From: Chloroflexota bacterium
GTDB lineage: Bacteria > Chloroflexota > Dehalococcoidia > Lucifugimonadales > GCA-002723415
Direction of reading: 5' to 3'
Length of the DNA stretch: 60,134 bases
NCBI GenBank assembly: GCA_002721445.1
Contig: PBKN01000007.1
Span: 1 to 60,134 of the forward strand
How positions within the stretch are numbered: the stretch's first letter is position 1; the number at the start of each line of letters is the position of its first letter. Positions 1 to 60,134 of the stretch are shown here, piece after piece. Below the pieces are notes generated by a model. That model made no database searches and was not told the origin of the DNA. It saw nothing but the letters and a program-made list of their open reading frames with translations. The position numbers and the translations under genes were made by a program.

Positions 1-28
1 AAATAATTAGTGTTTTTTACAGGAAAAT

Positions 29-1123
29 ATGAAAACAGTTAAAGAATTGTCTCTTGGTTTATTAAGTGAACTAGCAATATTGCCGTCTGTTCCTTTTTAT
101 GAAAGCCTAATTCAGGCTAAGATTTGTAAAATTCTAAATCAATATTCTATCTCATATTTTTTTGATTCATTTGGAAATATTATTGCAGAGATTGGTGAGG
201 AATCAGATCATTTAGATCCCATTGCATTTGTGGCTCATATGGATCATCCAGGATTTGAAATTGAAAGAAACCTCGATGGTAAATTAATAGCTTTTCCAAA
301 GGGAGGTATTCCACAGTTTTCTCTAAATCATGAAACTAAAATGTTTTCATTTAATGAGTTAGGCGAGAGAATTCGATGCACAATTTCACCTAATTCTGAA
401 AATCCTAAAACAGTGATAGTGAATTCTGAAGACTTGATTGAAATTGGCTCTCCATTAACTTTTGATTTGATAGATTTTCAAATCAAAGGTGACAAAATTT
501 CTATGAGATCTGCTGATGATTTTGCTGGATGCGCTGCGATTTTGACTAATTTAATTGAAAATTTAGGTAAAGTAGAACGAAAAATTTTTGGAGTGTTTAC
601 TCGAGCAGAAGAAGTGGGATTAATTGGTGCAAGATTGATAGCGAGAGATGAAATTATTCCTAAAAATTCAATAGTAGTTTCTGTCGAAACTAGTTCTGTA
701 ATACCTGTAATCAAGCAAGGTGATGGCCCAGTAATTCGAACAGGTGATGCAACCTATACTTTTAACTCTTTCGCTGAAAATTTATTGAGAGTGGCCGCTA
801 ATCAACTTAAAGATCGAGACGAATCATTTATGTTTCAGAGAAGCTTAATGTCTGCTGGAACTTGTGAAGCTAGTGCTTTTGCTGCTAATGGGTATTTGAC
901 CACAGGCATTGCATTTCCATTAGGGCATTGGCATAACGCAAAAACAAGTATTCCTGACATAAATGGGGGTATTGATGCAGAAAATATTTCGTTAAATGAT
1001 TTTTTGAATGGTGTACTTTTAATGATTGAGTGTTCTAAATTATCCATCTGTCAGTCAAAAGATCCCATAGCACAAAAATTAAAACATGTCCCAGAAGATT
1101 TTGAATCAAGGCTTACTAGTTAG
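29..1123 (+). CDS. M42-like zinc metallopeptidase (aminopeptidase family)
   Basis: Predicted metal-dependent peptidase of the M42/M20 group, 364 aa, cytosolic because no signal peptide or membrane segment is visible. Candidate zinc ligands occur in the expected order: H70 and D72 in VAHMDHPGF, D163/D164 in SADDFAG, the Glu pair E194-E195 in TRAEEVGLIGA, E220 where M42 enzymes usually carry Asp, and a histidine in the C-terminal GHWHN. The ATG follows AGGA at a usable distance. Its last 8 bases overlap the convergent DinB-like gene. The substrate cannot be told from sequence; a related deacylase is an alternative. The family call is inferred from motif order. Confidence 0.75.
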   Translation: MKTVKELSLGLLSELAILPSVPFYESLIQAKICKILNQYSISYFFDSFGNIIAEIGEESDHLDPIAFVAHMDHPGFEIERNLDGKLIAFPKGGIPQFSLNHETKMFSFNELGERIRCTISPNSENPKTVIVNSEDLIEIGSPLTFDLIDFQIKGDKISMRSADDFAGCAAILTNLIENLGKVERKIFGVFTRAEEVGLIGARLIARDEIIPKNSIVVSVETSSVIPVIKQGDGPVIRTGDATYTFNSFAENLLRVAANQLKDRDESFMFQRSLMSAGTCEASAFAANGYLTTGIAFPLGHWHNAKTSIPDINGGIDAENISLNDFLNGVLLMIECSKLSICQSKDPIAQKLKHVPEDFESRLTS

Positions 1124-1763
1124 GTTCTGATCTGTCCCAATCATCCAAAGCCCAATACCCTATAAATGGAACTGAAGAAATCAATTGGATTCCCTGAGCT
1201 TTTTTTAGGCGTTGTATATTGTGTAGGTGAGTTATTTCTTCAAAAAGAATATGTCTGAATGTTGCTTCAAGGTTAATAGTGCTGTTTTTGTAGTCATTCG
1301 AAATAGTTACACCAGATTTGTGTGCTTCAACCATCATTTTCCATTGTTCATTTGAATCTCTAGGAATTACAGGACTATTTTTGAAGAAATCAATCGGGAA
1401 TTTGTTTAGGGCTGTGATTGCTAGATTAATTGATTGGTTCAGAACCACTAGGATATCTGATATTTCCCAGTAAATATCATCATTTAATCTTCGATCGTAG
1501 GGGGAATTTGCTATTGAGTCTAAGTTTGAAAATCCGTGTTCATCATTTTTAAATAAAGTGTTTTCCCAGCGAATTAATAGCCATCTAGGGATCAATGATG
1601 CCATATGGCTAACTTGGTTTCTGATGCTCCATTCCGCCCAAGTCCACTTCTGTGATGTGAAATCTAATTCAATTGACGAAAGGTTTTTCACTTCTTCTTC
1701 TATGATAGAAAATAGATTTAAAAATTCAGGAAATAAATTAATACCTGATTCATTTTTTTGCAT
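1116..1763 (-). CDS. DinB/YfiT-superfamily protein, function unknown
   Basis: A 215-aa protein, probably a four-helix-bundle member of the DinB/YfiT superfamily. Supporting signs are the WSIRNQVSHMASLIPRWL stretch in the N-terminal third and the C-terminal FRHILFEEITHLHN with spaced histidines, the usual metal ligands of the fold. Proteins of this group include bacillithiol- or mycothiol-type S-transferases and many of unknown function, so no reaction is assigned. I start it at the internal ATG at 1763; an in-frame TTG 15 bases upstream (1778) is possible, and neither has a clear ribosome site. It diverges from lhgO and its end overlaps the peptidase gene. Confidence 0.6.
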   Translation of the reverse strand: MQKNESGINLFPEFLNLFSIIEEEVKNLSSIELDFTSQKWTWAEWSIRNQVSHMASLIPRWLLIRWENTLFKNDEHGFSNLDSIANSPYDRRLNDDIYWEISDILVVLNQSINLAITALNKFPIDFFKNSPVIPRDSNEQWKMMVEAHKSGVTISNDYKNSTINLEATFRHILFEEITHLHNIQRLKKAQGIQLISSVPFIGYWALDDWDRSEPN

Positions 1764-1846
1764 TATATTTGTAACCAAATTTTATTTTGGATAAATTAAC
1801 AGATATGATGAATAGTGTCATTAATATTTTGATTGGAGAAATCTAG

Positions 1847-3058
1847 ATGGTAGATAAAAATTATGATTTAGTTGTCATTGGTGGTGGAATTATCGGTTTG
1901 GCTACTGCAATGAGAGTTACAGAAGAATTCCCTGACCTAAAAGTGGCAGTGTTAGAAAAAGAAACTGAAGTCGCACAACATCAGACGGGCCACAATAGTG
2001 GGGTAATTCATGCAGGAATTTATTATGCACCCGGATCACAAAAAGCTAATTTCTGCTCCACAGGAGGTGTATTGCTTCGAGAATACTGTGATAAACACAA
2101 TATTAAATATGATATGTGCGGAAAATTAATCGTTGCAGTGAATGATAATGAAGTTCCTATGTTAATGGATTTGTATGAAAGAGGTACAGCAAATGGAGCC
2201 TTGGGATTAAAAATCATCGAAAAAGAAGAAATTACTGATTATGAGCCACATTCAACAGGAGTCAAAGCTATTTTTTCTCCCAATACAGGAATCATTGATT
2301 ATACAGAAGTATCTAAATCTTATGCTACTCAAATGATGGAAGCGGGAGGCGATTTGATTACTGGAACTGAATTAAAATCAATTTCAGAAAAAGATGGACA
2401 AATTTATCTCGAAACTACTGAAGGAACTATTACCGCTAAAAAAATATTAAACTGTGCAGGTCTTCATGCTGACAGGGTAGCAAAAATGATGGGTGTAGAT
2501 ATGGGAGTGAAAATCATTCCTTTTCGAGGGGAATATTTTTCTTTAATTCCTGAAAGATCAGATATGGTAAAAGGATTAATTTATCCAGTACCAAACCCTA
2601 ATTTACCTTTTTTGGGAGTTCATTTTACGAGAAGAGTCAATGGGTCTGTTGAAGCTGGCCCTAATGCTGTTTTAGCTTTTGCTAGAGAAGGATACAAAAA
2701 AACTAAAATTAATTTTGGGGATGCTTTTGAAACTTTGACTTATTCAGGGTTTTTAAAAATGTCTTTGAAGTACTGGACTGTTGGGATGAAGGAACAGTAC
2801 AGATCTTTAGTGAAAGGATCGTTTGTTAAGTCTTTACAAACTTTAATTCCAGAAATTACAAGCAAAGACTTATATTCACCTGGTGCTGGAGTTAGAGCTC
2901 AAGCAGTAGCTAAAAATGGAGCCTTACTCCAAGATTTTAGTATTGCAGAAACAGAAAATGCTATTCATGTGTTGAATGCTCCTTCTCCTGGTGCAACAGC
3001 ATCGTTAACTATCAGCAAATATATATTGGATTTAATGAAAAAATCATTTTCTTATTAA
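1847..3058 (+). CDS. lhgO: L-2-hydroxyglutarate oxidase, FAD-dependent
   Basis: FAD-dependent oxidase/dehydrogenase of the DAO family, 403 aa, expected to oxidise L-2-hydroxyglutarate to 2-oxoglutarate and pass electrons to the membrane quinone pool. The dinucleotide-binding GxGxxG is at G12-G14-G17 and the FAD ribose-binding acid is E37. The motif HNSGVIHAG (49-57), typical of LhgO, lies directly after, and the C-terminal half carries GAGVRAQ and SPGATASL. The length matches the family. GGAG lies 8 bases before the ATG. The gene stands alone and is followed by the rRNA promoter region. Other DAO-family oxidases are less likely because of the HNSGVIHAG signature. Confidence 0.87.
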   Translation: MVDKNYDLVVIGGGIIGLATAMRVTEEFPDLKVAVLEKETEVAQHQTGHNSGVIHAGIYYAPGSQKANFCSTGGVLLREYCDKHNIKYDMCGKLIVAVNDNEVPMLMDLYERGTANGALGLKIIEKEEITDYEPHSTGVKAIFSPNTGIIDYTEVSKSYATQMMEAGGDLITGTELKSISEKDGQIYLETTEGTITAKKILNCAGLHADRVAKMMGVDMGVKIIPFRGEYFSLIPERSDMVKGLIYPVPNPNLPFLGVHFTRRVNGSVEAGPNAVLAFAREGYKKTKINFGDAFETLTYSGFLKMSLKYWTVGMKEQYRSLVKGSFVKSLQTLIPEITSKDLYSPGAGVRAQAVAKNGALLQDFSIAETENAIHVLNAPSPGATASLTISKYILDLMKKSFSY

Positions 3059-3086
3059 TTTGCTAGTATTTTGATTGGTTCAGCTA

Positions 3087-3115
3087 TTGACTACTCAATG
3101 AGGTGAGTTTACTAT
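3087..3115 (+). promoter_or_regulatory. Sigma70-type promoter of the 16S rRNA unit
   Basis: TTGACT at 3087-3092, a 17-base spacer and TACTAT at 3110-3115 give a near-consensus housekeeping promoter about 80 bases before the mature 16S start. It is followed by two small stem-loops (CCCTT/AAGGG near 3124-3138 and TTTGGC/GCCAAA near 3143-3157), as in rRNA leaders. Seen in sequence; not tested. Confidence 0.7.
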
Positions 3116-3159
3116 TACTTTCTGCCCTTATTTTAAGGGTTATTTGGCTTCGCCAAAGC

Positions 3160-3187
3160 ACCTTAACAACTAGATAGTAGAAGGAAA
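3160..3187 (+). ncRNA. 5' half of the 16S pre-rRNA processing stem
   Basis: This 28-base leader segment is complementary to 4857-4884 downstream of the 16S at 26 of 28 positions, with two A-C mismatches. Together they form a long double strand enclosing the 16S, the usual RNase III processing stem. tRNA-Ala lies outside it. Confidence 0.75.
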
Positions 3188-3195
3188 CCGTTATA

Positions 3196-4708
<1,513 letters not shown>

Positions 4709-4715
4709 GGGAGTA

Positions 4716-4737
4716 GAAACATTTTTATTAATGTTTC
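4716..4737 (+). other. Stem-loop in the 3' flank of the 16S
   Basis: GAAACATT (4716-4723) and AATGTTTC (4730-4737) form a perfect 8-bp stem with a 6-base loop, 10 bases past the 16S end and inside the region enclosed by the processing stem. No T-run follows directly, so a role in processing is more likely than termination. Confidence 0.5.
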
Positions 4738-4856
4738 AGGTCGATCGTCAGAATAGATTTTGACAAATTAAGTTGAGCATGACTCTTTTTATTAAGAGGG
4801 AGTTCCTTAAAATATGAATTAATCTTATAAAAATCCGACGTTTTTTTTGAATTTTT

Positions 4857-4884
4857 TTTCCTTCCACTATCCAGTTGTTAAGGT
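4857..4884 (+). ncRNA. 3' half of the 16S pre-rRNA processing stem
   Basis: Pairs with 3160-3187 at 26 of 28 positions. It ends 12 bases before tRNA-Ala. Two T-runs (near 4841-4848 and 4852-4859) lie just upstream. The rest of the spacer from 4738 to 4856 shows no gene. Confidence 0.75.
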
Positions 4885-4896
4885 CAGCTTCAATCA

Positions 4897-4972
4897 GGGG
4901 CTGTAGCTCAGTTGGGAGAGCACCTGCTTTGCAAGCAGGGGGTCAGGAGTTCGAGCCTCCTCAGCTCCACCA
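4897..4972 (+). tRNA. tRNA-Ala (anticodon TGC)
   Basis: A full cloverleaf: acceptor GGGGCTG with CAGCTCC, D-arm GCTC...GAGC, anticodon stem CCTGC/GCAGG with loop TTTGCAA (anticodon TGC), T-arm AGGAG-TTCGAGC-CTCCT. The acceptor has the G3-U70 wobble pair, the alanine identity element. The discriminator A is at 4969 and CCA is encoded at 4970-4972. It sits 190 bases after the 16S, the place of the 16S-23S spacer tRNA in classical rRNA operons, although no 23S follows. Confidence 0.96.
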
Positions 4973-5030
4973 AATCAATTTGTGTCAGTGGTTTTATGTT
5001 AAATTTTTAAGGATTAAAAGGTTAGCAAAA

Positions 5031-5573
5031 TCACTTTGTTATTTGTGATATATTTGAATATAGTTCAGATTTAGATATTGCTCCAACCCATCTCGTATTT
5101 ATAATTCCATCTTTATTTATAAAAAATGTTACAGGCAATCCAATAACTCCATAATCTATTGAAATTCTTCCGTCTATATCCATGCCATTTGGGTAAGTGA
5201 TGTTGTATTCAGATATATAATTTTTTGCTTCTATTTCAGTATCTTGGATGTTGATTCCAATAAATTTTATTTTTTGATCAGTTAATTCTTTATAAGTTTT
5301 TTCTAGTAATTCAGATTCTTCTCTACAAGGGGGGCACCACGAAGCCCAAAAATTTATTACTAATGGATCACCTATATATTCTGAAAGAGTTATATCTTTA
5401 GAATTTATTATAGAATTAAATTCGAAATCGGGTGCTTTCTCGCCTACTCTAGTAAATCCACTTTTGCTCGAAGTTGATTTATCATTTGTAAGGCCTTTAG
5501 CGAATAAAAATATAATTCCTAAAATTAACGATATTGAAATAATTATTAAAGTGATTTTAAGTTTTTTCTTCAT
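5031..5573 (-). CDS. TlpA/ResA-like membrane-anchored thiol-disulfide oxidoreductase
   Basis: A 180-aa thioredoxin-fold protein held at the outer face of the membrane by one N-terminal segment (about residues 7-26 after MKKKLK). The redox site is WASWC80-P-P-C83, and the cis-proline is in GLPVTFF (P146). The family reduces or isomerises disulfides outside the cytoplasm, often for cytochrome c maturation, but no such genes are near, so the partner is unknown. It is convergent to the rRNA unit and divergent from tal across 165-180 bases that hold no other gene. Confidence 0.85.
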   Translation of the reverse strand: MKKKLKITLIIISISLILGIIFLFAKGLTNDKSTSSKSGFTRVGEKAPDFEFNSIINSKDITLSEYIGDPLVINFWASWCPPCREESELLEKTYKELTDQKIKFIGINIQDTEIEAKNYISEYNITYPNGMDIDGRISIDYGVIGLPVTFFINKDGIINTRWVGAISKSELYSNISQITK

Positions 5574-5752
5574 TAATAATTTTATTCCCAGTTGTTTATA
5601 AAAAGAATTATTTATTTTTCTAAATATATTTATTTTAAATTAGCCTAAGCAACTATTCAATTTTTTTTATGGAATTTAGATTATTTAATGTATTATTATA
5701 TAATTCACTTTATTTTTAGAAAATGCATTATTAATTAATGAGGGTGGGAAAT

Positions 5753-6862
5753 ATGAATAATATACTTAAAGCTCAATTATTAGGACAGTCTATTTGGTAT
5801 GACAATATAAATAGAGAATTAATTAATAATGGTTATATAAAAAATTTATTAGATATAGGGGTTACTGGCCTTACTTCAAATCCTACATTGTTTGAAAAAG
5901 CAATTTCTAGTAGTAAATTATATGATGATGATTTGTTAAATTTGTCAAAATCAGGTTTGTCTAATGAGCAAATTTTCGAATCTTTAGCTATTGATGATAT
6001 AAGAAATGTAGCAAAATTATTACTACCCATTTATAAAGAAACTAATAAAAAAGATGGTTATGTCTCTTTAGAAGTGAATCCTAATCTTGCATTTAATAGT
6101 AAAGGAACTATACAGGAGGCAAAAAGGATATTTAATAAATTAGATTCTCCTAATATTATGATTAAAGTCCCTGGAACTAATGAAGGAGTTATTGCATTAA
6201 AGGAATTAATTAGTGAAGGAATAAATATCAATGTAACTTTAATTTTTTCACAAGAATCTTATTTTAGAGTAAGAGAAGGTTATATATCAGGTCTAGAGAA
6301 ATTTGAAAAGAATGGCGGAGATTTATCTCAAGTACATTCGGTAGCTTCATTTTTTATTAGTAGAGTTGATACAATAATTGATAATCAATTAAATATGCTT
6401 CCGTCTGATTTACATTTTATCAGACAAAAACTATTAAGTTCTATAGGCATTAGTAATGCTAAGATTGCTTATGAAGCTTTTAAAAATACATTTAATTCTG
6501 AAAGATTTAAGCAGTTATTAACGAAAGGGGCGAATGTGCAAAGGCCACTTTGGGCAAGTACTAGTACAAAAAACCGTGATTTAAGTGATGTTCTATATAT
6601 AGATTCTTTAATTGGAGAAAATACAGTCAATACAGTACCAGATAATACTTTGAAAGCTTTTATTGATCATGGATCACCTAGTATTAGATTATATGATGGT
6701 GTTTTTCAAGCAGAGGAAAATATTGGATTATTAGAGTCTAATGGAATAAATTTAGATAAATCTTTAGATCAATTATTGATTGAAGGTATTCAATCTTTTA
6801 CTCAATCGTACGACGAATTGATACTTAATATTGAGTCAAAAATTAAGAGTTTGAGTCATTAA
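5753..6862 (+). CDS. tal: Transaldolase
   Basis: Cytosolic enzyme of the non-oxidative pentose phosphate pathway, moving a dihydroxyacetone unit between sugar phosphates. From the chosen start it is 369 aa, the size of the long (actinobacterial/cyanobacterial) form. Family signatures are GVTGLTSNPTLFEKAI (36-51), YVSLEVNP (103-110) and IMIKVPGTNEG, where K138 is the Schiff-base lysine. I use the ATG at 5753 because GAGGGTGG sits at the right distance; the ATG at 5738 lies within or before this ribosome site. It is followed by pgi after 4 bases, a pair that is fused in some bacteria. Confidence 0.93.
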   Translation: MNNILKAQLLGQSIWYDNINRELINNGYIKNLLDIGVTGLTSNPTLFEKAISSSKLYDDDLLNLSKSGLSNEQIFESLAIDDIRNVAKLLLPIYKETNKKDGYVSLEVNPNLAFNSKGTIQEAKRIFNKLDSPNIMIKVPGTNEGVIALKELISEGININVTLIFSQESYFRVREGYISGLEKFEKNGGDLSQVHSVASFFISRVDTIIDNQLNMLPSDLHFIRQKLLSSIGISNAKIAYEAFKNTFNSERFKQLLTKGANVQRPLWASTSTKNRDLSDVLYIDSLIGENTVNTVPDNTLKAFIDHGSPSIRLYDGVFQAEENIGLLESNGINLDKSLDQLLIEGIQSFTQSYDELILNIESKIKSLSH

Positions 6863-6866
6863 TAAA

Positions 6867-8447
6867 ATGTCTTGGGAAAATCAATATAATGAAAATTTAA
6901 ATTATTTAATTAATCATAATCTTATAAGTCGTTTATGGTCTAATGATTATGGTTTGTGGAATTTCAACTCTGAAGATTCTATTGATAAGTTAGGATGGCT
7001 TAATATATTAGATTTCATTAACAATAAAAAAGAATATATATATAAAATTAAAGATGAAATATGGAATGAAAATTTTAATCAAATTGTATTGTTAGGTATG
7101 GGAGGTAGTAGTTTAGGTGCTGAAGTAATCTATAAAATATGTCAATTAAAAGAACCTCATCTTAATCTTTTGGTGGTAGATACAACTGTGCCAGATAGTA
7201 TAAACTTTTTTTTAGAAAAAATAGATTTGGAAAAGTCACTTTTTATAGTAGCTTCTAAATCCGGAGCTACTTTGGAACCTTTACTTTTATATAAATTTTT
7301 TAAAGATAAATTAAAAAATATCTTTAAAGATGAAAACGAATTAGGTAAGCGGTTTTTGGCTATTACAGATGAAGGTACTCCTTTAGGAGATTTAGCTTTA
7401 AAGGATAAATTTCGTCATGTAATATATAACCCATCAAATATAGGTGGAAGATATTCAGTACTTTCGTTTTTTGGATTGATTCCGGCAGTATTGTGTGGAA
7501 TAGATTTAGATTTACTATTAAATAAGGCTAAGCTTATAGAAGAAGAATCTAAGTCTTCAGATCTAGATATTAATTCTGCAGCTAGATTAAGTGCTTTTAT
7601 GGCTGCTATGTTTTCATCTGGAAAAGATAAGATGACATTAGTTATAAGTGAAAAAATAAAAACTCTTGGTATGTGGATTGAACAATTAGTGGCAGAAAGT
7701 TCAGGTAAAGATGGAGTTGGCTTGATTCCAATATATGATGAACCATTAATTTCTGAAGAATTATATTCTGATGATAGGTGTTTTATTTATATTAAAATTG
7801 GACAGGATAAAAGATTAGATTCTTTTATTGATAAAATTGATGAATATGGACATCCATCAATAAAGTTTGAATTAGATAATGAATATGATATAGCTGGAGA
7901 ATTTTTTAGATGGGAGTTTGCTACGGCTTTATTGGGAGCTTTTTTGAACATCAATCCTTTTGATCAACCAAACGGCCAATTATCTAAAGATATTACAGCT
8001 AGGTTTTTATCAGAAGATATATCTTTTTCAGATAATGAATTACCATATTCTTTTTCATCTTTGAAAGAAATGTTATTATCTGCTAAACATAATAGTTACT
8101 TAGCAATTATGGCATATATAGACAATAATTATGAAACAAGTCAAATTCTTGAATCGTTAAGAAAAAGAATTGTTTCTGAATATGGAATAGCTACAACTTT
8201 AGGTTATGGACCTAGATTTTTACATTCAACAGGTCAATTACACAAAGGGGGAATTAATTCAGGTTTATTTTTGCAAATTACTGAAAGTAATAAGTTAGAC
8301 TTTAATGTTCCTGATGAAACATACTCCTTTAGTAAATTATTATCTTCACAAGCCCTTGGAGATAGATTGGCATTAGCTTTAAATGCTAGAAAAGTAATGC
8401 ACATTGACATTGGTAGCAATCTATTATCTTTAGAAGATTTAAATTAA
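6867..8447 (+). CDS. pgi: Glucose-6-phosphate isomerase
   Basis: Interconverts glucose 6-phosphate and fructose 6-phosphate in the cytosol. The 526-aa chain has the two SIS-domain signatures: GMGGSSLGAEV (77-87) and SKSGATLEP (130-138), which bind the sugar phosphate, followed by GGRYSVLSFFG and a C-terminal GPRFLHSTGQLHKGG stretch with the catalytic histidine/lysine region. The gene starts 4 bases after tal, so the two are surely cotranscribed and link glycolysis with the pentose phosphate pathway. Length is close to that of the Pgi forms often found next to transaldolase. It is one of the most AT-rich genes of the window, like tal. Confidence 0.93.
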   Translation: MSWENQYNENLNYLINHNLISRLWSNDYGLWNFNSEDSIDKLGWLNILDFINNKKEYIYKIKDEIWNENFNQIVLLGMGGSSLGAEVIYKICQLKEPHLNLLVVDTTVPDSINFFLEKIDLEKSLFIVASKSGATLEPLLLYKFFKDKLKNIFKDENELGKRFLAITDEGTPLGDLALKDKFRHVIYNPSNIGGRYSVLSFFGLIPAVLCGIDLDLLLNKAKLIEEESKSSDLDINSAARLSAFMAAMFSSGKDKMTLVISEKIKTLGMWIEQLVAESSGKDGVGLIPIYDEPLISEELYSDDRCFIYIKIGQDKRLDSFIDKIDEYGHPSIKFELDNEYDIAGEFFRWEFATALLGAFLNINPFDQPNGQLSKDITARFLSEDISFSDNELPYSFSSLKEMLLSAKHNSYLAIMAYIDNNYETSQILESLRKRIVSEYGIATTLGYGPRFLHSTGQLHKGGINSGLFLQITESNKLDFNVPDETYSFSKLLSSQALGDRLALALNARKVMHIDIGSNLLSLEDLN

Positions 8448-8482
8448 TTGATTTAAATCATAAAGAATATTATGCATGTACT

Positions 8483-8509
8483 AATAATCTAGCTTAAACT
8501 AGTGTTATT
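8483..8509. promoter_or_regulatory. Imperfect inverted repeat between pgi and the iron-type permease gene
   Basis: AATAATCTAG and CTAGTGTTATT form an imperfect inverted repeat around CTTAAA. It is followed by ATTTTACTT, so it may be the pgi terminator; alternatively it is an operator for the downstream transporter. It does not match the classical DtxR/IdeR box. The remaining bases between 8448 and 8594 show no gene. Confidence 0.3.
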
Positions 8510-8594
8510 ATTTTACTTAGTATATAATTGATTTCAGTTTTAAACATTATATCTTTAATTTATTAATTTGCTTTCAAGATAAGAAATTTTATAT

Positions 8595-10190
8595 ATGAAT
8601 ATAGGTATTTCATTTAAAAAGCTACCTCCAATATATATTACATTAACAGTGGTATTTATAATTTTTATTATGGTATTACCTTTTTTATATTTATTTTTGA
8701 GAGTATCTGAAGCTAATCTTCAAGTTTTAAATGTTTTTTTTACCATGAATTATGTATATATAATATTAAGATCAGTATTATTAATGATTCTTGTTTCATT
8801 AATAACCTTATTTATTGCATTGCCTTTGGCTTGGATTAATGTTCGTGCGGCACTGCCAATGCCTAATGTTTGGGCGGTATTATTATCTTTGCCATTAGTT
8901 ATACCTACTTATGTAGGAGCATTTCTATATTCATCAATATTAGGGCCAAGAGGAATTTTACAGGAATTATTAGAATCAATCTTTGGTATTAAAGAAATAC
9001 CGGATATACATGGTTTGTTTGGCGCAACTTTAGTTTTATCTTTATTGAGTTTTCCATATCTATTTTTAATATTGAAGAGTTCAATTACTAACTTAGATTC
9101 AACTTTGATTGAATCTTCAAGATTATTAGGGCATAGTAAAATTAAAACGTTTTTTAAAATTTCTTTACCACAATTAAGACCTTCAATTATAGCTGGCACT
9201 TTATTTGTATCCTTATATACTCTATCTGATTTTGGGGCTGTTTCTTTAATGAGATACAATACTCTTACTTGGGCAATTTATCAGCAATATCAGTCAATAA
9301 TTGATCGTTCAATAATTTCTTTAATATCTCTAGCATTAGTATTAATTGCTGTATTAATTATTTTTATTGAATCCAAGTTTAGAAATAAAAGTAAATATTA
9401 TAAAATAGGTACTGGAACTAGTCCTAGAAATAAAAAAACAGACTTAGGTGTTTGGAGTATACCTGTTCTTTTTATTTTTGGATTAATTGTATTTCTTTCA
9501 TTAATTTTACCTTTATCAGGATTATTCTTTTGGTTAATTAGAGGAGTGTCAGCAGGTGAGCCTTTAGTATTTATTTGGGAGCTTATATATAATTCTTTAT
9601 TTTTATCGATTGCAACTTCTTTAGCTACAGTGTTTCTTTCAATGTGTATGGCAATATTTTTGGTTAGGTATAATTTAATTATAAATAAGTATTTGGAAAT
9701 AATAAGTTTAGTAGGTTATGTATTGCCAGGTGTAGTTATAGCTATTTCTTTGGTATATTTTGGAATAAATTTTGTAGGATTTATATATCAAACAAAGTTA
9801 TTATTAATAATTGCATGTATAATTTTAGCTTTTCCAGTAGCTTTAGGTAATTCTAAGGCTGTTCTTTTACAAATTAATCCTGAAATTGAAGACTCTGCTA
9901 AAATATTAAGTAAAAATTTTCTTTCTGTAATTATATATGTACTTATTCCTATGATGAAATCTGGTTTGATCATGAGTTTTGCTTTAGTATTTTTACTTAC
10001 TATGAAGGAACTTCCTGCAACTTTAATTTTGGGTCCTTTAGGGTTTCAGACTTTAGCTACATCAATATGGAGTTCTGCTTCTGAAGCTTATTTTGCTCGT
10101 GCGGCTGCACCAGCATTATCTATAATTTTTTTGTCATTATTACCTTTGATATTATTAATGAAATCTGAGGATAGACCTGGAATATTATGA
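8595..10190 (+). CDS. ABC transporter permease, ferric iron (FbpB) type
   Basis: Integral membrane protein of 531 aa built from two fused permease halves, each with about six hydrophobic segments and an EAA-type loop that contacts the ATPase (near ESSRLLGHSKIKTFFKISLP and, in the second half, EDSAKILSKNFLSVIIYVLIP). The first half has LPLAWINVRAALP and LPLVIPTYVGAF, typical of the FbpB/ThiP group of iron(III) and thiamine permeases. The ATPase gene overlaps by 4 bases (ATGA). A DtxR-type regulator follows, which favours iron. No periplasmic binding protein gene is next to it, so one encoded elsewhere must be assumed. Thiamine or another substrate remains possible. Confidence 0.82.
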   Translation: MNIGISFKKLPPIYITLTVVFIIFIMVLPFLYLFLRVSEANLQVLNVFFTMNYVYIILRSVLLMILVSLITLFIALPLAWINVRAALPMPNVWAVLLSLPLVIPTYVGAFLYSSILGPRGILQELLESIFGIKEIPDIHGLFGATLVLSLLSFPYLFLILKSSITNLDSTLIESSRLLGHSKIKTFFKISLPQLRPSIIAGTLFVSLYTLSDFGAVSLMRYNTLTWAIYQQYQSIIDRSIISLISLALVLIAVLIIFIESKFRNKSKYYKIGTGTSPRNKKTDLGVWSIPVLFIFGLIVFLSLILPLSGLFFWLIRGVSAGEPLVFIWELIYNSLFLSIATSLATVFLSMCMAIFLVRYNLIINKYLEIISLVGYVLPGVVIAISLVYFGINFVGFIYQTKLLLIIACIILAFPVALGNSKAVLLQINPEIEDSAKILSKNFLSVIIYVLIPMMKSGLIMSFALVFLLTMKELPATLILGPLGFQTLATSIWSSASEAYFARAAAPALSIIFLSLLPLILLMKSEDRPGIL

Positions 10191-11251
10191 ATTTAGTATT
10201 AAACTGTAATAATTTATCAAAAAATTTTGATAAATATAAAGTAATTAGCAACTTAGATCTTCAGCTTTTTTCTGGACAAATATTATCTATATTAGGTTCT
10301 AGCGGATGTGGTAAAACTACATTATTAAGGTTGATCTCAGGCTTGGAAGAATTAGATCGAGGAGAAATATTTCTTAATGGTAAATTAGTATCACAAAATG
10401 GTTTTAATGTGCCACCTAATAAAAGGAATATAGGAATGGTTTTTCAGAATTATTCATTGTTTCCTCATATGGATGTATATAATAATATAGCATTTGGTTT
10501 AAGTAATTTTGATAAAAAAGATAGGGATAGTAGAGTTAAAGAAGTTTTAGAAATAACTAGGTTAGAAAAGTTTGAAAATAGATATCCACAAGAGCTTTCT
10601 GGTGGGCAGCAGCAAAGAGTCGCTCTAGCTCGTACTTTAGCACCGAAGCCAACAATAATGTTACTTGATGAACCTTTTAGTAATTTAGATGCATTTACAA
10701 GGTCTGCTATGTTAACAGATATTCAAAAAATTATTAGAGATAGTAAGGTGTCTACAATCTTAGTTACACATGATAGAGAAGAAGCTTTTGCTACATCAGA
10801 TTATTTGGCTATCATGGTAGATGGTAAAATAGTGCAATTTGACAAGCCAAATAAAGTGGTTCAATCTCCAATTAATAAAGAAGTTGCAAGTCTAGTTTTA
10901 AATTGTAGTTTTTTAAGTGGAAGTATCAAAAATGGAGTTTTAAACACTAGTTTAGGTAATTTTTCTTTTAAAACTGTAGGTTTGAAGAATTCACAAATTA
11001 TTGATGGTAAGGACGTAAATGTTTTAATAAGGCCAGAAGACTTTAGTGTTACTTATGATCCAAATGGGAATTTTAAAGTTTTATCAATAGAATTTAGAGG
11101 CATGTACTCAATTGTTCATGTTCAATCTGTAAATCATGGATTTTTATTAAAATTTATTCACAATGATAAAGATCAATTGTGGAGTATAGGATCTAATGTT
11201 AATTTAATAAAAGCCACTACAAGTCCTCTTATTGTTTACAGTGTTAATTAA
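10187..11251 (+). CDS. ABC transporter ATP-binding protein, FbpC-like
   Basis: The 354-aa ATPase partner of the preceding permease, acting at the inner membrane face. Walker A is GSSGCGKTT (37-45), the ABC signature is LSGGQ (137-141), Walker B is IMLLDEP (157-163), the D-loop is SNLD and the switch histidine is H195 in VTHDREEA. The C-terminal 110 residues form a TOBE-like domain with VLIRPEDFSV, as in the FbpC/PotA/CysA group. The overlap with the permease by 4 bases implies translational coupling. Iron as substrate is inferred from the permease type and the adjacent DtxR-family gene. Confidence 0.87.
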   Translation: MNLVLNCNNLSKNFDKYKVISNLDLQLFSGQILSILGSSGCGKTTLLRLISGLEELDRGEIFLNGKLVSQNGFNVPPNKRNIGMVFQNYSLFPHMDVYNNIAFGLSNFDKKDRDSRVKEVLEITRLEKFENRYPQELSGGQQQRVALARTLAPKPTIMLLDEPFSNLDAFTRSAMLTDIQKIIRDSKVSTILVTHDREEAFATSDYLAIMVDGKIVQFDKPNKVVQSPINKEVASLVLNCSFLSGSIKNGVLNTSLGNFSFKTVGLKNSQIIDGKDVNVLIRPEDFSVTYDPNGNFKVLSIEFRGMYSIVHVQSVNHGFLLKFIHNDKDQLWSIGSNVNLIKATTSPLIVYSVN

Positions 11252-11285
11252 ATTCTAGAGATGAAATTTTAATAGTAATTTGGTA

Positions 11286-11309
11286 TTATAAGCATCTAGC
11301 AACTTATAA
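11286..11309. promoter_or_regulatory. Inverted repeat just before the DtxR-family gene
   Basis: TTATAAG (11286-11292) and CTTATAA (11303-11309) are perfect 7-base arms with a 10-base spacer, ending a few bases before the AAGGG ribosome site. It could be an autoregulatory operator, but arms this AT-rich arise easily by chance here. Confidence 0.25.
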
Positions 11310-11322
11310 AAAGGGTTGAAAA

Positions 11323-12030
11323 ATGAAAGAACAAGATAATAACTTTTCTAGACTTTCAATGGGGGTTGAGAATTATCTTTTGTCTATATTTCGTTTAAAG
11401 GAAGAAGGTAATATCGTTACTATTTCTAGCCTTGCATTACATTTAAAGACATTGCCTATAGGAGAAGGTATTGGGACTTCCCTTCCATCTGTTGGAGGCA
11501 TGGTAAGACGCTTAGTCCGAGAAGGATTTGTTACTATTGATGAACAAAAAAAAGAAGTCAACTTTACTAAGAGTGGTTATACTAATGCTGAGACTATTGT
11601 AAAAAGACATAGATTGGCAGAAAGATTAGTAGTAGATATGTTTGATGTTGAATTATATAGAGCGCATACGGAAGCTCATTTACTTGAACATGCAATATCA
11701 TCATATTTAGAGACCAAGATATTGTCAAAATTAGGTAATCCTTCTACATCTCCATATGGGTATCCAATCCCAGGAAGTAATTATGTTTTAAATAAAAAAG
11801 CTGTCAGAATTAGTCAATTAAAATCAAATACTAGAATAAAAATTGACAGGATACCTGCAGACGATATGAGTTTATTAAAATATTTAGTAGATAACAGACT
11901 AATTCCTGGAAATAGTGTTGTAGTTGTAGATAATAACAAATCTACTGGAACTATAAGTTTAAGTTCTTCAGGCATTGAATCTGTTTTAAGTGTAGATGTG
12001 GCTGAATTAGTTTGGGGAATACCTGAATAA
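11323..12030 (+). CDS. DtxR/IdeR-family metal-dependent transcriptional regulator
   Basis: A 235-aa cytosolic repressor expected to bind DNA with Fe2+ or Mn2+ as co-repressor. The N-terminal winged helix starts at ENYLLSIFRLKEEG; the dimerisation/metal domain has KRHRLAERLVVDMF, AHLLEHAIS and GNPSTSPYGYPIPG, all family hallmarks; the last about 70 residues (ISQLKSNTRIKIDRI onward) look like the FeoA/SH3-like domain. Compared with typical members about nine residues (around TLPIGEGIG) are inserted before the recognition helix LPSVGGMVRRL. AAGGG lies before the ATG. The iron-type permease and ATPase genes upstream are likely targets. Confidence 0.88.
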   Translation: MKEQDNNFSRLSMGVENYLLSIFRLKEEGNIVTISSLALHLKTLPIGEGIGTSLPSVGGMVRRLVREGFVTIDEQKKEVNFTKSGYTNAETIVKRHRLAERLVVDMFDVELYRAHTEAHLLEHAISSYLETKILSKLGNPSTSPYGYPIPGSNYVLNKKAVRISQLKSNTRIKIDRIPADDMSLLKYLVDNRLIPGNSVVVVDNNKSTGTISLSSSGIESVLSVDVAELVWGIPE

Positions 12031-12032
12031 AT

Positions 12033-12518
12033 TTATTTGTGTGATGTTTTACCGCTAATTATTGTTAATGCATGCTCTAATACTGGCTCGATAATTTCCA
12101 TACATTCACTTACTGCTTTTGGGCTACCTGGTAAATTAATTATTAGGCACTTTTTTCTTAATCCAGATATTCCTCTACTTAACATAGACAAGTTTGTCTT
12201 TTTTAATGTTTCTAACCTCATTGCTTCAGTAATCCCTGGGATCTCTTTGTCTAAAACATTTTTTGTTGCTTCAGGAGTTAAATCTCTTGGACCTAATCCT
12301 GTACCTCCAGTAGTAATTATAATATCTGCTATATGATTATCACTTAATTCAATTAGGTAAGAGGATATTGTGTCAATATCATCTGGGATTATTTTATAAA
12401 AAACTTCTTGGATTGATTCATTTTTCTTAAAAATATCACTAATAACTTTTCCACTAGAATCATTTCTTTTACCAATTGAAGCTGAATCACTAATTGTAAT
12501 AATGCCTAACTTAAAAAT
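12033..12518 (-). CDS. MoaB/Mog-family molybdopterin biosynthesis protein, probable ATT start
   Basis: Related to MoaB/MogA, which adenylate molybdopterin before metal insertion. The reading frame gives 161 aa beginning FKLGIITISDSASIGKR, with the family motif TTGGTGLGPRDLTPEAT (69-85) and NLPGSPKAV (129-136), so the whole domain of normal length is present. There is no ATG, GTG or TTG between the upstream stop (in-frame TAA at about 12531-12533) and the conserved start of the domain; the only plausible start is ATT at 12516-12518, seven bases after a good AGAAGG ribosome site. It converges with the DtxR gene (2 bases apart). No other moa genes are in the window. Confidence 0.8.
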   Translation of the reverse strand: MFKLGIITISDSASIGKRNDSSGKVISDIFKKNESIQEVFYKIIPDDIDTISSYLIELSDNHIADIIITTGGTGLGPRDLTPEATKNVLDKEIPGITEAMRLETLKKTNLSMLSRGISGLRKKCLIINLPGSPKAVSECMEIIEPVLEHALTIISGKTSHK

Positions 12519-12743
12519 TGAATTACCTTCTTAATTTTAAATTAATATATATTATTATTATAACTCTTTATTAATTTATTAGTAAAAGAATTTATATTAT
12601 AAGTAATGAATTAATATATTTTTGGAAAAGTCTTAGATTTGTAATAAATAAGTCTAGAAATGCCTTGCGTATTATTATTTTGTTTGGGAAACTGCTTTTA
12701 TAAGTTAAATATTCTGGATTATAGCAATATAAGTTTGAAGGTA

Positions 12744-13676
12744 ATGCGAATATATCACAGTCCTGTAATGGTTCAGGAGGTTTTAGAATCAATAAATTTT
12801 AAGAGTTTAGGAGTATTAGTAGATTGCACCTTAGGTTCAGGAGGGCATTCAGAAGCAATTCTAGAATATGCAAAATCTATTGGAAAAAAAATTAAAATTC
12901 TAGCTTTAGATTTAGATTATGAAGGTATAGAAATAGCAAAAAAAAGGTTGAATAACAATTTAGATTCGATAATTATTAAACAGGGTAATTTTTCGAATAT
13001 ATCTAATATAGTAAAAGAAAGTGGAATAGATAAAGTAGAGGCTGTATTGTTTGATTTAGGGGTATCATCTTTACATTTAGAAAAGCCTATTAGAGGTTTT
13101 AGCTTTCGTCAAGATGCAGAATTGGATATGAGATTTGATATAAATCAAACTGATTCAGCATCTAATGTAATTAACCAAGAATCAGAGGAGACTTTAAAAA
13201 ATATAATTCGTGATTTTGGTGAAGAGCCTCAAGCAAATGCAATTGCTCGCTCAATAGTAAAAAACAGACCAATAAATAGCACTTTAAAATTAGCAGATAT
13301 TATAGTTAGAGCAAAAAAAAGTTATAAATATAAAAGCATTCATCCTGCAACTCAAACTTTCCAAGCTATAAGAATGTATGTTAATAATGAATTAGATAAT
13401 ATAAATTCAGGTATTAAACAAGCTATCAGTTTGTTAAAAAAATCAGGGCGAATAATCACTATTTCTTATCATTCTATCGAAGATAGGTTGGTAAAAAAGC
13501 TTTTGCTTGAAGAATCACGTGAATGTATTTGTCCAACAAATATTTTAGAGTGTGTTTGTAATCATTCAGCCTCACTTAAATTAATGTTTAAAAAAGTTAT
13601 AAAGCCTTCTTTAGAAGAGATTAGGCAAAACCGTAGAAGTAGAAGTGCCAAATTACGAGTAGCTGAGAAAATATAA
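12744..13676 (+). CDS. rsmH: 16S rRNA (cytosine-1402-N4)-methyltransferase RsmH
   Basis: SAM-dependent enzyme that methylates N4 of C1402 in the ribosomal decoding centre; 310 aa, the normal family length. It begins MRIYHSPVMVQEVLE, which matches the conserved RsmH N-terminus, so the longer frame from 12660 is rejected. Motifs are DCTLGSGGHSEAIL (27-40), ALDLDYEGIEIA, FDLGVSSLHLE, GFSFRQDAELDMRFD, and the C-terminal ISYHSIEDRLVK and RRSRSAKLRVAE. In most bacteria rsmH heads the division and cell wall (dcw) cluster; here it is followed directly by ftsA and ftsZ. The 225 bases upstream (12519-12743) hold no gene and no mraZ. Confidence 0.95.
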   Translation: MRIYHSPVMVQEVLESINFKSLGVLVDCTLGSGGHSEAILEYAKSIGKKIKILALDLDYEGIEIAKKRLNNNLDSIIIKQGNFSNISNIVKESGIDKVEAVLFDLGVSSLHLEKPIRGFSFRQDAELDMRFDINQTDSASNVINQESEETLKNIIRDFGEEPQANAIARSIVKNRPINSTLKLADIIVRAKKSYKYKSIHPATQTFQAIRMYVNNELDNINSGIKQAISLLKKSGRIITISYHSIEDRLVKKLLLEESRECICPTNILECVCNHSASLKLMFKKVIKPSLEEIRQNRRSRSAKLRVAEKI

Positions 13677-13707
13677 TGGTTACAAATATGGATAGAGGAG
13701 CATCATT

Positions 13708-14994
13708 ATGGATAATAACATAGTAACAGCGATAGATATAGGTACAGATAAAATTTGTACAATAGTTGCTAAGCCTTCTGGGGATAGTTTTAATATATTG
13801 GGATATAGTAGTGTGCCTTCATTAGGAATACATAAGGGTTTGATTGATGATATTGATTTAGCTTCATCTTCTATAATTAATTCCATCAACCAAGTTCAAA
13901 ATGAATTAGGATTGAATATTCAATCAGCTTACATAGGCATGACTAGTCCAAATATAAATTTTAAAACTAGAATAGATAGAATGGATTCTGTTGCTAAGAA
14001 TGGAGTTATTACTACAGATGACCTAAATTGTAATGTTAGTAATTTGATTAAAAATGAAGATGATGTTAACAATGACTTATTACACGTTATTACTCTTTCA
14101 TATATAGTCGATGGTATAGCTGGTATTAAGAATCCACTTGGTATGCATACTGAGGATTTGCAAGTTGATAATTATTTAATTTCAGGAGATAAACAGCAAG
14201 TAGCTAAAATCCGTCAACTAATAAAAATGGTTGGTATTAATATAGATAAACTTGTATTTACCCCTTTAGGGAACATGATGTCTACTCTTACAGATTTTGA
14301 GAAAGATAATGGAGTGATATTAGTTGATATTGGAAAAGGGACTACTGATATTATTGTTGTTAAAAATAATGCTATTTTATGTACTGATGTAATTCCTGTT
14401 GGAGGTTATCAATTTACTAATGATATTTGTGTAACTTATAATTCAACTTACGATATTGCTGAGAATATTAAATTAAAATGGGGGAATGCTGAATTATTTG
14501 GTATATCGCATTCTGAAGAAGTTGATTTAGACACATCAGATGATTCCGTATTGCGAGTACCTCGTAGAGAGGTTTGCCAATTAATTAGGGAGCGAGCTAC
14601 AGAATTAGCAAGATTAGTTAAGATAAAGTTATCGAATCATGGTATTACTGATTTAGCTGATATGTCTTTAGTTTTAACTGGAGGATCAGGTCAGTTGCCT
14701 GGGATAAATTCTATATTTAGACAATCTTTAGGTAGTAATACTAGATTAGGTTTTCCAAAACATAGTAATGAACTAAAAGATGGGTTAAATAAACCAGAGT
14801 TTTCAAGTTCTTTAGGTATATTGTTATGGGGCTTAGACAAAAAAGGTATTAATAATTCTGATGGTTCAGAATCAAATAAATCAGATTCTAATTTAAATAC
14901 TAAAAATAAAACTTATCAATTTATAAACCAAATTAAAACGTTGTTACCAGTACAACCAATTTCGTCAAAATTAGGGAGAGTATTATGGAAATAA
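13708..14994 (+). CDS. ftsA: Cell division protein FtsA
   Basis: Actin-like ATPase that tethers FtsZ to the membrane at the division site; 428 aa. Actin-fold phosphate loops are DIGTDKICTIVAK near the N-terminus, VDIGKGTTDIIVV in the middle and LTGGSGQLPGI near residue 330; the SHS2-type insertion with SAYIGMTS lies in between. The last residues (SSKLGRVLWK) could be the membrane-contacting helix, though it is not a textbook one. GAGGAG lies 8 bases before the ATG. It overlaps ftsZ by 10 bases, so FtsA and FtsZ are translationally coupled. Fully conventional apart from the missing mur and fts neighbours. Confidence 0.95.
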   Translation: MDNNIVTAIDIGTDKICTIVAKPSGDSFNILGYSSVPSLGIHKGLIDDIDLASSSIINSINQVQNELGLNIQSAYIGMTSPNINFKTRIDRMDSVAKNGVITTDDLNCNVSNLIKNEDDVNNDLLHVITLSYIVDGIAGIKNPLGMHTEDLQVDNYLISGDKQQVAKIRQLIKMVGINIDKLVFTPLGNMMSTLTDFEKDNGVILVDIGKGTTDIIVVKNNAILCTDVIPVGGYQFTNDICVTYNSTYDIAENIKLKWGNAELFGISHSEEVDLDTSDDSVLRVPRREVCQLIRERATELARLVKIKLSNHGITDLADMSLVLTGGSGQLPGINSIFRQSLGSNTRLGFPKHSNELKDGLNKPEFSSSLGILLWGLDKKGINNSDGSESNKSDSNLNTKNKTYQFINQIKTLLPVQPISSKLGRVLWK

Positions 14995-16085
14995 TTAATA
15001 GTATAAATCCAAGAGAAATAGCAAAAATTAAAGTAATTGGTGTTGGAGGTGGAGGATCTAATGCAGTATCCAGGATGTTTAGGGAAAGAATTCCTGGCGT
15101 AGAATATGTTGTTGTTAACACAGATGCACAAGCATTACTTCAAAGTGATATTCCTATGAAAATACGTATTGGAGAGCAATTAACTGCTGGCAAGGGGGTT
15201 GGTGGTGACCCAGATTTAGGAATGCGTTCAGCTGAAGAAAGTAGAGAAGAGTTATTTGAAGTAGTACGAGATACAGATATGATTTTTGTAGCAGCAGGAA
15301 TGGGTGGTGGAACAGGTACAGGTTCTGCACCGGTACTTGCTCAAATAGCTAAAGAAACAGGTGCTCTTACTGTTGGAGTAGTAACAAAACCTTTTAGTTT
15401 TGAAGGTAGTAAGAGAACAAAATCTGCCGAAGAAGGAATAAGGAATTTGGGACAGAATGTTGATACACTGTTAGTTATACCTAATGAAAGATTACATGTT
15501 ATATGTGATGAAGAGATTACAGCTGAAAATGCATTTAAAATGGCCGATGATGTCTTACGTTCAGGGGTTCAATCCATAGCTGAACTTGTTACTACTGCTG
15601 GAGATATAAATGTTGATTTTGCTGATATTAACACAGTTATGCGTGATGCTGGTCCAGCATGGATGTCTATAGGTTGGGGTGTAGGAGAAAACAGAGCGAG
15701 AGAAGCAGCTCAGCAAGCTATAACAAATCCACTGCTAGATGTTTCTATAGAAAGCGCAAAAGGGGTTTTATTTAATGTAACTGGTGGCAGCGATTTGAAG
15801 TTATCTGAATTACATGAAGCAGCAGAGGTTATTCAACGTGTAGTTGATCCAGATGCTAATATTATATTTGGAATGGTTACTGATCCAAAAATGGAGAATG
15901 AAATAAAGTTGACGATTGTTGCTACTGGATTTCCTACTGTTGAAAGTATGCAAGAAAGAGAAACACAAATACAAAATATGCTTGAAGATGTTTTAGATGG
16001 AGAAGAGACTGATTTAGATGTTCCTCCATTTTTAAGACGATATTCAATGAGTAGACATAATACTAATGGCTCAATGAATAAATAA
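14985..16085 (+). CDS. ftsZ: Cell division protein FtsZ
   Basis: Tubulin-like GTPase forming the division ring; 366 aa. The nucleotide-binding start GVGGGGSNAV (19-28), the tubulin signature GGGTGTGSAP (107-116), PNERL (166-170) and the T7-loop acids D211 and D214 are all present. The conserved C-terminal peptide DVPPFLRR (345-352) that binds FtsA is reached after an unusually short linker of roughly 30 residues, and 14 further residues follow it. AGGGAG precedes the ATG within ftsA. The gene ends the rsmH-ftsA-ftsZ unit before a strong terminator. Confidence 0.98.
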   Translation: MEIINSINPREIAKIKVIGVGGGGSNAVSRMFRERIPGVEYVVVNTDAQALLQSDIPMKIRIGEQLTAGKGVGGDPDLGMRSAEESREELFEVVRDTDMIFVAAGMGGGTGTGSAPVLAQIAKETGALTVGVVTKPFSFEGSKRTKSAEEGIRNLGQNVDTLLVIPNERLHVICDEEITAENAFKMADDVLRSGVQSIAELVTTAGDINVDFADINTVMRDAGPAWMSIGWGVGENRAREAAQQAITNPLLDVSIESAKGVLFNVTGGSDLKLSELHEAAEVIQRVVDPDANIIFGMVTDPKMENEIKLTIVATGFPTVESMQERETQIQNMLEDVLDGEETDLDVPPFLRRYSMSRHNTNGSMNK

Positions 16086-16106
16086 TAAAAATTATATAAA
16101 AAAAGT

Positions 16107-16155
16107 AAAAAAGACAAAAAAGTCTCTAAATTTTAGAGACTTTTTTGTCTTTTTT
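16107..16155 (+). terminator. Strong intrinsic terminator after ftsZ
   Basis: A perfect inverted repeat with 24-base arms (16107-16130 and 16132-16155) around one central base, 21 bases past the ftsZ stop. The core is GTCTCTAAA/TTTAGAGAC, followed by T6-GTC-T8. It separates the division genes from nrdR. Confidence 0.92.
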
Positions 16156-16230
16156 TTAAAAGTTATATTTACATAGCGTTTTATGAATAAAGATTACAAT
16201 CAAACAATTTAAAAACGACATAAATTTTCG

Positions 16231-16260
16231 TTGACATTGCCCAATATATAGTGGTAATTT
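16231..16260 (+). promoter_or_regulatory. Putative promoter of nrdR-nrdJ
   Basis: A perfect -35 box TTGACA (16231-16236) is followed after 18 bases by TAATTT (16255-16260), a weak -10. The NrdR-box-like site at 16239-16254 fills the space between the two boxes, where a bound repressor would block polymerase. Confidence 0.5.
16239..16254. promoter_or_regulatory. NrdR-box-like operator 1
   Basis: GCCCAATATATAGTGG agrees with the NrdR-box pattern ACACTATATATAGTGT at 12 of 16 positions, including the ATATATAGTG core. It overlaps the putative promoter and is paired with a second, weaker site 31 bases downstream. Confidence 0.6.
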
Positions 16261-16269
16261 TATGTTCTA

Positions 16270-16285
16270 GCACCTTAATTTGTGG
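16270..16285. promoter_or_regulatory. NrdR-box-like operator 2 (weaker)
   Basis: GCACCTTAATTTGTGG keeps the outer CAC...GTG of an NrdR box (9 of 16 matches). The 15-base linker to the first box places both on the same face of the helix, the known arrangement of tandem NrdR boxes. It overlaps an in-frame GTG (16282), which argues for the ATG at 16297 as the nrdR start. Confidence 0.45.
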
Positions 16286-16296
16286 TTTGGTATGAA

Positions 16297-16872
16297 ATGA
16301 TTTGTAGCTACTGTAATAAAAATCAATCTAAAGTTCTGGATTCAAGAGATTCTGGTAATTCGATACGTAGAAGAAGAGAATGCATTAATTGTGGGGTTAG
16401 ATTTACTACATATGAATTTATACAGGCTAAAGTAATTTCTGTTATAAAACGAGATGCTAGACGTGAAGATTTTGATGTAGATAAATTAAAACGAAGTTTG
16501 TGGAATGCTTGTAAGAAACGTCCTATACCAATTGGTAGTATTGATAAGTTAGTATCTTTAACTCAAGCATTAATTATAGAATCAGGTAAATCAGAGATAC
16601 CTTCTAGGTTGATTGGTGAATTAGTTATGACAAAATTAAAAGAAATAGATAGAGTTGCATATATAAGATTTGCTAGCGTTTATAGAGATTTTAAAGATGT
16701 CGAAAGTTTTAAGGATGAAGTTGATTCGTTATTAATTAATGAAGATACTAAGATAGATTATAATGCTCAATTGTCATTTTTAGATTCTTTGGAAATAGAT
16801 TTTTTGCAAAACACTAGTAGGCGTAAAGGTCTATCTAAAAGTATTAAGAATTTTCAAACAAAATTAGTATGA
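16297..16872 (+). CDS. nrdR: Transcriptional repressor NrdR
   Basis: Zinc-ribbon plus ATP-cone repressor of ribonucleotide reductase genes, sensing ATP/dATP. From the ATG at 16297 it is 191 aa and begins MICSYCNKNQSKVLDSR, exactly like NrdR; the GTG at 16282 would add five unconserved residues. The zinc ribbon uses CSYC and CINC followed by GVRFTTYE; the ATP cone starts at VIKRDARREDFD and runs to about residue 145 (SVYRDFKDVESF). The C-terminus extends about 40 residues beyond the usual end. The next gene is its expected target nrdJ, and NrdR-like boxes lie upstream. Confidence 0.93.
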   Translation: MICSYCNKNQSKVLDSRDSGNSIRRRRECINCGVRFTTYEFIQAKVISVIKRDARREDFDVDKLKRSLWNACKKRPIPIGSIDKLVSLTQALIIESGKSEIPSRLIGELVMTKLKEIDRVAYIRFASVYRDFKDVESFKDEVDSLLINEDTKIDYNAQLSFLDSLEIDFLQNTSRRKGLSKSIKNFQTKLV

Positions 16873-16931
16873 GTAATTAGTATATAAAAAATATTTTTTA
16901 ACATTTTAAAATTTAGATTATTGGAGTATGT

Positions 16932-19370
16932 ATGGTTGAGAAGAATAGAATGGGCAAGCATCTTAAAGAAGAGTATAAAAGTAATTTACAATATTCTTTT
17001 TTACAACCGGTTAAAGAAGAACAAAGTGATAAAAATAAAATTAATAATAACGATGAAGCTGGTCCATATGCTGAATTAAGCGATAATGCTAAATTGATTA
17101 TTGAAAAAAGATATCTTCGGAGAGATAAAGAAGGTAACTTAATTGAAGATCATCAAGATTTATTTCAAAGGGTTGCTAATTCAATTTCATTAGGCGAGAG
17201 TAAGTCAAAAAGACAAAATTGGAGAAATGAATGCTTGGAATTATTGACATCATTAAAGTTTTTACCTAATTCTCCTACACTTGTTAATGCAGGCACTGAT
17301 AAAGGTTGTTTATCAGCTTGTTTTGTAGTTTCACCAGATGACACAATGGATTCAATAATGTCGGTAGCATATGATGCAGCTATGATTGAAAAATGGGGTG
17401 GAGGCATAGGATTTGGGTTTTCGCAATTGAGGCCAGTTAACGATAAAATTTCTACAACTCATGGGATGGCTTGTGGTCCTATAGCGGTTATGAAATTGTA
17501 TTCTTCAGTTGGGGCGACTCTTACGCAAGGTTCTTTTAGATTAGGAGCCCATATGGGGCAACTCAGAGATAGTCATCCAGACATTAAGGAATTTATTCAT
17601 TGTAAAGATGGAGATGATACACTTTCTAATTTTAATATATCTGTACAGATTACAGACAAATTTATGGATGCTGTAGAAAAAGATAAACCTTGGGACTTGA
17701 TAAATCCTAGAGATGGTAAAATTGTTGAGCAAGTATCAGCTAAGGAATTATGGAACGAAATATCTGAATCTGCTTGGAAGACAGGAGATCCTGGAGTCGT
17801 TTTTGTTGATAGAGTTTGGGAAACTGCACCTAATCCTCAAATGGGTCAAATTGAAACTTCTAACCCATGTGGGGAAGAATTTTTAGAGAATTATGGTAAT
17901 TGTTGTCTAGGCTCTATTAATTTGGATTTACATATTAAAGATAATGATTTTGATTGGGAGTCTCTTGAGAAAACTGTAAGAACGTCTGTTAGGTTTTTGG
18001 ACAATGTTATAGAAGTTAATAATTTTCCTTTACCTCAATTGAGAGAGGTTAACTTGAAAACTAGAAGAATAGGTTTGGGTGTTATGGGATGGGCTGATTC
18101 TTTGATGCGATTAAATATGCCATATGATTCAGATGATGCTCTTGAGCTTGCAGAAAAACTAGGAGAATTTTTAAATAGAATTGCATGGGATGAATCAAGA
18201 ATTTTAGCTGAAGAGAGAGGTCCTTTTCCTGAATATGAAAACTCAGCTTTGAAAGATAGAGGAATGCCTCCTGTAAGAAACTCTAGCGTGCTAACAATTG
18301 CTCCTACAGGTACTATTAGTAGAATTGCAGGATGTTCAAGTGGAATTGAGCCTCATTTTGCTATTGCTTGGTGGTCAAATGTTTTGTGGGAAGATCAGGA
18401 AGGTACTAGTTCTCGTCTTTTAGATGCTCCAATATCTGTATGGGAAAAGCTTAGAGACACATTAAAAGATGAAGAATTAGTGAGAGAAGTGTTATCAGAA
18501 ATAGCAGATAATCCTGATAATGCTAAGAATATATTAGATAAACATGATATAGATTCAGCAATATTTCGAACTTCTATGGGTATTAGTCCTGAGGCTCATA
18601 TTAAAATGCAATCAATTTGGCAGAAATATGTAACTAATTCTGTTTCAAAGACTATTAATTTACCTAATGAAGCTACTGTAGAAGATATTAAAAATTCTTA
18701 TGAATTAGCGTGGAAAACTGGATGTAAAGCAGTAACTGTTTACAGAGATGGTTCGAAGTCTTTACAAGTTTTAGAAACAGGAAAAAATAATAATGATGAA
18801 GAAAGTAGCGATGAATCTGATAATAGTCACATCTTATTGCCGCGTAATCGTCCGACTGTTGTAAATGGATTAACAGAAAGAATTAGGTCAGGTCATGGCA
18901 CGATGTTTGTTACTGTTAATTTTGATCAAAATGGAAATCCTTTTGAAGTTTTTTCTACATCAGGAAGATCTGGGGGGTGTGAAGCAGCTCATCTAGACGG
19001 ATTATCTAGATTGACATCTTTAGCTTTACGTTCAGGAGTAGATCCTGAACAAATAGTTGATCAGTTAAAAGGGACTACTTGTTGCCCAGTTTGGGACGGC
19101 GGGAATTTAATTCGTTCTGCAGAAGATGCAGTTGCATATGTTTTAGGAAAAAGAATTAATGATGTATCTGATAGTGAATTGACTTTAGATACTATTGATA
19201 TTAAGGATGATGTTGCGCAATTGGGAATTTTCCCTTCAGATAATTTAGATTCTGAAGGAGGGGAGGGAAAACTAAATAGTGGAGCAAGATGTCCGGATTG
19301 TTCAGCTTATATGATTTTTCAGGAAGGATGTCATAGTTGTAGAGATTGTGGCTATACTAAATGTGAGTAA
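16932..19370 (+). CDS. nrdJ: Class II ribonucleoside-diphosphate reductase, adenosylcobalamin-dependent
   Basis: Makes deoxynucleotides from ribonucleotides using adenosylcobalamin to generate the active-site thiyl radical, so no NrdB subunit is needed; 812 aa. The active-site signature is N311-P-C313-G-E315, with redox cysteines C130 (GCLSAC) and the NCCLGS pair. The C-terminal part has SGRSGGCEAAHLDGLSRLTSLALRSG-type sequence, and the last residues form a zinc-ribbon-like tail (CPDC...CHSCRDCGYTKC). The N-terminal 60 residues are less conserved. GGAG precedes the ATG. Its place after nrdR and the NrdR-like boxes predicts repression when dATP is high. No cobalamin riboswitch is visible upstream. 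Confidence 0.96.
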   Translation: MVEKNRMGKHLKEEYKSNLQYSFLQPVKEEQSDKNKINNNDEAGPYAELSDNAKLIIEKRYLRRDKEGNLIEDHQDLFQRVANSISLGESKSKRQNWRNECLELLTSLKFLPNSPTLVNAGTDKGCLSACFVVSPDDTMDSIMSVAYDAAMIEKWGGGIGFGFSQLRPVNDKISTTHGMACGPIAVMKLYSSVGATLTQGSFRLGAHMGQLRDSHPDIKEFIHCKDGDDTLSNFNISVQITDKFMDAVEKDKPWDLINPRDGKIVEQVSAKELWNEISESAWKTGDPGVVFVDRVWETAPNPQMGQIETSNPCGEEFLENYGNCCLGSINLDLHIKDNDFDWESLEKTVRTSVRFLDNVIEVNNFPLPQLREVNLKTRRIGLGVMGWADSLMRLNMPYDSDDALELAEKLGEFLNRIAWDESRILAEERGPFPEYENSALKDRGMPPVRNSSVLTIAPTGTISRIAGCSSGIEPHFAIAWWSNVLWEDQEGTSSRLLDAPISVWEKLRDTLKDEELVREVLSEIADNPDNAKNILDKHDIDSAIFRTSMGISPEAHIKMQSIWQKYVTNSVSKTINLPNEATVEDIKNSYELAWKTGCKAVTVYRDGSKSLQVLETGKNNNDEESSDESDNSHILLPRNRPTVVNGLTERIRSGHGTMFVTVNFDQNGNPFEVFSTSGRSGGCEAAHLDGLSRLTSLALRSGVDPEQIVDQLKGTTCCPVWDGGNLIRSAEDAVAYVLGKRINDVSDSELTLDTIDIKDDVAQLGIFPSDNLDSEGGEGKLNSGARCPDCSAYMIFQEGCHSCRDCGYTKCE

Positions 19371-19415
19371 TGTTTTTATATTGGAAATAACTGAAATCTA
19401 AAGTATGAGATTTAT

Positions 19416-20426
19416 ATGAACCTTAATAATAAGCCATATCTAGGTATCACTATGGGTGACCCTGCAGGGATAGGGCCTGAAGTAATAGCTAAATCTTTAT
19501 TGAATGATTCAATATTTGATAAATCTATACCAGTAATTATTGGCAATTCAAATTTAATGTTAAATGCTTTAAATTTGGTACATTCTGATAAAAAAATCAA
19601 TTCTATTGATAACCTAAGTCAAGCTGTTTCAGATAAATTTAAACTCAATGTTTTAGATATTAATAACTTAGATTCTAATGATATTGAACAAGGTCAAATT
19701 TCTTCTTCTTCAGGTAAGGCATCTGTTGAATGGATATTAAAAGCTGGTAGTTTGGCTGTGAATAATGAAATTCAAGCTATTGTTACAGCACCAATAAATA
19801 AGGAAGCATGTAAATTAGCTGGATTTAAAGATGTGGGGCATATGGAGATATTTCAAAGTCAAACTCAATCTGAACAGGTGGCAACTATGTTAATGGCACG
19901 AAATCTTAGAGTTGTTCACCTTACAACGCATAAATCTTTAAAAATTGCTTGTGATTATGTTAATTATAAGAATATCTTAGATAAACTTATTTTAACTGAG
20001 AAATACTTTACTCAATGGAACGTTAGTAATCCAAAAATTGGAGTTGCCGCTTTGAATCCTCATGCTAGTGATGGTGGATTAATAGGCAATGAGGAGTTTG
20101 ACGAGATATTGCCTGCTATAGATGAAGCTAAGAAAATTGGTATTAATGCAATTGGACCAGTTCCTGCAGATACTATTTTTAACCAAGCTATAGATGGCGC
20201 TTATGATGTAGTATTAGCGATGTATCATGATCAAGGTCATATTCCAATTAAAGCTTATGATTGGGCTAGAAGTGTTAGTGTTAACATTGGATTCCCTTTT
20301 GTAAGAACTTCAGTTGATCATGGAACTGCTTTTGATATAGCAGGAAAAGGATTAGCAGACCCTTTAAGTATGTTGGAAGCTATAAATGTTGCAGTTTCTT
20401 TAGTAGCCGATAATAAGCTTCCATAA
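19416..20426 (+). CDS. pdxA: 4-hydroxythreonine-4-phosphate dehydrogenase PdxA
   Basis: NAD-dependent dehydrogenase of the DXP-dependent pyridoxal phosphate pathway; 336 aa, cytosolic. It begins LGITMGDPAGIGPEV, the PdxA hallmark, and has TAPINKEACKLAG, the metal-ligand histidines in GHMEIF, NPHASDGG and YHDQGHIPIK, and the end FVRTSVDHGTAFDIAGKG. Members of the PdxA2 group act on other 4-phosphates, so the exact substrate is slightly open because no other pdx gene is in the window. It starts 45 bases after nrdJ without a clear ribosome site. Confidence 0.92.
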   Translation: MNLNNKPYLGITMGDPAGIGPEVIAKSLLNDSIFDKSIPVIIGNSNLMLNALNLVHSDKKINSIDNLSQAVSDKFKLNVLDINNLDSNDIEQGQISSSSGKASVEWILKAGSLAVNNEIQAIVTAPINKEACKLAGFKDVGHMEIFQSQTQSEQVATMLMARNLRVVHLTTHKSLKIACDYVNYKNILDKLILTEKYFTQWNVSNPKIGVAALNPHASDGGLIGNEEFDEILPAIDEAKKIGINAIGPVPADTIFNQAIDGAYDVVLAMYHDQGHIPIKAYDWARSVSVNIGFPFVRTSVDHGTAFDIAGKGLADPLSMLEAINVAVSLVADNKLP

Positions 20427-20495
20427 ATTTAGAGATATTCGTTAGTAAAACTTTAATTTTAAAAATTAAATAAATAAATTAAGGAATAAGAAATT

Positions 20496-21302
20496 ATGAA
20501 TATTTCATTTATAGGTGGCGGTATTATGGCAGAAGCAATAATTAAAGGTATTTTGAATTCAGATGTTATAGCTTCTAGCAAAATATCAATTGGAGAAATT
20601 TCTGATGAAAGGCGTAAATATTTAGAAAACACTTACAAAATTAAATCATATGCAGATAATTTAAAAGCTATTGAGAATGCAGAAATAATAATTTTATCAG
20701 TAAAACCTCAAAATTTTCTAGAAATTAGTAAAAATATATCTAGAAACATTCCAGATTCAGTAACAATAATTTCTATTATTGCTGGTTTAAGTTTAGATGA
20801 TATAAGAGAAGCTTTTGATATTAAATCTATAATTAGAGTTATGCCAAATACACCTGCACAAATAGGTTCTGGTATGAGTGTTTGGTCGTCTACTAATAAT
20901 GTACCAAAAAAAATAAATGATTTTACTAAAGATATATTAGAATCATTAGGAGAGCAGTTATGGGTTAAAGATGAAAATTATTTAAATATTGCTACAGCTC
21001 TAAGTGCTAGTGGTCCAGCATATGTATTTTTATTTATTTCGTCTTTAATTGATGCTGGAGTTTATTTAGGACTTCAAAGAGATTTATCTAGAAAATTAGT
21101 TCTTCAGACGGTATTGGGAAGTTGTAAAATGTTAATTGATTCTGACGACCATCCATCTGATTTGGTAGATCGTGTAGCATCACCTGGTGGAACTACTATT
21201 GAAGGGTTGTTGGCATTTGAACAGGGTGGAGGAAGAGCTACTATAATGGAAACAGTAATAGCTGCTTATCAAAAATCATTAGAATTAGGTAAACGGAATT
21301 GA
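20496..21302 (+). CDS. proC: Pyrroline-5-carboxylate reductase
   Basis: Last step of proline synthesis: NAD(P)H-dependent reduction of pyrroline-5-carboxylate; 268 aa. The Rossmann motif FIGGGIMAEAIIKG is at the start, VKPQ lies near residue 70, VMPNTPAQIGSGMS in the middle, and the dimer domain holds SASGPAYVFLFISSLIDAG and VASPGGTTIEGL, the family signature. AAGGAA precedes the ATG. It overlaps yggT by 4 bases. The other two proline genes, proB and proA, are 32 kb downstream in this window, so the pathway is complete here but split. Confidence 0.95.
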   Translation: MNISFIGGGIMAEAIIKGILNSDVIASSKISIGEISDERRKYLENTYKIKSYADNLKAIENAEIIILSVKPQNFLEISKNISRNIPDSVTIISIIAGLSLDDIREAFDIKSIIRVMPNTPAQIGSGMSVWSSTNNVPKKINDFTKDILESLGEQLWVKDENYLNIATALSASGPAYVFLFISSLIDAGVYLGLQRDLSRKLVLQTVLGSCKMLIDSDDHPSDLVDRVASPGGTTIEGLLAFEQGGGRATIMETVIAAYQKSLELGKRN

Positions 21303-21553
21303 ATTTTATAGCTAACTTTATTTATTTACTATCAACAGTATTAACATTTGCAATTTTTGGTAGAGTTTTAATGTCTTGGATATCGCCTAGAGGAAATGAT
21401 TCAGTTAGTAATTTATTGTTTAATATTACTGAACCCATACTTGCTCCGGTAAGAAAATTACTTCCTAGAACAGGGATGTTTGATTTTTCCCCCATGATTG
21501 TATTGATAGTTTTACAATTAGTTATACCTAGATTATTGAAAATATTAATATAG
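21299..21553 (+). CDS. YggT-family membrane protein
   Basis: An 84-aa integral membrane protein with two hydrophobic segments (about 3-22 and 62-82) joined by a loop containing LMSWISPRGND and TEPILAPVRKLLP, the signature of the YggT family. Members are often next to proC and to the division genes and are implicated in osmotic tolerance or division-plane organisation; the function is not settled. It starts with TTG overlapping the proC stop, so expression should be coupled to proC. Confidence 0.85.
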   Translation: MNFIANFIYLLSTVLTFAIFGRVLMSWISPRGNDSVSNLLFNITEPILAPVRKLLPRTGMFDFSPMIVLIVLQLVIPRLLKILI

Positions 21554-21557
21554 CAAT

Positions 21558-22343
21558 CTAATTAGATTGTAACGTCACTTCACCGGCAGTAATTTTTTTT
21601 CTTTTATTATCTGGCAATTCTATAATTAAGTCACCTTGCTTTGTGACTTCAATTGCTTTACCTCTAATTAATACTCCATTTGAATTTACTTCTATGTTTT
21701 TCCCAATTGTTTCAATTTTTGAAGACCATTCTTCTACAATAGATTCTTGGTTTTTTATTTTAAAATAAAAATTATTAAAAGTATTTAAAAATGAGATTAA
21801 AAAATTTGTACGATCCGTTATTTTTTCTGTTTCGTTATATATGCTTGTAGCTATGTTAGAGATTTCTAGATGGTTATTTGGGTTGAAATTAATGTTTATG
21901 CCTATTCCTAATATAGCGTAAATTAGTTTAGTTGAATCTGCTTGGCTTTCAATTAATATACCCGATATTTTTTTGTTGTTAAGTTTTACGTCATTTGGCC
22001 ACTTAATAGTTGTGTTTAGGTTTGTATAATTTTTAATAACTTCGCATACACTTAAGGTTGCAGCCATATTGATATATGCTAATTGCTCTATTGATGGTCT
22101 TAATAAAATAGATAATGAAATATTTTGACCTGGGACTGATATCCAATTTCGGCTAAACCTACCACGTCCTTTCGTTTGCTGTTCTGCTATTACTACTAAC
22201 CCTTCTGATTCATTGCTTTCAGCAAGTAATTTTGCTTTGTTCATTGTTGATGTGAGAGTATCGTAATATAATATATTTCTTCCAACTATTTTGTTTGAAA
22301 GATTATTTTTTAATAAATTAATATTAAGAGGTTTATAAGTCAT
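21558..22343 (-). CDS. birA: Biotin--[acetyl-CoA-carboxylase] ligase, no DNA-binding domain
   Basis: Attaches biotin to the lysine of biotin carrier proteins via biotinyl-AMP; 261 aa. Catalytic motifs are TLTSTMNKAK, EQQTKGRGRFSRNW (the usual GRGRRGR appears as GRGRFSR) and TIKWPNDVKLNNKKISGILIE with the essential lysine. A small C-terminal SH3-like domain ends the protein. The N-terminal winged helix of E. coli BirA is absent, so it should be an enzyme only and not a repressor. It lies on the minus strand, tail to tail with yggT and head to head with trmD. Confidence 0.92.
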   Translation of the reverse strand: MTYKPLNINLLKNNLSNKIVGRNILYYDTLTSTMNKAKLLAESNESEGLVVIAEQQTKGRGRFSRNWISVPGQNISLSILLRPSIEQLAYINMAATLSVCEVIKNYTNLNTTIKWPNDVKLNNKKISGILIESQADSTKLIYAILGIGININFNPNNHLEISNIATSIYNETEKITDRTNFLISFLNTFNNFYFKIKNQESIVEEWSSKIETIGKNIEVNSNGVLIRGKAIEVTKQGDLIIELPDNKRKKITAGEVTLQSN

Positions 22344-22442
22344 TGTTAAAAAATATTTATTTTTATATTGATATTAATGTATGTAGAATAAATAATCTAC
22401 TTTTATTGTATTAATTTATCATTTACGTTGAGGTTTTTATAT

Positions 22443-23192
22443 ATGACAAATTTTCATATATTAACAATATTTAGAAATATTTTTTCTGATTATTTTTTTG
22501 AAGGAGTGATTGGTAAAGCACAAAATAAAGGACTGATAAATATTCATACTTATGATTTGCGTAATTATGCTGAAGATAAACATAAAAGCGTAGATGATTA
22601 TATTTTTGGTGGAGGGAGTATGATTTTTAAACCAGAGCCTATATTTAATGCTGTTGAAGATTTATTAAAAAATAATATTCCAGATAATAGTAAAAAATGT
22701 ATTATTCTTTTAAGTCCACAGGGCCAACAACTTAATCATAATTTAGCTCAAAAAATAGCGGAATTTGAAGATATAGTTATGATATGCGGAAGATATGAGG
22801 GAGTGGATGAAAGAGTTAGAGAAAACTTAGTAACTCATGAAATTAGTATAGGAGATTATGTGTTAACAGGAGGAGAATTGCCATCTATGGTATTAATTGA
22901 CGTTGTTTCAAGATTGATACCTGGAGTTGTTGGCTCTAAAGATTCAGTTGATGAAGATTCTTTTGCGAAGGGTCTTATCGAGCATCCGCAATATACAAGA
23001 CCATCAGTTTTTAGAGATTGGAAGGTCCCTGAAGTATTACTTTCTGGCAACCACAAAGAAATACTTAAATGGAGGAGACAAGAATCATTAAGAAAGACTT
23101 TTTATAGGAGACCTGATCTGTTAGATTCTATAAAACTTTCTGAAGAAGATATTTTATTTATAGATAAACTAAAATCAGAAAAGGAATATTAA
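22443..23192 (+). CDS. trmD: tRNA (guanine-37-N1)-methyltransferase TrmD
   Basis: SPOUT-class enzyme that methylates G37 next to the anticodon and prevents frameshifts; 249 aa from the ATG at 22443. That start gives MTNFHILTIFRNIFSD, the conserved TrmD beginning, and GAGG lies 9 bases before it; the in-frame TTG at 22428 is part of the same stretch and unlikely. Knot motifs are LSPQGQQLNH, MICGRYEGVDERVRE and SIGDYVLTGGELP. In many bacteria trmD sits with rpsP and rimM; here those genes are 26 kb away. Confidence 0.95.
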   Translation: MTNFHILTIFRNIFSDYFFEGVIGKAQNKGLINIHTYDLRNYAEDKHKSVDDYIFGGGSMIFKPEPIFNAVEDLLKNNIPDNSKKCIILLSPQGQQLNHNLAQKIAEFEDIVMICGRYEGVDERVRENLVTHEISIGDYVLTGGELPSMVLIDVVSRLIPGVVGSKDSVDEDSFAKGLIEHPQYTRPSVFRDWKVPEVLLSGNHKEILKWRRQESLRKTFYRRPDLLDSIKLSEEDILFIDKLKSEKEY

Positions 23193-23263
23193 ATACTAAG
23201 TATTTGGTGGTAAGATTTGTTTATATGTAAAATTAATCATATTATAAATTTGAGGGAATAATT

Positions 23264-24178
23264 ATGAATTTAAAAGATTTTTTATCTATAATCGATATTT
23301 CTAGCGAAAAGATTTACGAATTAGTTGATAAAACCAACAAAATGAAGTCGGGCTGGATGCCTAATACTCTCAATAATAAAATTTTGGCTTTGTTATTTGA
23401 AAAACCTTCTTTAAGAACTCGTGTTAGTTTTGAAGTTGGAATCTCTCAAATGGGAGGTAAATGTATATATTTATCTAAAGATGATGTTGGTTTAGGTACA
23501 AGAGAGCCTGAAAGTGATATTGCAAAAGTTCTTGATAGATGGGTAGATGGGATAATTGCAAGAGTCTTCTCACACAATAGTTTGAAATTGCTTGCAAATA
23601 ATACATCTCTTCCAGTAATAAATGCTTTGTCAGATTTTGAACATCCTTGTCAAGCTTTAGGTGACCTAGCAACTATTAACCAACATAAAGGCTCCCTTAA
23701 TGGGCTTGAAGTTGTATTTATAGGAGATGGAAATAATGTTGCTTCAAGTTTAGCTCTAGTTTGTTCTTCTGTTGGAATTAATTTTACTTTATCATCTCCT
23801 AAAGGCTATGAATTGCCAGCAATAATTTTGAATGAAGCAAAGCATCGTGCTCAAGTTTCTGGGTCAGAGGTTAAATGGATTTTAAATCCAAATGACGCAG
23901 TAACTAATGCTGATGTTGTATATACAGATGTTTGGGTCAGTATGGGACAAGAAAAAATAAGAGATGAGAGGGTAAAAGATTTTAAAGGTTATACTGTAAC
24001 TGAAAATTTACTTGATATTGCTAAATCCTCTGTTATCTTTATGCATGATATGCCAGCTCATAGAGGTGAAGAGATAGATGGAAGTGTTTTGGATAGCTCT
24101 AGGTCTGTAGCTTTTGATCAGGCCGAGAACAGATTATTTGCTCAAAAGGCAATCATGCATACATTATTTAGTGCATAA
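23264..24178 (+). CDS. argF: Ornithine carbamoyltransferase
   Basis: Makes citrulline from ornithine and carbamoyl phosphate in arginine synthesis; 304 aa. The carbamoyl-phosphate site is FEKPSLRTRVSFE (45-57, usual STRTR is SLRTR) and HPCQ (127-130). The ornithine loop is D222VWVSMG. At the second ornithine site the common HCLPAHRG reads HDMPAHRG (261-268), with Asp in place of the conserved cysteine. The overall sequence and length still point to OTCase rather than aspartate carbamoyltransferase. GAGGGA precedes the ATG. No other arginine gene is adjacent. Confidence 0.88.
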   Translation: MNLKDFLSIIDISSEKIYELVDKTNKMKSGWMPNTLNNKILALLFEKPSLRTRVSFEVGISQMGGKCIYLSKDDVGLGTREPESDIAKVLDRWVDGIIARVFSHNSLKLLANNTSLPVINALSDFEHPCQALGDLATINQHKGSLNGLEVVFIGDGNNVASSLALVCSSVGINFTLSSPKGYELPAIILNEAKHRAQVSGSEVKWILNPNDAVTNADVVYTDVWVSMGQEKIRDERVKDFKGYTVTENLLDIAKSSVIFMHDMPAHRGEEIDGSVLDSSRSVAFDQAENRLFAQKAIMHTLFSA

Positions 24179-24189
24179 ACGAGATTTTT

Positions 24190-25521
24190 ATGGATCAATC
24201 TAATTTAAACCCTTGTGTAGCCATAATAGGTAGACCCAATGTAGGTAAGTCAACTTTATTTAATTTGCTAGTAGGAATTAGATCATCAATTGTTTCTGAT
24301 GTATATGGAACTACAAGAGATAGAGTAAATTTAAATACTAGTTGGGGGAATCGAATATTTACATTAGTTGATACAGGTGGGTTAGATGTTGATGTGGAGA
24401 ATAGTTTGTGGCTGAAAGTTAAGAATCAAATTTATTCTGCAATTGATGAAGCAGATGTTTTAGTTATGGTAGTTGATGCATCTATTGGAATAACATCCTC
24501 AGATAGATATGTAGCAGATGTTGTTAGAAAATCTGGTAAACCTTTAGTGTTAGCAGCTAATAAGTCTGATAATGAATTAAGGGAAATGTCAGCATCTGAA
24601 TTTTTTGAATTGGGACTAACTAATCCTATTCCAATTAGTGCTTATCATAATATAGGTATTGATGATTTAATGTCACAATTACTAAATTTATTACCTACGC
24701 ATGAGGAATATGATGATTTTGATGTAGATTTAAAATTTTCATTGATTGGACGTGCAAATGTTGGGAAATCTATGTTGATGAATTCAATACTCAATGAAGA
24801 CCGCTCAATTGTTCATGGTACACCTGGGACTACCAGAGATTCTTTGGATTCTAAATTTATTTACCAAGATAGAGATATATTATTAATTGATACAGCAGGT
24901 ATTAGAAGGAGTGGAAAAATAGAATCAGGAGTTGAAAAATATAGTGTTCTTAGAACATTACAATCTATTGATAGATCAGATGTATGTGCACTAGTTATGG
25001 ATGCAACTGAATTAGCTACTTCTCAAGATACTCATGTAGCTAGCCACATATTAAATGCATTTAAAGGCGTAGTACTTGTTGTAAATAAATGGGATTTAGC
25101 ATCTGAATTATCGATGAAAGAAGATGATATTAAAGCTAAGATCATGAATAAATTTAAATTTTTAAATTTTGCTCCTATTTGTTTTACTTCAGGTTTAAAT
25201 GGGGAAGGTTTAGATGAGTTAATCAAAAATGTAATAAAAGTTAATACTGAGTGGAGCAAAAGAGTACCACGATACGATTTGCGACGTATTATAACAACTG
25301 CAATTGGAAATAATCCTCCATCAAATTCGGGTAAACGTCTATTAAAAATACATAGTGTGTCTCAGGACAAGGTAGCTCCTCCAAGTTTTACTTTTTATGT
25401 TAATAATCCAGATTTAGTTCATTTTTCTTACAAGAGATACCTTGAGAATTGTTTAAGAGATGCTTATAGTTTCTTAGGTAGCCCAATAAGAATGAGGTTT
25501 AAGAAGTTAGGTAAAAAATGA
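24190..25521 (+). CDS. der: Ribosome-assembly GTPase Der (EngA)
   Basis: Tandem-domain GTPase needed for 50S subunit maturation; 443 aa. G domain 1 has GRPNVGKST (13-21), DTGG and NKSD; G domain 2 has GRANVGKSM (about 188-196), TPGTTRDSLDS, DTAGIRR and NKWD. A KH-like C-terminal domain follows (RYDLRRIITTAIGNNPPS to the end). It starts 11 bases after argF and its stop overlaps plsY as ATGA. Confidence 0.96.
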   Translation: MDQSNLNPCVAIIGRPNVGKSTLFNLLVGIRSSIVSDVYGTTRDRVNLNTSWGNRIFTLVDTGGLDVDVENSLWLKVKNQIYSAIDEADVLVMVVDASIGITSSDRYVADVVRKSGKPLVLAANKSDNELREMSASEFFELGLTNPIPISAYHNIGIDDLMSQLLNLLPTHEEYDDFDVDLKFSLIGRANVGKSMLMNSILNEDRSIVHGTPGTTRDSLDSKFIYQDRDILLIDTAGIRRSGKIESGVEKYSVLRTLQSIDRSDVCALVMDATELATSQDTHVASHILNAFKGVVLVVNKWDLASELSMKEDDIKAKIMNKFKFLNFAPICFTSGLNGEGLDELIKNVIKVNTEWSKRVPRYDLRRIITTAIGNNPPSNSGKRLLKIHSVSQDKVAPPSFTFYVNNPDLVHFSYKRYLENCLRDAYSFLGSPIRMRFKKLGKK

Positions 25522-26123
25522 TTTTGGAATTACTTGTATTAATATTAGCTTATATTCTTGGTTCAATTCCATTCGGAGTTGTTTTAGGCAAAATAGTAAA
25601 AAGTATTGATGTTCGTGAACTTGGAAGTGGAAGTATGGGGATGACAAATGTTATTAGAACTGTAGGGATATATACAGGAATAGCAGTTTTAATTTTAGAT
25701 ATGTTGAAATCAATCTTAGCTATTTATTTAGCTATTTTAATAGTAGATTCAAGTTTGATTGTATCCTTATCAGGAGTTTTAGCAATAACTGGCCATATTT
25801 GGCCTGTATTTTCTAAATTTAGAGGAGGAAAAGGTACTGCTTGTGGATGGGCCGGATTATTATTTTTATCTCCGATATCAGGACTTATTGCAAGTATAGT
25901 TGGGTTATTTTTGATAGCTATAACGAGGTATGTGTCATTGGGCTCTATTACTGCGTCAGTAGTTGGAAGTATATTTTTAGTAATATTGTGTCTTACTGGA
26001 AATGCCCCTCTTCCCTATATGTGGTTTGGAGTTCTTGGGACTATTTTAATTGCTTTTCGACATAAAGATAATATTTTACGTTTAATTAAAGGTCAAGAAC
26101 GTAAACTAGGTCAAAAGATATAG
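25518..26123 (+). CDS. plsY: Acyl-phosphate:glycerol-3-phosphate acyltransferase PlsY
   Basis: Membrane enzyme that puts the first acyl chain on glycerol 3-phosphate to form lysophosphatidate; 201 aa with about five hydrophobic segments. The three PlsY motifs are visible: GSIPFGVVLGK with the following LGSGSMGMTNVIRTVG (commonly GSGNPGATN, so slightly diverged), FSKFRGGKGTA, and a third conserved stretch near SLGSITASVVG. Overlap with der by ATGA implies coupling. The next gene gpsA makes its substrate glycerol 3-phosphate, so the pair feeds phospholipid synthesis. Confidence 0.93.
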   Translation: MILELLVLILAYILGSIPFGVVLGKIVKSIDVRELGSGSMGMTNVIRTVGIYTGIAVLILDMLKSILAIYLAILIVDSSLIVSLSGVLAITGHIWPVFSKFRGGKGTACGWAGLLFLSPISGLIASIVGLFLIAITRYVSLGSITASVVGSIFLVILCLTGNAPLPYMWFGVLGTILIAFRHKDNILRLIKGQERKLGQKI

Positions 26124-26149
26124 AGTATTAGAGTTAAGGTTTAAGTATT

Positions 26150-27136
26150 TTGATTAATGTTGCAATTGTGGGAGTTACTAGTTGGGGAATTACTTTAGCA
26201 GATTTACTCGTGAAAAATGGTTTAAATGTAACTATTTGTGCAAGAAATAAAGAAGATGTAGAAGACTTTACTAACAAGAGATTAAAAATCTTTTCAAGTA
26301 ATAATTTAAAGAAATTTCAAGAAATTAATATTACTACGGAATACTACGAAAATTTAAAAAATGCTGATATGGTATTAATATCAGTTCCATCAAAATCATT
26401 TCGTAATAATATTCAAAATATTAAGCAATATTTATCTGGTTCAGCTTTATTAATAAGTGCAACGAAAGGTTTAGAAATAAACACCTCAATGCGTATGAGT
26501 CAAATATTGTATGACGAGCTTCAAAGTAATCAATATAGAGGCATATCTGTACTTTCTGGTCCAAATTTAGCTGCGGAGATAATTCAAGAAATTCCTTCTT
26601 CCACTGTAATTGCTTCAGATAACAAGAGAATTACTTTAGAAGTAAGAAAATTTTTCAGTTCTAAGTTTTTTCATGTTTATACTAGTTCTGATGTTATTGG
26701 TGTGGAATTTGGTGGAGCTTTAAAAAATATTATTGCGATTGGAGTCGGTATTTGTTATGGGTTGAAGTATGGGAATAATACAGTTGCTACTTTTATTACT
26801 AGCGGTTTTAATGAAATGATTAAATTAGGTTTAGCATGTGGTGCATTAGAAAAAACATTTTTAGGTTTTTCTGGATTAGGTGATTTAATTACAACTTGTT
26901 CAAGTAATTTAAGTCGTAATCGTTATGTAGGGGAACAATTAGCAATTGGTAAAAGTATCTTTGATATTAAAAAATCTATGAGTAATGTAGCAGAAGGTGT
27001 GGATACTATTTTTGCAGCTCAAAATTTATCAGAATTGCATAATCTAGATTTGCCTATAATTAATGGGATTTATAATATCGTGTTTAATTATGAGTCTCCT
27101 GATTATGTAATAAAAAATTTAACAAATCCGATATAA
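26150..27136 (+). CDS. gpsA: Glycerol-3-phosphate dehydrogenase [NAD(P)+]
   Basis: Reduces dihydroxyacetone phosphate to glycerol 3-phosphate for membrane lipids; 328 aa, cytosolic. The Rossmann start is VAIVGVTSWGITLADLL (usual GAGSWGT reads GVTSWGI). SVPSKSFR, SATKGLE, LSGPNLAAEI, the catalytic lysine region GALKNIIAIGVGI, and FSGLGDLITTCSS follow. Translation starts at TTG (26150), the codon placed directly before the conserved INVAIVG. It lies 26 bases after plsY in the same orientation, a functional pair. Confidence 0.94.
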   Translation: MINVAIVGVTSWGITLADLLVKNGLNVTICARNKEDVEDFTNKRLKIFSSNNLKKFQEINITTEYYENLKNADMVLISVPSKSFRNNIQNIKQYLSGSALLISATKGLEINTSMRMSQILYDELQSNQYRGISVLSGPNLAAEIIQEIPSSTVIASDNKRITLEVRKFFSSKFFHVYTSSDVIGVEFGGALKNIIAIGVGICYGLKYGNNTVATFITSGFNEMIKLGLACGALEKTFLGFSGLGDLITTCSSNLSRNRYVGEQLAIGKSIFDIKKSMSNVAEGVDTIFAAQNLSELHNLDLPIINGIYNIVFNYESPDYVIKNLTNPI

Positions 27137-27141
27137 TTAAT

Positions 27142-27879
27142 TTATATTTCGTCAAATTTAATTAAAATCGCAGTAATCAATATTATAGTGGCTGTTTCTG
27201 CTCTTAATATTCTATTTCCTAGAGATATTGGTTTAATACTATTTGCTTTAGATAATTCTATTTCTTCTTTTGTAAAACCTCCTTCTGGACCAGTAAACAA
27301 CCCTATTTCCATATTTATATTCGATTGAGGTATTTGCTTTAATTTAGAGTTTTTATTACCAGTTAGGGCAATAAATTTACTCATATTTTTATTTGGATAA
27401 GTAATAGCTTTTGTAAAGTCTAAAGGTTTATTTAATTCGGGGATTATTCCTCTTTGGCATTGTTCTGACGCTTCAGTTATGATCTTTTTCCAGCGTGGAT
27501 ATTTTTTTGTTAAAATCTGGTCGTCATTCCACCTTTTTATAGATCTATCACAAAATATAGGTACAAAATTAGTTACCCCTAATTCAGTTCCTTTTTGTAA
27601 TATAAATTCAAATTTGTCAGATTTTAGGATAGGTTGATACAAAGTAATTTTAATTGTTGGTTCAGATGAATTTTTTTGTTTCTCAATTATAAACCCAATT
27701 AGATTATCTTTTTTTATTTCTTTTAATTCTGTTATATATTCCCAGCCTGAGTTATCAAAAAGTGTAATTTTATCTCCTACTGAAAGTCTAAGAACATTAA
27801 TTAATTGATGTCTTAGATTTTCAGGGATTATAACTTGTTTTGTTTTTTTGATAATTGATTTTATAAAGAATCTATGCAT
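27142..27879 (-). CDS. rsmE: 16S rRNA (uracil-1498-N3)-methyltransferase RsmE
   Basis: SPOUT methyltransferase acting on U1498 of 16S rRNA; 245 aa from the ATG at 27879, which gives MHRFFIKSI, the common RsmE start; the frame open from 27897 only adds six residues inside prmA. Motifs are LQKGTELGVTNFVPI, RWKKIITEASEQCQRGIIPE, IGLFTGPEGGFTKEEIE and SLGNRILRAETATI. It overlaps the end of prmA by 8 bases and is the last gene of the dnaJ-prmA-rsmE unit, a common bacterial order. Confidence 0.94.
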   Translation of the reverse strand: MHRFFIKSIIKKTKQVIIPENLRHQLINVLRLSVGDKITLFDNSGWEYITELKEIKKDNLIGFIIEKQKNSSEPTIKITLYQPILKSDKFEFILQKGTELGVTNFVPIFCDRSIKRWNDDQILTKKYPRWKKIITEASEQCQRGIIPELNKPLDFTKAITYPNKNMSKFIALTGNKNSKLKQIPQSNINMEIGLFTGPEGGFTKEEIELSKANSIKPISLGNRILRAETATIILITAILIKFDEI

Positions 27880-28783
27880 TATCGACTTTTTCAGCAATCA
27901 TAGTTACCCAGCCCTCTAAAGGATTATTGCTCAATATATTGAATTTCAAAAATTTTAATTCTTTTTGTATTTCATTTTCGTTTTCTTCTAATATACCAGA
28001 TATAATGATTTTACTATTTACAGGAATGTGATTTCTGATATGAGAAGCCAATTCTTTAAATATTTTTGAAGATATATTAATTACGAATATGTCAAAAGAT
28101 TTTAAATCTAGACTCAAATCAGTGATTGTTCCTTTGAGGAATTGTGAATTATTTGAAGTTGAATTTAAAATTGAATTTTGTTTAGAAACTTTTATTGCAT
28201 TTGGGTCAATATCAATTCCTACTACTCTTTTTGCACCTAATTTAATTGAAGCAATAGAAAGTATTCCGGACCCACATCCAATGTCAACAACTTTCATTCC
28301 AGTCTTTATATTTGATTCTAATAATTGCAGGCACATATTGGTGGTAGGATGATAACCTGTGCCAAATGCGATATCAGGGTCTAGTTTAATTACTATTTCT
28401 TTTTCTTTTGGAGTATATTTTTGCCATGTGGGAGATATAACTAGGTTCTTTCCTATATTTATATTAGAGAATTGAGTTTTCCAATAATTTTTCCAGTCTT
28501 TATTACCTATTTTGCGTATTTTTAAAACACCAACTGGAGAAATATATCTTATAAGTCTTGTAGCTATATCAATTTGAGTACATATGCTATCAGATTTTTG
28601 GTTTTCTTCAATATAAGTTTTAATAGTTACAGAATAATTATTAGGTTTTGTTTCACCTTCATCTGGATGGTATTCGATGTTTTCTATTATTGCTATATCA
28701 GTATTAGCATAACGAAGAAAAATTTGAGATATTGGTTCTACAAATTCATTTGGGGTATCTATACTTAATTCTATCCAATCCAT
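27872..28783 (-). CDS. prmA: Ribosomal protein L11 methyltransferase PrmA
   Basis: SAM-dependent enzyme that methylates ribosomal protein L11; 303 aa. The N-terminal substrate-recognition domain begins MDWIELSIDTPNEFVEP; the catalytic domain has DIAFGTGYHPTTNMCL, the SAM motif VVDIGCGSGILSIASIKLGA, and IDIDPNAIKVSKQN. The NPPY-like position reads NISS (VINISSKI), close to the family NIL/NIV pattern. It lies between dnaJ (30 bases upstream) and rsmE (8-base overlap), probably one transcript. Confidence 0.94.
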   Translation of the reverse strand: MDWIELSIDTPNEFVEPISQIFLRYANTDIAIIENIEYHPDEGETKPNNYSVTIKTYIEENQKSDSICTQIDIATRLIRYISPVGVLKIRKIGNKDWKNYWKTQFSNINIGKNLVISPTWQKYTPKEKEIVIKLDPDIAFGTGYHPTTNMCLQLLESNIKTGMKVVDIGCGSGILSIASIKLGAKRVVGIDIDPNAIKVSKQNSILNSTSNNSQFLKGTITDLSLDLKSFDIFVINISSKIFKELASHIRNHIPVNSKIIISGILEENENEIQKELKFLKFNILSNNPLEGWVTMIAEKVDNA

Positions 28784-28812
28784 TAATATTATTTCCTAAA
28801 AGTAGAATTAAA

Positions 28813-29958
28813 CTAATCTTCTTTATTTATTGAATCCTTTATTTTGCTGAACCAGCTCTTGGCATCATTATTTAATTCGTTATCAGGGTCTTCTAAAGTA
28901 TTGGATAATTCTTTGAGAATATTTTCTTGAGAACTTGTTAAATTATCAGGAGTACGTACTACTATAGATACTATATGATCTCCTCTTTTATTAGAGTTTA
29001 GGTGTACAATCCCCTTCCCTTTTAATCGAAAATTTCTTCCATTTTGAGTACCTTTAGGTATGGTTAGTTCAATTTCTCCTTCTAAAGTTTGAACTCTAAT
29101 TTTATCACCTAAGGCTGCTTGTGAAATATTTATGTTTCTAATTGAATGAATATCATATTTTTTTCTATTAAAATATTCGTGAGGAGTAACTGTAACATGT
29201 ACAAATAGATCCCCTGGAGGTCCTTGATCGATACTAGCTTCACCTTCATTAGTTAATCTAATTTGTGTGTCAGTTTCAATCCCAGCTGGGATTGAAACTG
29301 ACAATTTTCTTTTTTTTCTTAGTCTTCCATTACCTGAACATTCTGTACAAGGTGTTTTTATTATTTTACCTCTACCTTTACAACTTCCACAGTTTCCTAC
29401 TTGAACAAACTGTCCAAATACACTTTGTTGTGATCTTCGAACTTGTCCAGACCCATTACAAGAAATGCATGTAGGTGTATCGCTACCAGGTTCGCTTTTA
29501 TTTCCTTTACAATGGGAACATTTTTCTATTCTTTGAATTTGTATTTCAGATTCTGTACCAAATACTGATTCTTCAAAGTCAATTTTTATAGATGTTTGTA
29601 AATCTGATCCTTGATGAACTCTTTGTTTATTACTACTAGTACCAAACCCTCCGCCAAAGAAAGCATCAAAAATGTCACCTACTCCGCCAAAATTTTCAAA
29701 ACCCTCAAATCCTTTTCCAGACCTAGTTCCACTTACAGCATCATGCCCGTATTGGTCATACAATTGTCTTTTTTCATTATCAGAAAGAATTTGGTAAGCT
29801 TCGTTAATTTCTTTGAATTTTGCTTCAGCTTCACTTGTTTTATTGCGATCAGGGTGATATTTAAGAGCTAATTTTCTAAAAGCTTTTTTTATTTCTTCTT
29901 CTGAAGAATTTTTAGATATCTCTAATATATCGTAATAGTCTCTTTTACTTGTAGTCAT
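28813..29958 (-). CDS. dnaJ: Chaperone protein DnaJ
   Basis: Type I Hsp40 co-chaperone that stimulates DnaK; 381 aa. The J domain (1-70) carries HPD in [10 protein letters not shown], followed by a Gly/Phe-rich region. The zinc-binding domain has four CxxCxGxG-type repeats ([32 protein letters not shown]), then the C-terminal client domains with [15 protein letters not shown] and [19 protein letters not shown]. No dnaK or grpE is in the window. No clear ribosome site precedes the ATG. The segment coding [13 protein letters not shown] is a perfect 36-nt palindrome, listed separately. Confidence 0.97.
29268..29303. repeat. 36-nt perfect palindrome inside dnaJ
   Basis: Two 18-base arms meet with no spacer: the left arm TGTCAGTTTCAATCCCAG (29268-29285) is the exact reverse complement of 29286-29303. 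It codes for the conserved DnaJ segment [11 protein letters not shown] on the minus strand. One copy only; no direct repeats around it. Confidence 0.95.
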
Positions 29959-30049
29959 ATATAATCTGATTTTTTGTTATTAATTTAATTTTTAGTATAT
30001 TTAAAACAATTATATTAACTTATTTAAATACTAACAAGTATTTAAATAA

Positions 30050-30124
30050 TGGAGCGGGCGATGGGATTCGAACCCACGGCCTCGTCCTTGGCAAGGACAC
30101 GCTCTACCACTGAGCTACGCCCGC
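30050..30124 (-). tRNA. tRNA-Gly (anticodon GCC)
   Basis: Acceptor GCGGGCG/CGCCCGC, D-arm GCTC...GAGC, anticodon stem TGTCC/GGACG with loop TTGCCAA (anticodon GCC), T-arm GTGGG-TTCGAAT-CCCAT. The discriminator is T, as common in tRNA-Gly, and CCA is encoded at 30050-30052. It follows tRNA-Phe by 18 bases and precedes dnaJ on the same strand. Confidence 0.96.
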
Positions 30125-30142
30125 AAAATAATAATATAAGTA

Positions 30143-30215
<73 letters not shown>

Positions 30216-30241
30216 TAAAACCCTTAAGAGGATATTTTAAC

Positions 30242-30263
30242 ATATTTATAATATTATAAATAT
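30242..30263. promoter_or_regulatory. 22-nt AT palindrome upstream of the pdh operon
   Basis: A perfect palindrome made only of A and T, with ATTTATAAT/ATTATAAAT at its core, lies in the 107-base space between divergent tRNA-Phe and lpdA. It could be an operator or part of the promoters on either strand. In such an AT-rich genome chance is not excluded. Confidence 0.35.
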
Positions 30264-30322
30264 TAATCTATGATAAAATACTGTTAGTTTATCTGATTAG
30301 AATATTTTAAGGAGAATACATA

Positions 30323-31702
30323 TTGAATTATGATGTTGTAGTATTGGGTGCAGGCCCTGGCGGTTATGTGGCTGCTATTAGAGCATCTCAGCTAGGTTTA
30401 AAGACTGCAATTTTGGAAAAGGAAGCAGTTGGAGGTTTATGCCTAAACTGGGGATGCATACCAAGTAAATCTCTTTTAAGAAATGCACAAGTATTAAGTT
30501 TAGTTAAAAATGCTAGTGAGTTTGGTATTGAATTCGACAATTTAAATTATGATTTTGGAGAAGCAATTAAGCGTAGTAGAGATGTGGTAGATAAACTTAC
30601 TAATGGAATAGCTTTACTTTTGAAAAAAAACAAGATTGATAATATTAAAGGTACAGGTGTAATCGAAAATGCAGAGACTATAAAAGTTCTAGAAACTGGT
30701 GAATTATTATCTGCAAAAAATATAATTGTTTCAACAGGAGCTAAACAGAGGCAATTACCTGGAATAAATATTGATCATAATATTGTAATGACTAGTAGAG
30801 ATGCCTTGGAATCCCCTCTAGTACCAGAAAGAATTGTTATAGTTGGAGGAGGTGCTACTGGTGTTGAATTTGCACACATATATAATACATATGGAGCACA
30901 AGTAAAAATAATTGAATTGATGCCAAGAATTATACCTTCTGAAGATTTAGACATAAGTAAGAATTTAGAAAGAACATTTAAGAGTAAAGGTATAGATATA
31001 GTTACAGGTTGTAAGGTAAATGATATTAAAGTTGATAATAATATTGCAACTTTGTCTCTTACAAAAGATGGTGTTGATTCAATAGTTGAGTGTGATCGTG
31101 TTCTTGTTTCTGTTGGAATGCAAGGTAATATAAGTGATATTGGTATTGAATCTGTAGATTTGAATATTGATAGAGATTTTATTTTGGTTGATGAAAATAT
31201 GAGAACAAATATATCAAATATCTATGCTATTGGGGATGTAACTGGAAAAATGCTTTTAGCTCATGTTGCTTCTGCGCAAGCAATTATTGCTGTTGAAACA
31301 ATTGCAGGCTTAGAGCCTTCTCTTATTGATTATAATGATATGCCTAGAGCAATTTACTGTGAACCTCAAGTTGCTAGTTTTGGTATTACTGAAGAGGATG
31401 CTGTTGCAAAGGGACTTAATATAAAAATTGGTAAATTCCCCTTTTCTGCTAGTGGTAAAGCATTAGCATTAGCAGAACATAAAGGGGTGTGTAAGTTAAT
31501 AGTTGACAATGATACAGATGAACTTTTGGGAGCACATATGATAGGTGCAGAAGTTACTGAATTATTAGGAGAAATTGGTATATTAAAAGCCTTAGAAGGA
31601 ACTGCAGTTGAATTAGGGGCTTTAGTTCACCCTCACCCTACTATATCAGAAGTAATTAAAGAGGCTTCTTTAAGTATTTTTGATGAAGCAATTCATATCT
31701 AG
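30323..31702 (+). CDS. lpdA: Dihydrolipoyl dehydrogenase (E3)
   Basis: FAD enzyme that reoxidises dihydrolipoyl groups of the pyruvate dehydrogenase complex with NAD+; 459 aa. FAD motif VLGAGPGGYVAAIRA (8-22), redox-active disulfide C40-LNWG-C45, NAD-binding IVGGGATGVEFAHIY, FAD motif YAIGDVTG, and the C-terminal catalytic HPHPTISEVIKEA. Translation starts at TTG with AAGGAG nine bases upstream. It is the first gene of an E3-E1 alpha-E1 beta-E2 operon; having lpdA first is less usual than at the end. Confidence 0.95.
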   Translation: MNYDVVVLGAGPGGYVAAIRASQLGLKTAILEKEAVGGLCLNWGCIPSKSLLRNAQVLSLVKNASEFGIEFDNLNYDFGEAIKRSRDVVDKLTNGIALLLKKNKIDNIKGTGVIENAETIKVLETGELLSAKNIIVSTGAKQRQLPGINIDHNIVMTSRDALESPLVPERIVIVGGGATGVEFAHIYNTYGAQVKIIELMPRIIPSEDLDISKNLERTFKSKGIDIVTGCKVNDIKVDNNIATLSLTKDGVDSIVECDRVLVSVGMQGNISDIGIESVDLNIDRDFILVDENMRTNISNIYAIGDVTGKMLLAHVASAQAIIAVETIAGLEPSLIDYNDMPRAIYCEPQVASFGITEEDAVAKGLNIKIGKFPFSASGKALALAEHKGVCKLIVDNDTDELLGAHMIGAEVTELLGEIGILKALEGTAVELGALVHPHPTISEVIKEASLSIFDEAIHI

Positions 31703-31716
31703 TTTAGGTTTATATA

Positions 31717-32679
31717 ATGGATTTAAATAATCAAGATTTATTAAATATATTAAGACAAATGATTGTTATACGTAAGTTTGAACAATCTACAGAACGTCAA
31801 TATAAACGAGGAAATATTGCTGGGTTTTTACATATTTATAGTGGTCAAGAAGCTATAGCGGTAGGAGCTATAGGGGCTTTAAAAGAAAATGATTATATAG
31901 TTACGCATTATAGGGATCATGGTCATGCTTTAGCTAGAGGTATAGACCCTAATTTAATTATGGCAGAGTTATACGGTAAAGTTGATGGAACTAACGGTGG
32001 AAGAGGAGGGTCAATGCATATAATGGATAGTTCTAAAAATTTTATGGGAGGATACGCTATTGTTGCAGGGCAATTACCGATTGCAATTGGTTTGGCTATG
32101 GCTTCAAAATTTAAGAAAAAAAATGATGTGATAATGTGTTTCTTTGGAGATGGAGCAGTAAATGAAGGGGAATTCCATGAATGTATGAACTTGGCTTCTT
32201 TGTGGAAACTTCCAGTTCTATTTATTTTAGAAAATAATTTATATGGTATGGGGAGTAGTATTTATGATACACATGCTTGCGGAAAAGATGTGTATTTATC
32301 AATTGAGGACCCTTATAAAATTCCAGCCGCGCAAGTTGATGGGATGGATTTTTTTGCAATTAGGGAAATTGTAGAACAAGCTATAAACAAAATAAGGAAT
32401 GGTGACGGTCCATTTTTTATTGAAGCAATGACTTATAGATTTAGAGGCCATTCGATAGCGGATCCTAGTAAATATAGAGATACTCAAGAAGTAGAATCAT
32501 GGGTTGATAAAGATCCGATTATTTTTTTAAAGAAATTCTTAGCAGATAAAGATCTTGATGAAGAGATTTCAAAAATTGAAAATGAAGCAGATGAAATAGT
32601 AGTAAAAGCTGAAAATTTTGCTGAAAATAGTAAATTTCCCTCTTTAGATAGTAGGTTTGATCATGTTGTTAACAATTAG
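31717..32679 (+). CDS. pdhA: Pyruvate dehydrogenase E1 component, alpha subunit
   Basis: Thiamine-diphosphate-dependent decarboxylase subunit; 320 aa. It begins with RQMIVIRKFEQ, contains GFLHIYSGQEAIAVGA, THYRDHGHALARG, and the ThDP motif GDGAVNEGEFHECMNLASLWKLP ending in ENN. GGSMHIMD and RFRGHSIADPSKYR are typical of pyruvate-type E1. Acetoin or branched-chain specificity cannot be fully excluded from sequence. It lies 14 bases after lpdA and overlaps pdhB by 17 bases. Confidence 0.92.
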   Translation: MDLNNQDLLNILRQMIVIRKFEQSTERQYKRGNIAGFLHIYSGQEAIAVGAIGALKENDYIVTHYRDHGHALARGIDPNLIMAELYGKVDGTNGGRGGSMHIMDSSKNFMGGYAIVAGQLPIAIGLAMASKFKKKNDVIMCFFGDGAVNEGEFHECMNLASLWKLPVLFILENNLYGMGSSIYDTHACGKDVYLSIEDPYKIPAAQVDGMDFFAIREIVEQAINKIRNGDGPFFIEAMTYRFRGHSIADPSKYRDTQEVESWVDKDPIIFLKKFLADKDLDEEISKIENEADEIVVKAENFAENSKFPSLDSRFDHVVNN

Positions 32680-33649
32680 AGAAGCTATTTCTCTTGGATT
32701 AAGAGAAGCATTAAATAATAATGATAATTGTTTTATTATGGGAGAAGATATAGCTGAATATGGCGGAGCATATTCAATAACAAAAGGGTTTTTAGAAGAA
32801 TTTGGGAAAGAGCGTATTATTGATACACCAATATCTGAATCAGCTATTATTGGTGCTGGTTGCGGAGCAGCTATGGCAGGAATGAAGCCAATATTGGAAA
32901 TTATGAGCATAAATTTTACCTTATTAGCAATGGATCAAATAGTAAACAATATTGCAAAATTAAACTATCTTTCTAACGGTCAAATGAATGTTCCTATTAT
33001 TATAAGAACTGTAACTGGAGGAGGAGGCCAATTATCATCTACTCATTCTCAAAGTTTAGAGCATTGGTATGCGTCTGTTCCCGGTCTAACAGTGGTAAAT
33101 CCCAGTAATGCCTATGATGCATTAGGTTTATTACGTACATCAATCAAGTCTGATGATCCAATATTATTTATAGAACACGGGATGATTTATAGGAATACAT
33201 ATGAAGTACCTGAGGAATATTATGATGTACCATTTGGTAAAGCTAGTACATTAGAACTTGGAGATGATATAACCATTATAAGTTATTCAAAAATGGTATG
33301 TGTATCTCTAGAAATTTCAGATATTTTAAAAAAAGAATATAATGTTTCTTGTGATGTTATTGACTTAAGAACACTAAGACCTTTAGACTCAGAATCAATA
33401 ATTAATTCTGCTAAAAAAACCGGTAAAGTAGTGATAATTGAAGAGGCTCATAAAACTGGAGGATTTTCAGGAGAGCTGACATCTATTATTCAAGAGGAAT
33501 GTTTTGATTATATGGATAGTCCTATTATAAGAATTTGTTCTGAAGATATTCCTATACCTTATTCAAAAAACTTAGAAGATTCAATAATTCCAAATGCTAA
33601 ATATGCGTTAACTGAAATTATTAAAAAACTTAATTTGAAAAAAATTTAA
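32663..33649 (+). CDS. pdhB: Pyruvate dehydrogenase E1 component, beta subunit
   Basis: Partner of the alpha subunit in the E1 heterotetramer; 328 aa from the ATG at 32663. It begins LTIREAISLGLREAL and has FIMGEDIAEYGGAYSITKGF, DTPISESAIIGAGCGAAMAG, MDQIVNNIAKL and HSQSLEHWYASVPGL, all conserved in E1 beta; the C-terminal transketolase-like domain has DLRTLRPLD and EEAHKTGGFSGE. An in-frame TTG six bases upstream (32657) is less likely. The start lies inside the end of pdhA, so the two chains should be made in equal amounts. Confidence 0.93.
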   Translation: MLLTIREAISLGLREALNNNDNCFIMGEDIAEYGGAYSITKGFLEEFGKERIIDTPISESAIIGAGCGAAMAGMKPILEIMSINFTLLAMDQIVNNIAKLNYLSNGQMNVPIIIRTVTGGGGQLSSTHSQSLEHWYASVPGLTVVNPSNAYDALGLLRTSIKSDDPILFIEHGMIYRNTYEVPEEYYDVPFGKASTLELGDDITIISYSKMVCVSLEISDILKKEYNVSCDVIDLRTLRPLDSESIINSAKKTGKVVIIEEAHKTGGFSGELTSIIQEECFDYMDSPIIRICSEDIPIPYSKNLEDSIIPNAKYALTEIIKKLNLKKI

Positions 33650-33690
33650 GATATAAAAAATTTTACATTTATTATGTAAGGAAGTGTAAT

Positions 33691-34950
33691 ATGGCAACTA
33701 AGATGAATATGCCTCAGCTTGGATATGATATGTCTCAAGGAACAGTAATTAGATGGTTAAAAGAAGAATCATCATCCGTCAAAGTAGGTGAACCTATTGT
33801 TGAAATTGAAACAGATAAGGCTGTTGTTGAAGTAGAAGCTGAACAAAATGGGATATTAAGAAAAATTTTAGTTTTTGAAGGAGTTTCTGTTCCTGTAGGT
33901 AATCCGATTGCTATAATTGGTACAGAAGAGGAAGATATAACTGAGTTTGATACTTTGCAAACTAAAGATGTTTCAGAAATTAAAGTTGATGATGAAGTTA
34001 TTGAAATAAAAGATTCTGAAATTCCAGATAATAACGATGTTTCTGAAACTGATTCTAGTTTACTCTTAGAGGATAATAATCTTAAAGAAGATCTTGTTGT
34101 AAGAGCTTCTCCTGTTGCGCGACGTATTGCTAAAGAAAAAGGAATTGATTTAACAAAGGTTAAAGGAACTGGTCCATCAGGCAGAATAGTAAAAGAGGAT
34201 ATATTAAATTTTTCAAATATTGAAAGTTCAGATATTATTGAAAGCTCGTTTGTTAAAGATAATAATGATAAAAATATTCCTCTTTCAAAAATGAGGCAGC
34301 AAATTGCTAGGGTTACATCGATTAGTAAAAATGAAAAACCACATTTTTATGTATCGTGTGAAATTAATATGACCAAAGCTATAGAATTCAGATTGCAATT
34401 GAATAAGTCTTTGGAAAGCCAGGGGATTAAGGTTTCTATTAATGATTTAATAGTTAAAGCATCTGTTCAAGCATTGCTAGAATTCCCTAATTTCAATGCA
34501 TATTTAGATGGTGACAATATTAAAATTAATCAACAGATAAACATTGGTATAGCAATTGCCGAAGATCAAGGATTGACAGTTCCTGCAATAATGGATTGTG
34601 GAGAAAAATCTTTAGCTGATATTTCTATAGCGTCAAAAGATTTAATAGCAAGAGTTAAAAATGGCACATTAAATTCTTCTGAATATACTGGAGGTACTTT
34701 TGCAATTAGTAATCTAGGAATGTTTGATGTTTCCAGTTTTATAGCTATAATTCAACCTCCTCAGACAGCAGTAATTGCTGTTGGAACTGTTATGAGTAAG
34801 CCAATTGTAGTGGAAGATAAAATAGTGATTGCTCAAATTATGAATGCAACTTTATCAGCTGACCATAGAATAGTTGATGGAGCTGATGGAGCTAGATTTA
34901 TTACTTCTGTTAAAGAGGCATTGGAGAATCCTATTGGATTTTTAATTTAA
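33691..34950 (+). CDS. pdhC: Dihydrolipoamide acetyltransferase (E2)
   Basis: Core acetyltransferase of the pyruvate dehydrogenase complex; 419 aa. One N-terminal lipoyl domain with EIETDKAVVEVEA (K43 is the lipoyl lysine), an acidic linker of about 60 residues, a peripheral-subunit-binding domain (RASPVARRIAKEKGIDL... TGPSGRIVKEDI, about 148-185), and the catalytic domain ending in LSADHRIVDGADGARF with the catalytic His and Asp. GGAAG lies before the ATG, 41 bases after pdhB. It completes E1-E2-E3 in one operon. Confidence 0.94.
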   Translation: MATKMNMPQLGYDMSQGTVIRWLKEESSSVKVGEPIVEIETDKAVVEVEAEQNGILRKILVFEGVSVPVGNPIAIIGTEEEDITEFDTLQTKDVSEIKVDDEVIEIKDSEIPDNNDVSETDSSLLLEDNNLKEDLVVRASPVARRIAKEKGIDLTKVKGTGPSGRIVKEDILNFSNIESSDIIESSFVKDNNDKNIPLSKMRQQIARVTSISKNEKPHFYVSCEINMTKAIEFRLQLNKSLESQGIKVSINDLIVKASVQALLEFPNFNAYLDGDNIKINQQINIGIAIAEDQGLTVPAIMDCGEKSLADISIASKDLIARVKNGTLNSSEYTGGTFAISNLGMFDVSSFIAIIQPPQTAVIAVGTVMSKPIVVEDKIVIAQIMNATLSADHRIVDGADGARFITSVKEALENPIGFLI

Positions 34951-34977
34951 AATTGAAAAAATATTTGGAGAATAATT

Positions 34978-35610
34978 TTGAAGGCAGAACTCTTAACAAC
35001 AATGGGTAGTGATTTAACTGTTGTAAATAGTGCTAGGGTTTCATTTGATAAACATGTTGATGAATTTCGTGACCAAGATGAAAAACTCCTGAAGTATTTG
35101 GCCTCCCATGGTCATTGGACTCCTTTTGCGCACCCTCAATTACAATTTAGGATTTCAGCACCTATTTTTGTTGCAAGGCAACTAGTTAAGCATCAGATAG
35201 GTTTAGTATGGAATGAAGTAAGCAGGAGATATGTTGATACAGTTCCAAGATTTTTTATTCCAGAAAAATGGAGAGAAAGACCAAAAAACAAAAAACAAGG
35301 GTCTGGAACAGAAGTTATAGATCTTACTAATGAAGAAGATGAAGCTATATTAAAATTACATAAAGATGCTCTTGATTTATATTCTAAACTACTTTTGAAA
35401 AATGTAGCGCCTGAACAAGCCCGGATGCTGTTGCCTCAATCTATGTATACGGAGTGGTATTGGACAGGTAGTTTATTTGCTTTTTCTAGAGTTTATGGAT
35501 TGAGAACTACAGAGGATGCTCAAATGGAGACCAGAGAATTAGTTGAATCTATGGGAAGCCAAATTCATGCTCACTTTCCAATTAGTTGGAAATATTTGAC
35601 ATCTAGTTAA
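34978..35610 (+). CDS. thyX: Flavin-dependent thymidylate synthase ThyX
   Basis: Makes dTMP from dUMP with FAD, methylenetetrahydrofolate and NADPH; 210 aa. The ThyX motif, usually RHRx7S, reads K71-H-Q-IGLVWNEV-S82-RRY, a variant known mainly from phage and marine sequences. The FAD/dUMP contacts HWTPFAHP and ARMLLPQSMYTEWYWTG-like region (ARxxLP...) are present. Translation starts at TTG with TTGGAG upstream. It follows pdhC by 27 bases; with nrdJ it supplies DNA precursors. Its stop overlaps the convergent MFS gene by 4 bases. Confidence 0.92.
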   Translation: MKAELLTTMGSDLTVVNSARVSFDKHVDEFRDQDEKLLKYLASHGHWTPFAHPQLQFRISAPIFVARQLVKHQIGLVWNEVSRRYVDTVPRFFIPEKWRERPKNKKQGSGTEVIDLTNEEDEAILKLHKDALDLYSKLLLKNVAPEQARMLLPQSMYTEWYWTGSLFAFSRVYGLRTTEDAQMETRELVESMGSQIHAHFPISWKYLTSS

Positions 35611-37052
35611 TTTTTATTTTTAATTAAAATTAATGGAATTATTCCAATGACACATAATATAGAAGCTATTAAAAAAAACTCGTTGAATAACTTTAGACCA
35701 GATTCTGTAATTTGCAATTGAATATCAGATGTAAGGTTATTAGAATTTAAATTAGTTTGGCTAAATATTGGTAGAATATGAATATCATTTGTTAATTCTT
35801 TAAATCTAGATGTACCCCATGCACTTATCCATGACATAGTCAAAGTCATACCAATTAGCCTGCTGACAGTCAATATGCTTGCGGCAGTAGTTTTATAAGT
35901 TTCTTGAATAGATTCTAATCCTTTAGAATATATTGGAGATATCAACATTCCTAGACCAAACCCTGTAACAAATAAGTGAATAGTTAAGCTGGGATCAGAT
36001 ATTTCTAAAGTCCAATTACTCATTAGTAAAAATCCAATACTAGATATTATTAATCCAATTATTACAGTTATTTTATAGTTTGTTTTTTGGTATATTATCC
36101 CCCCTAATATTGCAGACACTGGAATAGCAATAGTCATTCTCATTAGATATAAACCTCCATCTAATGGGTTTAGTCCTAACACAGTATTTGCCATTAAAGG
36201 TACAGTAATCATACCAATCATAAGAGATGATCCAATTAAAAGATGAGATAAATTAACTGATATAAAATTATAAGTTTTAAATTGTGATTTTATGTTATTA
36301 AAATTTTTAGAATTTATTTGAATTATTAGAATTAATGTTGTGATTATAAAAATTGTGAAGTAAATATATGTATATATATCTATTGGATTCAATTTATTAA
36401 GTCCTAAAGTTATAGATACAAGAGAAATAATTAATATAAAGCCTGATATGAGATTAAATTTTTCACCGCTAGATTTTTTAGGATTTATAAATAGTATACA
36501 AGTTAATAATACAATTAGCCCTAGGGGAATATTTATCCAGAATACCCACTTCCAGTTTATATAATTAGATATGATTCCTCCCCATAATGGTCCTATTACT
36601 CCTCCAGCTTCTGCTGTGCCTCCAATTATACCTATAGGTACTGCAATTTTATTTTGTGGAAAATAATCCGATGTTATGCTTATACCTATCGGTATTAAAG
36701 CACCTGCTCCAATTGCTTGAAATATTCTTGATAATATTAATAATTCTATTGTTGGAGATAATGCAACTAAAATTGATCCGATTAAAAAAGTTATTATACA
36801 CAGCATAAATATTCTGCGTTTACCATATATATCTGATATTCTTCCTATTACTGGAATTGCTGATATATATCCAATTAAATATCCTGTTATACTCCATGAG
36901 ACTTTATTTAGTTCATTTGGAGCTATATTCATATCATTCATAATTTCAGGAATTATAGTTACTATTACTGTTTGGTCATCAGCTGCTATAAATACTCCTA
37001 AACAAATTGGTAAAAGTGAAATATAAGGATATTTTTTTATTTTATTCAACAT
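35607..37052 (-). CDS. MFS transporter, DHA2 family (P55-like)
   Basis: A 481-aa integral membrane exporter with about 14 hydrophobic segments, the DHA2 (14-TM drug:proton antiporter) pattern. The first segment has LGVFIAADDQTVIVTIIPEI, where most members carry LDxTIVNVALP; motif A is GRISDIYGKRRIFM after the second. Directly upstream on the same strand, 10 bases away, lies an LprG-like lipoprotein gene, the order of the mycobacterial lprG-p55 lipid export operon. Function as lipid or drug exporter is inferred. Confidence 0.85.
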   Translation of the reverse strand: MLNKIKKYPYISLLPICLGVFIAADDQTVIVTIIPEIMNDMNIAPNELNKVSWSITGYLIGYISAIPVIGRISDIYGKRRIFMLCIITFLIGSILVALSPTIELLILSRIFQAIGAGALIPIGISITSDYFPQNKIAVPIGIIGGTAEAGGVIGPLWGGIISNYINWKWVFWINIPLGLIVLLTCILFINPKKSSGEKFNLISGFILIISLVSITLGLNKLNPIDIYTYIYFTIFIITTLILIIQINSKNFNNIKSQFKTYNFISVNLSHLLIGSSLMIGMITVPLMANTVLGLNPLDGGLYLMRMTIAIPVSAILGGIIYQKTNYKITVIIGLIISSIGFLLMSNWTLEISDPSLTIHLFVTGFGLGMLISPIYSKGLESIQETYKTTAASILTVSRLIGMTLTMSWISAWGTSRFKELTNDIHILPIFSQTNLNSNNLTSDIQLQITESGLKLFNEFFLIASILCVIGIIPLILIKNKN

Positions 37053-37062
37053 AACTTATAGT

Positions 37063-37788
37063 TTATTGATTTGGTAAAGATATAGATATTATTTCATTAA
37101 ATTTAGATAATTTAATAATTCTTTTTGTATTATTTTGTTCCATATTATTTATCTTGCCTATTAGTATAGCTTTAGAAAGCAAAAAATCTGATTTTCTGAT
37201 AGTTAATAATACTTCTATATTAGCTTCTTCTACAGGCTCGGGTACTATTGATGCTAAAGATTTATTAGGCAATATTCCATTTATGACATATTTTTCAGTG
37301 GTATTTTCAGTGATTTGTGGTTTTGAGATATCATTAAGGATGTTTGATATTCCTTCACTAGGGTCAAAAAAATTTATTGGGTTTAAATTTTCAGGTATTT
37401 TTTCCCAGATTTCATTTAATGGATTTTTTAGATAGGTTGATTGATTAGTTACAATTACTCCTGACTTAATTGGTATTCCACTAATTAAGCCGCTAAATTC
37501 AATATTAAGTTCTTCCGAATTTATAATATAACCTTTGGCTGATATAAGAGATAAATTAGTTGAGATAAAAGTGAACCCATTTTCATGAGATAAGTCCAAA
37601 TAAAAAGAATTTAGTTTTTCTATAGATTTGCTAGATTTATTTAAAATTTCTATTGGACTTATATATTTTTCTTCTTCATAAATATTTGTATTACTAGATG
37701 AATTGCAACTTAATAATATTATTATCAAATTTACAACAATATAAGTTATTATTAAGTTGCTTAGTTTTAAAATATTATTTTGGATCAT
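37063..37788 (-). CDS. LppX/LprAFG-like lipoprotein (LprG-like)
   Basis: A 241-aa lipoprotein: hydrophobic signal peptide ending in lipobox LLSC with C28 as the lipidated residue. The mature part is predicted to be the curved beta-sheet fold of the LppX/LprAFG family that shelters an acyl chain: SPIEILNKSSKSIEKLNSFYLDLSHENG, alternating strands, and WEKIPENLNPINFFDPSEGISNIL are family-like (the W..IP...L.P..lfdp..gi pattern). The next gene encodes a DHA2 transporter. Together they may move a lipid to the cell surface, by analogy with mycobacteria. Identification is by pattern and context, so moderate. Confidence 0.68.
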   Translation of the reverse strand: MIQNNILKLSNLIITYIVVNLIIILLSCNSSSNTNIYEEEKYISPIEILNKSSKSIEKLNSFYLDLSHENGFTFISTNLSLISAKGYIINSEELNIEFSGLISGIPIKSGVIVTNQSTYLKNPLNEIWEKIPENLNPINFFDPSEGISNILNDISKPQITENTTEKYVINGILPNKSLASIVPEPVEEANIEVLLTIRKSDFLLSKAILIGKINNMEQNNTKRIIKLSKFNEIISISLPNQ

Positions 37789-37804
37789 TTCATTTCATGT
37801 TTGA

Positions 37805-37864
37805 ATAAAATAAAAGAACCCTGAATAAAGTCATATGACTAAATCCAGGGTTCTTTTATTTTAT
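37805..37864 (-). terminator. Intrinsic terminator between the LPITG protein gene and the lprG-like gene
   Basis: Arms of 19 bases (37805-37823 and 37846-37864, core AAGAACCCTG/CAGGGTTCTT) are perfectly complementary; on the minus strand the stem ends in a T-rich tail. The loop itself contains the palindrome AGTCATATGACT. It sits 13 bases after the stop of the upstream minus-strand gene, so lprG-like/MFS need their own promoter. Confidence 0.88.
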
Positions 37865-37876
37865 AATCTTTAAAAA

Positions 37877-39064
37877 CTAAGCTCTGTTTTTCCTTGAAAC
37901 TCTAAGAGCTATAGTACCTATAGATAGAGATATTATTGCTAATAATAGAGTAATAGGCAACAAATTAGTTATTGGAATTCCCCCTGTTATAGGCAAACCA
38001 CTGCCATCATAACGTAATACAGGGTTAATAGATGAAGGGGAAATACCACCGCTTGTTACTGAAGCTAATCTAAATGAAGCCATAAGCTGTGTATCTCTAA
38101 TTGCTTGTTTAGCACCACCTTCACCGGCAACAGCTTCAATAGATGAGTTTTTATTACTATCAAATCCATCTCTAGCAGCTTCTAGGTTACTAATTAAAGT
38201 TCCAGCACCAGGCCCAACAAATATTTGTGCAATTACAAGCTCGTCTTCAGCTATTATATTAGTAATAGCTATATCTCTAGCTAGAGTAGCCCAATCTTCT
38301 GTATTTTTAGCATCTATTTTAACTAGTGTGGATGTTCCAGTTATATATGGATCTCCAGGTACTGCCTCCGATGCTGTAGTGGCAATTGATCTATCAGCAG
38401 CATAGTTTAGTATTCCATAGCCATCACCATTTACAGTTCCAGCTTTGTAATTGGCTCCAGAGGAACCTTCAATTATATTTATTACATCTTGAGCATGTCC
38501 TTGCATTTCAGCTAAGGTAGTAGCATTTTTTGCAGCATGAGCACTAGTAATAGCTAGGTCAAGCTGAGTAACTAGGTTACGAAATACTCCTGTTTCACCT
38601 GTCGGGCTCTTACCAGCTAAATGTCTTATATGAATCAATCCATCTGCTGGAACTTGATGCATGTATAAAACAGTGCCAGGGCTAGACGTATCATCATCTG
38701 GAACAGTTTCTGATGTAATTATTGCAGTTGCGAAATTTTGGAGTAAGTCTATTCCAGTATAACCAGTAGAAGCACTATTAAATGATAGGCTAGCACTTCC
38801 GTCTGCTGCAACTGAAATTACTCCAGTACTTAAGAAAGTTTTAGCATCATCAGACACTAGCCAACTTTCATAAGCTGTTCCTTCTGCAGGTATTGGTAGA
38901 CTATGCAATGTATATCTAATTGCATCATTTGATGAAATATCATCATGTATTTCAGCATTCCCGATTCTTGTTTTTTGTTCCTCTTCCTCAGCTAGTATTA
39001 CTGAAGTCGGGAAAACCATCAGTAAAACTATAGCTAAGAAAGCGGTTAACTTATACCTAAGCAT
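37877..39064 (-). CDS. Secreted surface protein of unknown function with LPITG-type C-terminal tail
   Basis: I do not recognise the function. The 395-aa chain has a signal peptide (MLRYKLTAFLAIVLLMVFPTSVILA, then an acidic EEEEQ) and a C-terminus with L357-P-I-T-G, a hydrophobic stretch of about 25 residues and a basic end (RVSRKNRA), which is the layout of a sortase LPXTG signal or simply a C-terminal membrane anchor. The first domain (AYESWLVSDDAKTFLSTGVISVAADGSASLSF) recalls the extracytoplasmic part of RskA-like proteins; the middle is Ala/Thr-rich and probably helical. No cysteine is evident. GGGAGG lies 13 bases before the ATG. A strong terminator follows, so it is likely a single-gene unit made in quantity. 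Confidence 0.6.
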   Translation of the reverse strand: MLRYKLTAFLAIVLLMVFPTSVILAEEEEQKTRIGNAEIHDDISSNDAIRYTLHSLPIPAEGTAYESWLVSDDAKTFLSTGVISVAADGSASLSFNSASTGYTGIDLLQNFATAIITSETVPDDDTSSPGTVLYMHQVPADGLIHIRHLAGKSPTGETGVFRNLVTQLDLAITSAHAAKNATTLAEMQGHAQDVINIIEGSSGANYKAGTVNGDGYGILNYAADRSIATTASEAVPGDPYITGTSTLVKIDAKNTEDWATLARDIAITNIIAEDELVIAQIFVGPGAGTLISNLEAARDGFDSNKNSSIEAVAGEGGAKQAIRDTQLMASFRLASVTSGGISPSSINPVLRYDGSGLPITGGIPITNLLPITLLLAIISLSIGTIALRVSRKNRA

Positions 39065-39351
39065 GGTATCTAATTTTCCTCCCGCTTAAGAGTGAAAGAT
39101 TTATACTAGAACTCAATCTAATCTGAACTCTATCACATATCTAGCAAAGATTACAGCCTTTACAAGGGCATATTATATAAATATTCAATTACTTTGTTAT
39201 ATATTACAAATAATAATATGAAAAATATAGACAAAAGGCTATACTTTTTTGTGTTATTATTTTTGCATAAATCATAACATATAAAGAAATATTTGTATAT
39301 TCTTATCTTAATTTAGAATAAAATGAATTTAGGAATCGGAAAGATATTTTA

Positions 39352-40986
39352 TTACCAACCAATGGCGACACCGTCTCTTCTAGGGTCAGCTCCTCCATAA
39401 AAAACATTGGTTTCTTTGTCTAGTTTTATTCCTTGTGCCCCACCTACTATAGGAGACCAATCATCTATTATTTCAACTGAGTGCCCTGATTTCATTAATT
39501 TTTTTATACAATCATCTTTAAATCTATTTTCCATTTGGACATGTTTGTTAGATAATACTTTAAACCTAGGTGATTCTATAGCTTCTTGGATATTCATGCC
39601 ATAATTTAATATATTTGTAATGATTTGTGGAGTGGTTTGTAATATGCCCCAGCTTCCTGGAGTTCCAATGCTTAATATAAATTGATTGTCTTTAGCTACA
39701 TGCACTGGAGCAACGACGAAATCAACTTTCTTATTAGGTCCAATTTTGTTGGGACTATTTTCAGAAATGTCAAACCAAGAAGCCATGTTGTTAAGGAATA
39801 TTCCAGTTTCACCCATTGCTGCACCACATCCAAAACCACCGCCTAAGGTTTGAGTTATAGATACTACATTTCCTTCTTTATCTGCAATTGCAAAATGTGT
39901 AGTCATACCAGAAGAATAATTTTCAGGTGATCCAGGTAATAAAGAACCAATAGGTATATTGTTGGAAAAATGCTCACCACTCACTATTGATGGTTTATCA
40001 TCAATTCTTTTTCTTTGAATTTTCGCATATTCTTTGGATAGTAAGCCGGATAAAGGGATTTTTACATAGTCTGGATCGCCTGCATATTTAATTCGATCTG
40101 TAGTTGCCAATTTAACTGATTCTATGTATTTATGAAGATTATTTATTTGTTGAGGAGAATCATTGAAATTCATTAAATTTTCGAGGATTTGTAAGGTTTC
40201 TAAAATTTGAAATCCACTTGAATTAGGTGGAGTAGTAAGTATTTTATATCCATGGTAGTCAATACTTATTGGGTCTTGCCATTCAGGGCTATATCTTGAG
40301 AAATCATCAAGTGTAAATATACCTCCTAATTTATTGTTTCCATCAACAATTTGTTTGGCTAATTCACCTTTATAGAAAATATCTTTTCCATGTCGAGATA
40401 TCTTTCTAAATGATTCAGCTAGTTGAGGCATTTTTAAAATTGAACCTGGTTTAGGTATAGATTTATCACTATTTAATAAGATTGATGATGATGGAAATGG
40501 TGAAATTCTTTCTTTTGATTTTTGTATATATTGTGAATTTAAATAAGTTAAAGGAAATCCGTTATCCGCATAATTTATTGCTGAAGAAAATAAATTGTCA
40601 AGATCCATTGTTCCGTAAGATTCATTTAAAGTTAGCCATCCAGATAAATTTCCAGGGATTAATGAAGATAGAATGCCTAATGATTTATTTTCTGGTGTAA
40701 ATTTTTCTAGGACTGCATTTTCAGGAGCGTTACCAGAAAAATTTAAGCACCTGAATCGGTTTTCTTTCTTTATGTACACTAATGCTAGCCCAATTCCTCC
40801 AATACCAGACATATAGGGTTCAACAACATTTAATGTTGAAGCTACAGCTACAGCTGCATCAAATGCATTTCCTCCTTGAGTAAGTATTTTAATACCAGCT
40901 GTTGATGCTAAAGGATGTGCAGAAGTAACCATTCCATTGCTTCCCATCGATACTGGACGGGTTGACAATTTATCGTGTGATGACAT
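39352..40986 (-). CDS. Gamma-glutamyltransferase family protein
   Basis: N-terminal nucleophile hydrolase that cleaves gamma-glutamyl bonds (glutathione or similar) after self-processing; 544 aa. It has the family pattern MVTSAHPLASTAGIKILTQGGNAFDAAVAVA, EPYMSGIGG, PG and TTPPNSSG, and the nucleophile Thr in TTHFAIADKEGNVVS (T362 in this numbering), followed by LGGGFGCG. I start at 40986 because AGGAGGG lies just upstream; the frame open to 41046 contains a promoter-like site. No signal peptide is visible, so it may be cytosolic or use another export route. Related cephalosporin acylases and hydrolases share these features, so the substrate is open. Confidence 0.82.
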   Translation of the reverse strand: MSSHDKLSTRPVSMGSNGMVTSAHPLASTAGIKILTQGGNAFDAAVAVASTLNVVEPYMSGIGGIGLALVYIKKENRFRCLNFSGNAPENAVLEKFTPENKSLGILSSLIPGNLSGWLTLNESYGTMDLDNLFSSAINYADNGFPLTYLNSQYIQKSKERISPFPSSSILLNSDKSIPKPGSILKMPQLAESFRKISRHGKDIFYKGELAKQIVDGNNKLGGIFTLDDFSRYSPEWQDPISIDYHGYKILTTPPNSSGFQILETLQILENLMNFNDSPQQINNLHKYIESVKLATTDRIKYAGDPDYVKIPLSGLLSKEYAKIQRKRIDDKPSIVSGEHFSNNIPIGSLLPGSPENYSSGMTTHFAIADKEGNVVSITQTLGGGFGCGAAMGETGIFLNNMASWFDISENSPNKIGPNKKVDFVVAPVHVAKDNQFILSIGTPGSWGILQTTPQIITNILNYGMNIQEAIESPRFKVLSNKHVQMENRFKDDCIKKLMKSGHSVEIIDDWSPIVGGAQGIKLDKETNVFYGGADPRRDGVAIGW

Positions 40987-41017
40987 TTGATGCCCTCCTG
41001 TTTTAGTATTAATTAAT

Positions 41018-41046
41018 AAATTAGTTATATTCCAGGATTTTGTCAA
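41018..41046 (-). promoter_or_regulatory. Putative promoter of the gamma-glutamyltransferase gene
   Basis: On the minus strand TTGACA (41046-41041) is followed after 17 bases by TAATTT (41023-41018), 32 bases before the chosen start at 40986. The -35 is perfect and the -10 weak, like the nrdR promoter. Confidence 0.45.
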
Positions 41047-41048
41047 TT

Positions 41049-42182
41049 TTAGAATTTGTTATTAATTGCTAATTCGATTTCACTAAGTACATCGAAAGAA
41101 TTTTCGCTTTTTTTAGATGCAATTAAAATATCCAAAGAAGATTTAGATTTAATCTGTCCTAATGCCCATGCAGCATGTTGACGAATTAGAACTTCTTTTG
41201 ATGTTAGAGCTTTAGCTAATGCAGGAACAGCTTTTGGGTCTTTAATATTACCTAGAGCAATACAAATATTTCTTTGTAATCCAACTCTTTTAGCTCTTTT
41301 AATTGCACTATTTTTAAAAATAATTCGAAATTCTTCTTCACTAATTTCTAATAATGAAATTAGGTATTCTAATGAATAATTATGAGTAGATATAAAATTA
41401 TCTTCTCTTGTAGCTTCAGCGTCATCATTAACAGGGCATACTTCTTGGCAAATATCACATCCGAATATCCAGTTTTGAATATGAGGTCTAAGTTCTATAG
41501 GAATTGCACCTCTGTGTTCTATTGTAAGATAAGCTATACATTTCCTAGCATCAATTTTATATGGAGCAATTATCGCATTTGTAGGACATTTATCTATACA
41601 TTTTATACAGTTACCACAATTTGTTTTCAGAGGTTTATCTGGTTTTAAATCTAGTGTAGTAAGTATTTGGCTTAAAAATACCCATGAACCAAATTTTTTA
41701 GTCAAGATATTTGTGTTTTTACCAAACCACCCAACTCCTGCTCTCTCAGCAACAGCCCTGTCATTCATTGGTCCATCATCAACAAAGATTCTTGTTTTAA
41801 AATTATTTCCAAAAATATCCGATAATTTGTCAACTAGTAAATTTAATTTATTTTTTATTACAAAGTGGTAATCCTTACCCCATGCATATTGTGCAACTTT
41901 CCCAATATATTTATTATTACTATCACTGTTTGGATCTTTAAAATAACTTATTCCGAGTGAAATAATAGATTTTGCATCATTAAGGAGCTTTTCAGGATGA
42001 TTTGCTTTTTGAACTCTATCTATTGTATACCAATGCATTTCTCCCATATGTCCATTTTCAATTCTTTCTATTGATTCTTTTTCACCTCTTAAAAATGGTT
42101 TTGCTGTTGTAATGCCAATAATATCAAATCCTAGTTCATGAGCATATTTTTTTATAATTTTTTCTGGTGTTTTGGAGTTCAT
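41049..42182 (-). CDS. queG: Epoxyqueuosine reductase QueG
   Basis: Cobalamin- and iron-sulfur-dependent enzyme for the last step of queuosine synthesis in tRNA; 377 aa, cytosolic. The catalytic acid region is FVDDGPMNDRAVAERAGVGWFGKN (D135/D136), and two [4Fe-4S] clusters are marked by C189-x2-C-x2-C-x3-C199-P and C242-x2-C-x3-C249-P with C215. The C-terminal 100 residues form HEAT-like helices (AKALTSKEVLIRQHAAWALG). No other queuosine genes are nearby. With NrdJ this is the second B12-dependent enzyme of the window. Confidence 0.94.
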   Translation of the reverse strand: MNSKTPEKIIKKYAHELGFDIIGITTAKPFLRGEKESIERIENGHMGEMHWYTIDRVQKANHPEKLLNDAKSIISLGISYFKDPNSDSNNKYIGKVAQYAWGKDYHFVIKNKLNLLVDKLSDIFGNNFKTRIFVDDGPMNDRAVAERAGVGWFGKNTNILTKKFGSWVFLSQILTTLDLKPDKPLKTNCGNCIKCIDKCPTNAIIAPYKIDARKCIAYLTIEHRGAIPIELRPHIQNWIFGCDICQEVCPVNDDAEATREDNFISTHNYSLEYLISLLEISEEEFRIIFKNSAIKRAKRVGLQRNICIALGNIKDPKAVPALAKALTSKEVLIRQHAAWALGQIKSKSSLDILIASKKSENSFDVLSEIELAINNKF

Positions 42183-42198
42183 ATTAGGTTATTAGCTA

Positions 42199-42231
42199 TT
42201 TATAAATTGTTATTATTGAATTATAATAACA
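42199..42231 (+). promoter_or_regulatory. Promoter-like site with inverted repeat before guaB3
   Basis: TTTATA (42199-42204), a 17-base gap and a perfect TATAAT (42222-42227). The -10 lies inside an inverted repeat TGTTATTAT/ATAATAACA (42208-42216 and 42223-42231), so a regulator bound here could block the promoter. It lies in the 114-base space between divergent queG and guaB3. Confidence 0.4.
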
Positions 42232-42296
42232 CTGACTGTGTTAAATAGCATTTAAGATTGTCATATTTATATTTAATTTGTTGTAAGAGGTTTTAA

Positions 42297-43436
42297 ATGG
42301 GTTTATCTGAACGCAAGAATATTCGTAGAGCTTATGGATTTGATGAAGTTGCTATTGTTCCTGGTTCTATAACTATTAATCCAGAGATTACCGATACATC
42401 TATTGATATAGCTGGTGTTAATTTAACAATTCCTATATTAGCATCTGCTATGGATGCTATAGTTTCCCCAAGTTTCTCAGTATTAATGAATAAATTTGGT
42501 GGATTAGGTGTGATGAATTTAGAAGGTGTTCAAACTAGATATGATGATCCTGAAGAAGTATTACAGAAAATATCTAATTCATCTCAATCTGATGTTACGG
42601 GTGTAATGCAAGATTTATATAAAGAACCAATTAAAGAAGAACTAGTTGCAAGAAGAGTTAATGATATTAAAAAACATGGTGGTTATTGTGCTGTATCAAT
42701 TACTCCTGCTAACACAAAAAAATTATCTCCTATAGCTGTAGAAGCTGGTGCAGATATATTAGTAGTTCAATCTACTGTTACAACAACTAGGCATATATCG
42801 AATAGTATAAAAGGCCTTAGATTTCCAGAACTTTTAGACTTGATTAAAGTCCCTGTTTTAGTCGGGAACTGTGTAACATATGATGTCGCTCTTGAATTAA
42901 TGGAAACTGGTATTCATGGTGTTTTAGTGGGAGTTGGCCCTGGTGCTGCATGTACAACCAGAGAAGTTACTGGTGTGGGTGTTCCTCAAGTTACAGCGAC
43001 TATAGATTGTGCAGCGGCTAGAGATGAATATTTTAAGAGATCTAAAAGATATGTGCCTGTAATTACTGATGGAGGTATTAGAACTGGAGGAGATCTTTGT
43101 AAAACATTTGTAAGTGGAGCTGATGCGGTCATGCTAGGAACTCCTCTTGCACAATCAAAAGAAGCTCCTGGTAAGGGAAGTAATTGGGGTATGGCAACTC
43201 CTGATCCTGCATTACCTAGAGGTACCAGAGTAAATGTTGGAGTTAAGAGCTCTTTGGAGCAGATACTTTTTGGTCCGAGTTCTTTAACTGATGGTACTCA
43301 AAATCTTATTGGCGCTCTTAAAGCCTGTATGGGTATGGTGGGAGCGCAGAAAATCTCTGAATTACATGATGCTGAAATGGTTATTGCTCCATCTATAAAA
43401 ACAGAAGGTAAATATTTTCAATTATCTTCTAGTTAA
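42297..43436 (+). CDS. guaB3: IMP dehydrogenase, GuaB3 type (no CBS domains)
   Basis: Barrel enzyme of the IMP dehydrogenase/GMP reductase family; 379 aa. It starts RRAYGFDEVAIVPGS, typical of the GuaB3 group of actinobacteria and cyanobacteria, contains ASAMDAIVSP, the catalytic-loop cysteine C219 in GVGPGAACTTREVTG, and ITDGGIRTGGDLCKTFVSGADAVMLG for phosphate binding. The two CBS domains of ordinary GuaB are absent, so allosteric control by nucleotides is not expected. Conversion of IMP to XMP is the likely reaction, since cyanobacterial GuaB3 has been shown to do it; whether another GuaB exists elsewhere is unknown. Confidence 0.87.
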   Translation: MGLSERKNIRRAYGFDEVAIVPGSITINPEITDTSIDIAGVNLTIPILASAMDAIVSPSFSVLMNKFGGLGVMNLEGVQTRYDDPEEVLQKISNSSQSDVTGVMQDLYKEPIKEELVARRVNDIKKHGGYCAVSITPANTKKLSPIAVEAGADILVVQSTVTTTRHISNSIKGLRFPELLDLIKVPVLVGNCVTYDVALELMETGIHGVLVGVGPGAACTTREVTGVGVPQVTATIDCAAARDEYFKRSKRYVPVITDGGIRTGGDLCKTFVSGADAVMLGTPLAQSKEAPGKGSNWGMATPDPALPRGTRVNVGVKSSLEQILFGPSSLTDGTQNLIGALKACMGMVGAQKISELHDAEMVIAPSIKTEGKYFQLSSS

Positions 43437-44275
43437 TTCTTTTCTATTTGTACTATTCTTGTTAATTTATTTAAGTCTTTATAAAACTTTATATCGTATA
43501 TATTTAAAGTTTTAGATAAAGATAAGATATGATCTTTTTGGTTAGGATCTATTTCAATTATCATGGAACCATGAGGGCTTAATTTATCATAATATTTTTG
43601 AATTATATATCTGATGAATTTTAATCCATCTTCTCCTCCATTGAGAGCTATTTCAGGTTCTTTTTGAACTTCTTTTTGAAGCATTGGTAGAGTTTTTGTT
43701 TTCAAATATGGAGGATTAGAAATTATCAATTCAAATAGTTCGTTTGTAGGTTCAAATATGCTTTGATTCACAAAATTTATTTTGTCTGATACAAAATGTT
43801 TTCGTGAATTTAACTTTGCAATATTTATGGAATCCTTTGAAATATCGATAGCTTTTATTTTTGTGTTTTCTATATTTTTTGCAATAGCAATCGAAATAGC
43901 TCCGCTACCAGTACCAAGGTCAGCTATTCTTAATAAATTATTTTTATTTTTAGCATATTTTATTGCTATATCAATTAGCATTTCTGTTTCAGGTCTTGGT
44001 ATTAAAACTGATGCATTTACAATTAATTTTAATCCATAAAATTCTTTATGATTTGTTATATATGCTAAAGGTTTAAATTTCAACCTCTCGTTTATTAATA
44101 TTTCTAATTGTTTTTTTTGACTGAATAATAATTGTTTCATTTTAGATATGTAAAATTCAGTTCTAGTAATACTTAGGACATATCTTATTAGTAATTCTGA
44201 TTCAAGTTCAGGATTTTCTATACCAGATTTTTGTAATAAATTAGATGATATTTGGTGTGCTTTTGCGATATTCAA
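43433..44275 (-). CDS. prmC: Release factor glutamine methyltransferase PrmC
   Basis: Methylates the GGQ glutamine of release factors; 280 aa. The N-terminal helical domain ends near residue 75 (FKPLAYITNHKEFYG), followed by NASVLIPRPETEMLID, the SAM motif ADLGTGSGAISIAIA (118-132) and the catalytic NPPY (187-190). Its start overlaps the prfA stop by 4 bases, so it is coupled with its own substrate protein, a widely conserved pair. Its end overlaps the guaB3 stop by 4 bases tail to tail. Confidence 0.95.
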   Translation of the reverse strand: MNIAKAHQISSNLLQKSGIENPELESELLIRYVLSITRTEFYISKMKQLLFSQKKQLEILINERLKFKPLAYITNHKEFYGLKLIVNASVLIPRPETEMLIDIAIKYAKNKNNLLRIADLGTGSGAISIAIAKNIENTKIKAIDISKDSINIAKLNSRKHFVSDKINFVNQSIFEPTNELFELIISNPPYLKTKTLPMLQKEVQKEPEIALNGGEDGLKFIRYIIQKYYDKLSPHGSMIIEIDPNQKDHILSLSKTLNIYDIKFYKDLNKLTRIVQIEKN

Positions 44276-45345
44276 GATATTTGTTCTTGATTTTTTCTCA
44301 TTTGCTCTAACTCTAATAATTTATCAATGAACTCTTGTATATCTCCATCTAAAATTTCGGTTAGATTATGTGTTGTGAGAGAGATTCTGTGATCAGTTAC
44401 TCTATTTTGAGGAAAATTATAAGTTCTAACTCTTCCTGAACGATCTCCAGATCCAACTTGCGATTTTCTGTTTTTACTAATTTCATCTTGGTGTTTTTGA
44501 GTTTCAAGTGCCAATATTCTTGATCTTAGAACACCCATAGCTTTAGTTTTATTCTTGAATTGTGATCTTTCATCTTGGCAAATTGATACTATTCCTGTTG
44601 GCTTATGAGTTATTCGCACTGCCGTAGCAACCTTTTGAACATTTTGTCCTCCGTGACCACTAGCATGAAAAATGTCAATTTGAATATCATCATTTTTGAT
44701 TTCTATATCAATTTCTGCTGCTTCTGGGAGAACTGCAACAGTACTAGCTGAAGTATGAATCCTGCCACTTGATTCGGTTAAAGGGACTCTTTGAACTCGG
44801 TGAATTCCACTTTCATGTTTAAGGTATCGAAATACTTCTTCTCCATTAATCTGAAAAACAACTTCTTTAACCCCTCCTACTCCAGTTTCATTTAAATTAA
44901 TTATTTCTGTTTGCCAGCCTTTTCTTTGAGCATATCTGATATACATTCTGAATAAATTTGAAGCAAACAATCCTGCTTCTTCACCACCTGTCCCAGCTCT
45001 TATTTCCATAATTGCGTTTTTATTGTCATTTGGGTCTTTAGGTACCATTAAGTTAGATAGTTTATTATCTAATTTTAATTTATCTAATTTTAATTTTTTT
45101 AATTCATCTTGTATCATTATTGTTAATTCTTCTTCATTAGAGGAAGATTTAAGCATTGAATTTGTGTCAGTTATTTTATTTTCTAATTCTCTAACCATTC
45201 TTACTAAATCAACTTTTTCTTTAATACTGCTATGTTCTTTTAACAATTTTTGTATCTTAGAATAGTCTGCAGATATTTCTGGATCCTTTAATTGCGATTC
45301 AATTAAATCAAATCTATTTTCAATTTCTTCGATTCTTTTTTGCAT
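44272..45345 (-). CDS. prfA: Peptide chain release factor 1
   Basis: Terminates translation at UAA and UAG; 357 aa. The N-terminal coiled coil is followed by EIRAGTGGEEAGLFA, the stop-codon-reading loop PLT (188-190, usually PxT in RF1) in RVPLTESSGRIHTSA, and the peptidyl-hydrolysis GGQ (232-234). C-terminal RSGRVRTYNFPQNRVTDHR is typical. GAGG lies before the ATG. It is the middle gene of hisS-prfA-prmC. Confidence 0.97.
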   Translation of the reverse strand: MQKRIEEIENRFDLIESQLKDPEISADYSKIQKLLKEHSSIKEKVDLVRMVRELENKITDTNSMLKSSSNEEELTIMIQDELKKLKLDKLKLDNKLSNLMVPKDPNDNKNAIMEIRAGTGGEEAGLFASNLFRMYIRYAQRKGWQTEIINLNETGVGGVKEVVFQINGEEVFRYLKHESGIHRVQRVPLTESSGRIHTSASTVAVLPEAAEIDIEIKNDDIQIDIFHASGHGGQNVQKVATAVRITHKPTGIVSICQDERSQFKNKTKAMGVLRSRILALETQKHQDEISKNRKSQVGSGDRSGRVRTYNFPQNRVTDHRISLTTHNLTEILDGDIQEFIDKLLELEQMRKNQEQIS

Positions 45346-45372
45346 TTATTCCTCTTAAAGGTCAATTAATTA

Positions 45373-46626
45373 TTATTTAAGTATTTTTATTATCTCATCA
45401 GATATATTAGGGATTATATTTTGTACTCCAGATGTTAGGTTTTTTATTATTAGAGTATTTTTTTGTATTTCTTCATCTCCTATAATAATTACGTGCGTTG
45501 AATTTATTGAAGATGCATATTTTAACTGTCTGCGTAAATTTTTTGATGAAGGCCCAACTATAGTAGTTATTCCATTTTTTCTTAAAATAGATGATATATG
45601 CATAGAAATATGTCTAGATTCTACTCCAATACTCGCTATAACCACTTTATTTTTATTATTTTTGGGGATAGATACTTTTTGATTTTTTAATTCTAATATA
45701 ACTCTTTCAATTCCTATGCCAAATCCAATTCCGGGAGTCTCTGGTCCGCCTAATTCTTGAATTAATCCGTCATATCTCCCTCCTCCAGCTATTGCTATTG
45801 GTGAACTATTTGATTTTGAAGATATCTCGAAAACGGTTCTTGTATAATAGTCAAAACCTCTAACTAAGCGGCTGTTAATTTTATATGGTAATTTAATATC
45901 TTTTAAATATAAAAGTAGAAGTTGCCAATGGGCCTTACATTCATTGCATAAATAATCCAAATTGTTAGGAGCTTTTGAAATTATTTCTTGACAGTCTGAA
46001 TTTTTACAGTCTAATAATCTCAGGGTGTTGTTGTTTAAACGTCTAGTGCAGTCTTTACATAAGTTATTAGATTGTGAATTATAGTATTCTTTTAAATCTG
46101 TAATGTATTTGGGGCGACATTTTTTATCTCCAATACTATTAATTTCTAAGTTTAACATTGATAGACCTACACTTTGTAAAAATCTCCAAGCATACTCAAT
46201 AATCTCACAATCAATATATGGATCGGATTCACCAATATTTTCTGCTCCAAACTGGTGGTGCTGTCTATATCTTCCAGATTGTGGTCTTTCATATCTGAAA
46301 TTTGGTAATACATAATATAATCTAGTAGGTTGGGTTGAGTTTTGCATGCCATGTTGAAGGTACGCGCGGCATATGGGTGCAGTTCCTTCTGGTCTTAGGG
46401 TTAATAAATTGTCTCCTCTATCTTTAAAAGTATAAGTTTCTTTTTCAACTATATCTGTAAGCTCACCAATTCCTCTCACAAATAAATTGGCATCTTCAAT
46501 TATGGGAGTATCAATGCGTTCATAAGCAAATTCTAAAGAAATTTTTTCTATATTTTTATTTAATATTCGCCAATACATCTGATTTTCTGGTAAAATATCT
46601 GATGTGCCCCTAGGAGATTTATACAA
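45373..46626 (-). CDS. hisS: Histidine--tRNA ligase
   Basis: Class II aminoacyl-tRNA synthetase charging tRNA-His; 417 aa. Motif 1 region SPRGTSDILPEN at the start, motif 2 LTLRPEGTAPICRAYLQHGM with FRYERPQSGRYRQHHQFG, the histidine loops LVRGFDYYTRTVFEI and AIAGGGRYDGLIQELGG, motif 3 GFGIGIERVI, and the C-terminal anticodon-binding domain. It is the first gene of a minus-strand unit with prfA and prmC (27 bases upstream of prfA) and diverges from rel. Confidence 0.96.
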   Translation of the reverse strand: MYKSPRGTSDILPENQMYWRILNKNIEKISLEFAYERIDTPIIEDANLFVRGIGELTDIVEKETYTFKDRGDNLLTLRPEGTAPICRAYLQHGMQNSTQPTRLYYVLPNFRYERPQSGRYRQHHQFGAENIGESDPYIDCEIIEYAWRFLQSVGLSMLNLEINSIGDKKCRPKYITDLKEYYNSQSNNLCKDCTRRLNNNTLRLLDCKNSDCQEIISKAPNNLDYLCNECKAHWQLLLLYLKDIKLPYKINSRLVRGFDYYTRTVFEISSKSNSSPIAIAGGGRYDGLIQELGGPETPGIGFGIGIERVILELKNQKVSIPKNNKNKVVIASIGVESRHISMHISSILRKNGITTIVGPSSKNLRRQLKYASSINSTHVIIIGDEEIQKNTLIIKNLTSGVQNIIPNISDEIIKILK

Positions 46627-46739
46627 TTAATCATTCCTTTTAGTAGTAGTTAAATTAATATTTAGCTTTAAATTGTTATTTTATACAATTTAATTTAAGG
46701 ATACTATATAAATTAAATAAAATATTGTTGGGTTTTGTT

Positions 46740-48929
46740 ATGGACTCTATTCAATTATTGATTGATAAAGCTGAAAAATACCTTATAGAAGATCAAGTTT
46801 CTGTAATTCAAGAAGCTTATAAATTTGCATTAGAATCACATAAAGGGCAATCTAGACTTTCAGGTGAACCTTATATAAATCATCCAATTGAAACAGCTAA
46901 TTTTTTGGCTGATTTAAAGTTAGACCACCAAGTCTTAGCAGCAGCTTTATTACATGATGTTATGGAAGATTGTAATGTTGCTTTTGATAAGTTGTCTCAA
47001 TTATTTGGTGAAGACATTGCAAAATTAGTGGATGGAGTTACTAAGCTTACTAGATCAGAACTTACTCCCGAAATGAAAAAAGTTCAATCAAATGTAAATA
47101 ATGAATTAAGTGATGAAGATATTCTTCAAGCAGAAAATTTACGTAAACTGATCAGCTCTATAGCTGTTGATGTTAGAATAATATTAATAAAGCTATCTGA
47201 TAGACTGCATAATATGAATACTCTTAACTCTTTGCCATATGATAGGCAACTATATATTGCAAGAGAAACTTTAGATATATATGCTCCTCTTGCTCATAGA
47301 TTAGGTATATGGGAATTAAAGTGGAGATTAGAAGATCTATCATTTCAATATTTAAATCCAAAAGAATATCAAAATATTTCTCTATTATTAAAAACTAAAC
47401 GAAGTGAAAGAGAAAAATATATTGAAAATATAATTGATATTTTACAACCAGAATTAGATAGTTTTAAAATTAAATCTCAAATTTCAGGTAGGCCAAAAAA
47501 TATTTATAGTATATATAAAAAAATTCAGTCTTATTTAGACCAGAATAAGAAAATTGAAGAAATTTATGATTTTTTTGCGTTAAGAATATTAGTAACAAAT
47601 ATTGATGAATGTTATTCAGCTTTAGGTTTGGTTCATAAATTATGGAGGCCTATTCCAGGGCAATTTGATGATTATATTGCTAATCCAAAAGATAATTTAT
47701 ATCAATCTCTTCATACAACTGTATTATGTGAAGGAGCTCATCCTGTAGAAGTACAAATTAGAACCAAAGATATGCATTCTACGTCAGAATATGGTGTAGC
47801 TGCTCATTGGCTTTATAAATCTGATTCTGATTTAGAAGATGATAAGTTTGATAGTAAAATAACATGGCTAAGGCAGATTTTTGAATGGCAAAAAGATGTT
47901 GTGGGGGCTCAAGAATTTGTTGAATCTTTTAAGTCTGATGTTTTTAAAAACCAAGTTTTTGTTTATACTCCTAAATCAGATCTTAAAGAATTGCCAGCAG
48001 GTTCCACTCCTCTTGATTTTGCGTATAGGATACATACTGATATAGGCCATAGATGTGTTGGAGCCAAAGTCAATGATAAATTAGTACCTTTATCTTATCA
48101 ATTAAAAAATGGAGATAGGGTTGAAATAATTACAAGCAAGACTGTTAGAGGACCAAGCTTAGATTGGCTAAATAATGATTTAGGTTTTTTACAAACAACT
48201 TCAGCTAAAACAAGAGTTAAACAATGGTTTAACCGTCAGGAACATAAAAATAATCTACAGAATGGAAAATATTTAATCGAAGAACGGATTAAGCATTTTA
48301 ATAATTCAATTGAAATTTCAGATATAGTTAAATTAATGAATTTTGATAATGAGTCAGAATTTTTAAATCTACTTGGGAGTGGGAAATTGCCTGTTTCTGA
48401 AGTTATAGAAGAATTAGCTAAAACAAATAAAATTTCATCAGAAAAAGGTAAATTAGTGCAAAATTCATATAGAGAAAGAGTTGTTAATAGATCTGTTACT
48501 GGTAGTGGTGATTTAAAAACAGTGATTGCTCTTTGCTGTAGCCCTTCCCCTGAAACTGAAATAGTTGGATTTTTAAATAGAGATCAAGGGGTATCCGTTC
48601 ATAGAAGGAATTGCAAAGAGATTATTGATTATGATTTAGATAATCAGATAGAGGTTGACTGGAATAACGTTACTCATGATTATAACAGCCAAACTTATCC
48701 TTCTAGGATAAAAATAGATGCATATGATAGAGTCGGTTTATTGAGAGATATTACAGTTCAAGTAGCTAAAGAGAGATTAAACATAGCATCTTGTATTCAA
48801 GAAGAGTACAATGATATAAGTATAATATATTTAACTGTATATATTAACAGTATAGAAAACCTTGATCATTTATGTTCAAGTTTAGATAATGTTAAAGGTG
48901 TAATATCTGTTTCTAGAACAGTAGATTAA
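46740..48929 (+). CDS. rel: Bifunctional (p)ppGpp synthetase/hydrolase (RelA/SpoT family)
   Basis: Makes and degrades the stringent-response alarmone; 729 aa from the ATG at 46740 (an in-frame TTG at 46725 is possible). The hydrolase domain has GEPYINHPIETA and LLHDVMEDC (H72-D73, E76-D77), intact for activity. The synthetase domain has SGRPKNIYSIYKKIQ, EIYDFFALRILV, and EVQIRTKDMHSTSEYGVAAHW. A TGS domain (VFVYTPKSDLKELPAGSTPLDFAY) and a C-terminal ACT domain follow. One such Rel is the usual state outside proteobacteria. Confidence 0.95.
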   Translation: MDSIQLLIDKAEKYLIEDQVSVIQEAYKFALESHKGQSRLSGEPYINHPIETANFLADLKLDHQVLAAALLHDVMEDCNVAFDKLSQLFGEDIAKLVDGVTKLTRSELTPEMKKVQSNVNNELSDEDILQAENLRKLISSIAVDVRIILIKLSDRLHNMNTLNSLPYDRQLYIARETLDIYAPLAHRLGIWELKWRLEDLSFQYLNPKEYQNISLLLKTKRSEREKYIENIIDILQPELDSFKIKSQISGRPKNIYSIYKKIQSYLDQNKKIEEIYDFFALRILVTNIDECYSALGLVHKLWRPIPGQFDDYIANPKDNLYQSLHTTVLCEGAHPVEVQIRTKDMHSTSEYGVAAHWLYKSDSDLEDDKFDSKITWLRQIFEWQKDVVGAQEFVESFKSDVFKNQVFVYTPKSDLKELPAGSTPLDFAYRIHTDIGHRCVGAKVNDKLVPLSYQLKNGDRVEIITSKTVRGPSLDWLNNDLGFLQTTSAKTRVKQWFNRQEHKNNLQNGKYLIEERIKHFNNSIEISDIVKLMNFDNESEFLNLLGSGKLPVSEVIEELAKTNKISSEKGKLVQNSYRERVVNRSVTGSGDLKTVIALCCSPSPETEIVGFLNRDQGVSVHRRNCKEIIDYDLDNQIEVDWNNVTHDYNSQTYPSRIKIDAYDRVGLLRDITVQVAKERLNIASCIQEEYNDISIIYLTVYINSIENLDHLCSSLDNVKGVISVSRTVD

Positions 48930-48956
48930 TAATTACTATTTAGGAGGTATTTAATA

Positions 48957-49223
48957 TTGTCAAGTGCAAAATCAGCTAGAGTTTCAGAGAGAAAGCGTAA
49001 AAAAAATGCTCCATTGAGAACTCGTGCAAAAAGTTTAATTACAAAGTCAAATAGATTGATTGATGAAAATGATATTGAAAATGCTGAAATAACAGTCAGT
49101 AATGCAGTTATTGCTTTAGATAAAGCTGCTCAAAAAGGTGCAATTCATAAAAATAATGCTGCAAGAAGAAAGTCTAGAGTAGTAAATAAGTTGAACAAAG
49201 TTAAGGCTGAATCACAAAAATAA
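48957..49223 (+). CDS. rpsT: 30S ribosomal protein S20
   Basis: Small-subunit protein binding the 5' domain of 16S rRNA; 88 aa, highly basic. It begins SSAKSARVSERKRKKNAPLRTRAKSLITKS and ends AARRKSRVVNKLNKVKAESQK, the expected S20 pattern of three long helices. Translation starts at TTG with a perfect AGGAGGT nine bases upstream. TTG/GTG starts are common for S20 in other bacteria, where the poor start codon takes part in autoregulation. It follows rel by 27 bases. Confidence 0.96.
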   Translation: MSSAKSARVSERKRKKNAPLRTRAKSLITKSNRLIDENDIENAEITVSNAVIALDKAAQKGAIHKNNAARRKSRVVNKLNKVKAESQK

Positions 49224-49252
49224 TTGACAACTATAAATAGGCAGAATAAAAT
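49224..49252 (+). promoter_or_regulatory. Promoter of rpsP-khpA-rimM
   Basis: TTGACA (49224-49229), a 17-base spacer and TAAAAT (49247-49252), directly after the rpsT stop and 30 bases before the rpsP ATG. This is the closest match to a consensus housekeeping promoter seen in the window. Confidence 0.7.
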
Positions 49253-49281
49253 TTATTATTTAATAATCAAGTGAGAAAAAT

Positions 49282-49551
49282 ATGTTGAGGATAAGGTTAC
49301 GGAGAGTTGGATCTAAGCATCAGCCTAGTTATAGGATTGTGGTTGCTGATTCTCGTGCTGCTAGAGATGGAAAATTTGTTGATCAAATAGGTCATTATAA
49401 CCCTAGACAGGATCCGCCATTGATAAATATGGATAATGATAAAGCTTTAATGTGGTTAAAAAAGGGAGCTTCCCCTAGCTTAGCTGTAGAAAGAATGTTG
49501 AAATCTAGAGGCGTGATTGAGGGTTCAGAAGAAAATGAAAGAACTAATTGA
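49282..49551 (+). CDS. rpsP: 30S ribosomal protein S16
   Basis: Small-subunit assembly protein; 89 aa. It begins MLRIRLRRVGSKHQPSYRIVVADSRAARDGKFVDQIGHYNP with the S16 hallmarks and ends within the normal length range. GTGAGAAA precedes the ATG weakly. Its last 17 bases overlap khpA. In many bacteria rpsP-khpA-rimM-trmD form one unit; here trmD is missing and a thiolase follows rimM. Confidence 0.97.
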   Translation: MLRIRLRRVGSKHQPSYRIVVADSRAARDGKFVDQIGHYNPRQDPPLINMDNDKALMWLKKGASPSLAVERMLKSRGVIEGSEENERTN

Positions 49552-49765
49552 GTATATAGCTACTTCAGTAGTTGCTAATCCTGATGAAGTTAAAGTAACC
49601 GAAACCATTGAATCAGATGATAGAATTGTAATAAGCCTAGAAGTTCATCCAGAAGATAAAGGAAGAGTGATAGGAAGACAAGGTCAGTTTGCTAGAGCAA
49701 TGAGGTCAATTTTAAAAGTTTTAGCTATAAAACAAAATGTTAGAGTAACGTTAGAAATAATATAG
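49535..49765 (+). CDS. khpA: KH-domain RNA-binding protein KhpA
   Basis: Small RNA-binding protein of one KH domain; 76 aa from the ATG at 49535. The RNA-gripping GxxG is in GRVIGRQGQFARAMRSILKV. The frame is open to a TTG at 49517, but the ATG gives the conserved start MKELIEYIATSVVANPDEV. Homologues (often called YlqC) act with KhpB on RNA and affect cell size and division in Firmicutes. The overlap with rpsP implies coupling. Confidence 0.92.
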   Translation: MKELIEYIATSVVANPDEVKVTETIESDDRIVISLEVHPEDKGRVIGRQGQFARAMRSILKVLAIKQNVRVTLEII

Positions 49766-49787
49766 TATTATATTTATTAGATAAATT

Positions 49788-50312
49788 GTGTTAAATTCAA
49801 ATACTTTATTTAATTCAGAACCCATACCTGAAGTCTTAGTAGGGAAAATATTACGTCCTTGGGGCATTAAGGGTTGTATAAAAGTTTTAAGCTTATCTGA
49901 TAATGAGAAAAGATTTTCTCCTGGCAATAATATATATATAGAGCAAAAAAAATATACAATTACTAGTGTTAAGAGATCTAAAGAAAACTTTTTAATTACT
50001 TTAGATTCAATTAAAAATGTTAACCAAGCAGATTCTTTAAGAGATAAATTAATTAAAGTTCATATAGAAGATATATCTCCATTAGAACCTGGAAATTATT
50101 ATCACTTCCAGTTGTTAGGGTTGCATGTTTTTACAGAAGAATATAAATATTTAGGTGATGTAATAGATATTATAAATACTGGTGCAAATGATATTTATAT
50201 TATATCTTTAGATAATTCAAAAGAAATTCTTTTACCTGCAATTCGTGATGTTGTAATTAAGGTTGATTTAAACAAAAAACATATCATTGTTAAAATTCCA
50301 AGAGGTTTATAA
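49788..50312 (+). CDS. rimM: Ribosome maturation factor RimM
   Basis: Needed for maturation of the 30S head; binds S19. 174 aa with GTG start at 49788. The N-terminal barrel begins EVLVGKILRPWGIKGCIKVLSLSD, the RimM hallmark, and the C-terminal PRC-barrel has NYYHFQLLGLHVFTEEYKYLGDVIDI and LLPAIRDVVIKVDLNKKHIIV. It follows khpA by 22 bases and abuts the thiolase gene without a gap. Confidence 0.95.
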   Translation: MLNSNTLFNSEPIPEVLVGKILRPWGIKGCIKVLSLSDNEKRFSPGNNIYIEQKKYTITSVKRSKENFLITLDSIKNVNQADSLRDKLIKVHIEDISPLEPGNYYHFQLLGLHVFTEEYKYLGDVIDIINTGANDIYIISLDNSKEILLPAIRDVVIKVDLNKKHIIVKIPRGL

Positions 50313-51500
50313 ATGACAAAAGATAAAAAAGTTGTGATATTAAGTGCTAAACGTACACCAATTGGAAAATTCTTAGGAGCATTTGGTTCACTTTCAGCAC
50401 CTCATTTGGCCTCTTTTGCAATAAAATCTGCAATTAAAGAATCTTTAATAAACAAATCTGAGCTTGATTATGCAATTATGGGTAATGTATTAAGTGCAGG
50501 TGTTGGTCAGGCACCAGCTAGGCAAGCATTGATATATTCAGGAGTTTCTTCATCTATTTCAGCTATTACAGTGAATAAGGTTTGCGCCTCTGGTTTAATG
50601 TCAGTTATTTTAGGTTCTCAAATGATTAAATCTGGAGATGTTAATGTTGTTTTATCTGGTGGAATGGAAAATATGAGTAGAGCACCTCATATAATGAATG
50701 ATAGTAGGACCGATGGAAAACTTGGTAATAAAATTCTAGAAGATTCAATGATCAAAGATGGGCTTTGGTGTGTTTTTAACGACTTGTCTATGGGTGTTTT
50801 AGCTGAAAAAACTGCAGATAAATTTGGAGTTACTAGAATTGATCAAGACAATTATGCAGTAACAAGTCATCAAAGAGCTATATCTGCGATAAATTCAGGT
50901 ATGTTTAGCTCTGAAATTGCTCCTGTTATTATAGAAAATAAAAAAGGTAAAAAAGAATTTATTTACGATGAAGGACCAAGAGATGATACTACATTGGAAG
51001 TATTAGAGAATTTAAAATCTCCTTTTTCAAAAAATGGAGTTGCTACAGCAGGTAATTCTTCACAGATTTCAGATGGAGCCGCTGCAGTAATATTGTCTGA
51101 TAGTGATTATGCTACTTCCAAAGGGCTTAATCCTATAGCTATAATCGATAATTATGCAATAGTTGCAAATGATCCAGCTGAACTTTTTGAAGCTCCAGCT
51201 ATAGCTGTAGAAAAAGTTTTAGTTAAAAGTAATACTAAAATTGAAGAAATTGATTTATTTGAAGTTAACGAAGCATTTGCAGGCCAAATTTTGTCAAATG
51301 CTAAATATTTGAATTTGGATTGGTCTAAAGTTAATGTGAATGGAGGTGCAATTGCACTTGGACATCCTCTTGGAGCTACGGGTACTAGAATTTTAGTTAC
51401 ATTAATTCATGCTTTAAAAAATAAGGATCTTAAGACTGGTATAGCAGTATTATGTCATGGTGGAGGTGGAGCTGTTGCAATAAAAGTCAGTTTATTATAA
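50313..51500 (+). CDS. Acetyl-CoA C-acetyltransferase (thiolase)
   Basis: Biosynthetic-type thiolase condensing two acetyl-CoA or cleaving acetoacetyl-CoA; 395 aa. The nucleophile is C91 in NKVCASGLMS, the second active-site elements are GHPLGATGTR and the C-terminal CHGGGGA. GGMENMSRAPH is typical of the AtoB/PhaA group. Its ATG follows the rimM stop directly, with AGAGGT in the end of rimM, so it is cotranscribed with ribosomal genes though functionally unrelated. Role in fatty acid breakdown or isoprenoid synthesis cannot be decided here. Confidence 0.9.
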   Translation: MTKDKKVVILSAKRTPIGKFLGAFGSLSAPHLASFAIKSAIKESLINKSELDYAIMGNVLSAGVGQAPARQALIYSGVSSSISAITVNKVCASGLMSVILGSQMIKSGDVNVVLSGGMENMSRAPHIMNDSRTDGKLGNKILEDSMIKDGLWCVFNDLSMGVLAEKTADKFGVTRIDQDNYAVTSHQRAISAINSGMFSSEIAPVIIENKKGKKEFIYDEGPRDDTTLEVLENLKSPFSKNGVATAGNSSQISDGAAAVILSDSDYATSKGLNPIAIIDNYAIVANDPAELFEAPAIAVEKVLVKSNTKIEEIDLFEVNEAFAGQILSNAKYLNLDWSKVNVNGGAIALGHPLGATGTRILVTLIHALKNKDLKTGIAVLCHGGGGAVAIKVSLL

Positions 51501-51602
51501 TTAAGTTAGTTTTAAGATACTTAAAAGTGTACCCTAATCAAGCTTGACTTATTAATATATATAGCTGTTACATAGTTTATAGCTTTTAATTAAATTAAAT
51601 CT

Positions 51603-52661
51603 ATGAAATTATTTAAATTGAAGAGTTTAAATATGATATACGAAATTTTCAAAAAGATTTATAGTAAATATAGGAAGAATATTGTTTATTTTTTACCTAT
51701 ATTTATATTTATTTTTTACGGCTGCAGTTCTGCAGATGCTGCAAACAAAATATATTTTAATTCTGATCGTGATGGCGATTTTAATATTTATTCTATTGAC
51801 TCAACAGGTGAAAATGAAGCTAAGTTAACCCAATCTCAAGAAGATGATGTGTCACCTATTATATCTCCTGACCGCGACAAAATAGCATTTGTGTCAGGTT
51901 CTGGTAAAGATAAATCTATAAATGTAATGAAAAATGATGGTACTATTAGGTCGGTAATATCTAATGCAACTACTGGTTTTACTAGTTCTACATCTTCTCC
52001 TTTATGGGCCCCCAATGGTAAGAATATAGCATATTTATCAAAACAACCTGATCGAGATCAAATTAACATTGTTCAAGTCGATGGTGGGGGGACAATAAGA
52101 TTAACGACATTGAATGGTCGTGAAATTGGAGATTGGTCTAGACAAAATAACACTATTTTATTTTCTGTTATTGAAAAAGAGTCTATTGGAATATATACGA
52201 GAAATCCAGATGGAGTTAATCAATTTAGATTAACAGAAACTGCTGATTACAATGCAAAATGGTCACCTAGTGCAGATACTATAATATTTCTTTCTATGCG
52301 TGATGGGAACTCTGAAATTTATTCAATGACATCTACAGGAAAAAGTCAAAGAAATTTAACAAATTCTGAATTTAATGAACATTCTATTTCATGGTCTCCT
52401 GATGGTAAAAATATAATGTTTGTATCTGATAAAGATGGCAATCCTGAAATTTATATAATGGATTCAACTGGTGGAAACATTGTACGTTTGACAAATAATG
52501 ATGTTAGAGATGACCAACCAGTCTGGAGCCCTGATGGAAAACAAATAGCATTTGTATCTTACCTTGATGGTGATGCTGAGATATTTGTTATGAAGTCAGA
52601 TGGATCAGATCAAAGGAGAATAACAAATAATGATTTTCATGATTCAGATCCAGCTTGGTAA
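51603..52661 (+). CDS. TolB-like beta-propeller lipoprotein
   Basis: A 352-aa secreted protein whose signal segment (about 28-42) ends in FYGC, a plausible lipobox. The rest consists of about six TolB/WD40-like (PD40) blades; the clearest repeats read IYSIDSTGENEAKLT, IYSMTSTGKSQRNLT, IYIMDSTGGNIVRLT and IFVMKSDGSDQRRIT, each followed by a WSPDGK-type stretch. The chain ends in SDPAW at the point where a new blade would begin. No tol or pal genes are near, so a Tol-complex role is not suggested; it may bind proteins or cell-surface ligands. The start could also be the ATG ten codons further on. Confidence 0.78.
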   Translation: MKLFKLKSLNMIYEIFKKIYSKYRKNIVYFLPIFIFIFYGCSSADAANKIYFNSDRDGDFNIYSIDSTGENEAKLTQSQEDDVSPIISPDRDKIAFVSGSGKDKSINVMKNDGTIRSVISNATTGFTSSTSSPLWAPNGKNIAYLSKQPDRDQINIVQVDGGGTIRLTTLNGREIGDWSRQNNTILFSVIEKESIGIYTRNPDGVNQFRLTETADYNAKWSPSADTIIFLSMRDGNSEIYSMTSTGKSQRNLTNSEFNEHSISWSPDGKNIMFVSDKDGNPEIYIMDSTGGNIVRLTNNDVRDDQPVWSPDGKQIAFVSYLDGDAEIFVMKSDGSDQRRITNNDFHDSDPAW

Positions 52662-52741
52662 TTATAATTAAGCAGTAATTTTTTAAAACTAATAAATAGT
52701 AAATTTTTCAATTTAATTTTAGTTTTTGTGAGTAATTAAAT

Positions 52742-53884
52742 ATGACTATTATTTCTAATAAATCAGACACAAATAAATATTCAAGAATTGTTATTAAAGC
52801 TGGTACAAGTTTATTAACAAATGGATTACAAGGTTTAGATGTAAATTTTATGAATAAGTTTGTTGACCAGATATCTTATTTACATCAAAATGGAATTGAA
52901 GTTGTATTAATTAGCTCTGGTGCAGTTGGAGCAGGTCGTATTAAGCTTAGGGGCTCTAGTAATATAAAGCATTTATCATTTAGGCAAATGCTTGCTTCTA
53001 TAGGGCAACCACATTTAATGTATGCCTATGAAGAATTATTTAATAAAAAGAATATTATTGTAGCTCAAGCTTTACTTTCTAAGAATGATTTTAGTAATAG
53101 GCTTGGTTATTTGAATATTCGTAACACTTTATTCAGTTTAATTAATAACAAAGTTATACCTATAATTAATGAGAATGATGTTGTTTCAGTTGATGAATTA
53201 CAAGGGCAAAATTTTGGTGATAATGATAATTTATCTGCAATGGTTGCAAATCTAATTGATGCAGATCTTTTAATTATTTTAAGTGATATAAAAGGTATGT
53301 TTACAAAAGATCCTAATCTTTACAATGATGCAGAATTAATTAGAGAAGTAAATAATATTGATGAGAAAATATACTCTATGGGTGGAGCTTCCTCTAATGA
53401 TTTCGCCCGTGGAGGTATGGCTACTAAGATTGAGGCAGCTAAATTAGCTACTTCTACTGGAATTAGCACTATTATAGCTAATGGTTTAGAAGATGAAGTT
53501 TTAATTAAATTACTTAATCACCAGCCTGTTGGAACTATGTTTAAAGCAAGTAATAATAAATTGGAAAGCAGAAAAAGATGGATGTTAAGTGGATTATTAT
53601 CTAATACAAGTATTGTTATAGATGATGGTGCTATTAATGCCATAATAAAAAATACAGGGAGTTTACTGCCTGCAGGGGTTGTTGAAATTAATGGGGAATT
53701 TGATAGAGGGGCAATTATATCGATTGTGTCTAACAAAAGTAAAAGAATAGGGGTAGGTATTACTAATTATTCTTCTCAAGATTTAGAGAAGATTAAAGGG
53801 ATTAGGTCTGACAAGATATTTGATATACTTGAATATAGGTATGGAGATGAAGTTGTTCATAGAAACAATATGGTTTTGTTGTGA
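52742..53884 (+). CDS. proB: Glutamate 5-kinase
   Basis: First step of proline synthesis, phosphorylating glutamate; 380 aa. The amino-acid kinase domain has IVIKAGTSLL at the start, LISSGAVGAGRIKL, NENDVVS and FGDNDNLSAMVANLIDADLLIILSD, and GGMATKIEAAKLAT; the last 100 residues form a PUA domain (SRKRWMLSG...GVVEINGEFDRGAIISIV). Proline feedback inhibition is usual for this form. It is followed by proA after 18 bases. An 80-base gap separates it from the propeller gene. Confidence 0.96.
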   Translation: MTIISNKSDTNKYSRIVIKAGTSLLTNGLQGLDVNFMNKFVDQISYLHQNGIEVVLISSGAVGAGRIKLRGSSNIKHLSFRQMLASIGQPHLMYAYEELFNKKNIIVAQALLSKNDFSNRLGYLNIRNTLFSLINNKVIPIINENDVVSVDELQGQNFGDNDNLSAMVANLIDADLLIILSDIKGMFTKDPNLYNDAELIREVNNIDEKIYSMGGASSNDFARGGMATKIEAAKLATSTGISTIIANGLEDEVLIKLLNHQPVGTMFKASNNKLESRKRWMLSGLLSNTSIVIDDGAINAIIKNTGSLLPAGVVEINGEFDRGAIISIVSNKSKRIGVGITNYSSQDLEKIKGIRSDKIFDILEYRYGDEVVHRNNMVLL

Positions 53885-53902
53885 AACTTAGGAGAAAATT
53901 TT

Positions 53903-55174
53903 TTGAAATATTCTAACGAATTACTTTTACTAGGAAAAGAGGCAAAAGAAGCTGCTAAAGTGTTAGCAAGCTTAGACTCTGAAGATAGAAATAGATCTTT
54001 ATATAAAATAGCTGAAAATTTAATGGTAAATAAAGAACAGATTTTAATTGCTAACAAAAAAGATTGTGAAGAAGCTATAAGTAATAGACTGGATGATTCT
54101 TTAATTGACAGAATATATTTAGATGATAAAAGATTAAGTGATATTTCTAAGGATGTAATAACTATTGCTGAGCTTCCAGATCCTCTTGATGAAATTTTTG
54201 ATATAAAATCTTTACCAAACGGCCTGAGAATTGAAAAAAGGAGAGTACCATTAGGTGTAATAGGTGCGATATATGAAAATCGTCCAAATGTTACAGTAGA
54301 TTTTTCAGCCTTATGTATTAAATCAGGTAATTCTGTTATTTTGAGGGGAGGCAAGGAAGGTATTTTAACTAATATAGCTTTATCAGGTTTAATTAGGGAT
54401 TCATTAGTAGATACTGGTGTAAACAAAAATATAATTCAAATAGTTAAATCTACAAATAGAGATTTAGTTAATCAAATGTTAAATATGAAAGATTATATTG
54501 ATTTAATAATACCTAGAGGAGGATCAAAATTAGTTAATATGGTTGCTAATGAATCTAGAATTCCTGCTATTACAGGAGGTATAGGAGTTTGTCATGTTTA
54601 TGTAGATGAATATGCTGATATTGATATGGCAATTTCAATTGTTAACAATGCAAAAGTAAATAGACCATCAGTATGTAATGCAATGGATACATTACTTATA
54701 AATAAAAAGATATATCAAGAATTATTACCTAAAATAGCAAATGTTCTGTTTGAATCTGGTGTGGAAATTAGGTGTGATGAAAGAGCGTTTAATATTTTAA
54801 AAGGGCATAATTCAAATTTAGTTGTTAAAGCAAATGAAGATGATTGGGGTATGGAATTTTTATCTTTAATAGCTTCAGTCAAAATTGTTGATTCAATTCA
54901 AGATGCATTAAAGCATATTGAGGAATTTGGATCTGGGCATACAGAAGCTATTATTACAAATAATTCCTACTCTAGTGATAAATTTCTTAATGAAGTAGAT
55001 GCTAGTGCAGTAATGGTTAATGCTTCAACTAGATTTAATGATGGTGGACAATTCGGACTCGGGGCTGAAGTTGCAATTAGTACAAATAAAATACATGCAC
55101 GTGGGCCTATGGGCCTTAGAGAATTAACTTCTTATAAATGGATAGTTATAGGTGATGGGCAAATTAGAGCATAG
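53903..55174 (+). CDS. proA: Glutamate-5-semialdehyde dehydrogenase
   Basis: Second step of proline synthesis, reducing glutamyl 5-phosphate with NADPH; 423 aa. It shows LGVIGAIYENRPNVTVDFSALCIKSGNSVILRGG, the catalytic cysteine in NRPSVCNAMDTLLI, GSGHTEAIIT and the end RGPMGLRELTSYKW. Translation starts at TTG with AGGAG upstream. ProA and ProB work as a pair that channels the unstable phosphate. The 3' end overlaps the convergent SDR gene by 11 bases. Confidence 0.95.
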   Translation: MKYSNELLLLGKEAKEAAKVLASLDSEDRNRSLYKIAENLMVNKEQILIANKKDCEEAISNRLDDSLIDRIYLDDKRLSDISKDVITIAELPDPLDEIFDIKSLPNGLRIEKRRVPLGVIGAIYENRPNVTVDFSALCIKSGNSVILRGGKEGILTNIALSGLIRDSLVDTGVNKNIIQIVKSTNRDLVNQMLNMKDYIDLIIPRGGSKLVNMVANESRIPAITGGIGVCHVYVDEYADIDMAISIVNNAKVNRPSVCNAMDTLLINKKIYQELLPKIANVLFESGVEIRCDERAFNILKGHNSNLVVKANEDDWGMEFLSLIASVKIVDSIQDALKHIEEFGSGHTEAIITNNSYSSDKFLNEVDASAVMVNASTRFNDGGQFGLGAEVAISTNKIHARGPMGLRELTSYKWIVIGDGQIRA

Positions 55175-55940
55175 AATAACTTTGTCCTCCATCTATTACC
55201 ACACATGAACCTGTGATTAATCCTATACGATCAGATGAAAGGTATGCTATCAAATCTCCAACAGGTTCAGGCCATCCAAATTTACCCATTGGAAGGTTAT
55301 TAGATATAAATTCATCAACTACAGATTTAGGATTTTCATTTTGAAATCTTTCCCAACTGCCTTCAGGGTGAGCTATAGATCCAGGTGCGATACTATTAAC
55401 TAATACTCCATGTTTTGCTAATGATAACCCTGCATGTTTTGTAGTAGCTATAAGTGCAGCTTTTGCAGCCATGTATGATATATTTCCACCATATTCTCTA
55501 CCCCATATAGAAGCTATATTAATAATTCTCCCCCATTGATTATCTATCATATTTGGTGTTACAAGTTTCATCATTTCAAATGATCCAAATAAATTTAACG
55601 AAAAAGTTTCTTGGAAACCATTAAGTGAGGTTTCTGTAAAATCTCCTTTAGATTTAGATCCACCTACATTATTAACTAAAATATCTATTTGACCTAATTT
55701 ATTTGTTATATCTTTATGAAGTTTTTCTAAATTTTTTATATTTGAAATGTCTGCTATAAATCCTTCAACTTGTACTCCTAATGTTTTCAAATCATCAATA
55801 GTTGAATCTATACTAGATTGTGTTCTACCGCAAATACCTATATTTACACCTTCTTTTGCAAGTGATATTGCAGCAGCTTTACCAAGTCCTCTACTGCCTC
55901 CAGTTACAAATGCAACTTTATTTTTTATTCCTAGGTCCAT
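55164..55940 (-). CDS. Short-chain dehydrogenase/reductase (SDR), substrate unknown
   Basis: Classical SDR oxidoreductase, 258 aa, cytosolic. NAD(P)-binding TGGSRGLG (13-20), NNVGG (90-94), and catalytic S144, Y156 and K160 (SIWGREYGGNISYMAAK) are intact. PAGSIA-like PGSIAHPEG and the C-terminal LITGSCVVIDGGQS match the FabG-like group. Acidic or basic coenzyme preference is unclear, although R39 in CGRTQSS would suit NADPH. It stands alone between proA (11-base overlap) and a divergent epimerase-like gene 146 bases away. The substrate cannot be told. Confidence 0.88.
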   Translation of the reverse strand: MDLGIKNKVAFVTGGSRGLGKAAAISLAKEGVNIGICGRTQSSIDSTIDDLKTLGVQVEGFIADISNIKNLEKLHKDITNKLGQIDILVNNVGGSKSKGDFTETSLNGFQETFSLNLFGSFEMMKLVTPNMIDNQWGRIINIASIWGREYGGNISYMAAKAALIATTKHAGLSLAKHGVLVNSIAPGSIAHPEGSWERFQNENPKSVVDEFISNNLPMGKFGWPEPVGDLIAYLSSDRIGLITGSCVVIDGGQSYSML

Positions 55941-56086
55941 AAGTAATATATTCTCCTTTAAATACTTTGTTAATTATTTTGAGGCTATATGTTAAATAAA
56001 CACTTGTCAATCTATAAATTAATTCTGTAAATTTTTGTGTTAGAGTTTATATATTATATTCATATTCTTTAATAAGGAGTTTTTTA

Positions 56087-56929
56087 ATGAATAAACCTAA
56101 AGTGTTAATTACAGGAGCAAGTGGTCTTATAGGTGGAATTACTTTCGGAAACCTCTCACATAAATATGAATTTACTGCTCTTAATAGAAGTTATGTTTCT
56201 GAAATTCCAACTTTACAGGCGGACATTACTGATTTGGATTCTATAATGCCAGCTTTTGAAAATATTGATATTGTTCTTCACATGTCAAATTACACTAAAG
56301 ATGTAATTAATTGGGATGAGCATTTTAATGTAGGTATTTTAGGAACTAGAAATGTATATGAAGCTTCTAGGTTAAATGGAGTTAAGCGAGTTGTTCTAGG
56401 TAGCACGGGTGACACTATGACGGGTTATGAAATGGAATATCCATATGGAGAGTTAGCTGCAGGAGAATATGACAAAGTTAAAGGTCCTTGGGAAATGATT
56501 ACAGAGGAGCATCCTACTAGGCCTAAAAGTATATACGGTGCATGTAAAGTTTTTTGTGAGGCTTTAGGACATTTTTATTCAGATCGTTATGATATTTCAG
56601 TTTTATGTATTCGTTTAGGAGGAGTTTTAGCTGAAGATAAACCTAATTTGCGTCGGCAATACCCAGGATTTCTATCTCAACAAGATTGTTTGCAAATGAT
56701 TGACCTTTGCTTAAGTGCACCAGAAAGTATTAGATTTGATGTTTTTCATGCTAGTTCAAACAATAAATATGCTTGGAGAGATACAAGTCGGGCTAAGGAT
56801 ATTCTTGGATGGAATCCAATAGGAAGCTCTGACAATCATTTAATAGATGATAAAGGAGGTTGGCACCAAGTTCTAGAAGGCGATCAAAAATTGAATAGAA
56901 TCCCTGGAATGAAAAAAGAAATCATATAA
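56087..56929 (+). CDS. NAD-dependent epimerase/dehydratase family protein, uronate-dehydrogenase-like
   Basis: Extended SDR of 280 aa. NAD-binding TGASGLIGG (9-17), the acidic ADITDLDS loop, HMSNYT, and the catalytic Y150-GAC-K154 are present. The order of motifs and the short C-terminal domain (DVFHASSNNKYAWRDTSRAKDILGWNP) resemble bacterial uronate dehydrogenases and related sugar-acid enzymes, but the substrate is uncertain. AAGGAG lies just before the ATG. It is followed after 3 bases by a methyltransferase gene, so the two are likely cotranscribed. Confidence 0.82.
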   Translation: MNKPKVLITGASGLIGGITFGNLSHKYEFTALNRSYVSEIPTLQADITDLDSIMPAFENIDIVLHMSNYTKDVINWDEHFNVGILGTRNVYEASRLNGVKRVVLGSTGDTMTGYEMEYPYGELAAGEYDKVKGPWEMITEEHPTRPKSIYGACKVFCEALGHFYSDRYDISVLCIRLGGVLAEDKPNLRRQYPGFLSQQDCLQMIDLCLSAPESIRFDVFHASSNNKYAWRDTSRAKDILGWNPIGSSDNHLIDDKGGWHQVLEGDQKLNRIPGMKKEII

Positions 56930-56932
56930 AAA

Positions 56933-57499
56933 ATGAAATTCACAAAAGAATTCTTTAAAAATCCTAGGCAAATAGGTTCTTTATTTTCTTCCTCAAAAAA
57001 TTTATCTAGGTTAATTACTGATAGTGCAGATTTAACTACTAAATCTGTAATTGTAGAGTTAGGACCAGGAACTGGAATATTTACTAATGAAATTATAAAT
57101 AAAAAATCTGATAATTCATTATTTTTTGCAATAGAACTTAATAAGGTGTTATTTAACCAAACTAAAAATACTAACCCTAATGTGATTGTTTATAATGATT
57201 CTGCAAGTGAAATAAACAAATATTTGTCAAAACATGGAACTCGGCATTCTGACTGTATTATATCAGCTTTACCTTGGGCTGCTTTTGATAATGATCTACA
57301 AGATGAATTATTAAATGAATTATATATAGCTTTAAAGCCGGGAGGGCTTTTTTTAACTATCGCACTTTTACCAGGTATAATATTTCCATCTGGTATCAGG
57401 TTTAAAAAAAAATTAATTCGCCGTTTTCAAAAAGTTTCTAAAAGTAGAATTGTCTGGAGGAATTTACCTCCAGCTTTTGTTTATATATGTAGTAAATAG
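56933..57499 (+). CDS. SAM-dependent methyltransferase, PmtA-like
   Basis: A 188-aa class I methyltransferase. It begins FTKEFFKNPRQIGSLFSSSKNLSRLI, the sort of N-terminus seen in phospholipid N-methyltransferases of the PmtA group, followed by the SAM motif VELGPGTGIFT (41-51) and SALPWAAFDNDLQDELLNEL, where the SxLPW pattern is typical. Basic residues near the end (RFKKKLIRRFQKV) could aid membrane contact. Methylation of a lipid head group is an inference; rRNA adenine dimethylases share the fold. It lies 3 bases after the epimerase-like gene. Confidence 0.7.
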   Translation: MKFTKEFFKNPRQIGSLFSSSKNLSRLITDSADLTTKSVIVELGPGTGIFTNEIINKKSDNSLFFAIELNKVLFNQTKNTNPNVIVYNDSASEINKYLSKHGTRHSDCIISALPWAAFDNDLQDELLNELYIALKPGGLFLTIALLPGIIFPSGIRFKKKLIRRFQKVSKSRIVWRNLPPAFVYICSK

Positions 57500-57563
57500 A
57501 TATTTGAATAATTGATATTTAGTGTTTAAAATAAATTTATATTCATAACCAAGGAGGTAATAA

Positions 57564-57890
57564 ATGCCATATTATTTAACACAATGCTCATATACATCTG
57601 AAGCTTGGGCTAATCAAGTAAAAAACCCAGAAAACCGCTTTGAAAAACTTAGTCCGATGTTAGATAAATTTGGAGTAAAAATTATTCAAGCTTTTTTTGC
57701 TTTAGGCGAATATGACTTAGTATTAATTATGGAAGCACCAGATAATAACACTATGGCTTCTCTTTTAATGGCAATATCTGGAGCAGGTGCAGTCACTAAC
57801 CTTAAAACAACAGCTTTAATTTCAGCAGAAGATGGAATTGATGCATTAAGAAATGCTAGTAATGTAAATTATTCTCCTCCCCAAGGCTAA
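57564..57890 (+). CDS. GYD-domain protein, function unknown
   Basis: A 108-aa cytosolic protein of the GYD family, named for a Gly-Tyr-Asp motif; here the motif reads GEYDLVLIMEAPDNNTMA (residues about 48-65). The start YYLTQCSYTSEAW and the end TTALISAEDGIDALR match family patterns. The ferredoxin-like fold suggests a dimeric small-molecule or subunit role, but no function is established. A strong AAGGAGGT precedes the ATG, implying good expression. It follows the methyltransferase by 64 bases. Confidence 0.83.
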   Translation: MPYYLTQCSYTSEAWANQVKNPENRFEKLSPMLDKFGVKIIQAFFALGEYDLVLIMEAPDNNTMASLLMAISGAGAVTNLKTTALISAEDGIDALRNASNVNYSPPQG

Positions 57891-57901
57891 TATCTATAAT
57901 T

Positions 57902-58327
57902 ATGTTAGCTAATAATTCAAAGAGGAATAATCTGATATTTTTTGATGGATATTGTAATTTATGTAATTATACGGTTGATTTTATTTTACGAAGAGATAAA
58001 TTCAAAACTTTTAGCTTTGCATCATTGCAATCTAATATAGCTTCAAAGCTTTTATCTGAATATGGATATGCTTTAGATAAAATTAAAAACTTGGATAATG
58101 TTGTATATTTAAGAAATGGTGTGTTAAAAACAAAATCTGATGCAGTTTTATCAATATTGTTTGATTTGAAAGGGATATATAAAATTAGTTATGTATTTTA
58201 TATATTTCCTAAGTTTTTAAGAGATTTTTTTTATGACTATATCGCAAGACATCGATACAAATGGTTTGGCAAAAGAAATATATGTAGACTTCCAACTTCA
58301 GAAGAATCTTCTAGGTTTGTTGAATGA
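57902..58327 (+). CDS. DCC-family (DUF393) thiol-disulfide oxidoreductase-like protein
   Basis: A 141-aa protein with the DxxCxxC signature D15-G-Y-C18-N-L-C21 that names the DCC family, followed by FILRRDKFKTFSFASLQS and VVYLRNGVLKTKSDAVLSIL, all typical. It has no signal peptide. The family is thioredoxin-like by sequence but has no settled reaction. It starts 11 bases after the GYD gene and is followed after 3 bases by a DUF2071 gene, a likely operon. An electron or thiol transfer role is inferred only from the motif. Confidence 0.84.
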   Translation: MLANNSKRNNLIFFDGYCNLCNYTVDFILRRDKFKTFSFASLQSNIASKLLSEYGYALDKIKNLDNVVYLRNGVLKTKSDAVLSILFDLKGIYKISYVFYIFPKFLRDFFYDYIARHRYKWFGKRNICRLPTSEESSRFVE

Positions 58328-58330
58328 AAA

Positions 58331-59065
58331 ATGATTAGTAAAAAAAAATATTTGTTCCTATCTGCTAAATGGAATAATCTGTTATTTGCAAATTATTCTG
58401 TAGATTATAAATTATTAGAACCACTAGTTCCAAAAGACACTGAGCTTGATTATTGGAATGGGGAATGTTTTATCAGTGTTGTTGCTTTCCAATTTTTAGA
58501 TTCTAAGCTGTTTGGAATTATGCCGGCTTTATCACAAAGAAATTTTGATGAAATTAATCTTCGGTTTTATGTAAGGCGTAAATCCCAAGAAAATTATTCT
58601 AGAAAAGGTGTTGTGTTTATTAAAGAGATTGTTCCAAGCAGATTAGTAGCATTTATTGCTAATAATCTCTTTGGAGAAAATTATGTTTCTAGAAATATGA
58701 GGCATGATATAGGGGATTCTTTAAATAATAACTTTGATATTTCATATAGCTTTAAAAATGATAGGTCTTGGAATAAATTTAGTGCAGAAATATCTCAAGA
58801 CTATATTTTACCTAAACCAGGATGCATTGAAGAATATATAACTGAGCATTATTGGGGGTATGGTTCTGGTTCTAATAATTCAACTATTGAATATGAAGTT
58901 GAACATCCTCAGTGGATAGTTTATAAAGTGAAAAAATTTAATTTAGATTTTGATTTTGGGAATGTATATGGTGATAAATTTAGTTTTTTAACTAAGACAG
59001 AGCCCTCTTCAGTCTTTTTTTGTGTAGGTTCAGATGTAAATGTAAGATTTGGAAATAAAATTTAG
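58331..59065 (+). CDS. DUF2071 (YqjF-like) protein, function unknown
   Basis: A 244-aa protein resembling the YqjF/DUF2071 family: KWNNLLFANYSVDYKLLEPLVPKDTELDYWNGECFISVVAFQF near the start, NEINLRFYVRRK in the middle and EHYWGYGSGSNNSTIEYEVEHPQW near residue 180. The family is related by fold to acetoacetate decarboxylase, but no catalytic lysine can be assigned here and no reaction is known. It lies 3 bases after the DCC gene and overlaps the convergent glycosylase gene by 4 bases. Confidence 0.82.
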   Translation: MISKKKYLFLSAKWNNLLFANYSVDYKLLEPLVPKDTELDYWNGECFISVVAFQFLDSKLFGIMPALSQRNFDEINLRFYVRRKSQENYSRKGVVFIKEIVPSRLVAFIANNLFGENYVSRNMRHDIGDSLNNNFDISYSFKNDRSWNKFSAEISQDYILPKPGCIEEYITEHYWGYGSGSNNSTIEYEVEHPQWIVYKVKKFNLDFDFGNVYGDKFSFLTKTEPSSVFFCVGSDVNVRFGNKI

Positions 59066-59676
59066 TTATTATTAGCAACTTGCCACATATACCAAGATCC
59101 TATTGTTCTAAAAGGTATCCATTTTGAAGTTATTTCTTCTACATTAGCTTGTTTTGGCTTTACATTATTGAAATATACTATTCTGATACCTTTCATTAAA
59201 CCTGAATCATTAGGAGCGAATATATCTAAATTTTTCAATCCTGACATCAGAAACATTTGAGCAGTCCAAATGCCTATTCCTTTGATTTTCGTAAGTTCAT
59301 TTATTACATCTGATTTAGGTTTTTCTTTGAATTCTGTAAGAAACGTTGGATTGTCATTTATTATAGATGAAATATTTTTTATAGTATTTGACTTTATTTG
59401 AGATAGCCCACACGATTTCATATCTACTACATTAGCTTTAGCTATAGATTGATAATTAATTTCATTTGTATTTAAAAGTTTATACAATCTATTTTTGATA
59501 GAATTTGCAGACTTAGTTGATAATTGCTGTGAGACAATTGAATTTACTAATACTTCAAATAAATTTACGTTATTAGTATTTAAAATACTTGGTTTCCCGT
59601 ATTTTTTTATTAATTTAGGCATCATATTATCATTTGTACACATATGATTTTTTATTTTTAGCCAAGAATTTGTCAT
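59062..59676 (-). CDS. AlkA-like DNA-3-methyladenine glycosylase (HhH-GPD)
   Basis: Base-excision DNA repair enzyme expected to remove alkylated purines; 204 aa. The hairpin is LTKIKGIGIWTAQMF (128-142), followed by the catalytic aspartate D157 in DIFAPNDSGLMKGI, where most relatives have P.DDLGL. The N-terminal part has NSIVSQQLSTKSANSI, a hallmark of this group. There is no iron-sulfur cluster loop, so it is not an endonuclease III. It lacks the N-terminal domain of long AlkA, as common in small forms. Start at ATG 59676 without a clear ribosome site. Confidence 0.88.
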   Translation of the reverse strand: MTNSWLKIKNHMCTNDNMMPKLIKKYGKPSILNTNNVNLFEVLVNSIVSQQLSTKSANSIKNRLYKLLNTNEINYQSIAKANVVDMKSCGLSQIKSNTIKNISSIINDNPTFLTEFKEKPKSDVINELTKIKGIGIWTAQMFLMSGLKNLDIFAPNDSGLMKGIRIVYFNNVKPKQANVEEITSKWIPFRTIGSWYMWQVANNN

Positions 59677-59712
59677 AATTTATATTTCTATATATTTTTA
59701 ATTTTTGTAAAT

Positions 59713-59740
59713 TTGTTTAAATTAGCTTAATCTATATTAT
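59713..59740 (+). promoter_or_regulatory. Putative promoter of the cupin gene
   Basis: TTGTTT (59713-59718), a 16-base spacer and TATTAT (59735-59740), 44 bases before the cupin ATG. The space 59677-59784 holds no other gene. Confidence 0.4.
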
Positions 59741-59784
59741 GCTATATTCAGTCTTTTTTAAATTAATATAAGATTGGAGTTTGT

Positions 59785-60134
59785 ATGAAAAATATAATTA
59801 ATATCCACCAAATACCTTGGAAGACTTCAGAATATAAAGATTCATATCTTGATGGTAAAATACATCAACATAAAGTTAAAGTAGCTGATTATGTGAAAAG
59901 AGAAAAAAATATTGAATCAGCAGAAAGCGAACTTCAACACGTTGGGGCATATGAGTATGCCCCTGGTGGATGGATATCTGAACATATACATTCTAATGCA
60001 GAACAATGGTATTACATTTTAGAAGGTAAGGCCGTTATGAAAGTAGCAAATGAAGAAAAAATTTCCAGTAAAGGTAGTTTGATTTTTATTCCAAGAAATA
60101 CTGTTCATTCTTATAAAGTAATCGGAGATGAACC
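59785..60134 (+). CDS. Cupin-domain protein, cut by the window edge
   Basis: A partial gene: 116 codons are visible and the frame is open at the right edge. TTGGAG precedes the ATG. It carries both cupin motifs: motif 1 GGWISEHIHSNAEQW with metal ligands H-x-H and E, then YYILEG, and motif 2 GSLIFIPRNTVHSYKV with the third histidine; N stands where motif 2 usually has Gly. A small single-domain metal-binding cupin, such as a dioxygenase or sugar-binding protein, is likely, but the reaction is unknown. It begins a new plus-strand unit after the glycosylase gene. Confidence 0.85.
   Translation, partial: MKNIINIHQIPWKTSEYKDSYLDGKIHQHKVKVADYVKREKNIESAESELQHVGAYEYAPGGWISEHIHSNAEQWYYILEGKAVMKVANEEKISSKGSLIFIPRNTVHSYKVIGDE

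Follow-up and report, generated by a model that had tools for sequence, protein, structure and literature searches.

The window, by which we mean the whole 60,134-nt stretch of DNA analysed (positions 1 to 60,134 of contig PBKN01000007.1, forward strand), lies on contig C7 of the host genome, a 1.71-Mb draft in 18 contigs with a GC content of 30.4% and a completeness of 99%. Around the locus of interest, plsY and gpsA (the latter identified by inspection) are encoded on the plus strand and are followed by rsmE, prmA and dnaJ on the minus strand and then by two tRNA genes, also on the minus strand. The convergent genes gpsA and rsmE have stop codons 5 bases apart (window 27137-27141), and no terminator-like site was found at that point. 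An Rfam search of the window returned rRNA and tRNA only. The closest relatives of the dnaJ product (Table 1) belong to Chloroflexota, mainly Dehalococcoidia, the top match being 58% identical. The host is the sole genome of its family among the genomes searched and all DnaJ comparisons made here are distant ones (at most 58% amino-acid identity); a search of whole genomes, genome contigs, viral contigs and phage records for a close relative of the host found none near enough to polarise changes.

Directly after the CXXCXGXG domain of DnaJ, within the VxIPAGI segment, the gene contains a palindrome of 36 nt. An earlier note on this DNA had described it as perfect and spacerless, and the sequence is indeed identical to its own reverse complement, with arms of 18 bp and a spacer of 0. 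The symmetry ends sharply at 36 nt, while the dnaJ open reading frame continues uninterrupted through it and the conserved residues of the peptide carry on across. Arms of 11 bases are the longest seen in any other spacerless palindrome of the window. Read on the minus strand, the codons involved are TTG TCA GTT TCA ATC CCA GCT GGG ATT GAA ACT GAC ACA. Three of these, ATC, GGG and GAC, had been suspected of being uncommon, and genome-wide codon usage agrees, since they make up 6.5%, 10.8% and 16.7% of the codons for their respective amino acids. Uncommon third bases face each other across the axis of the palindrome, in ATC and GGG and in TTG (13% of Leu codons) and GAC. The mRNA stem of about 16 bp that the same note had anticipated is also what folding predicts: a 16-bp stem with a 4-nt loop at -32.6 kcal/mol (z = -4.9 against shuffled sequences). 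The DNA strand of the palindrome likewise folds far better than its shuffles.

Table 1. Coordinates of the palindrome, its gene and adjoining tract in the window, and of the other long perfect inverted repeats in coding sequences of the host genome
Feature	Position	Strand	Sequence	Remarks
dnaJ	28813..29958	-		381 aa, intact; TIGR02349, 435.5 bits; J, zinc-finger and C-terminal domains all present
Perfect spacerless palindrome, 36 nt	29268..29303		TGTCAGTTTCAATCCCAGCTGGGATTGAAACTGACA	dnaJ codons 219-231 (13-aa peptide)
Left arm	29268..29285	+	TGTCAGTTTCAATCCCAG	3' arm in dnaJ sense; encodes part of A225 to T231
Right arm	29286..29303	+	CTGGGATTGAAACTGACA	5' arm in dnaJ sense; encodes part of L219 to A225
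T-rich tract, 3' of palindrome	29304..29321	+ (antisense to dnaJ)	ATTTTCTTTTTTTTCTTA	Lys/Arg codons of dnaJ
Perfect inverted repeat in MFS transporter	C14:62615-62656 (L205)			arms 21, spacer 0
Perfect inverted repeat in MFS transporter	C18:82487-82536 (L209)			arms 21, spacer 8
Perfect inverted repeat in mfd homologue	C5:341877-341925 (L175)			arms 21, spacer 7

Other repeats were observed in the window and in the genome. Just 3' of an ftsZ-like gene (14985-16085), an inverted repeat of 49 nt (16107-16155), whose 24-bp arms are perfect and have A-tract and T-tract ends, resembles an intrinsic terminator that would work in both directions. Between the minus-strand open reading frames 37063-37788 and 37877-39064 lies a 60-nt inverted repeat that is 90% complementary (37805-37864) and is probably a terminator. 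On another contig, the 45-nt tandem repeats from C5:157644 onward (L165) are not a CRISPR array and probably encode a repetitive protein.

How surprising the palindrome should be considered depends strongly on the null model. From base composition, such a sequence is expected at 9e-6 per window and 2.7e-4 per genome, and in this sense the earlier estimate of about 1e-5 holds for random sequence; it no longer does once the peptide is fixed. The 13-residue peptide is nearly self-complementary by codon: I-P-A-G-I can pair with itself, V-S-I with I-E-T and L-S with T-D-T. When codons are drawn at genome usage for this peptide, 13.5 of the 18 pairs are already expected and perfect symmetry arises with P = 0.0035. 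Base-composition estimates therefore inflate the surprise (1e-5 vs 3.5e-3). Perfect pairing requires both S220 and D230; the A220 or G230 that is usual in the order limits pairing to a maximum of 17 pairs. S220 occurred in none of the order sequences read, and D230 in a minority only.

The palindrome is the only copy in the host genome. The genome-wide search for the 18-base arm that the earlier note had called for, allowing up to 3 mismatches, returned only two weak, unpaired matches beside the palindrome, similar to the outcome of a reversed-pattern control, and the pattern was absent from the other genomes of the order. Among about 108 aligned DnaJ genes, 4-14 of the 18 positions at this site form Watson-Crick pairs and none exceeds 14; imperfect pairing is therefore what is usually found, and perfect pairing is confined to the host lineage. 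The compensatory silent changes across the arms that had been proposed as a check did not appear, with cross-arm pairing in the relatives from the order at chance level (0.622 vs 0.612 with arms reassigned at random, p = 0.31; 15 sequences, all distant). A conserved RNA element was rejected on the lack of such covariation, the lack of conservation in the aligned DnaJ genes and the Rfam result, and a dispersed repeat or operator family on the single copy in the genome and absence from the order.

The palindrome was then set against perfect inverted repeats in coding sequences of nearly the whole genome (1.52 Mb of open reading frames, spacers of 0-8), with 60 synonymous-codon shuffles that hold proteins and codon usage fixed as the null. 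One open reading frame with many scattered N (C1:151005-152099), which contains an inverted repeat with 16-bp arms, was left out of these statistics. With arms of at least 18 there are 4 repeats where 0.05 are expected, with arms of at least 14 there are 11 (1.22 expected) and with arms of at least 11 there are 54 (19 expected); as the open reading frames came from a mechanical call with a minimum of 100 aa, the shorter repeats may partly lie in false ones, which does not apply to the four longest. The excess is weak in a relative of equal GC content (G027), where no coding repeat with arms of at least 14 was found against 0.38 expected in 0.90 Mb of open reading frames, drawn from 0.98 Mb of that genome.

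That independent substitutions happened to give matching codons to a self-complementary peptide is the strongest rival to the reading that we prefer, although we regard it as unlikely. A probability of 0.0035 given the peptide and codon usage, with 13.5 of 18 pairs expected anyway, is small yet not negligible among many sites, and has to be counted against any reading of the palindrome as a mutational scar. On the other side, the palindrome codons are both rare and matched across the axis, the outcome to be anticipated had one arm served as the source of the other, and most long coding repeats of this genome must have a cause, because 4 with arms of at least 18 are seen where 0.05 are expected with proteins fixed.

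DNA templating followed by decay predicts an excess of perfect repeats in which the mismatch classes are equal, whereas under selection for an mRNA hairpin G-T mismatches should be enriched over A-C. For arms of 14, perfect repeats are enriched 10x over the null, and repeats with one mismatch 2.4x for G-T, 2.6x for A-C and 2.5x for other mismatches. The perfect-repeat excess and its equal fall in all three classes point to templating at the DNA level rather than to hairpin selection. With two mismatches, where the classes are small, there is a lean to G-T (6 vs 3.0 expected; A-C 2 vs 3.75 expected), which may reflect a small RNA-level contribution. The strong predicted stem notwithstanding, we consider it very unlikely that a hairpin in mid-dnaJ was selected to slow ribosomes, pause polymerase or stabilise the transcript, given that it is unconserved among the aligned DnaJ genes, that pairing across the arms in the order does not depart from chance, and that the one-mismatch excess is indifferent to G-U versus A-C. 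Slowing of ribosomes or polymerase as a selected function, one of three readings offered earlier, thus found no backing in conservation, covariation or preference for G-U.

A U tract follows the stem-loop only in the direction antisense to dnaJ, where the two together could act as a putative intrinsic terminator halting transcripts that arrive from the convergent plsY-gpsA side. On the plus strand ATTTTCTTTTTTTTC comes after the hairpin, and in a scan the site ranked first among terminator-like candidates from 25.5 to 32.0 kb. The same scan gave no candidate near 27.14 kb, where gpsA and rsmE meet in a tight junction, so that antisense read-through into rsmE-prmA-dnaJ is possible. Against this, the site lies 2.2 kb beyond gpsA, with two complete genes in between; the T tract is what codons for KKRK give when read on the opposite strand, at a position that is rich in Lys/Arg in relatives; on a given strand, 15% of random positions have a T-rich tail; and such a tail accompanies 0 of the 3 other long coding repeats. 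The palindrome and T-rich tract probably look like an antisense terminator by coincidence, and termination as the reason for the palindrome is highly improbable.

The perfect dyad symmetry had also suggested a protein-binding site, an operator or another dyad site; this idea retains only a remote chance, as the site lies in mid-gene, is unconserved and absent from the order, and, with up to 3 mismatches to the arm allowed, has no second copy in the genome save the two weak unpaired matches. A CRISPR origin was rejected, since the sequence is single-copy, Cas1 was not found in the host genome and GTTTCAATCCC has no copy there beyond the palindrome; the resemblance to CRISPR repeat ends had been suspected to be coincidental, and rightly so. 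An assembly or amplification fold-back artefact is conceivable in a draft of 18 contigs but very unlikely, as a fold-back usually duplicates a longer stretch and breaks the gene, whereas here the symmetry stops at 36 nt and the frame and conserved residues run through it.

We therefore propose that the palindrome is most likely the mutational scar of quasipalindrome correction by template switching. The segment coding for VSIPAGIET would have started as an imperfect inverted repeat, in which the polymerase may have stalled during replication. The nascent strand would then have folded back or switched strands, so that one arm acted as template for the other and the leftover mismatches were erased in one step or a few before the polymerase returned. 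Such a change would have been tolerated, touching no more than silent positions and perhaps one or two residues at which substitution is permitted (S220, T229/D230); since only synonymous or permissive sites would be altered, no function need be assumed and the event may well have been neutral. Consistent with a scar of this kind are the perfect inverted repeat with a short spacer, the imperfect version in (distant) relatives and the genome-wide excess of perfect repeats that is blind to G-U; with the best DnaJ relative at 58% identity the ancestral sequence is unreadable and the multi-base mutation is not seen directly. Of the three readings that the earlier note had offered, a past fold-back or gene-conversion event is the best supported.

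Comparable products are known from several systems. In E. coli, template switching turns imperfect inverted repeats into perfect ones, as documented at the thyA hotspot and with lacZ reporters (PMC7202029, a review; for quasipalindrome correction, or template-switch mutation, Ripley 1982). The dnaJ palindrome is alike in being a repeat within a gene with short arms and little or no spacer, apparently made perfect from an imperfect one, and unlike in that only the end product is seen, without an ancestor or a reversion assay. In yeast, template switching has changed coding genes, nonsynonymous changes included (PMC8604942); there too the perfect inverted repeats lie in coding genes and involve amino-acid changes, but the Saccharomyces arms are of 11-16 bp and the events were placed on a strain tree, whereas the dnaJ palindrome has arms of 18 and no close relative. 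Many bacterial coding sequences contain an excess of inverted repeats, for which template switching has been put forward as an explanation (PMC4060949). As in the host genome, perfect coding repeats exceed codon-aware nulls; the work of Ladoukakis and Eyre-Walker (2008), as summarised in that paper, differs in concerning arms of 6-9 bp and a small excess, while in the host the excess becomes larger the longer the arms are, up to arms of 18-21. Coding palindromes of up to 284 bp have been described in the mitochondria of Nematomorpha (PMC6649704), where they are also perfect, lie in conserved protein-coding genes and have template switching as their proposed origin, but are far longer, more numerous and mitochondrial. 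RNA stems, too, can arise through template switching (PMC8794818).

A broader suggestion, which we put forward very tentatively and hold to be improbable, is that the host lineage makes perfect in-gene inverted repeats unusually often, the dnaJ palindrome being one footprint of this habit, and that this could stem from an altered complement of repair exonucleases. Neither RecJ (TIGR00644) nor any DHH-domain protein was found in the host genome (G000, 99% complete), whereas RecJ was present in 32 of the 39 genomes of the same search. SbcC, SbcD and XseA are present in the host; loss of the hairpin nuclease SbcCD was accordingly rejected as the cause of the excess, SbcC- and SbcD-like genes both being there. 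The relative with fewer repeats, G027, gave no SbcC match. The missing RecJ/DHH protein could be linked to the repeat excess, on the example of one genome.

The palindrome in dnaJ thus most likely adds one more case to a known class of mutational products, with an ordinary explanation and no sign of a special function. Read as the outcome of template switching, it would be a clean case of how a striking in-gene palindrome can come from mutation and a permissive peptide without function. More useful than the palindrome itself is the excess of long coding inverted repeats in this genome, from which one could start to ask what repair genes govern short template switches.

Follow-up and report, generated by a model that had tools for sequence, protein, structure and literature searches.

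The window analysed here, which is the whole stretch of 60,134 nucleotides of DNA, encodes a secreted surface protein of 395 residues with a sortase-type C-terminal signal, and a single sortase is encoded elsewhere in the same genome. The reading we favor, with a probability of about 0.72, is that this protein is the target of that sortase and would be transferred to an envelope amine outside peptidoglycan. Sequence evidence supports the existence of both the enzyme and the signal, namely the layout of the protein, the conservation of its tail, the same tail on unrelated proteins and an intact catalytic triad in the sortase; that the protein is cut, that it is joined covalently and what it is joined to are points that we infer. 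Specifically, the signal peptide would direct export of the protein, and the C-terminal helix would keep it in the membrane. The sortase (L001:1456-2460, minus strand) would then cut between T360 and G361 and join the carboxyl group freed at T360 to an amine of some envelope constituent other than lipid II or peptidoglycan, which is proposed because Mur ligases went undetected in this lineage, where a sortase system persists.

The substrate protein and its C-terminal signal

The substrate gene and its terminator comprise the following features.

37877–39064, minus strand: CDS of a secreted surface protein with a sortase-type C-terminal signal (395 aa, ATG start)
38990–39064, minus strand: N-terminal signal peptide, residues about 1–25, with a basic start, a hydrophobic core and the end ...SVILA (sequence, hydrophobicity)
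38654–38968, minus strand: Ig-like/RskA-like beta domain, residues 33–137 (AlphaFold2 strands; RskA_C in homologues)
38060–38647, minus strand: helical domain, residues about 140–335 (AlphaFold2; no match in Pfam)
37997–38059, minus strand: variable linker, residues 336–356 (columns mostly unconserved)
37982–37996, minus strand: LPITG motif, residues 357–361 (sequence, conservation; predicted cut T360/G361)
37904–37969, minus strand: transmembrane helix, residues about 366–387, including the invariant G383 (AlphaFold2, conservation)
37880–37903, minus strand: basic tail RVSRKNRA (sequence)
37805–37864, minus strand: hairpin terminator 3' of the gene (RNA fold)

All the parts of an LPXTG protein are present, that is, a signal peptide, LPxTG, a membrane helix and a basic tail. 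Hydrophobicity peaks at 2.5 over residues 6–24, with the signal peptide probably cleaved near residue 25, and the hydrophobic 19-residue windows fall inside residues 1–28 and 359–391. Structure prediction, which the first-pass annotation had suggested, gave an AlphaFold2 model with a mean pLDDT of 90.5, built from a 47-row alignment of homologues, in which a beta domain (strands 33–137) is followed by a helical domain (helices mainly 140–328) and a C-terminal helix (365–394). Residues 355–364, which contain LPITG, are the sole stretch of three or more residues with pLDDT below 50. A fold search with the whole model against the PDB returned nothing significant (best E 0.043), and the helical domain of the substrate matches no Pfam family.

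The first domain had been called RskA-like, which is weak for the substrate itself, where RskA_C (PF10099) scores 19.4 bits under a curated cut-off of 29.4, and better founded for its homologues, 28 of 47 of which match at E <= 0.01 (best 7e-12). The middle part, described as Ala/Thr-rich, proved moderately Ala-rich, with 16% Ala and 9% Thr over residues 156–335. The strong terminator of its own that had been ascribed to the gene was borne out by a hairpin of -34.1 kcal/mol (z = -9.1); this hairpin is absent from the output of a consensus terminator scanner, probably owing to the scanner's shape limits. Around the homologues, an ECF-sigma-like BLAST cluster, named after its representative, touches 16 of 68 loci, mostly upstream and on the same strand (L069:2278-3663 and similar loci), and an anti-sigma-like ORF was seen by eye upstream of the homologue in L005. 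A regex search for ECF sigma genes upstream of homologues found none in 42 loci. The RskA-like domain may derive from an anti-sigma factor of such loci.

The statement that the protein has no recognisable relatives did not hold. Homologues occur in 76 of the 147 genomes of its order, its own included, and a relative was found at 19 named loci (8 Dehalococcoidia, 6 Chloroflexi, 4 SAR202 cluster and 1 Anaerolineae, two of these loci coming from one record); a scan of named sequences with the single protein found none. By these named relatives the genome probably belongs to SAR202/Dehalococcoidia. Usable ends were available for 71 homologues, leaving out six matching loci that were cut off or doubtful and the fetched locus L107, which had no match. 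PxxG stands ahead of the membrane helix in 67 of the 71, the motif Pro being replaced by another residue in L014, L015, L083 and L085. Among the 67, the first motif position is Leu (30), Pro (21), Thr (8) or Ala (8), the fourth is most often Thr (33) or Val (27), and Asp follows the motif Gly in 54.

All 47 aligned homologues share G361 and G383, and 94% share P358, so the tail read in the first-pass annotation as L357-P-I-T-G, a hydrophobic stretch and a basic end is real. That annotation had held that its reading would fall if the genome lacked a sortase and orthologues did not conserve LPxTG; the genome has a sortase and the homologues conserve PxxG, although strict LPxTG is found in just 12 of the 71 tails. 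Asp follows G361 in 87% of the aligned homologues (Gly in the substrate itself), whereas no column from 340 to 357, in and just after the linker, is conserved above 36%. This contrast suggests that the signal is PxxG(D), of which LPxTG is one form, and it would be better written [L/P/A/T]PxxGD than LPxTG. G383 lies inside the membrane helix, 22 residues past the motif Gly, and we know of no fixed Gly of this kind in classical LPXTG tails.

The tail is found beyond the family as well. A tail profile (A2) built from 43 homologue tails, with a match taken as E <= 0.01, hits 99 of the 147 genomes. Reading of 20 stretches fetched around non-family hits across the order gave 21 further proteins with the tail, one of them (L222) lacking the Pro, which answers the earlier suggestion to look for other proteins with the same tail. 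Pfam matches on 20 of the 21 are SGL (three), PD40, NHL and fn3 (two, one with SdrD_B), together with Lipoprotein_15 repeats and, in L222, BNR_2; 11 of the 20 have no Pfam family. Since the same tail is carried by such unrelated proteins as propellers and fn3 proteins, it looks like a modular sorting signal. Within its own genome the substrate is matched at 7e-10 and the next hit at 0.92. A strict LPxTG DNA pattern gives 27 hits there, as many as its reversed-pattern control (27), and one of these sites has an anchor layout, that of the substrate. An FPITG in L166 was rejected as a second substrate, as it ends a protein with several hydrophobic stretches. The tail model and the strict LPxTG sites thus gave no substrate in this genome beyond the 395-residue protein.

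These observations bear on whether the tail could be a plain C-terminal membrane anchor, its motif unprocessed and the protein staying in the membrane, which was one of two options offered earlier and fits poorly. Consistent with it, a single substrate was found in the genome and the tail misses the curated LPXTG models. The substrate matches neither PF00746 nor TIGR01167, and the weak matches among the 47 homologues number two for TIGR01167, two for the LAVTG type and one for PF00746. However, a plain anchor has no need for a fixed PxxGD before the helix or an invariant G383 within it next to a freely varying linker, unrelated proteins carry the same tail, and the genome encodes a sortase with an intact triad. 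We therefore regard it as unlikely. The other option, a sortase acting on another surface polymer, fits best.

The sortase and its distribution

L001:1456-2460, minus strand: sortase of 334 aa (own genome G000, contig C9, outside the window; Pfam Sortase PF04203)

The window had been said to hold no sortase, and the sole one found does lie elsewhere in the genome. In this assembly (1.71 Mb, 18 contigs, 99% complete) one sortase exceeds the Pfam cut-off, scoring 62.1 and 60.8 bits with PF04203 against a cut-off of 26.6, and its His/Cys/Arg triad is complete. Its AlphaFold2 model (pLDDT 82) matches solved sortases D, A and C in Foldseek, with best E values of 2.6e-9 to 7e-9. Contamination is an unlikely source because the gene matches the order profile at 9e-82, although its own sequence is among the 51 of that profile, and because FtsY-like and zinc-ribbon-like neighbours lie beside it as they do beside other sortases of the order.

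An alignment of 83 sortases from the order, 82 of them distinct, retains Arg throughout, His in 82 and Cys in 80. The three without Cys at its column are G131, the second copy in G003, and G006, the last of which has a Cys one residue earlier than expected. G003 carries two adjacent sortases (L114:2235-3149 and L262:2003-3040, both minus strand), one of them without His and Cys, and G131 has Ala-Ser at the Cys position; the second copy in G003 and the sortase of G131 are possibly inactive. By a crude cut-off, an N-terminal hydrophobic segment is found in 81 of the 83 and a C-terminal one in a single sequence.

The own sortase falls under the cut-off of every NCBIfam class tried (C, D, E, F and GN) and of sortase_fam (35.3 bits, cut-off 39.35). 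The best named class is C, at 38.9–41.8 bits, which would accord with a sortase that, like the class C pilin enzymes, joins its substrate into a fibre via a lysine, and such polymerisation would be independent of peptidoglycan. However, these scores are far from the class C cut-off of 160 bits, and class C sortases usually carry the C-terminal hydrophobic segment that is seen here in 1 of 83. In addition, the best lysine column outside the signal peptide reaches 43% across the 47 homologues. Fibre formation is thus very improbable, and a homopolymer through a conserved lysine was rejected because these homologues have none outside the signal peptide.

The commonest genes beside the sortases, named by eye, are LysR-like, amidohydrolase-like and FtsY-like genes and one for a small zinc-ribbon-like protein. 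As clues to the acceptor they were set aside, since they point to none. This would be in keeping with a sortase that acts mainly as a protease, cutting its substrate and releasing it by hydrolysis, as would the failure to find Mur ligases (PF01225). Against such shedding, the full triad is present in nearly all 83 aligned sortases, and known sortases are mostly transpeptidases. Shedding appears unlikely to us, slightly more so than the plain anchor, and transfer to an envelope amine is the preferred outcome of cleavage.

Pfam Sortase matches 106 of the 147 genomes, and an order-specific profile (A4), made from 51 sortases of the order with the own one included, matches 125 of the 147 and 66 of the 78 good genomes. 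Seven of the 125 are doubtful, all from genus g65 (G093, G125, G129, G133, G137, G141 and G145); they score 78–100 bits, each match being interrupted by one stop codon, and may be either broken genes or matches that overrun a gene end. In the 78 good genomes, tail and sortase occur together in 45, the tail only in 3, the sortase only in 21 and neither in 9 (Fisher p 0.008), and in all 147 the counts are 88, 11, 37 and 11 (p 0.08). These statistics ignore kinship, and related genomes are not independent counts. Seven of the 21 good sortase genomes without a tail by the tail model belong to g65; if the g65 sortases are counted as absent, the good genomes give 45, 3, 14 and 16 (p 4e-6), a figure that we do not rely upon.

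The three good genomes with the tail only are G104, in which the hit begins past the motif Pro and Gly, and G112 and G122, whose same-genus relatives do carry a sortase. Of all 11 tail-positive genomes without a sortase, two (G054 and G104) have the motif outside the hit, and the remaining nine are 66–92% complete, so missing sequence may account for them. When the protein family is used in place of the tail, the 147 genomes give both in 65, family only in 11, sortase only in 41 and neither in 30 with Pfam Sortase (p 2e-4), and 68, 8, 57 and 14 in the same order with the A4 profile (p 0.16). By genus, the tail occurs in 48 of 69 sortase-positive genera and a motif-spanning tail in none of 9 sortase-negative ones (p 8e-5); this table drops incomplete sortase-negative genera with tails (g68, g78) or partial hits (g22, g61), and restoring them gives 48, 4, 21 and 7 (p 0.044).

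Mur ligases and the peptidoglycan question

12660–16085, plus strand: division cluster, which we take from its sequences to be rsmH-ftsA-ftsZ, with no mur gene seen beside it (ORF list)
3196–4705, plus strand: 16S rRNA gene
4897–4969: tRNA

No match to 23S or 5S rRNA at the gathering score was found within the window.

The division genes had been noted to lack mur neighbours, and this extends genome-wide. The search for peptidoglycan genes covered Mur ligases (PF01225) and found none in the 99% complete own genome, so the earlier proposal to look for sortase and mur genes together turned up a sortase above the Pfam cut-off and no Mur ligase. PF01225 was positive in 10 of 14 control genomes and in 4 of the 147 of the order, clearly in G082 and G103 (76–78% complete) and near threshold in G106 and G135. 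Of 393 genomes sampled from the class, 166 give a match. The same 393 include 102 with a match to the sortase profile, namely 41 of the own order, at 191 bits or above, and 61 outside it, at 170 bits or below; in the 147-genome search some members of the order, mainly of family f41, score only 78–134 bits.

The literature agrees with this picture. According to one study, cultured SAR202 strains encode no peptidoglycan synthesis and have a layer reminiscent of an S-layer (PMC10444878), and another describes SAR202 as having an S-layer and no peptidoglycan (PMC11994032). A third reports that core peptidoglycan genes were lost once in the ancestor of most Dehalococcoidia orders and that Tepidiforma keeps a wall (PMC10284905). 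The word "sortase" is absent from the main texts of all three. Excerpts of PMC1586193 mention one sortase-like protein in Chloroflexus and give no evidence of activity. Among titles and abstract openings on sortases in SAR202, Dehalococcoidia, Chloroflexota, wall-less cells or archaea, a set with few subscription journals or preprints, there was nothing on this system.

Mur ligases are present in 51 of the 61 sortase genomes outside the order and absent from 10, which suggests lipid II as a possible ancestral acceptor, and the pattern would fit an ancestral sortase kept after wall loss. The same 51 genomes are the point in favor of ordinary peptidoglycan as the present acceptor, made by a missed pathway or obtained from neighbours. 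This seems highly unlikely given that a Mur ligase is absent from the own genome and from 143 of the 147 of the order, and that the cultured SAR202 are described as without the pathway (PMC10444878). An acceptor other than peptidoglycan is therefore preferred.

Candidate acceptors and the LprG/Rv1410-like pair

37063–37788, minus strand: LprG/LppX-like lipoprotein, an often-conserved downstream neighbour (Pfam LppX_LprAFG 24.6 bits, cut-off 24)
35607–37052, minus strand: MFS transporter of the Rv1410 (triacylglyceride) type, an often-conserved downstream neighbour (PDB match 8pnl)

At a guess, the acceptor amine would sit on an S-layer, a glycan, a lipid or a lipoglycan. The genes downstream of the substrate make a lipid or lipoglycan the first candidate. 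The best PDB match of the MFS protein is 8pnl, a mycobacterial triacylglyceride transporter, at E 9e-65 (the next is EmrB, 3e-24), and a profile match to the Rv1410-type structure reaches 1e-102. The lipoprotein of the window, run alone against structures, gave no LprG match; a profile of 16 downstream lipoproteins finds LprG structures (E 3e-4), and 13 of the 16 match LppX_LprAFG at E <= 0.01. The window thus holds an LppX_LprAFG lipoprotein adjoining an MFS protein nearest to an Rv1410 homologue, as in an LprG-Rv1410 pair. In mycobacteria, LprG and Rv1410 are described as transporters of triacylglycerides (PMC10576003). As in the mycobacterial LprG-Rv1410c (P55) operon, a lipoprotein gene is followed by an Rv1410-type MFS gene; unlike there, the gene ahead of the pair encodes a sortase substrate, and no Mur ligases were detected in the bacteria.

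Synteny was read in 48 loci, the window among them and the others fetched with longer flanks; of the 30 short-flank loci of the first search, the own locus alone was covered, through the window. In 21 of the 39 with at least 2.6 kb downstream, the window's own included, a lipoprotein gene and then an MFS gene follow the homologue on the same strand. The 21 come from 7 families, 17 of them from three, and are not independent. In the window a terminator lies between the substrate gene and the pair, so co-transcription is not required here. As the substrate gene lies beside this exporter in many lineages, the acceptor could be a lipid or lipoglycan delivered to the surface by it. Phosphatidylethanolamine made by PS decarboxylase is an unlikely acceptor, since PF02666 occurs in none of the 147 genomes (6 of 14 controls positive).

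The system resembles the Gram-positive LPXTG/sortase system of the SrtA type in its signal peptide, ectodomain, flexible linker, LPxTG-like motif, helix and basic tail, and in a sortase with His/Cys/Arg. It differs in that no Mur ligases were found for the acceptor, the motif is relaxed to [L/P/A/T]PxxGD, the helix has an invariant Gly, and the sortase falls below named-class cut-offs. Archaeosortases and exosortases are integral-membrane proteins unrelated to sortases, and in the archaeal systems proteins are anchored to lipid. The present system shares with these (PGF-CTERM, PEP-CTERM) a modular C-terminal motif, helix and basic tail and an anchoring independent of peptidoglycan; unlike theirs, its enzyme qualifies as a true sortase on both Pfam score and fold. 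PEP-CTERM is described in excerpts of PMC1569441.

In the textbook view, sortases attach proteins to peptidoglycan. That most genomes of an order almost without Mur ligases keep a sortase implies another acceptor, and an otherwise unknown secreted protein gains a concrete role. Tentatively, and at somewhat less than even odds, a wall-less radiation may have kept its sortase and re-tasked it to a new acceptor, perhaps a lipid or lipoglycan brought by the LprG/Rv1410-like exporter, which would amount to a sortase-built lipid anchor. Since SAR202 bacteria occur throughout the ocean and some have been grown in culture (PMC10444878), this proposal can be tested. Knowing the acceptor would explain how the surface of such cells is made and could yield an enzyme that ligates proteins to a new acceptor.
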